Below are positions 1 through 11,234 of a stretch of 11,234 bases of DNA, one piece after another. Within the stretch, counting starts at the first letter, position 1, and each line of letters opens with the position of its first letter. The stretch is from an uncultured Ruminococcus sp. (GTDB taxonomy: Bacteria; Bacillota; Clostridia; Oscillospirales; Ruminococcaceae), in contig CAMCOJ010000039.1 in assembly GCA_945876405.1 (NCBI GenBank), forward strand, positions 1 through 11,234. The letters run 5' to 3'. The translations under genes were made by a program, and so were the position numbers. The notes under the pieces are model-generated. The model saw nothing but the letters and a program-made list of their open reading frames with translations, had not been told where the DNA came from and made no database searches.

Positions 1-518
1 TAGTAATACTGTTATAACGCTAACATGATAACATAATATTAATTATTTGTCAATGATTTTCGATACAGTTCTAATATCTATATAGGAACAATTTAGCTAT
101 TATAACAGTTTATTTACACTTAGTATTAGCAGTATCAAATTGTTGTAGCTTTTTACTTTGAACGCCCGGATTTTTCGGAATTTCATTCACATCAAATCCA
201 AAATACCAGCAAGCAATCCAGCTACATTGAGTAAATCAGAACGAAACGATTGAATTTATTAAAGGAAAAGCCTAAAAAAGTTATTTAGTATGACAATCAT
301 GAAATGGTAAAAAACAGTAGCGATCAGATTGAGTCATATTTGGTCGTTGTTATGTCTGGTTTTATAACCATAATAATAATATTTTTTCAGTCAATGATGA
401 AAAAATCAGGTTATCTTTTTCGAACTTTAAAAAATTGAGCTGTGCAATTAAGATAGAATAACTTTCTATAACACTACCAAACGAATTGAAAATGTGGTAT
501 AATAAAATCAACCTATAA
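1..518. other. AT-rich stretch with no recognisable gene
   Basis: This is low-GC sequence with frequent stops in all frames. The only open frame of any length is a minus-strand one at 362-604, which has no ribosome-binding site, reads as low-complexity hydrophobic protein and overlaps the upstream part of the transposase remnant, so I do not call it. I see no tRNA, rRNA or convincing hairpin terminator. A 16-base sequence at 357-372 recurs at 1687-1702 (listed separately). The stretch is probably decayed mobile-element or intergenic DNA. Confidence 0.5.
357..372. repeat. 16-base direct repeat, left copy
   Basis: The sequence TGGTTTTATAACCATA is identical to 1687-1702 and lies 1,330 bases upstream in the same orientation. 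It includes an imperfect palindrome (TGGTT...AACCA). The copies sit before the transposase remnant and inside its 3' end. In the right copy it encodes WFYNH; the same reading exists in the left copy, so the left copy may be the scrap of another transposase C-terminus. Confidence 0.55.
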
Positions 519-1743
519 CTCGAAAAAACGATTCTTGAAGCAAGAAATGAAATCGGTGAAGCAATAGCTGAAGAATATCTGGATAATGCTTTAAAAAAAA
601 TCATCAGAAAATAAGTTAACTGTTGCCGACACTGAATCAGGAAGTATTACTGTTCAGAGGATTCATTCTGATGCCTTATTCCTTAAGCCTAAAGAAAGAA
701 TATGTTCAATAGGCTTAACCATGATTGAAACAAAATTGTATTCTAAGATTAAGCTATAGAAATGCAGTGGATACATTAAACCTTGTATACCATAAAACCG
801 ATGAAAAAGCGATAAGCTCGCATACTCTATCGTCCGACGTAGCTGAGTTGCGTTCACCAGACAAAGCATTCCCGGAACAACTTGCTGAAATTGAGCAGGC
901 AATAATAGAAATAAATGAAAATCGTGAGGAAACAGTTAATTTCAAAAGCAATGAAATACAACTGAAATCACGTGATAACTGTGTTTACATAGCCATTGAT
1001 GACATCGGCGTAAAGAGGCAGAAGGATATTCGGAAGTCAGATGATTATAAGAAAGAAAGCAAATATGTAGAAAATACTGTAGCTCATATTCAGAACGGGT
1101 CAAAAACTTATTCTCTTACAGCTTTTGGAATGAGAAATCTTTTCAAATCAGCAATTGCATTTCTGCTCGCCAATGATATTTTCAGCAAAGAAATAGTATT
1201 CTTTACTGATGAAGTTAAAAACATAAAAACTGCATAACAGAAATGTTCGCCTTTCATAAATACGAAATCATTCTTGACTGGTATCATCTGAAAAAAAGAT
1301 GTCAGTAATACCTGAGTATGTCTATAAAGTCCAGAGATAAAAATAAGCAAGACAAAAACCGTTGTCTTGAAAAATTACTTAGATACTTATGGGTTGGAGA
1401 TGTAACGAGTGCAATTTCATTTCTTGAAAATATACCAGAAGATATGATAAAAGGTAAGAAATGGATTGTAGCTTTGACTGCATATATAGACAGAAAGAGA
1501 TATGGTATTGTGTGTTACGCAGTAAGAACAAAGTTAAATTACAGAAATTCAAGCAATTCTGTAGAGAGAGCTAATGACATCATTGTAGCTAAACGTCAAA
1601 AGCACAATGGAATGTCATGGACTCCAGGTGGCAGTTCTTCTCTTGCTGCGATTGAAATGATATACCAGAATCATCAGGAGAACGATTGGTTTTATAACCA
1701 TACCATCTCTATGTGCGTTCCTGCATCAAACAAATGCGTTTAG
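519..1743 (+). pseudogene. Degenerate DDE transposase, three frame changes and one internal stop
   Basis: The protein similarity runs through different frames: frame 3 from 519 to about 597, frame 1 to about 756, frame 2 to 1237, then frame 1 to the stop at 1743. The first frame change sits at an A8 run (593-600). The last, near 1234, fits loss of one A. In the final frame a TAA at 1306-1308 interrupts a conserved stretch. Segments fit a DDE transposase: an IDD motif (codons 998-1003), a DWYHL motif with Asp at 1276-1278, and a C-terminal NSVERAN motif with Glu at 1564-1566 followed by RQKHNGMSW. The order of these blocks resembles large clostridial transposases of the ISKra4/ISLre2 (UPF0236) kind, but I cannot fix the family. 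No clear terminal inverted repeats or target duplication were found. It is the only non-minus gene here and is surely inactive. Confidence 0.8.
1687..1702. repeat. 16-base direct repeat, right copy
   Basis: This matches 357-372 exactly. It falls within the last codons of the transposase pseudogene, so at least this copy is coding sequence of the element rather than a target-site duplication. Confidence 0.55.
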
Positions 1744-1854
1744 GGAATGCTACGCTAAACTTTATGGCAATATATTACATTTCAACTGCACAGCTCGAAA
1801 TTTTTTCTATTCTCATTATAAAACAAACGCATGGATTATGTCAGAAAAAGAAAT

Positions 1855-1887
1855 AAGGCTGCGTAACTTATGCTGTTACGCAGCCTT
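1855..1887 (-). terminator. Intrinsic terminator after rex
   Basis: A perfect 13-base-pair stem (1855-1867 with 1875-1887) encloses a 7-base loop. On the minus strand the stem is followed at once by ATTTCTTTTTC, a fair U-tract, whereas the plus-strand side has none. It lies about 70 bases beyond the rex stop codon and so ends the transporter-rex unit. Besides this hairpin, the 215 bases between rex and the transposase remnant hold nothing I recognise. Confidence 0.85.
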
Positions 1888-1958
1888 CAGTAAGATACGA
1901 TAAAACTTCTTTATCTCCTCCGCAATAAAAGGGAGACTGTTTTATAAAAATCTTTTTA

Positions 1959-2573
1959 TCAGATTTTCTTATTCAGATAGGCCAGTGAAAGTGCCATGTT
2001 TTCATATTGAACGGGGATATTATCAGGTACGTCAAGAGTACATGGAGCAAAGCACCATATAGCTTTTATACCATTTTTTATAAAACGGTCGCATACTTCC
2101 TGTGCACTCTGAGCCGGAACTGCTATTACTCCTATTCGTATGTTGTTTTCTTTGCAGAAATCGTCAAGCATATCCATAGAGTAAACAGGTTTTCCCAGAT
2201 TGCTTTTCTCAGGTGTATCTACAGCTTTGTCAAAAGCGGCCATTATATCGAGACCGTAATCCCTGAATCCGCCGTAGTCCAGAAGTGCTCTTCCGAGTTT
2301 TCCTGCTCCTACGATGACTACATTGCTGTTTTCATCATGAGCAAGGAATTTTTCCAGAACTGCGATAAGTTCAGAAACATTATATCCGGTTTTAGGACGG
2401 CCTGCACCGCTTACGGCACCAAGATCTTTTCGAACCTGAACTTCACCCAGACCAAGTTCTTTGGCAAGAGTTGTAGCTGAAATATTTTCAGTTTTCAGGG
2501 CTTTATCTTTAAGGTATTTCAGATATGTCGGGATACGCCCCATTGTTGCCCGTGATATTTCAATCTGTTTCAT
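1959..2573 (-). CDS. rex: Redox-sensing transcriptional repressor Rex
   Basis: This 204-residue protein has the normal Rex length and layout. Residues 1-75 form a winged-helix DNA-binding domain, with VQVRKDL (46-51 region) in the recognition helix and the family's GRPKTGY turn. Residues 85-200 form a Rossmann NAD(H)-binding domain with VGAGKLGRAL at 88-97 and the family signatures AAFD (112-115) and VPAQSAQ (152-158). Rex proteins are dimers that leave DNA when NADH/NAD rises and so derepress fermentative genes. ATG 2573 is preceded by a weak AGG-type site. The gene starts 30 bases after the transporter stop codon, so the two are very likely co-transcribed and end at the hairpin at 1855-1887. 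Placement beside fumarate reduction and NADH-linked genes suggests that Rex controls this cluster. That is inference; no perfect Rex operator is visible. Confidence 0.95.
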   Translation of the reverse strand: MKQIEISRATMGRIPTYLKYLKDKALKTENISATTLAKELGLGEVQVRKDLGAVSGAGRPKTGYNVSELIAVLEKFLAHDENSNVVIVGAGKLGRALLDYGGFRDYGLDIMAAFDKAVDTPEKSNLGKPVYSMDMLDDFCKENNIRIGVIAVPAQSAQEVCDRFIKNGIKAIWCFAPCTLDVPDNIPVQYENMALSLAYLNKKI

Positions 2574-2603
2574 AGATATTACCTGTCTGCTGTACAGATA
2601 AAA

Positions 2604-3848
2604 TTAGCTGAACAGCATTATTATGAACTGTGAAACAAGTACAACCGCAATAAGAGCAACCGGATAAGCAGCTGCATATGCAGAAGCTACATCGTCAGTC
2701 TTTGCAACGTTGATAAGTGTTCCGAGTGCAGGTGTTGATGTCATACCTCCTGTGATACCACCGAGGTTGTTGAAAAGTGGAAGCTTGATAACGTACTTTG
2801 CGATGATGAAACCTACAATCATAGGTACGGTTGTCATAAGGATACCATAGAGGAAGTATTCAGGCTGGAAGAACTTGATGAATGAAGCACCGCCAGGGAT
2901 ACCGGCACCAATAAGGAATGCCATAAGACCGAATTCACGGAAGATTTCGAGCATTCTCTTTTCAGGCTTCATGTTAAGAGAGCCGAAGTGGCCAAAGTGA
3001 GCAACTACCAGTGAAGCGAGGAGACATCCGCCCGTTGTACCAAGTGAAAATGTTGAAGAACCCATAGGAATCTTGATTCCGCCGATGAACATACCGAGTA
3101 CTACAGCAATGGCAAATGCTGCAAGTCCGAAACCGTCGATGTCAAAAAGCTTTTTGCCTTCGTTTTTCTTTGCACCTGTGTCAACAGAGGCAATCTTCTT
3201 ACGTTCCTCATCAAGATTTGCCTTGAGCATCTTAGGAACAATCTGTACGAAGAGAACAACACCTACAACACCGAAGAGGTAAGCGATACCGTGACCAACT
3301 GTTACGATATCCTCATACTTAGCGATGAGTTCAGCATCATTGGCATATACAGAGCTGATAGTGTCCTTTGCAGCTGAGAAAGCAGGTGTTGAAGTAAGCG
3401 CACCTGAGAGAAGACCAACTGCCATTGCTGTATCGCAGCCAAATACCTTGATGCAGAATACAGTTGTAAGACCGCCAAGGATGATGATTATAAGTGAAAG
3501 AAGTGCGTAGGACGTAAAGTTCTTCTTAAGATTTGAGAAGAAGTTCGGACCGGCAATGAATCCAACCGATGTTACGAACAGAATGAGTCCGAGATTTTCT
3601 ATAATCTTGAAGCTGTTTTTCGCAAGAGCAGCTTCAGCGCCGAATTTGGTTGTAACAAGGTCATTGCCATCAACTGAGAATACAAGAGCACCGAAAAGAA
3701 GTGCTATGATGAAAACGCCTGCTGTACCGAGTGATACACCCTTGATTGTTACTCTTCCGAGAAGATATCCGAGTCCTGCCACGATGAATATTACAAACAT
3801 CAGGAAACCAATACCTGTAATGGATATTACACCATTAAATAAGTTCAT
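2604..3848 (-). CDS. AspT/SucE-like dicarboxylate transporter lacking the RCK domains
   Basis: This 414-residue integral membrane protein has about ten to twelve hydrophobic segments in two halves. Each half carries the same signature, GLLSGALTSTPAF (145-157) and GGITGGMTSTPAL (363-375), the internal duplication of the aspartate:alanine exchanger family (AspT, YidE/YbjL, Corynebacterium SucE). Known members are usually near 540-560 residues, with TrkA-C (RCK) domains in the central cytosolic loop. Here the charged linker is only about residues 205-236, so that part is absent. The start is set at ATG 3848, which has GGAGG nine bases upstream; a longer reading from 3908 would add a Cys/Phe-rich stretch without a ribosome-binding site. 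The gene follows the fumarate-reductase-like operon and precedes rex by 30 bases. Since SucE is a succinate exporter, succinate efflux is the most economical guess, but aspartate, alanine or malate exchange is also possible. Confidence 0.8.
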   Translation of the reverse strand: MNLFNGVISITGIGFLMFVIFIVAGLGYLLGRVTIKGVSLGTAGVFIIALLFGALVFSVDGNDLVTTKFGAEAALAKNSFKIIENLGLILFVTSVGFIAGPNFFSNLKKNFTSYALLSLIIIILGGLTTVFCIKVFGCDTAMAVGLLSGALTSTPAFSAAKDTISSVYANDAELIAKYEDIVTVGHGIAYLFGVVGVVLFVQIVPKMLKANLDEERKKIASVDTGAKKNEGKKLFDIDGFGLAAFAIAVVLGMFIGGIKIPMGSSTFSLGTTGGCLLASLVVAHFGHFGSLNMKPEKRMLEIFREFGLMAFLIGAGIPGGASFIKFFQPEYFLYGILMTTVPMIVGFIIAKYVIKLPLFNNLGGITGGMTSTPALGTLINVAKTDDVASAYAAAYPVALIAVVLVSQFIIMLFS

Positions 3849-3857
3849 TTTAACAAA

Positions 3858-3862
3858 CCTCC
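3858..3862 (-). promoter_or_regulatory. Ribosome-binding site fixing the transporter start
   Basis: GGAGG on the minus strand lies nine bases before ATG 3848. It is the only good site near either candidate start and excludes the upstream start at 3908. Confidence 0.8.
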
Positions 3863-3927
3863 AAAAGTTACATAAAAAACATTCCGATGAAAACATAAAT
3901 TTTTTCATGTGTTAATCGGACTGCCTT

Positions 3928-3944
3928 TTGAATTAATAAATCAA
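3928..3944. promoter_or_regulatory. Imperfect palindrome, weak candidate Rex operator
   Basis: TTGAATTAATAAATCAA is a 17-base imperfect palindrome in the probable promoter region of the transporter-rex unit. It keeps the TTG...CAA ends and AT-rich core of the Rex consensus (TTGTTAA-N4-TTAACAA) but is one base short and mismatched. Two tandem ten-base copies of TCAACAAAA(A/T) follow at 3941-3960, giving two TTGTTGA half-site-like words on the minus strand. Binding by Rex is only a suggestion. Confidence 0.25.
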
Positions 3945-3970
3945 CAAAAATCAACAAAATATTTTATTAA

Positions 3971-4012
3971 AACACACATCAACCCCTGTGTTAAACAGGG
4001 GTTTGCTGTGTT
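3971..4012 (-). terminator. Probable terminator after the Hdr-Flx-Frd operon
   Basis: An 8-base-pair inner stem (AACCCCTG at 3981-3988 with CAGGGGTT at 3996-4003, 7-base loop) is extended by outer pairing of 3971-3976 with 4007-4012 across a small internal loop. Minus-strand transcripts continue into a U-rich, interrupted run (TTTTAATAAAATATTTT). It starts about 20 bases after the flavoprotein stop codon. The U-tract is imperfect, so some read-through to the transporter and rex is possible. Confidence 0.65.
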
Positions 4013-4033
4013 TATTTATTATATGCAGAAAGA

Positions 4034-5641
4034 TTACATTCCGCTCTTGTTTCCGCGGTAGTCAGGGAGTAACTTAGGTGATACTGTATCTGTTACGATA
4101 CCTGCAGCTTCACGTTCAGCATCAAACTTAGCGATGTGTTCAAGGCTGAGCTTGCCAACTGTTACGTTCTTTGCTGTAGCTGCTGCGTTGATACCAGCGT
4201 TACGGCCGAATACGATAATATCGAGGAGTGAGTTACCCATAAGACGGTTCTTACCGTGGATACCACCAACAGCTTCGCCGGCAACGAAGAGGTTTTCAAC
4301 ATTTGTTGTCATACCGTTAACGTTGATGTCGAGACCACCGTTCTGGTAGTGGAGTGTAGGGTAGATAAGGATTGGTTCCTTGCGGATATCAATACCGTAT
4401 GAAGCGAACATACGCATCATAGCAGGGATACGCTTTTCAATTGTGCCTTCACCGCCGATGATTTCAATCATTGGAGTGTCAAGCCATACAGCCTTGCCGC
4501 TGCCTGTGTCCACACCGTTGTTTCTGTCTGAACATTCACGAATGATTGAAGCAGCAGAAACGTCACGTGTTTCCAGTGGGTGCATGAATACTTCACCATT
4601 TACGTTTACGAGCTTGGCACCGAGTGAACGAACCTTTTCAGTAACGAGAGCACCGAAAATCTGCTGTGGGTAAGCAGCACCTGTCGGATGATACTGAAGT
4701 GTTTCAGGATAAAGGAGCTTAGCGCCTACTCTGTAGCCGAGTACGAGACCGTCAGCTGTAGCACCGTAGTGGTTTGATGTAGGGAAGCCCTGGTAGTGCA
4801 TACGTCCTGCACCGCCTGTAGCGATGATAACTGTCTTTGCACGTGCAACCATGAGTTCCTTTGTTTCCATGTTCATGAGAACTGCACCTGCAGCTCTGCC
4901 GTTTTCATCAAGGATGAGTTCAATAGCAGATGTGAAGTCAACAACTTCAATACCGAGGTTGATTACTTCATCACGGAGTGTACGCATGATTTCTGCACCT
5001 GAGTAGTCCTTTGCAGCATGCATTCTCTTGCGTGAAGTACCGCCGCCGTGTGTTGTTACCATACGGCCTGTTTCGTCCTTGTCGAATTCAACGCCGAGCT
5101 CATTGAGCCACTTGATAGCGCCAGGAGCATCGCATACTAGCTTTGCAAGGAGTTCCTTCTTTGCTGCGAAGTGACCGCCGCCGAAAGCATCGATGTAGTG
5201 CTGTGCAGGTGAGTCGTTTTCCTTGTCAGCTGCCTGGATACCACCTTCAGCCATCATTGTGTTTGCATCGCCCATACGGAGCTTTGTAACGATCATTGTC
5301 TTAGCACCGGCATTGTGAGCTTCGATAGCAGCAGATGTACCTGCGCCGCCGCCGCCGATAACGAGAACGTCAACGTCATACTTAACATCTTCAAGGTTTA
5401 TGTCAGAAGCCTTGATACGGCTCTTTGCCTGAAGGATTTCAACGAGTTCGTGAGGAACTACTTCACCCTTGTTAGGACCAATCTTGAGCTCTGAAAATTC
5501 GCTCTTCTTGTAGTCAGGATGGTAAGCTGCAAGGAGATCATCCTTTTCCTGAGCTGTCATACGTCTTGGTTCAAGAGCAGTATTTGCAGCTCTGTTAGCT
5601 TCAACCTTCTTTAATGATTCCTGAAATTCTGCTGAATACAT
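4034..5641 (-). CDS. Fumarate reductase-type flavoprotein subunit (FrdA/SdhA family)
   Basis: This 535-residue FAD protein probably reduces fumarate to succinate in the cytosol. An N-terminal extension of about 88 residues precedes the FAD Rossmann motif GGGGAG (96-101). The active-site set of the family is present: HPTG with His318, TE at 334-335, TRD with Arg359, HYQNGG with His431 and NRLMGNSLLD with Arg466. The position of the histidine that binds FAD covalently in E. coli FrdA is Asn127 (ANTMMAEGG), so FAD should be non-covalent, as in NadB and soluble fumarate reductases. Only about 65 residues follow the NSLLD motif, so the usual C-terminal helical domain is missing. ATG 5641 has AAGGAGG ten bases upstream, overlapping the stop of the Fe-S subunit gene 14 bases away. 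No signal peptide or membrane anchor is seen. Other enoates, or L-aspartate oxidase activity, are less likely given the catalytic residues and neighbours. Confidence 0.85.
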   Translation of the reverse strand: MYSAEFQESLKKVEANRAANTALEPRRMTAQEKDDLLAAYHPDYKKSEFSELKIGPNKGEVVPHELVEILQAKSRIKASDINLEDVKYDVDVLVIGGGGAGTSAAIEAHNAGAKTMIVTKLRMGDANTMMAEGGIQAADKENDSPAQHYIDAFGGGHFAAKKELLAKLVCDAPGAIKWLNELGVEFDKDETGRMVTTHGGGTSRKRMHAAKDYSGAEIMRTLRDEVINLGIEVVDFTSAIELILDENGRAAGAVLMNMETKELMVARAKTVIIATGGAGRMHYQGFPTSNHYGATADGLVLGYRVGAKLLYPETLQYHPTGAAYPQQIFGALVTEKVRSLGAKLVNVNGEVFMHPLETRDVSAASIIRECSDRNNGVDTGSGKAVWLDTPMIEIIGGEGTIEKRIPAMMRMFASYGIDIRKEPILIYPTLHYQNGGLDINVNGMTTNVENLFVAGEAVGGIHGKNRLMGNSLLDIIVFGRNAGINAAATAKNVTVGKLSLEHIAKFDAEREAAGIVTDTVSPKLLPDYRGNKSGM

Positions 5642-5655
5642 TGCTGATATCCTCC

Positions 5656-6330
5656 TTACTTTTCAATCTCTCTGTTGTTGTAGAGTTCTTTCATTTCTTC
5701 AATCGGCTTGCCCATAAGAGCTTCAAGAAGCTGTGTGAAGTCACCGTTTTCGATTTCCTTAACTCTGTTTTCAAGGTGTTCACTTGCAGGAGCAAGGTAC
5801 TTACCGTTGATTCTTCTTGCAAGCATTGCAACCTGCGGATGTGAGATACCGGCAGGGCAGCGTGATGAACATACGCCGCACATTACGCAGTCAAATGATT
5901 CTTCAGCACAGAGTTCGAATTCGCCTCTCTGAGCGTAAGCGATGTACTGCATAACGTTAAGAGACTGAGTGCAGCTCTTTGTACAAGCGTTACAGCCAAC
6001 ACAAGCGTAGATTTCAGGGTAGAGCTGCATCATAACCTGTTCGGTTGTCTTAACTTCGTTGATATCGTAAACCTGCTTTACGAGCGGGAAGAAAGGAAGT
6101 GTAGCAACGTACATACCTTCTTCAACCTTTGTCTGGCATGCCAGACATGTTCTGAGCTGTGTATCTCCCTTGATACGGTAGATAGTAGCACATGCACCGC
6201 AGAAACCGTTACGGCATCCGCAGCCACGAATGAGCTGGTAGCCGGCATATTCCATAGCACGCATAATTGTGAGATGATCCGGAACAGAATACTGTTTGCC
6301 GAACAGGTAAATGTTTACCATGTTTTCCAT
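5656..6330 (-). CDS. Fumarate reductase-type iron-sulfur subunit (FrdB/SdhB/TfrB-like)
   Basis: This 224-residue electron-transfer protein is predicted to feed electrons to the flavoprotein encoded just downstream. Residues 1-75 form a plant-type [2Fe-2S] ferredoxin domain with Cys39, Cys44, Cys47 and Cys62 as likely ligands (Cys37 and Cys65 are nearby). Residues 105-165 form an alpha-helical ferredoxin domain with two full Cx2Cx2Cx3C sets, Cys110/113/116/120 and Cys148/151/154/158. Two [4Fe-4S] clusters are therefore expected, rather than the [4Fe-4S] plus [3Fe-4S] of classical FrdB. It lacks the HdrB-like CCG domains found at the C-terminus of methanogen thiol:fumarate reductase TfrB. ATG 6330 has AGGAG ten bases upstream. 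The gene begins 35 bases after the FlxA-like gene and ends 14 bases before the flavoprotein. No membrane-anchor gene (FrdC/D) lies in the operon, so the enzyme should be soluble. Confidence 0.85.
   Translation of the reverse strand: MENMVNIYLFGKQYSVPDHLTIMRAMEYAGYQLIRGCGCRNGFCGACATIYRIKGDTQLRTCLACQTKVEEGMYVATLPFFPLVKQVYDINEVKTTEQVMMQLYPEIYACVGCNACTKSCTQSLNVMQYIAYAQRGEFELCAEESFDCVMCGVCSSRCPAGISHPQVAMLARRINGKYLAPASEHLENRVKEIENGDFTQLLEALMGKPIEEMKELYNNREIEK
6130..6147. repeat. 18-base perfect palindrome inside the Fe-S subunit gene
   Basis: TGTCTGGCATGCCAGACA is fully self-complementary. It lies in the codons for CLACQT (residues 62-67), around the last [2Fe-2S] cysteine. It is more likely a coding coincidence than a regulator site. 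Confidence 0.6.
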
Positions 6331-6365
6331 AATATATATACTCCTCTCGGTTACTTTTAAAAATA

Positions 6366-7193
6366 TTAATATTCGTCAGGAAGTTCGTCAACCTGATCGC
6401 ATCTGAATACAGGACCGTCCTTGCAGACATACTTTGGACCGATGTTGCAGCGGCCGCATTTACCAACACCGCACTTCATGCGAAGTTCCATTGTTGTGTA
6501 AACCTGTGTCTTGTCAAATCCGAGTTCCTGGAGACCGGCAAGTGTAAACTTGATCATAATCGGAGGTCCGCAGAGGATTGCAGTTTTGTTTGTATCAAAA
6601 CCGAGTTCCTTAACATAGTTCGGTACGAAACCAACGTGACCTGTCCATTCAGGCTGTTCACGGTCGATTGTAAGATGTACGTCAATACCGTCATCCTTTA
6701 CCCATTCATCGATGATTTCCTTGTAGTCAACAAGGTCTTCCATACTTCTTGAACCGTAAACGATGTCGATCTTTCCGTAACGGTCACGGTAGTGACGGCA
6801 GTAGTTGATTACTGAACGGAGCGGTGCAAGACCGATACCACCGGCAATAAAGAGCATATCCTTGCCGGCAAATTCAGTGTCAACCGGGAATGCATTTCCG
6901 TATGGTCCGCGGATTGTAATCTGCTGGCCTACTTCCATAGCGTGGAGCCACTGTGTAAGGCAGCCGCACTTCTTGATCGAGAATTCCATGAATTCTGTAT
7001 TTGTAGGTGATGATGTAATTGAGAACATAGCTTCACCAACGCCAGGAATTGAGAGCATAGCACACTGACCAGGCATATGGTCGAAAGCCTTCTTTCCGTC
7101 AGGAGTAACAACACGGAATGTCTTTACATCAGGTGTGTCGATTCTGATATCAGTAACAACACCTATTACAGGAATATGAGGATCATTCATCAT
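6366..7193 (-). CDS. flxA: FlxA-like FAD/NAD(P)-binding, [2Fe-2S] oxidoreductase subunit
   Basis: This 275-residue protein has the ferredoxin-NADP reductase fold of the HydG/AsrB/PyrK group and is the likely NADH entry site. The FAD domain spans about residues 8-108, with EAMFSITSSP (54-63) where this group binds FAD and GPYGNAFP (96-103). The NAD(P)-binding domain has IAGGIGLAPLRS (116-127), YGSR (146-149) and CGPP (208-211). The C-terminus carries a [2Fe-2S] site, Cys241-x4-Cys246-x2-Cys249-x7-Cys257. The gene begins with two adjacent ATGs (7193, 7190). The first overlaps the TAA of the preceding gene as TAATG, pointing to translational coupling. In Flx-Hdr complexes of anaerobes this subunit oxidises NADH and passes electrons through the Flx Fe-S proteins and FlxD to HdrA. 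NADH rather than NADPH preference is inferred from that family and cannot be read here. Confidence 0.85.
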   Translation of the reverse strand: MMNDPHIPVIGVVTDIRIDTPDVKTFRVVTPDGKKAFDHMPGQCAMLSIPGVGEAMFSITSSPTNTEFMEFSIKKCGCLTQWLHAMEVGQQITIRGPYGNAFPVDTEFAGKDMLFIAGGIGLAPLRSVINYCRHYRDRYGKIDIVYGSRSMEDLVDYKEIIDEWVKDDGIDVHLTIDREQPEWTGHVGFVPNYVKELGFDTNKTAILCGPPIMIKFTLAGLQELGFDKTQVYTTMELRMKCGVGKCGRCNIGPKYVCKDGPVFRCDQVDELPDEY

Positions 7194-8212
7194 TACTTGT
7201 TACCTCCTAATTTTTTCATTACCTTAACAATGTTCATATTGATAGGGCACTTAGCCAGACAGCGTCCGCATCCTACGCAGCCGAAGATTCCTTCGTTGTT
7301 TGTAGGATAGTAAACGAGTTTGTGCATGAATCTCTGACGGAAACGTTCAAGCTGTGAGTTACGGATATTACCGTGAGCCATCCTTGTGAAGTCAGAATAC
7401 ATGCATGAGTCCCAGCATCTGAAACGCTTAACTTCGTGGCCTGTGCTGAAGTCCTTGATGTCGTAGCACTGACATGTAGGACATACAAAAGTACATGTAC
7501 CGCAGCCAAGACATGCCTCTGAAAGTTCTTTCCATTCAGGAGCATTGAAGAATTCCATTGTCTTGTCAGCACCAAAGGCAGATGCATCAAGTCCTGCAAG
7601 AGGAAGTTTCTTCATAATTTCAGCTGTCTTAGCCTTCTGAGCATCAACTGCTGAGCTGTCTGTTTCTTCTGTAAGAGCGTTTAAGCTGTCGAGGAGCTGT
7701 GCACCCTTTTCAGTTTTAGCGTCAAGATAGAGAGTATCATCTGTCTTATGACATACGATATCGCCGGCAGGACTTGCAGCATCAATGCCAAAAGTTCCGC
7801 AGAAACAAGTTTCTGCAGGCTTTGTACAGGCCATTGATACGATGATGCCGTGTTCACGTCTGTTCTTGTAGAAATTATCCACAGGATCAGCAAGGAATAC
7901 TCTGTCGAGGATTTCGAAGCTCTTTACGTCACATGCACGAACGCCGAATACTACAAAATCTTCATATTCATTAACCGGTTCAACAATCTCAATGTTTTTG
8001 CCTTCAACCTTGAAGTCAACCATGTTTTCTGTCTGCGGGAAGAAGAAATCCTTTGCGCTTCTTACTGTGTTGAGAGCATCTGACATTGTCTTTGTGCCGT
8101 CGTATTTTTCAAACTTAGCACCTGCAGCTGTGTCAACAGGGATGTAGAGGCTGCTCTTTGAAGAAATCTCAGCGAAAAGCTGATTTATTTTGTCAAGTGA
8201 AATCTTACGCAT
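7193..8212 (-). CDS. flxB: FlxB-like 4Fe-4S protein (HydB/AsrA family)
   Basis: This 339-residue iron-sulfur protein is of the sulfhydrogenase beta/anaerobic sulfite reductase A type. An N-terminal domain (1-225) carries the family's FGVRACDV (89-96), a YKNRR segment near 115-119 and CFC (136-138). A C-terminal dicluster domain has Cys234/237/240/244 and Cys312/315/318/322, with additional cysteines at 247, 249, 266 and 270. It probably relays electrons between FlxA and the rest of the complex. I start it at ATG 8212, which has GAGG eight bases upstream. A GTG at 8221 would add three residues but overlaps that ribosome-binding site. With ATG 8212 it overlaps the FlxC-like gene by eight bases, and its TAA overlaps the next ATG by one base. 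Assignment to FlxB rests on family and gene order (D-C-B-A). Confidence 0.8.
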   Translation of the reverse strand: MRKISLDKINQLFAEISSKSSLYIPVDTAAGAKFEKYDGTKTMSDALNTVRSAKDFFFPQTENMVDFKVEGKNIEIVEPVNEYEDFVVFGVRACDVKSFEILDRVFLADPVDNFYKNRREHGIIVSMACTKPAETCFCGTFGIDAASPAGDIVCHKTDDTLYLDAKTEKGAQLLDSLNALTEETDSSAVDAQKAKTAEIMKKLPLAGLDASAFGADKTMEFFNAPEWKELSEACLGCGTCTFVCPTCQCYDIKDFSTGHEVKRFRCWDSCMYSDFTRMAHGNIRNSQLERFRQRFMHKLVYYPTNNEGIFGCVGCGRCLAKCPINMNIVKVMKKLGGNK

Positions 8213-9197
8213 TCTCGCCACCTCTTTCTACTGCATCACAAGGTTCGATATCTTCCGTTGTGAAGTCAACAATCGGAGCACGGCTGCCCACCTCGGCACC
8301 TGCCTGATATTCACCATAGAATTCATTCATATCCTTGATGAACTTACGGTTAAGAAGGTGGAGAGGGATGTTCTGAGGACATACTCTTGAGCATTCGCCG
8401 CAGTCTGTACATCTGCCGGCAACATGGAATGCACGGATGATGTGGAACATCTTTTCTTCGAATGAATCTGATATAGCCTTGTTTTCAACGCCTGAAGCAG
8501 GGTTGTCAAATACGCACTTTTCACATGTACATGCAGGGCAGATATTACGGCATGCGTTACATCTGATGCAGCGTGAAAGTTCATTCTGCCAGAAAGCAAA
8601 ACGTTCATCAGCTGTCATAGCTTCGAGCTTTTCCACTTCGTCAAATCTTGCACTGTCGAGAACTTCTCCCTCTTCGCCGAGGAGTTCATCATAAGCGGCA
8701 TGTTTCTTTGATTTACAGTTTGCGCATCTTTCAGCAAGTACCTCAGCTCTTTCGAGTGTGATTTTTCCGTCGTAGAGAGTATCCACAACAACCTTGCCGT
8801 TTTCTTCTGAAACTGAAGAAATACCGTTTGCGCGTTCTTTTATCTTGCTGTCATCAAGCATTCCGTTACATGGTATGCCCACAACATAAACCTTTTCACG
8901 GTCAAATTTGTGTTCAGTAAGGAGCTGATTGAAGCTGTATGTGTCACAAGGCTTAAGGAATGCCATAACCTTGCTTTCAGTCTTGTCTGCTTCTTTTCTA
9001 AGATACTTAGAGAAGTTTGCACCGCAGAAGTCGTTCCATACAAATTCGCTTTCGAGTTCTTCCTTTGAAGTGAACACTGCAGGTGTTACGTCATAATCAA
9101 ATTCGCCCTTTTTCCAGCCGATAACACGGTCAACAGTACCGTCAGCGAGTAACTGGGCAGCCTTTGCTATGAGATCTTCGCGTTTTATTTCTTGCAT
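8205..9197 (-). CDS. flxC: FlxC-like 4Fe-4S dicluster protein
   Basis: This 330-residue iron-sulfur protein has an N-terminal alpha/beta domain (about 1-150) with LKPCDTYSF (81-89) and GIPCNGML (107-114), resembling the beta-subunit fold of F420-dependent hydrogenases and formate dehydrogenases. A CxxC pair follows at Cys158/161. Two ferredoxin-type sites come next: Cys210/213/216/220 with further cysteines at 223, 225 and 228, and Cys263/266/269/273. It is expected to be an electron relay in the cytosolic Flx complex. ATG 9197 has GGAGG seven bases upstream and overlaps the MvhD/FlxD gene by 13 bases. The naming follows gene order between FlxD and FlxB; the family call (4Fe-4S dicluster, FrhB/FdhB-related) is firmer than the exact symbol. 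Confidence 0.75.
   Translation of the reverse strand: MQEIKREDLIAKAAQLLADGTVDRVIGWKKGEFDYDVTPAVFTSKEELESEFVWNDFCGANFSKYLRKEADKTESKVMAFLKPCDTYSFNQLLTEHKFDREKVYVVGIPCNGMLDDSKIKERANGISSVSEENGKVVVDTLYDGKITLERAEVLAERCANCKSKKHAAYDELLGEEGEVLDSARFDEVEKLEAMTADERFAFWQNELSRCIRCNACRNICPACTCEKCVFDNPASGVENKAISDSFEEKMFHIIRAFHVAGRCTDCGECSRVCPQNIPLHLLNRKFIKDMNEFYGEYQAGAEVGSRAPIVDFTTEDIEPCDAVERGGENA
8221..8224 (-). promoter_or_regulatory. Ribosome-binding site fixing the FlxB-like start
   Basis: GAGG on the minus strand lies eight bases before ATG 8212, inside the end of the FlxC-like gene. It favours ATG 8212 over GTG 8221. Confidence 0.65.
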
Positions 9198-9622
9198 CTC
9201 AGATCCTCCAGTCTCTTGTTTTCGCCGAGAGCTGTAATCTTCTCAACGAAATCATTCATTGTTGCAGCGAACTTTGCACCTTCAGCTGCTGATACCCATT
9301 CCACACGTGTACGTTCCTTTTCGATGCCGAGGTAATCGAGCATTGAAAAGAGAAGTGCCATACGGCGGCGTGTGTAATAGTTACCTGATGTATAGTGACA
9401 GTCTCCCGGATGACATCCGCAGAGGATAACACCGTCAGCACCGCGCTGGAAAGCACGGAGAATGAACATCGGATTAACTCTGCATGAGCATGGAACACGT
9501 ATAATCTTTACTTCTGCCGGATAGTTAAGTCTGTTGTTACCTGCAAGGTCAGCGCCTGCGTAGGAACACCAGTTACAGCAGAAAGCCACAATAAGCGGCT
9601 TGAATTCTCCGTTTACTTGCAT
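9185..9622 (-). CDS. mvhD: MvhD/FlxD-type [2Fe-2S] electron-transfer subunit
   Basis: This 145-residue protein is a typical delta subunit of methyl-viologen-reducing hydrogenase (MvhD), called FlxD in Flx-Hdr systems. It has CCNWCSYAGAD (15-25), PCSCRVNP (44-51) and GADGVILCGCHPGDCHY (61-77), the cysteine blocks that hold its [2Fe-2S] cluster. In known complexes this subunit binds HdrA directly and hands over electrons from the partner module. That agrees with its place between hdrA and the Flx genes. ATG 9622 overlaps the hdrA stop by ten bases and has GGAGG ten bases upstream. It overlaps the FlxC-like gene by 13 bases, so its expression is coupled on both sides. Confidence 0.93.
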   Translation of the reverse strand: MQVNGEFKPLIVAFCCNWCSYAGADLAGNNRLNYPAEVKIIRVPCSCRVNPMFILRAFQRGADGVILCGCHPGDCHYTSGNYYTRRRMALLFSMLDYLGIEKERTRVEWVSAAEGAKFAATMNDFVEKITALGENKRLEDLRCKK

Positions 9623-11193
9623 ATTGCGTCTACCTCCGCCATAATCTGTTTATTCATGAAGCCCTTGAGATCCATAGCGCCTGACATACATGTAACTGTA
9701 CAGCAGCCGCAGCCCTGACATACTGCTTCGTTAACAACAGCGATTCTGCGCATCTTTGTTGTTCTGTCAGGCATTCTGAATTCCTTGTCTTCGTAAGTGA
9801 TAGCGCCGTAAGGACATACGTTTCCGCATGTTGAACAGCCGTTACACATATTTTCGTCTGAGTGAGCAACACATGGGTTACCTGTGAGCTTATCCTTGGA
9901 GAGAAGTCCGATAACCTTTGAAGCAGCAGCACCAGCCTGTGATACTGTTTCAGGAATATCCTTAGGACCCTGACAAGTACCTGAGAGGAATACACCTGCT
10001 GTCGGGCTTTCTACAGGACGAAGCTTTGGATGAGCTTCTGTGAAGAAGTCGTTAGTATCCATACTTGCTGTAAGCATAGTAGCAAGCGGACGTGCAGACT
10101 TGTCAGGTTCGATAGCAGCGGCAAGAACAACGAGGTCAGCATCGATGTGAAGCTGTTTGCCGGCAATAAGGTCTGAAGCCTGAACCTTGAGCTTGTTGCC
10201 TTCAGGTGAAACCTTTCCGACCATACCCTTGATATAGTGAACACCGTATTCTTCAACAGCACGGCGATAGAATTCGTCAAATGCCTTACCAGGTGTACGA
10301 ACGTCTATGTAGAATACATAAACATCAGTATCAGGATACTTGTCACGTGTAAGCATTGCATGCTTTGCTGTGTACATACAGCAGATCTTTGAGCAGTATT
10401 CCTTGCCTTTTTCAGCACATGCTGCACATCTTGAACCTACGCACTGTACGAATACGATTGTGTGAGGATGTTCGCCGTCTGAAGGACGGAGGAGTTTACC
10501 TGCTGTAGGACCAGCTGCGTTTGTAAGTCTTTCGAATTCGAGAGATGTGATAACGTCTTTGGACTGTGAATAAGCATATTCGTCGAACTTATCCATTGAA
10601 ATAGGGTTGAAGCCTGTTGCAGCTACGATTGCGCCGTATTTTTCCTCAACGTATTCATCCTTTGCCTGGTAGTCAATAGCACCTGCTGTGCAGACCTTTG
10701 AGCAGACACCACACTTGCCTGTTTTGAGCATTGTACAGTAGTCAGCGTCAATTGTTGCTACCTTCGGAACTGCCTGGGCAAACGGAATGTAGATTGCACG
10801 GCGGTTATCCATACCGAGGTTGAATTCGTTCGGAACCTTCTTCTGAGGACATTTTTCCGTACATGCACCGCATCCTGTACAGATGTCTTCCTTAACGTAA
10901 CGTGCACGGCGCTTGATCTTAACATCAAAGTTACCTACGAAGCCCTTGATCTCTGAAACTTCACTGTATGAGAAGATTCTGATATTTTCGTGCTGGGCAA
11001 CCTCAACCATCTTTGGTGTAAGGATACATGCTGCACAGTCAAGTGTAGGGAATGTCTTGTCGAGCTGAGCCATCTTGCCGCCGATAGTAGGCTTTGTTTC
11101 AACGATATCAACAGGGAAACCTGCATCAGCAATGTCAAGAGCTGTCTGGATACCGGCAATACCGCCGCCGATAACGAGAGCACGCTTTGTAAC
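9613..11193 (-). CDS. hdrA: HdrA-type FAD/4Fe-4S electron-bifurcating subunit (5' truncated)
   Basis: The 526 genuine residues belong to HdrA, the flavin subunit of heterodisulfide reductase complexes where electron bifurcation occurs. Numbering from the first genomic codon (Val at 11191-11193), there is an FAD motif GGGIAG (9-14), CAACILTPKM with Cys53/56 near the flavin, and an inserted ferredoxin domain with Cys105/108/111/115 and Cys153/161/164/168. FVQCVGSR lies at 248-255, followed by a cysteine-rich segment and then GTCQGPKDIPETVSQAG at 405-421. A C-terminal ferredoxin domain has Cys450/453/456/460 and Cys492/495/498/502. Family members have about 650 residues, so roughly 130-150 N-terminal residues are missing beyond the contig end. 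A GTG at 11208 gives an apparent start MYKRQ, but those codons are sequencing adapter. The stop overlaps mvhD by ten bases. Confidence 0.92.
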   Translation of the reverse strand, partial: VTKRALVIGGGIAGIQTALDIADAGFPVDIVETKPTIGGKMAQLDKTFPTLDCAACILTPKMVEVAQHENIRIFSYSEVSEIKGFVGNFDVKIKRRARYVKEDICTGCGACTEKCPQKKVPNEFNLGMDNRRAIYIPFAQAVPKVATIDADYCTMLKTGKCGVCSKVCTAGAIDYQAKDEYVEEKYGAIVAATGFNPISMDKFDEYAYSQSKDVITSLEFERLTNAAGPTAGKLLRPSDGEHPHTIVFVQCVGSRCAACAEKGKEYCSKICCMYTAKHAMLTRDKYPDTDVYVFYIDVRTPGKAFDEFYRRAVEEYGVHYIKGMVGKVSPEGNKLKVQASDLIAGKQLHIDADLVVLAAAIEPDKSARPLATMLTASMDTNDFFTEAHPKLRPVESPTAGVFLSGTCQGPKDIPETVSQAGAAASKVIGLLSKDKLTGNPCVAHSDENMCNGCSTCGNVCPYGAITYEDKEFRMPDRTTKMRRIAVVNEAVCQGCGCCTVTCMSGAMDLKGFMNKQIMAEVDAICK

Positions 11194-11234
11194 CTGTCTC
11201 TTATACACATCTGACGCTGCCGACGATACTCCTT
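11194..11234. other. Illumina Nextera adapter and index (non-genomic contamination)
   Basis: Positions 11194-11212 are the Tn5 mosaic end CTGTCTCTTATACACATCT. Positions 11213-11226 are GACGCTGCCGACGA, the rest of the Nextera i5-side adapter. Positions 11227-11234 are TACTCCTT, the reverse complement of the i5 index AAGGAGTA (S507). Genomic sequence therefore stops at 11193. The adapter creates false starts MYKRQ and MCIRDR on the minus strand and a false tail LSLIHI on the plus strand, all well-known database artefacts. Confidence 0.98.

What the first reader, a model, noticed from the sequence alone, without database searches (positions are those of the whole stretch)
4034..11193. Predicted soluble electron-bifurcating NADH:fumarate/ferredoxin oxidoreductase: HdrA-FlxDCBA operon carrying FrdBA-like genes in the place of HdrBC
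Seen: seven co-directional, tightly packed genes encode an HdrA flavoprotein, MvhD/FlxD, FlxC-, FlxB- and FlxA-like subunits, then a fumarate-reductase-type Fe-S protein and flavoprotein with complete catalytic residues. There is no membrane anchor. Known: FlxABCD-HdrABC couples NADH oxidation to ferredoxin and disulfide reduction through HdrA. Inference: FrdAB is the high-potential branch instead of HdrBC, so NADH oxidation would drive fumarate to succinate while also reducing ferredoxin, conserving energy without a membrane. This would be a distinct architecture for succinate fermentation.
Basis: partly seen in the sequence, partly recalled or inferred. Interest (0 to 1): 0.88.

Follow-up and report, generated by a model that had tools for sequence, protein, structure and literature searches.

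The report
Ferredoxin-charging fumarate reductase with intact HdrBC
This gene cluster, found in many gut and rumen Clostridia, is predicted to turn fumarate into succinate in the cytoplasm with electrons from NADH while also charging ferredoxin; the two genes it seemed to lack (hdrB and hdrC) sit on another contig of the same genome, and the window's contig was very likely cut off just short of them.

Summary
The seven genes are real: 5'-truncated hdrA, flpD, flxC-, flxB- and flxA-like, frdB-like, frdA, all on the minus strand. The headline claim, FrdBA in the place of HdrBC, is wrong. The contig ends in a sequencing adapter inside hdrA. Contig C252 of the same genome carries fumC-hdrB-hdrC and the start of hdrA, also ending in an adapter. 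On the closest relative's contig the two pieces map 9 bases apart. Of 80 related loci, 57 have enough upstream DNA; all 57 read hdrB-hdrC-hdrA-flpD-flxCBA-frdBA, 55 with fumC just upstream. An equivalent 'succinate operon' with the same ferredoxin-linked proposal is in print for Pseudoclostridium thermosuccinogenes, so this is a member of a known kind. What I add: HdrB and FrdB co-occur almost perfectly in the class (39 genomes with both, 3 with one, 249 with neither); 38 HdrBs linked to FrdBA, adjacent or not, are one side of a fully supported branch; no quinone prenyltransferase over cut-off in the own genome or 16 of 17 relatives checked. Best reading (0.6): NADH electrons split at HdrA between ferredoxin and, via HdrC and HdrB, FrdB-FrdA-fumarate. 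The wiring is untested. Against: four of 39 FrdB-positive phylum genomes show neither HdrA nor HdrB.

The parts
11194..11234 (.). Nextera adapter at the contig end; not genomic sequence, cuts hdrA
   Evidence: sequence read; matching second adapter at the start of contig C252; adapter identity recalled
9613..11193 (-). hdrA, 5'-truncated (residues 139-664 of the relative's HdrA): bifurcating-type FAD protein with inserted and C-terminal ferredoxin domains
   Evidence: NF040770 HdrA2 602.6 bits, under its 1100 cut-off, which is set for a longer protein; aligns over its whole present length to methanogen HdrA 8rvv_A E 8e-156; residues
9185..9622 (-). flpD/mvhD (FlxD)
   Evidence: PF02662 FlpD E 3e-56
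8205..9197 (-). flxC-like Fe-S protein
   Evidence: Fer4 domains; best solved relatives are formate dehydrogenase beta subunits, C-terminal part
7193..8221 (-). flxB-like (HydB/AsrA family Fe-S protein)
   Evidence: NF040829 ShyB 196 bits, under cut-off; PF17179 over cut-off
6366..7193 (-). flxA-like NAD(P)H:FAD oxidoreductase subunit (HydG/AsrB family)
   Evidence: PF00175, PF00970, PF10418 over cut-off; NF006220 228 bits, under cut-off
5656..6330 (-). frdB-like protein: 2Fe-2S (Cys 39, 44, 47, 65) and two complete 4Fe-4S motifs (Cys 110-120 and 148-158), no [3Fe-4S]-type gap
   Evidence: Pfam; Cys invariant in 26 of 26 aligned sequences; ligand assignment inferred from motifs
4034..5641 (-). 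frdA: FrdA/TfrA-like flavoprotein with complete fumarate-site residues, Asn in place of the flavin-binding His, an ~85-residue N-terminal extension and no recognised C-terminal SDH domain
   Evidence: TfrA NF004900 330.9 bits, under its 718 cut-off; alignment to SdhA structures; invariant columns in 31 sequences; no PF02910 match
2604..3908 (-). AspT/YidE-family permease, possible succinate exporter (function inferred)
   Evidence: PF06826 E 6e-60; homologue within 900 b downstream of frdA on the same strand in 51 of 68 loci with room
1959..2573 (-). rex, NAD(H)-sensing repressor; next to the cluster here, but a rex lies downstream in only 8 of 61 loci with room
   Evidence: NF003994 242.7 bits, over cut-off; count

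Best explanation
The window holds seven genes of a cluster whose upstream part (fumC, hdrB, hdrC) is very likely the one on a second contig of the same genome, and together they are predicted to make a soluble Flx-HdrABC-FrdBA complex in which NADH electrons would be split at HdrA between ferredoxin and, through HdrC and HdrB, fumarate. Shown by sequence: the gene set, its order in relatives, the full cysteine sets of HdrB and FrdB, and the complete active site of FrdA. Inferred path: NADH - FlxA (FAD) - FlxB/FlxC - FlpD - HdrA (bifurcating FAD); one branch to ferredoxin; the other HdrC - HdrB (two CCG-type clusters) - FrdB (two [4Fe-4S], one [2Fe-2S]) - FrdA (FAD) - fumarate. FumC would supply fumarate from malate and the AspT-family permease would export succinate. 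Reduced ferredoxin would feed Rnf, which the genome encodes, so energy would be conserved without a quinone. I read HdrB here as an electron adaptor to FrdB, comparable to the CCG parts of SdhE and TfrB, rather than as a disulfide reductase; that step is the least certain.
For: (1) hdrB-hdrC-hdrA-flpD-flxC-flxB-flxA-frdB-frdA in order on one strand in 57 of 57 loci with at least 7.5 kb upstream (23 of the 80 were too short); fumC within 600 b of hdrB in 55 of 57. (2) A second arrangement, frdBA-hdrBCA-flpD-flxCBA, in 5 loci, and hdrC-hdrB next to frdB-frdA without the rest in 5 (L163 cut before frdA): FrdBA changes place but stays beside hdrB. (3) Class-wide co-occurrence in 291 sampled genomes: FrdB in 40, HdrB in 41, both in 39, neither in 249; the three exceptions are 62, 75 and 77% complete. 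(4) HdrB tree, 62 rows: 38 HdrBs linked to FrdBA, adjacent or at another locus, are one side of a branch, support 100/100, length 0.83, against 17 from FrdB-negative genomes and 7 extra HdrBs of FrdB-positive genomes. The 27 best phylum hits after the own one all come from FrdB-positive genomes. (5) All ten CCG cysteines invariant in 20 of 20 HdrBs. The own HdrB scores slightly higher with the fumarate reductase subunit SdhE model (153.1) than with HdrB (150.2); 9 of 11 linked HdrBs tested lean that way, 1 of 9 unlinked ones. (6) FrdA is the only full-length FAD_binding_2 match in the genome, FrdB has no [3Fe-4S]-type motif, and no UbiA-type prenyltransferase over the cut-off was found in the own genome or in 16 of 17 FrdB-positive relatives. 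(7) Own genome: rnfA, rnfC, rnfE over cut-off, an rnfG-like gene under it and an RnfD/NqrB-family hit; such a hit in 13 of 17 relatives. (8) With E0' of +33 and -320 mV and -500 mV assumed for ferredoxin, the coupled reaction releases about 33 kJ/mol. (9) In P. thermosuccinogenes, a different organism, the operon rose about fourfold under CO2 limitation and added H2 almost abolished succinate, which its authors say fits ferredoxin coupling (passages).
Against: No biochemistry or complex structure was available. FrdBA occurs without Hdr: 4 of 39 FrdB-positive phylum genomes (G067, G071, G296, G380) show neither HdrB (E 1e-20) nor HdrA (E 1e-10), and G130 has HdrA but no HdrB. Five more (G033, G039, G075, G080, G382) have FrdBA next to other partners (cytochrome b561/Fe-S, or FMN-binding and cytochrome-type genes) and only HdrBs of the unlinked kind, three by the tree, two by score alone. 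In seven genomes frdBA and hdr-flx lie at separate loci. HdrB keeps every CCG ligand, so it may still reduce a disulfide. The SdhE lean is a few bits, under both cut-offs, not corrected for kinship, tested on 11 of 38 and 9 of 24 rows, and the unlinked HdrBs on average score higher with both models in absolute bits. The own genome is 88% complete, and its contig join is inferred from a relative. No Rnf/Nqr hit in 4 of 17 relatives. The FrdB model was unusable (pLDDT 47).
Confidence: 0.6

Rival explanations
1. FrdBA is a self-standing soluble fumarate reductase fed by another donor such as ferredoxin or a flavoprotein, and Flx-HdrABC is a separate enzyme that reduces an unknown disulfide; the genes are merely co-regulated for redox balance.
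For: Four FrdB-positive genomes of 39 show no HdrA and no HdrB, three of them with pyruvate carboxylase beside frdBA; seven genomes keep frdBA and hdr-flx at separate loci; other partners in five.
Against: Near-perfect class-wide co-occurrence and a distinct HdrB branch shared by adjacent and separate loci point to a shared job. The Hdr-less FrdBAs of G071, G296, G380 and G067 nest inside the Hdr-linked clade and look derived (G067 is a long branch, so its place is unsure).
Confidence: 0.17
2. HdrB reduces a disulfide to a dithiol and FrdBA uses that dithiol as donor, a two-step thiol:fumarate route like methanogen Tfr but with a diffusible or protein-bound carrier.
For: HdrB keeps both CCG cluster motifs in 20 of 20 sequences; FrdA's best NCBIfam match is TfrA (330.9 bits, under cut-off).
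Against: FrdB is 224 aa with no CCG domain, so it has no recognised thiol-oxidising part; none of the window's cluster genes looks like a thiol carrier.
Confidence: 0.12
3. The complex runs in reverse: succinate oxidation with reduced ferredoxin drives NAD+ reduction (electron confurcation).
For: Bifurcating complexes are reversible in principle (recalled).
Against: The flavin-binding His of succinate dehydrogenases is Asn in 31 of 31 FrdAs, which from recalled SDH work disfavours succinate oxidation; fumC and an exporter-family gene adjoin the cluster.
Confidence: 0.05
4. One reading: FrdBA takes the place of HdrBC and receives electrons directly from HdrA or FlpD.
For: Only that the window itself shows no hdrBC.
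Against: hdrB and hdrC are in the same genome beside the start of an hdrA and in 57 of 57 testable loci; the window ends in an adapter.
Confidence: 0.02

Closest known systems
'Succinate operon' of Pseudoclostridium thermosuccinogenes (PMC7282089, 2020; cites the preprint 10.20944/preprints201912.0288.v1)
   Same: [quoted passage not shown] ferredoxin coupling assumed there (passages)
   Different: Thermophile, not a gut MAG; I compared gene order with the paper's text only and did not see its sequences; the preprint was not held. The HdrB branch, co-occurrence and quinone results were not in the passages I saw
FlxABCD-HdrABC of Desulfovibrio vulgaris (Ramos et al. 2015; title seen in reference lists only)
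   Same: All seven subunit types are present once C252 is counted
   Different: frdBA is part of the cluster, and HdrB belongs to another branch than the HdrBs of FrdB-negative genomes sampled here; order is hdrB-hdrC here, hdrC-hdrB in those Flx-Hdr clusters. D. vulgaris sequences were not compared
Thiol:fumarate reductase TfrAB of methanogens
   Same: FrdA is nearest to TfrA in NCBIfam; both combine fumarate reductase and CCG parts
   Different: In Tfr the CCG part is fused in TfrB; here FrdB has none and HdrB is a separate protein; FrdA is under the TfrA cut-off
8-methylmenaquinol:fumarate reductase SdhABE
   Same: HdrB scores as well with the SdhE model as with HdrB; a CCG subunit beside FrdAB
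   Different: Far under the SdhE cut-off (153 of 500); no quinone prenyltransferase found in the genome
korABCD-tfrAB-flxABCD-hdrABC clusters of tubeworm symbionts and Thioflavicoccus (PMC6315080)
   Same: Published suggestion that Flx-Hdr shuttles electrons directly to a Tfr-type fumarate reductase (passages)
   Different: Gammaproteobacteria, carbon fixation context; resembles the type D clusters seen here rather than the window

Membership tests
FlxABCD-HdrABC NADH dehydrogenase/heterodisulfide reductase | Bifurcating-type HdrA with ferredoxin domains | tested here: met
   Alignment of the whole window part to 8rvv_A and 5odc_A, E about 1e-155
FlxABCD-HdrABC NADH dehydrogenase/heterodisulfide reductase | HdrB with two CCG domains and HdrC | tested here: met
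   Both on contig C252 of the same genome: two PF02754 domains over cut-off, HdrC model 62.3 bits and HdrB model 150.2 bits, both under those models' cut-offs; in 57 of 57 testable related loci
FlxABCD-HdrABC NADH dehydrogenase/heterodisulfide reductase | FlxD/MvhD, FlxA with NAD and FAD domains, FlxB and FlxC Fe-S subunits | tested here: met
   Pfam and NCBIfam; FlxC only by domain type and position
FlxABCD-HdrABC NADH dehydrogenase/heterodisulfide reductase | NADH-dependent ferredoxin and disulfide reduction | not testable with these tools
   Needs biochemistry
P. thermosuccinogenes-type succinate operon | fumarase, Flx-Hdr genes, fumarate reductase genes, transporter, in that order | tested here: met
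   Order in relatives against the paper's text and tag ranges; sequences not compared
P. thermosuccinogenes-type succinate operon | Fumarate reduction coupled to ferredoxin reduction | not testable with these tools
   Assumed in the passages I read; no assay seen
Quinol:fumarate reductase / succinate dehydrogenase (complex II) | His that binds the flavin covalently | tested here: not met
   Asn127 aligned there, invariant in 31 FrdAs
Quinol:fumarate reductase / succinate dehydrogenase (complex II) | [3Fe-4S] cluster next to the quinone site | tested here: not met
   Two complete CxxCxxCxxxC motifs in 26 of 26 FrdBs; cluster types inferred from motifs
Quinol:fumarate reductase / succinate dehydrogenase (complex II) | Membrane anchor and a quinone pool | tested here: not met
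   No anchor in the cluster; no UbiA-type match in the own genome, 88% complete
Thiol:fumarate reductase TfrAB | TfrB with a fused CCG domain | tested here: not met
   FrdB is 224 aa, no CCG domain
Thiol:fumarate reductase TfrAB | TfrA above its curated cut-off | tested here: not met
   330.9 bits against 718
8-methylmenaquinol:fumarate reductase | SdhE above its curated cut-off | tested here: not met
   153.1 bits against 500

The most novel reading that the evidence does not exclude
In these gut Clostridia HdrB has stopped being a disulfide reductase and has become a dedicated electron adaptor that is wired to FrdB, making Flx-HdrABC-FrdBA one bifurcating machine with fumarate as its built-in high-potential acceptor; FrdBA itself is a plug-in module that other lineages connect to cytochromes or other donors.
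Probability: 0.45. Interest if true: 0.75.

Novelty: new member of a known kind. Interest (0 to 1): 0.55.

Why it matters
Succinate made in the gut and rumen is a precursor of propionate (recalled). In this genome no quinone-dependent route was found, so how it reduces fumarate is open. A soluble enzyme that charges ferredoxin while making succinate would change energy budgets and hydrogen accounting. FrdB relatives number 6,230 proteins of a set clustered at 90% identity, at E 1e-40 or better. Only 5 of the 120 rows listed carry a name, and those say '4Fe-4S' or '2Fe-2S' protein, so routine annotation may well miss fumarate reduction by these bacteria.

Tried and rejected
Rex operator upstream of fumC: the best match per locus to a recalled Rex consensus was about as good as background in 55 loci, so Rex control is not claimed. 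FrdB structure: AlphaFold model unusable, pLDDT 47, not searched. FrdA model moderate (pLDDT 73, pTM 0.79); the 50 fold matches listed are SdhA/FrdA, aspartate oxidase and flavocytochrome c relatives, nothing beyond the sequence result. FrdB in the PDB: only weak matches, in the 60 rows shown mostly polyferredoxins and photosystem Fe-S proteins, so 'FrdB-like' rests on domain order and position. Papers: a search for 'bifurcating fumarate reductase' gave none and the preprint title phrase gave only PMC7282089. Other searches (lists capped in 20, 78 and 79) brought no listing that I recognised as a second description in gut bacteria. I read passages of PMC7282089, PMC6315080 and PMC5861303 only, and listings with titles and abstract starts of the rest. 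Open frames at 725-1743 looked transposase-like to me but no Pfam family matched, so no name is given.


Full report
WHAT IS IN THE WINDOW. The window is a whole contig (C39) of a 2.54 Mb, 434-contig genome rated 88% complete. Its minus strand carries seven tightly spaced genes: a 5'-truncated hdrA, flpD, flxC-, flxB- and flxA-like genes, an frdB-like gene and frdA. An AspT-family permease and rex follow on the same strand. HdrA aligns over its whole present length with solved methanogen HdrA.

THE MISSING HDRBC. The first 41 bases of the hdrA end are a Nextera adapter (adapter identity recalled). A search of the own genome for the CCG family gave one protein, on contig C252. That contig reads fumC (partial), hdrB, hdrC, then the first 134 residues of HdrA, then the other Nextera adapter. 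On L003, the closest of the 80 relatives (FrdB 96% identical), the two contigs map to 5127 and 5137 of one stretch, inside one hdrA gene; the window part covers residues 139-664 and the C252 part 1-134, each 95% identical or more. So the contig very likely broke inside hdrA, and hdrBC were not replaced.

CONSERVATION. Of the 80, 57 have at least 7.5 kb upstream of frdB. All 57 have hdrB-hdrC-hdrA-flpD-flxC-flxB-flxA-frdB-frdA in that order on one strand, and 55 have fumC within 600 bases of hdrB. The AspT-family gene follows in 51 of 68 loci with room, rex in 8 of 61. FrdB-like genes (E 1e-30) occur in 17 of 148 sampled family genomes, 40 of 291 class genomes and 39 of 398 phylum genomes.

PARTNER SWAPPING. 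I fetched the surroundings of frdBA for the 38 other phylum hits and 2 of the class hits and named the neighbours (Pfam on one representative per neighbour cluster). Type A is the window's set: L193 in the window's order, L178 with hdrC before hdrB and an flpD that BLAST did not call. Type B (5 loci) has frdBA before hdrBCA-flpD-flxCBA. Type C (5 loci; L163 is cut before frdA) has hdrC-hdrB next to frdBA only. Type D (10 loci, all one family; two cut short of hdrB) has hdrB, hdrA, a second HdrA-like protein of about 1,050-1,100 aa and flpD before frdBA, followed by 2-oxoacid:ferredoxin oxidoreductase genes and, in 6 of 10, both succinyl-CoA synthetase genes. In other loci frdBA sits with class I fumarase and malic enzyme, with pyruvate carboxylase (3), with a cytochrome b561/Fe-S gene (3), or with FMN-binding or cytochrome-type genes (3). 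In seven of the genomes without adjacent hdr genes an hdrB-hdrC-hdrA-flx cluster lies elsewhere (flpD was not called in L197-L199 and the contig of L196 ends before flxA).

CO-OCCURRENCE AND HDRB BRANCH. In the same 291 class genomes HdrB (E 1e-30) occurs in 41 and FrdB in 40; 39 have both, 249 neither, and the three exceptions are 62, 75 and 77% complete. In the phylum sample 34 of 39 FrdB-positive genomes have some HdrB (E 1e-20), as do 122 FrdB-negative ones, and the 27 best HdrB hits after the own one are all from FrdB-positive genomes. In a tree of 62 HdrBs the 38 linked to FrdBA (13 A, 5 B, 5 C, 8 D, 7 separate-locus) form one side of a branch with support 100/100 and length 0.83; the other side holds 17 from FrdB-negative genomes and 7 further HdrBs of FrdB-positive genomes. 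I chose the FrdB-negative rows from the higher-scoring hits; the rows are not independent of species kinship; and the tree leaves out the HdrBs of G254, G366, G075 and G080 and the best one of G281, whose loci I did not fetch.

RESULTS AGAINST. Five FrdB-positive phylum genomes have no HdrB: G067, G071, G130, G296, G380. Four of these show no HdrA either (E 1e-10); G130 has HdrA. In the FrdBA tree G071, G296, G380 and G067 nest within the type A clade, so Hdr loss or lone transfer is likely, though G067 is a long branch. Five others (G033, G039, G075, G080, G382) have only the unlinked HdrB kind, three by the tree and two by score. FrdBA therefore does not need Hdr everywhere.

CATALYTIC AND CLUSTER RESIDUES. 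FrdA aligns with SdhA structures from residue 87 on. His318, Thr334/Glu335, Arg359, His431 and Arg466 fall on the dicarboxylate-site positions (roles recalled), and the flavin-binding His is Asn127; all are invariant in 31 sequences. FrdB keeps Cys 39, 44, 47, 65 and eight further Cys of two complete motifs in 26 of 26 sequences. HdrB keeps all ten CCG cysteines in 20 of 20. In NCBIfam the own HdrB scores 153.1 bits with the methylmenaquinol:fumarate reductase subunit SdhE and 150.2 with HdrB, both under cut-off. SdhE minus HdrB averages +5.9 bits for 11 of the 38 linked and -6.4 for 9 of the 24 unlinked HdrBs (Mann-Whitney p 0.003, not corrected for kinship). In absolute bits the unlinked ones on average score higher with both models, so this is a relative lean only.

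GENOME CONTEXT. The window FrdA is the only one of six FAD_binding_2 matches in the genome that spans the profile. No UbiA-type prenyltransferase was found in the own genome, with 14 of 14 controls ringing. I checked 17 of the 54 other FrdB-positive family and class genomes, picked mainly for completeness: one has UbiA matches over the cut-off, a genome rated 11% contaminated, and two have partial matches under it. rnfA, rnfE and rnfC (over cut-off) and an rnfG-like gene (under it) lie on contig C22 with an RnfD/NqrB-family hit; 13 of the 17 relatives have such a hit.

MECHANISM. The best-supported reading is NADH oxidation by FlxA, electron delivery by FlpD to HdrA, splitting at its flavin, one branch to ferredoxin and one through HdrC and HdrB to FrdB, FrdA and fumarate. 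The gene set, ligand residues and co-occurrence are shown; every electron step is inferred. With +33 mV and -320 mV from PMC5861303 (passages) and an assumed -500 mV for ferredoxin, 68.1 kJ/mol released against 34.7 kJ/mol spent leaves about 33 kJ/mol.

NOVELTY. PMC7282089 (passages) describes a 'succinate operon' with fumarate hydratase, Flx-Hdr genes, fumarate reductase genes and a possible transporter. The operon rose about fourfold under CO2 limitation, though not significantly for all subunits. [quoted passage not shown] I could not read that preprint. PMC6315080 (passages) suggests a Flx-Hdr link to a Tfr-type enzyme in symbionts. The window is a new member of that kind. The HdrB branch, the co-occurrence and the partner swapping were not in the passages I saw; whether they are in print I cannot say beyond the searches.

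Noticed in passing
window 11194-11234 and L001 1-46: Nextera adapters at contig ends give spurious translated ends (SAASDVYKRQ, CLLYTSPSPRDRQKS) on HdrA; such tails mark artificial gene ends in MAGs.
   Followed up: yes
L170, L173, L175, L177, L180, L182, L184, L185 (type D; L181 and L187 cut short): frdBA follows hdrB-hdrA, a second HdrA-like protein of about 1,050-1,100 aa, flpD and a FlxC-like protein with no Pfam match at 1e-8 (one tested), and precedes 2-oxoacid:ferredoxin oxidoreductase and often succinyl-CoA synthetase genes; the electron donor is unclear.
   Followed up: partly
L164, L167, L168 (G380, G071, G296): frdBA beside a pyruvate carboxylase gene in genomes with no HdrA or HdrB found; the donor of this FrdBA is unknown.
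   Followed up: partly
L188, L189, L191; L186, L190, L161: The same FrdBA family sits next to a cytochrome b561/Fe-S gene (first three) or FMN-binding (L161, L186) and cytochrome c7-type (L186, L190) genes, as if re-plugged to a membrane or extracellular electron source.
   Followed up: no
L203, L206, L207, L209, L211, L213-L215, L218, L221, L222: In Flx-Hdr clusters of the unlinked HdrB kind the flpD and hdrA frames are each broken into two pieces, perhaps in-frame selenocysteine codons; those clusters also run hdrC before hdrB.
   Followed up: no
window 4034-5641, N-terminal ~85 residues of FrdA: FrdA carries an N-terminal extension unmatched by SdhA structures and lacks the usual C-terminal domain match; invariant residues in it (for example His41-Pro42-Asp43) have no role known to me.
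   Followed up: no
window 725-1743 +: Two adjacent open frames, possibly remains of a mobile element, with no Pfam match.
   Followed up: partly
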